Origin: Candidatus Avipropionibacterium avicola
GTDB taxonomy: Bacteria > Actinomycetota > Actinomycetes > Propionibacteriales > Propionibacteriaceae
Direction of reading: 5' to 3'
Length of the DNA: 8,682 nt
Assembly (NCBI GenBank): GCA_018715445.1
Contig: DVLP01000225.1
Location: forward strand, 1-8,682
Shown: piece after piece, positions 1 through 8,682 of the stretch
How positions within the stretch are numbered: the stretch's first letter is position 1
Layout of the letters: the number at the start of each line of letters is the position of its first letter
Program-made: the position numbers and the translations under genes
Notes under the pieces: generated by a model
What the model saw: only the letters and a program-made list of their open reading frames with translations
The model's database searches: none
Told to the model about the DNA's origin: nothing

Positions 1-242
1 GGACCCTCACCGACTTCGCCGAGCGGTACGGGATCGACGTGCTGACCGGTCACGCCGGTGGCGCGACGATGTTCGACTCGAACTGCATGCACGCCTCGAA
101 CGGCAACGTGACCCCGTACTCGCGGTCCAACCTGTTCGTGGTCTACAACTCGGTGGAGAACGCCTGCGTCGAGCCCTTCGCCGCATCGCGGCCGCGCCCC
201 GGGTTCCTCGGCTCCCGGGACCACACCCCCATCGCCGCCTGA
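1..242 (+). CDS. ectD: Ectoine hydroxylase, C-terminal end (partial)
   Basis: Only the last 79 codons are in the window; the reading frame begins at base 3 and the stop is TGA 240-242. EctD is a cytosolic Fe(II)/2-oxoglutarate dioxygenase of the PhyH superfamily (about 300 residues in full) that converts the compatible solute ectoine to 5-hydroxyectoine. Visible hallmarks are MHASNGNVTPYSRSN, in which the His is the distal ligand of the 2-His-1-carboxylate iron site and the Arg of YSRSN is the 2-oxoglutarate-binding residue, followed by the conserved VYNSVENACVEPF block and the terminal RPRPGFLGSR. The proximal HxD iron ligands lie upstream, outside the window. It probably ends an ectABCD operon, since a strong hairpin overlaps its stop codon and the next gene is unrelated. 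The family assignment rests on several contiguous EctD signature blocks; a more distant PhyH dioxygenase is much less likely. Confidence 0.93.
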   Translation, partial: TLTDFAERYGIDVLTGHAGGATMFDSNCMHASNGNVTPYSRSNLFVVYNSVENACVEPFAASRPRPGFLGSRDHTPIAA

Positions 243-272
243 GGCAGGCCGCGCTTCCGCGCGGTACGCCTC
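241..272 (+). terminator. GC-rich hairpin at the end of ectD
   Basis: A perfect 6-bp stem (249-254 with 259-264, CCGCGC/GCGCGG) closes a TTCC tetraloop. It is extended by a second perfect 5-bp stem (GAGGC 241-245 with GCCTC 268-272) across a symmetric 3x3 internal loop. It starts within the ectD stop codon. No U-tract follows, which is common in GC-rich actinobacterial terminators. Termination is inferred from structure and position only. Confidence 0.55.
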
Positions 273-276
273 CTGC

Positions 277-344
277 GATCCACGCCCTCCGTGCTGATCG
301 ACGCCCGCTGCAGCGGGTGTGGATCAGCGCAGGGGGCGTGGATG
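277..344. repeat. Four GATCnACGCCC-like motifs at 19-bp steps forming a large dyad
   Basis: Two forward copies (277-287 GATCCACGCCC; 296-306 GATCGACGCCC) are followed by two inverted copies (315-325 GGGTGTGGATC; 334-344 GGGCGTGGATG). Start positions are exactly 19 bp apart each time. Together they form an imperfect inverted repeat with arms 278-299 and 322-343: 10 bp paired, 5 unpaired, 7 paired. The centre is a perfect 14-bp palindrome at 304-317 (CCCGCTGCAGCGGG). The block ends 23 bp before the start codon of the oxidoreductase gene at 368, so it could be a REP-like element, a regulator-binding array in its promoter region, a folded leader or a terminator. The geometry is directly visible; the role is unknown. 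Confidence 0.7.
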
Positions 345-367
345 CGTTCTGACGTAGGGTCGGAGCC

Positions 368-1375
368 ATGAGTGATTCTGCTGGTGGTTCGTTGCGGTGG
401 GGCGTTCTGGGACCGGGCAACATCGCCCACAGTGTCGCGCGGGACTTCCCGCTGGTCGACGGCGGTGTGCTGGCTGCGGTCGGATCGCGCAGCCTGGACC
501 GTGCTCAGGCCTACGCCGACGAGTTCTCGGTGCCGAAGGCGTACGGCTCCTACCGTGAGGTGATCGAGGATCCCGAGGTGGACGCGCTCTACATCGCGAC
601 ACCGCATCCCCAGCACCTCGAGCTCGGGCTCGCCGGCGCCGCAGCCGGCAAGCACCTGCTGGTGGAGAAGGCCTTCACCGCCACCGTGCCCGGAGCCGAG
701 GAGCTGATCCGCGCCGTCCGCTCCGCCGGGGTGTTCTGCATGGAGGCCATGTGGACCCGCTTCCAGCCGATCTGGGTCGAGACCCGCCAGTTACTGGCCG
801 ATGGGGTGATCGGAGAACTGCGCCAGGTCCGCGCCGAGCTCGGGGTGGCGGTCGACTTCGATCCGCAGCACCGACTCTTCGACCCGGCCCAGGGTGGCGG
901 GGCGATCCTGGACGTGGGCATCTATCCGATCTCGTTGGCTCACTGGCTGCTCGGCACCCCGGACGAGGTGCGGGTCACCGGCGCCCAGACCTCCACCGGG
1001 GTCGACGGTGAGGCGGCCGTCCTGTTCGGCTACGACGACGGACGGGCCGCACTGCTGCAGGCCTCGGTGAACTTCCCCCTGCCCGGCGGCGCACTGCTGG
1101 TCGGCACCGAGGGCTCCATCGAGGTGCTGCCCCGCTTCCACCACGGCTCGACCCTGCTCCTGCGCAACCGCGACGGCGACGTCACCGAGCGTCACCTGCC
1201 CTCCCCCGGCGTCGGCTACGTCCACGAGTTCGACGAGGTCCACCGCTGTGTCGCGGCCGGGCTCACCGAGTCACCGGTGATGCCCCTCGACGACAGCCTG
1301 TCGGTGCAGCGCCTGCTGAACCAGGCCTGCGAAGCCCTCGGGGTACGCCATCAGGAGGACCGCTCGGTCCTGTGA
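368..1375 (+). CDS. Gfo/Idh/MocA family NAD(P)-dependent oxidoreductase
   Basis: A 335-residue cytosolic dehydrogenase of the usual family length (330-390). The N-terminal Rossmann fold shows GPGNIA at 15-20 for NAD(P) binding and VDALYIATPHPQH around 71-83. The catalytic lysine is in EKAFTA (E100-K101), followed by MEAMWTRFQP (125-134), a block seen in the dimeric dihydrodiol dehydrogenase/glucose-fructose oxidoreductase-like branch. The second signature GGGAILDVGIYPISLA (176-191) carries D182 and Y186, in the usual place of the catalytic pair. Family members oxidise or reduce sugars, inositols or trans-dihydrodiols; the substrate cannot be read from sequence. The ATG at 368 has GGAG 3 bases upstream, close but usable, and the Rossmann motif begins at the expected distance. 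The DUF3995 gene follows after 52 bp and may be co-transcribed. The upstream 125 bp hold the ectD hairpin and the 19-bp-stepped repeat block. Confidence 0.9.
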   Translation: MSDSAGGSLRWGVLGPGNIAHSVARDFPLVDGGVLAAVGSRSLDRAQAYADEFSVPKAYGSYREVIEDPEVDALYIATPHPQHLELGLAGAAAGKHLLVEKAFTATVPGAEELIRAVRSAGVFCMEAMWTRFQPIWVETRQLLADGVIGELRQVRAELGVAVDFDPQHRLFDPAQGGGAILDVGIYPISLAHWLLGTPDEVRVTGAQTSTGVDGEAAVLFGYDDGRAALLQASVNFPLPGGALLVGTEGSIEVLPRFHHGSTLLLRNRDGDVTERHLPSPGVGYVHEFDEVHRCVAAGLTESPVMPLDDSLSVQRLLNQACEALGVRHQEDRSVL

Positions 1376-1427
1376 CCGGCACCCGACGGTACGAGGATCG
1401 GTCCACCATCGACGGAAGGAAACCCCG

Positions 1428-1865
1428 ATGTTCGTGATCCGAGGACTCGCCCGCGTGACCGGTGCGGCTGCACTGGCTGCGGTCGGCGGACTGCACCTGC
1501 TCTGGGCCTCGGGCCCGGCCTGGCCCGCGAAGGACAAGGCCGATCTGGCCGACGCGATGGTCGGGGACCCCGAGGCGCTGCCCGATCCCCTGCCCACCGC
1601 CGTGGTCGGTGTCGGAGCCCTCGGCGCTGCCGCAGTCGTCGCCGGGGCCGGTGGCGAGTCCCGGCTGGCACAGGTCGCGCGTCTCACCGTCGCCTCCGGA
1701 CTGCTGGCCCGAGCAGCCTCCGGCGGTGGCGTGGCCGTACGGGCCATGGGACTGCCCGAGCCCGGGGAACGGGCCCGCCGGATCGACAACCGGTGGATCC
1801 GTCCGCTCTGTGCTGGCCTGGGCGCCATCGTCCTGGTCAGCTGCTTGCGATCCCGACCCGACTGA
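1428..1865 (+). CDS. DUF3995-like small integral membrane protein
   Basis: A 145-residue predicted inner-membrane protein with four hydrophobic segments at about 6-27, 57-75, 82-106 and 122-140. The first helix ends in GLHLLWASG (21-29) followed by WP, which matches the start of the DUF3995 family. The loop 31-56 is charged and proline-rich (GDPEALPDPLP), and short Arg-rich stretches flank the last helix. The family has no established function, so none is assigned. The start is well supported: GGAAGGA at 1414-1420 stands 7 bases before ATG 1428. It lies 52 bp after the oxidoreductase stop on the same strand and probably shares its transcript. A 94-bp gap with the CTAG palindrome follows, so it is unlikely to belong to the carotenoid operon. 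Confidence 0.75.
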   Translation: MFVIRGLARVTGAAALAAVGGLHLLWASGPAWPAKDKADLADAMVGDPEALPDPLPTAVVGVGALGAAAVVAGAGGESRLAQVARLTVASGLLARAASGGGVAVRAMGLPEPGERARRIDNRWIRPLCAGLGAIVLVSCLRSRPD

Positions 1866-1926
1866 CGCACACCCGAGACTGCCGCCCGCCCGAACCGCTC
1901 GGAGTCGCCTCCGTCCGCCTCGGATA

Positions 1927-1953
1927 GGTCTAGCTCGATTTTCTAGCTAGACC
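1927..1953. promoter_or_regulatory. CTAG-rich palindromic operator/promoter upstream of idi
   Basis: A perfect 9-bp inverted repeat, GGTCTAGCT (1927-1935) and AGCTAGACC (1945-1953), is separated by the AT-rich spacer CGATTTTCT. The right arm overlaps a second, self-palindromic CTAGCTAG (1943-1950), so CTAGCT also occurs as a direct repeat 13 bp apart (1930 and 1943). It ends 6 bp before the idi ATG and is a local AT-rich patch in GC-rich DNA. A TAGCTA hexamer at 1944-1949 could serve as a -10 element. The symmetry and size suit a dimeric MarR-type repressor, and a MarR-like gene remnant lies at the far end of this cluster. Binding is inferred; the repeat itself is certain. Confidence 0.65.
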
Positions 1954-1959
1954 CACTCC

Positions 1960-2520
1960 ATGGACATCGCCGACCCTGCCGTTGCTGACCACGTCGTGCT
2001 GCTGGACGGTCGCGGTCACCAGATCGGGGTGGCCGACCGCCGGACGGTCCATTCCACCGCCACGCCCCGCCATCTGGCCTTCTCCTGCTGGCTGGTCGCC
2101 GCCGACGGGCGGGTGTTGATCACCCGGCGCGCGCTCGGCAAGCGCACCTGGCCCGGCGTGTGGACCAACTCCTGTTGTGGCCACCCCCGACCCGATGAGC
2201 AGCTGGACCATGCCGTACGTCGTCGGGTGCACGAGGAACTGGGCGTGGAGCTTGACGAGGTGGTCTGTGCCCTCCCCGACTTCTCCTATCGAGCCGTCGA
2301 TCGCAGCGGCTTGGTGGAGAACGAGCTGTGTCCGATGTTCCACGCCACGGCGGTCGACGGCGAGCTCTCCCCCGACCCACACGAAGTGGTCGACTGGACC
2401 TGGGAGCAGCCCGAGCGCCTCCGACAGGCGATGACGCATGCCCCGTACGCCTTCAGCCCGTGGGCACGACAGCAACTCCCGCTGCTCGGTGACCTGTCGT
2501 CTCCCCTGGGGGTGGGCTGA
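1960..2520 (+). CDS. idi: Isopentenyl-diphosphate delta-isomerase, type 1
   Basis: A 186-residue cytosolic Nudix-fold enzyme (E. coli Idi is 182) that interconverts IPP and DMAPP, supplying the allylic primer for CrtE. Conserved elements are H31 and H38 in the RTVHSTATPRHLAF region (metal ligands), WTNSCCGHP (68-76) with C73 as the catalytic cysteine and H75 as a metal ligand, the Nudix-like AVRRRVHEELG (85-95), and ENE at 120-122, which holds the catalytic and metal-binding glutamates. All key residues are present, so it should be active. No Shine-Dalgarno sequence is visible before ATG 1960 (the preceding bases are pyrimidine-rich), so the mRNA may be leaderless, with initiation near the ATG just downstream of the CTAG palindrome. 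The stop TGA overlaps the crtE start by one base, showing translational coupling in an idi-crtE-crtI operon. Confidence 0.96.
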   Translation: MDIADPAVADHVVLLDGRGHQIGVADRRTVHSTATPRHLAFSCWLVAADGRVLITRRALGKRTWPGVWTNSCCGHPRPDEQLDHAVRRRVHEELGVELDEVVCALPDFSYRAVDRSGLVENELCPMFHATAVDGELSPDPHEVVDWTWEQPERLRQAMTHAPYAFSPWARQQLPLLGDLSSPLGVG

Positions 2521-3677
2521 TGGTCGTCACCGACACCGCCGTGATCCGGCCCAGCCAGCCTTCGACGCCCCCGCCCTCGACACCCCAGGCTGCCGGGATC
2601 CGAGCACTCGAGGACCATCTCCGACTCGTGGACGACCTGGTGCAGGCCCGTCTGGCCTCCGTGACGACGATGTGGGAGGAGGCCACCCACGACAGGGAAG
2701 CCCGTCGTGCCGCGGGGGTGCCGTCGATCGACCTGGCGGCGACGATCGACGCGATGGTGAGATCCGGAGGCAAACGGATCCGGCCGACCCTCGCCCTGCT
2801 CGGTCACCGGATCGGCGGCGGCCGGGGCCTGCCGACGGATCTGGTCACCCTGGGGGCGGCGTTGGAGCTGCTCCACACCTTCGCCCTCGTCCAGGACGAC
2901 GTGATGGACCACTCCTCGACCCGTCGTGGTCGACCCACGGCCCACGTGCAGCTCGCCGACCTGCACCGCGAACGCCACGGCGCCGGGGACAGCACCCGTT
3001 GGGGCCACAGCATGGCGATCCTGGCCGGGGACCTCGCCCAGGCCGAGGCGCAGGACCTGATGGCCCGGGTGAGCCCGGTGGTACGGCGACACTGGCGCCT
3101 CATGGTCGTGGAGTTGCTCCACGGGCAGACCCGGGACCTCACCGGTGCGGCCTGGCGGGAGAGTGACCCCGAGCGCGCACTGACGACCGCGAGGCTCAAG
3201 TCAGGTGCGTACACGATCCAACGTCCACTCGAGCTCGGGGCACTGGTGGCCGGAGCAGGTGCCGCCACCCTCGACCCGTTGTCGGAGTACGGCGAACACC
3301 TGGGCATCGCCTTTGCGTTGCGCGACGACGTCCTGGGGGTGTGGGGTGACCCGACGCTCACCGGGAAGCCGGCCGGTGACGACCTGATGGAGGGCAAACC
3401 GACCCTGATCATGGCGCTGGCGACCCAGCGACTCGGCGACCTACCGCTCCTGAAGCGGGTGGGGACGGCGACACTGACGCCCTCGGACGTGCAGCAGTTG
3501 CAACACCTGCTCGTCGAGTGCGGGATCCGCGATGAGATCGAGAACCGCATCGCGAGGCACCTGTCGCGTGGACTCAGCGCGTTGGATCGCTTGCCCAGAA
3601 CGGATGACGACACCGACACCGACCCGGTCGAGGCGTTGACCACCCTTGCCGGGCGCGTCGCCCATCGCGACTGCTGA
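2520..3677 (+). CDS. crtE: Polyprenyl diphosphate synthase, GGPP synthase type
   Basis: A 385-residue trans-isoprenyl diphosphate synthase that condenses IPP with allylic diphosphates, most likely to geranylgeranyl diphosphate (C20) for carotenoids. Visible are SGGKRIRP (82-89) for IPP binding, the first aspartate-rich motif DDVMD (126-130), GQTRDL (202-207), KSGAYT (228-233), the second Asp-rich motif DDVLGVWGD (269-277) and GDDLMEGKPTL (286-296). All Mg-binding aspartates are intact. Residue F121, five before the first Asp of DDxxD, is aromatic and there is no two-residue insertion in that motif, so the exact chain length (C15 against C20) is open. Residues 1-25 are a Pro/Ser/Thr-rich extension. 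The ATG at 2520 shares one base with the idi stop (TGATG) and has a G-rich stretch upstream. The name crtE rests on the idi/crtI context. Confidence 0.9.
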   Translation: MVVTDTAVIRPSQPSTPPPSTPQAAGIRALEDHLRLVDDLVQARLASVTTMWEEATHDREARRAAGVPSIDLAATIDAMVRSGGKRIRPTLALLGHRIGGGRGLPTDLVTLGAALELLHTFALVQDDVMDHSSTRRGRPTAHVQLADLHRERHGAGDSTRWGHSMAILAGDLAQAEAQDLMARVSPVVRRHWRLMVVELLHGQTRDLTGAAWRESDPERALTTARLKSGAYTIQRPLELGALVAGAGAATLDPLSEYGEHLGIAFALRDDVLGVWGDPTLTGKPAGDDLMEGKPTLIMALATQRLGDLPLLKRVGTATLTPSDVQQLQHLLVECGIRDEIENRIARHLSRGLSALDRLPRTDDDTDTDPVEALTTLAGRVAHRDC

Positions 3678-3688
3678 GGAGGTGGCTG

Positions 3689-4918
3689 ATGGGATCGGTG
3701 GTGGTCATCGGAGCAGGCCTGTCGGGTCTCGCTGCGGCATGTCATCTTCGCGGCGCAGGCCACGAGGTGACCGTCGTCGAACGCAGCAACGCGGTCGGTG
3801 GACTCGCGGGGCGCCACGTCCAGGACGGCTTCACCTTCGACACCGGTCCCACGGTGCTCACCATGCCCGAGCTGGTCGACGACACCCTGCGCGCGGTCGG
3901 ATCGAGCCTGGCGCAGCGGCTCCGACTGACACCACTCGATCCGGTCTATCGCGGTCATTTCACCGACGGCACCACGATCGACGTCCACGCCGACCTCGCC
4001 GCGATGACCGCCGAGGTGACCCGGGCCTGCGGCGAGCGCGAGGCGGCCCGCTACCGGGACCACGCCGACTGGCTGGAATCACTGTTCACCTTGGAGTTCA
4101 GCCGGTTCATCGATGTGGACTACAGCAGCCCGTGGGACCTGCTCCGGTCTCCGGCGGCCTTGGCCCGGCTGGCCGCGATGGGAGGCTTCGACCGTCTTGC
4201 CCGCGTGGTCGGTCGGCGCTTCGACGATCCCCGACTGCAGCGCCTGCTGACCTTCCAGGCCCTGTACGTCGGCGTGTCACCGCAGCAGGCGCTGGCGCTC
4301 TATGCGGTGGTGACCTATCTGGACTCGGTCGCCGGGGTCCACCACCCCGCCGGCGGCATCCACGAGGTGCCGCGCGCCATGGCCGCGGCCTTCACCGCAG
4401 CGGGCGGGACGATCCGGCTCGACACCGCCGTGACCGGCCTGCTGGGCGTCGCCGCCGGCCGGGTCAACGGCGTCCGGATCGGGGACGGACCGAGCGTCGA
4501 ACGCCTCCGGGCCGATGCCGTGGTCTGCAGCGCGGACCTCCCCACGGTGTGGCGGAGCTGGCTCGCGGGACGGCGGATGCCGCGTGCGGTCCGGGCCGGC
4601 CGGCACGCCCCCTCTGCCCTGGTGTGGCATGTGGGCGTCAACGGCCGTCCCGGGCCCACGGTCCGACACCACAACGTGCACTTCGGCGATCAGTGGGACG
4701 AATCCTTCGACGACCTGCTGGACAGCGGTCGACCGATGCGGGACCCGTCACGCCTGGTGACCGTGCCGAGCATCAGCGATCCTTCGATCGCCCCGGACGG
4801 CTGCAGCACGCTGTACGTCCTCGAGCCGGTGCCCAACCTGGCCGGAGACATCGACTGGAGCAGCGAGCAGGATGCACTCCGGGACCGACTGCAGCGTTTC
4901 CTCGGCGACGCCGGGTAT
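3689..4918 (+). pseudogene. crtI: Phytoene desaturase, C-terminally truncated
   Basis: An FAD-dependent CrtI-type desaturase, which would introduce double bonds into phytoene at the membrane. The first 410 residues look normal: dinucleotide-binding GAGLSGLAA (8-16) with E31 at the end of beta-2, then GGLAGRHVQDGF and FDTGPTVLTMP (50-60), and the desaturase block AGGIHEVPRAMAAAF at about 221-235. Start ATG 3689 has a strong AGGAGG at 3677-3682, overlapping the crtE stop. Homology stops at LGDAGY (Y410, about 4918). Family members run near 500 residues and end with an FAD-binding GSGTxPGxGxPM-like segment; this last 90-100 residues is absent in every frame. The frame has no stop at the break and continues to 5503 as a 194-residue low-complexity Ser/Thr/Arg-rich tail, antisense to the chelatase D gene. 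The product would be about 604 residues and almost certainly inactive. A sequencing frameshift alone cannot explain it, since the missing segment is not in another frame. Confidence 0.85.
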
Positions 4919-5028
4919 TCGGCGAGCTCGCGGCCTCCCTGTCACCGGACGAGGCAAAGGTCGTGCTCGACTTCCTGCGCCGCGGGCAGCAGATCCTGCA
5001 GGACTACGCCGACAACGCGGACGAGTAG
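4915..5028 (+). pseudogene. C-terminal remnant of a MarR-family regulator
   Basis: Read from base 4915 in the frame of stop TAG 5026-5028, the DNA gives 37 residues beginning VFGELAASLSPDEAKVVL, followed by DFLRRGQQILQDYADNADE. The pattern 'F..LA..LSPDE...VL.FLRR.Q.IL' resembles the C-terminal dimerisation helices of MarR-type regulators. It has no start codon, ribosome binding site or DNA-binding winged helix, because the DNA immediately upstream is crtI in a different frame. It is therefore read as the tail of a gene whose 5' part was lost at the same junction that truncates crtI. MarR-type regulators are known beside actinobacterial carotenoid genes. The short length limits certainty; some other helical protein tail is possible. 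Confidence 0.6.
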
Positions 5029-5060
5029 CACGACACCGACTCCCCACTCGCCTGCTGCGC

Positions 5061-5078
5061 CCACTGCGAGGTCAGTGG
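5061..5078. terminator. Hairpin between converging genes
   Basis: A perfect 6-bp stem, CCACTG (5061-5066) and CAGTGG (5073-5078), encloses a 6-base loop. It sits in the 57-bp gap between the marR remnant stop (5028) and the chelatase D stop (5086), which converge. It could terminate from either side. There is no U-tract, the stem is short, and function is inferred from position. Confidence 0.4.
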
Positions 5079-5085
5079 TCGACGG

Positions 5086-6681
5086 TCACCGCGCGGCCTG
5101 CAACGCCTCCCGGAGCCACCCGGCCGGGTCCGCGGTCCCGGTACGGCTGACTCCGTGGACCACCCGTGATCCGGCACTGTGCTGCAGCAGGCCAGCCACC
5201 CGTCCGGCGTCGGCCCGCGCCCGCTGCCGGGGATCCTGTGACGCCGCAGCGGCGTCGTCGTCGCTCGACAACCCGATGTTGGCCCGACCGTCGGTCAGCA
5301 CGACCACTTCGACCGCGGCCGGGTCCCACGATCGGGCCAGCTCGTCAGCCATCAACAGCCCGGAGGCCAACGGCGTACCACCGCCATGGGGCAGTCGTCG
5401 TAACGACGCCCGCACCCGCGCCAAGGACTTGGTCGGTGCCAGTCCGAGCTGGGCACGACGACCGCGGACCAGCACCACGGCGACCCGGTCGCGACGGCGA
5501 TAGGCCTGGTCCAGCAACCCCAACGCGATCGCCTTGGCCTGCCGCAGGGCATCGCGGCCCATCGAGCCGGAGGCATCCACCACGATCACGGTCAGTCGAC
5601 CACTGCGGCGACGGCGGTGGGCCCAGCGCAGGTCCTCGGCCCGTGCCGCCACCGAGCCGCCGGCAGCCACCGACCGGGCAGCGACACGTTGCAGGGTGGC
5701 GCCCAGCGCGAAGCCGGTGTCGGGCCGCGGGCTGCTGACCACCCTCCCCGTCCGACCACCCACCCGGGTCGCCGTGATCGGCCCACCGCGACCGGTCGGA
5801 GCCGCACCCGAGCGATGCCGCCCTCGTCCCATGCCCACACCGGCGGTCGGTACGGGAAGGGGTTCGGGTTCGGCAGTCTCGGACTCCGCTGGATCCTCGG
5901 CCATGGACCCATCGGTGCTGGGTTCTTCGCCACTGGGTTCCCCGCTGCCGTGGGGATCCGGGTCGTCCTCGGGTGGCGAGTCCTCGGCCTCCCGGTCGGG
6001 ACGGTCGGGCTGCTGCTCGTCCTCAGCGCGGGACTGCTCCGGTCGATCGCCCGGCTCCTCGGACTGCTCGGTCGACGGCGGTGGCGGCTGGTCGATCCCG
6101 GAACGGGGAGTGAACACGAACCGGTCCAGCAGCCGCAGCGCACCGGCTCGTTCGATCCCCTGCTCGGCCAGCACTCGCGCGATCCGGGTGGCACCGATCT
6201 CGACCGGGTGGCACCGCAGGCCGTGGCCGAAGGCGCGCTGCACCACCTCGACGCTGGCCAACGGATCGACTGGCCCGGAAGCCGTGGGGTGGTCCGGCAG
6301 GAGTGGGTCCTGCCAGCGCAGCAACCCGTCCCGGCTGTGGGCCAGGTCGACCACCAGGGCACATCGGTCCAGCACCGCCTCGGGCACCTCGTCCACGGAC
6401 TCCGCGCTCGCCAGCGGGCAGGCCGTCCCGGCCAGAGCACTGGTCTGGAGTGGATCGAGCAGATCGGCGGCCACGCACAGCGTGATCGCCTCCCCGTCGT
6501 CACCGGCAGACCACTGACCGGGGTCGGCACCCACGCTGATCCGGCGCACCGGCCGATCGGCGGCAGCGACCAATTCGGTCACCGCACGCTCCCGCAACGC
6601 CGCGTCACCGACCAGCAGGATGCCGGCCTCGGGCGCGACACACCACGCCCGGACCACCTCGGCGAAGCCGTCGGGGGTCAC
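5086..6681 (-). CDS. chlD: Chelatase subunit D-like protein with VWA/MIDAS domain
   Basis: A 531-residue ChlD/BchD-type subunit of an ATP-dependent metal chelatase; D subunits form a ring complex with the AAA+ I subunit and couple ATP hydrolysis to the large metal-inserting subunit. Residues 1-195 form an I-like AAA+-derived domain without a Walker A motif, usual for D subunits. Residues about 198-280 are a very acidic, Pro/Glu/Ser-rich linker, the standard spacer in this family. The C-terminal von Willebrand A domain has an intact MIDAS: DASGSM (369-374), GGTPLASG (434-441, T436) and LTDGRANIG (462-470, D464), preceded by AEDLRW. The start is GTG 6681, inside the ATPase stop (GTGA, 4-bp overlap); the open frame extends upstream to 7422, but that part lies over the ATPase gene and is a shadow. 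Metal specificity is set by the large subunit, so cobalt (cobalamin) is preferred over magnesium only by context. Confidence 0.88.
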
Positions 6682-7598
6682 AACACCTTCCCCACCAGCT
6701 CGGTGATCCTCCGGTCGATCGTGTGCGGGGCGTCGAAGGCCTCGCGGGGGACGCGATGCCGCAGCACCGGGCCGGCACACTGCTGCAGGTGCTCGGTCGT
6801 CACCCGTGGCGCCCCCTCGAGCGCGGCGGCAGCACGGGCCGCCATCGTGAGCACCAACTCCCCCCGGTGCCCGATCGCCCCTGCCGCCACACAGATCCTG
6901 ACCACGGTGCGCATCACGGCTTCGTCGACCACGACCCCGGGCAACCTGTTCCGGGCTGCCCGAAGGGTCTCGGCCAGCGCCGTCTGCTCCTCGGCCCACC
7001 GGTCGGCGAAGGCGTACGGATCGTCCTCGTAGGCCAGTCGGCGGTCGATCACCTCGGCCCGCAGGTGTGGATCGGTCAGCGTCGTGACATGGACCGCCAA
7101 CCCGAAGCGGTCCTCCAACTGCGGTCGCAGCTCGCCCTCCTCCGGGTTGCCCGAGCCGACCAGCACGAACCGGGCCGGATGGCTGTGGCTGATCCCGTCC
7201 CGTTCGACCAGGTTCACCCCGCTGGCGGCGACGTCCAACAACACGTCGACCAGGAAGTCGTCCAGCAGGTTGATCTCGTCCACGTACAGCACGCCCTGAT
7301 CCGCCTCGGCCAGCAGGCCCGGGTGGAAGCGCCGCTCGCCGGCGACCAGGGCGGCCTCCAGGTCGAGCGAGCCGATGACCCGGTCCTCGGTCGCCCCCAG
7401 CGGGAGCGTCACGACCGGACATTCCAACCCTGCCAAGGAAAACAGGTCGGCCAGGGCGCGCACGGTGGTGGTCTTGCCGGTGCCGCGGTCACCCAGGGCC
7501 AGCACCCCGGCGATCCTGCGGTCGACCGCACACCACAACAGGGCTTGGCGGAACTCGTCCTGCCCACAGATCGCGGTGAACGGGAACGCTGGCTTCAT
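6678..7598 (-). CDS. chlI: Chelatase AAA+ ATPase subunit (BchI/ChlI family)
   Basis: A 306-residue AAA+ ATPase that powers insertion of a metal into a tetrapyrrole. Seen are Walker [10 protein letters not shown] (36-44), the ChlI-specific [14 protein letters not shown] (68-81), Walker [10 protein letters not shown] (104-112), and the sensor/arginine-finger region [20 protein letters not shown] (147-166). The C-terminal helical lid (220-305) includes HRGEL at 244-248. It is slightly shorter than plant and cyanobacterial ChlI (about 350), typical of the actinobacterial form. The start ATG 7598 overlaps the upstream cobN stop (ATGA) and has GGAAGGAG at 7610-7603, whereas a longer open frame to 7835 runs over cobN and is rejected. 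Its own stop overlaps the D-subunit GTG. The strict 4-bp chaining argues that the three subunits are made together as one complex. Confidence 0.93.
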
Positions 7599-8682
7599 GC
7601 GACTCCTTCCAGATGGTCGTCGAGGTCGTCGCGCACCTCGTCGAGACGGTCCGACTCGGATGCGTCGGGTTGCCAGAGCTCGCGGTCGCGGGCTTCGGCG
7701 AGGGTGTCGGCCATGGCGCGAACCGCGGCCGGGTTCAACGCCACCATCCGGTCGCGCAGCTCGGAGTCGAACAGGAAGGTCTGCGCCGCAGCGGAGAAGA
7801 TCCAACCGTCGACCGCGCCGGTGGTGGCCGACCACCCGTAGGTGTTCGACAGCCGTGAGGCCACCTCATGGACGCCCTGGAAACCGTGGCTGAGCATGGC
7901 TTCGTACCACTTCGGGTTCAGCATGCGGGTCCGCGACTCGAGCCGGATGGCCTCGTCGAGGTCGCGTACCTTGGCACGGGCAGAGTAGTTGTCGGCGGTC
8001 AGCACCCTCGGTCGGCGACCGCCCGAGGCGGCGGCGACCGCAGCGGTCATGCCACCCAGGTGGTCGAGGTAGTCGTCGTTGTCGGCCAGGGACTGCTCGG
8101 CACCGTCGATGTTCTGGAAGCTCACCTCGACCCGGGCCATCGCAGCTCGCAACAGTCGTACGGCTTCGCGTCCCTGCATGGCTCCGTAGGCATGACCCTG
8201 TCGCCGCAGGTAGATCTCGCCCAGGTCGGTGTCGCTGTCCCAGGCCGAGGCCTCCACGGTGTGGCTGACGCCGGTGCCGTAGCGGCCCTGCAGTGAGGAG
8301 AACACCCGGGTGGCGGCCTCGTCGACCGAGATCCCCAGCTCGGTGGCGGTCTCACGGCAGTGCTTGCGCAGGTAGTTGTCCTCGTCGGACTCGTCGAGCG
8401 CGGCCACCAGGTGCACGGCCCGATCGAGCAGGTCGAGGGTGGCGGGGAACATGTCACGGAACACCCCGGAGGTGGCGATCACCACATCGATCCGGGGTCG
8501 TCCCAGCTCGGACAGCGGGATCACCCGCAGCTGGTTCACCTCACCGGTGCGGTCCGGGTACGGCTCGACCCCGAGCATCGCGAACGCCTGGGCCGGCGCC
8601 TCTCCCAGGGTCTTGATGGTGTCGATGCCCCACACCACCAGCGAGACCGTCTCCGGCCATCCGTCCCCCGAGCCCGTCGAGG
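7595..8682 (-). CDS. cobN: CobN/ChlH-type chelatase large subunit, C-terminal part (partial)
   Basis: About 361 C-terminal residues of a protein normally 1,100-1,400 long; the frame is open through the right edge, so the real start is outside the window. The large subunit binds the tetrapyrrole and inserts the metal. Diagnostic blocks are [13 protein letters not shown] near the edge, [62 protein letters not shown] and [16 protein letters not shown]. The DDY...GGM block is closer to CobN (hydrogenobyrinic acid a,c-diamide cobaltochelatase), while NPKWYEAML and GWSATTG also occur in magnesium chelatase H, so family placement is sure but the metal is not. It is the first of the three minus-strand chelatase genes in view, overlapping the ATPase gene by 4 bp. 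Any promoter or cobalamin riboswitch would be upstream, off the window. Confidence 0.88.
7603..7610 (-). promoter_or_regulatory. Strong ribosome binding site for the chelatase ATPase
   Basis: On the minus strand the sequence GGAAGGAG lies 4 bases before ATG 7598 and inside the end of cobN. It decides the ATPase start in favour of the 306-residue form over longer in-frame alternatives, and gives the ATPase independent initiation even though its ATG overlaps the cobN stop. Confidence 0.75.

Follow-up and report, generated by a model that had tools for sequence, protein, structure and literature searches.

The window, as we call the whole stretch of DNA analysed here, coincides with one whole contig, C162 (8682 bases). 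The assembly to which it belongs (G000) has 469 contigs totalling 3.25 Mb and is 91% complete and 3.8% contaminated. Along the contig lie the end of an ectoine hydroxylase gene, genes for a Gfo/Idh-type oxidoreductase and a DUF3995 protein, idi, crtE, a remnant of crtI and a MarR-like tail, past which bchD-, bchI- and bchH-like chelatase genes follow on the opposite strand. The idi-like gene (1960..2520, plus strand) is open and encodes a NUDIX protein, isopentenyl-diphosphate isomerase (PF00293, E-value 2e-21), and the order idi-crtE-crtI to which it belongs recurs in many relatives. Also open is the crtE-like gene for a polyprenyl diphosphate synthase (2520..3677, plus strand), which is matched by NCBIfam polyprenyl synthase models and has crtE as its counterpart at the equivalent place in relatives. 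The right border of the scar region is formed by the convergent gene for a magnesium-chelatase-like D subunit (5086..6681, minus strand, start approximate), with a VWA domain and matches to TIGR02031 and TIGR02442.

The crtI remnant

The remnant of crtI (3689..4918, plus strand) encodes residues 1–410 of a CrtI-type phytoene desaturase, with neither a stop nor a frameshift in its 410 codons. It scores 371 bits against TIGR02734 (cut-off 238; E-value 8.5e-111) and is 83% and 81% identical to its relatives P0002 and P0003. Its residues align throughout with this family, of which 4dgk is a solved relative, including the N-terminal FAD-binding region, and the gene order idi-crtE-crtI is the same. 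Unlike the family, it lacks the C-terminal ~86 residues with the PGVGVP-type motif: the match covers model positions 1–399 of 504, whereas the nearest intact relatives (P0002–P0004, full-length proteins of 496–497 residues) reach positions 491–494.

A sequence-only reading of the window had placed the end of clean CrtI homology at Y410 (codon 4916–4918), and this is indeed the last residue with such homology. Our homologue set comprised the best 120 of 1621 protein matches, or 119 sequences (P0002–P0120) after removal of the window's own entry; those carrying names include Microlunatus and Propionibacteriaceae records, close to which the genome probably belongs. All 119 (best of 1621) align at residue 410 and continue past it, by a median of 86 residues (range 55–113, the value of 55 belonging to P0066, annotated as partial). 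The C-terminal motif G(A/S)xxxPGVGVP is present in 118 of these 119 best matches and was not found after residue 400 of the window's read-through frame (see below). In an alignment of CrtI from 20 relatives, which left out L065 and L079, all sequences likewise extend past residue 410, L068 being cut further on by the end of its contig. The earlier claim that the C-terminus is missing from all frames was borne out as well: tblastn searches with three relatives' versions of the lost part gave nothing below E-value 0.08 in the window, and in the rest of the assembly no match was found at E-value 0.001. A search for CrtI on plasmids gave 203 records, each less than 60% identical.

The join and the MarR-like tail

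The join maps to 4916..4924: homology to CrtI runs as far as 4918, the crtI genes of relatives, when matched as DNA to 4800–5200, reach 4924 at most, and the MarR profile match described below starts at 4924. Contrary to the sequence-only reading, crtI does not stop here; its own frame stays open to 5503, giving a read-through frame of 604 codons (3689..5503, plus strand), composed of 410 native CrtI residues and 194 out-of-frame residues. The codon-position GC content in the CrtI frame is 0.75/0.52/0.86 before the join and 0.56/0.82/0.78 after it, i.e. the signature is lost, and in the MarR frame (4915–5028) it is 0.78/0.32/0.92, like that of a real gene of this assembly. The putative fusion would consist of the FAD-binding body of CrtI and an arginine- and serine-rich extension of 194 residues, which crosses marR out of frame and runs antisense to bchD. 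The same frame is present in the protein record P0001 (604 residues), which runs through the same join, is identical to the window's frame at 602 of 604 positions and belongs to a cluster of 4 member sequences. We find it hardly credible that the 604-residue product is a new maintained protein, kept in more than one strain for a new activity.

The sequence-only reading had hesitated between natural decay and an assembly join. The former is supported by our results. The latter, an assembly or binning artefact in which two stretches of unrelated DNA meet at 4918–4924, is made possible by the fragmentation of the assembly into 469 contigs, but we regard it as very unlikely, because P0001, with its two residue differences, shares the join while being encoded on a contig of 6617 rather than 8682 bases. 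P0001 is listed without a source, as are proteins of the window itself, and may stem from another assembly of the same source, which leaves the artefact some room; against it, searches of the other contigs did not recover the missing pieces, and the end of the CrtI homology (4918) and the start of the MarR homology (4924) lie next to each other with no k-mer-long overlap, which speaks against a graph-assembler chimera.

We found no direct or inverted repeat in 4800–5120, and no promoter or terminator in 4850–5150 by simple consensus. The hexamer CGGCGA, previously pointed out on either side of the join, does occur at 4903 and 4920 (with its left neighbour seven bases, TCGGCGA). However, 686 of 8482 window positions (8.1%) are flanked by a 6-base repeat when counted in a frame slightly too narrow to include the pair itself, for which the rate expected by chance is therefore somewhat above 8.1%. 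Being near chance level, the repeat has little evidential weight and was dropped as a deletion signature.

From 4915, in a frame other than that of crtI, the DNA encodes 37 codons that end at the TAG at 5028 (4915..5028, plus strand) and that had been read as the C-terminal remnant of a MarR-like regulator. A direct protein search with this tail did not bear that out, as the large protein database returned two candidates, none at E-values up to 1, and Pfam and NCBIfam scans of the 37 residues found no family. Among 57 genomes, the two best non-self matches are both to the C-terminal end of a MarR protein, one in G043 (E-value 0.026) and one on contig C127 of the window's own assembly (E-value 0.047), where the MarR protein ends in a segment resembling the tail; these E-values are per genome and therefore insufficient alone across 57 genomes, and the lower-ranked matches (L057–L064, plus-strand frames) are not MarR-like in appearance. 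Support comes from a MarR profile of 159 positions, built round the G043 protein from the best 120 of 490 MarR homologues. The tail was ranked against 1000 shuffles and 276 C-termini of other predicted frames; among these 1277 queries, itself included, it came first with 17.9 bits, at positions 124–154 of 159 and in exact C-terminal register, compared to 11.0 bits for the best shuffle and 5.7 bits for the best of the other C-termini. Since the protein at the centre of the profile was picked by the tail itself, the 17.9 bits constitute support and not independent proof. In Smith-Waterman alignments with a MarR set the tail scores 64, and 300 shuffles reach at most 50.

The choice of the profile's centre, the silence of Pfam, NCBIfam and the protein search, and a best single match of only 0.026 per genome are what one would expect if the tail resembled MarR by chance and crtI had been truncated by another event, a possibility compatible with the other alternatives considered here. 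We nevertheless judge chance similarity unlikely, given the distance of the profile score from those of the shuffles and of the other C-termini, the exact register and the strong codon signature in the MarR frame. The tail, taken as a MarR remnant, fits the extreme C-terminus of a MarR-family regulator, in the C-terminal helix segment, and is devoid of the winged helix, as had been claimed: Pfam scans of four frames, including the whole open frame 3646–5028 that holds the tail, found no MarR or other winged-helix family. The remnant would therefore not bind DNA. In Corynebacterium, according to PMC5401885, CrtR is located upstream of the crt operon and divergent from it, whereas the MarR-like remnant lies downstream.

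Gene order in relatives and the origin of the scar

We compared 22 crt loci: 20 come from a group of 24 relatives in which CrtI matched strongly, and two from a CrtI pattern search of genome contigs. In 20 of the 22, crtI is followed on its own strand by crtB, at a distance of at most 81 bases in 18 loci and of about 1.3 kb in two (L065 and L066); the remaining two (L068 and L080) run out at contig ends. In the window's 91%-complete assembly no phytoene synthase domain (SQS_PSY, PF00494) was found at E-value 0.001, with a control search detecting the domain in 7 of 14 known genomes. This result fits a deletion, and crtB could also lie in the 9% that the assembly lacks. The lycopene cyclase domain PF18916 was not found in this assembly either, but it was equally not found in the crtB-bearing genome G019, so this result weighs little. 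Of the order crtI-(crtB...)-marR, which the sequence-only reading had proposed to look for in relatives, crtB was thus seen in its place, whereas marR was found downstream of crtB in none of the 22 loci (two of them without downstream DNA). In L069 and L081 a MarR match is found upstream of idi, and none was found beside the chelatase genes of G135, G318 and G526.

We conclude that crtI breaks off at codon 410, with the last 37 codons of a MarR-like gene attached to it in another frame, and that a single natural internal deletion is the most likely cause. The ancestral order would have been idi-crtE-crtI-crtB-(...)-marR, and the deletion, of at least ~1.5 kb as estimated from gene lengths, would have taken the remaining 3' part of crtI and the 5' part of marR, with probably the whole of crtB in between, leaving a product that is presumably dead. 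All the losses are accounted for by one deletion that begins in crtI, spans crtB and ends in a marR further downstream, and they may go back to one event. The crtI/crtB side of this deletion, with the truncation of crtI and the missing crtB, is well supported; as no marR was found after crtB in the 22 loci or beside the three chelatase loci, its right-hand side is what we infer.

That no marR was found downstream of crtB in the 22 loci would also be expected if some other rearrangement had made the join, such as an inversion, a translocation or an exchange that brought in a foreign marR tail, with crtB lost separately or together. The genome G001, of the same genus, points in this direction too: it shares the left flank (DNA identity 92% and 78%), after which different genes come, none of them a crt or chelatase gene, and neither a strong CrtI match nor a phytoene synthase was found in it. 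The crt-chelatase block therefore comes and goes in the genus, and the region is mobile or lossy; for the same reason G001 provides no ancestral state. We consider such a rearrangement improbable, however, because crtI and marR have the same orientation, the missing piece is crtB, the expected neighbour, and no direct or inverted repeat was found around the join. At the matching place in G001 (L151, contig C18), the Gfo/Idh gene is followed, as judged by eye, by a WYL-type regulator-like gene and others that replace the block.

As to the age of the proposed deletion, the undisturbed 410 codons of crtI and the open idi and crtE suggest that the event is likely to be recent. A lost crtB and a truncated crtI behind upstream genes that are still open are features shared with pigment-operon decay by deletion, and the scar, indistinguishable from ordinary gene loss, is likely to be ordinary gene decay.

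Expected phenotype and flanking sequences

With no match for a phytoene synthase in the assembly and a CrtI remnant devoid of its conserved C-terminal part, lycopene synthesis is expected to be abolished twice over, and we predict cells without coloured carotenoids. The locus documents a probable route by which carotenoid synthesis was lost in one bacterial lineage in which idi and crtE are still open; it is a fresh example of operon decay, with a pseudogene of a known kind and no new mechanism.

The magnesium-chelatase-like D, I and H genes span 5086–8680 of the window on the minus strand. The H subunit scores 440–446 bits with BchH models, compared to at most 288 bits with CobN models. Strong chelatase matches are rare, being found in 2 of 198 genomes of the family (E-value 1e-85) and 3 of 394 genomes of the class (E-value 1e-100), the window's own genome counted. 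As judged by eye, the H gene has a siderophore-type ABC permease-like gene in its vicinity in all of G135, G318 and G526, and in G135 and G318 an ATPase-like gene too; crt queries gave no match to the chelatase loci of these three genomes. At the other end of the window, the intergenic segment 278–343 is a loopless palindrome with two 33-base arms that are 85% complementary. It is a REP-like dispersed element, and sequences resembling it recur on 13 or more further contigs of the assembly, several of them matching both strands (40 of 572 candidates scored).
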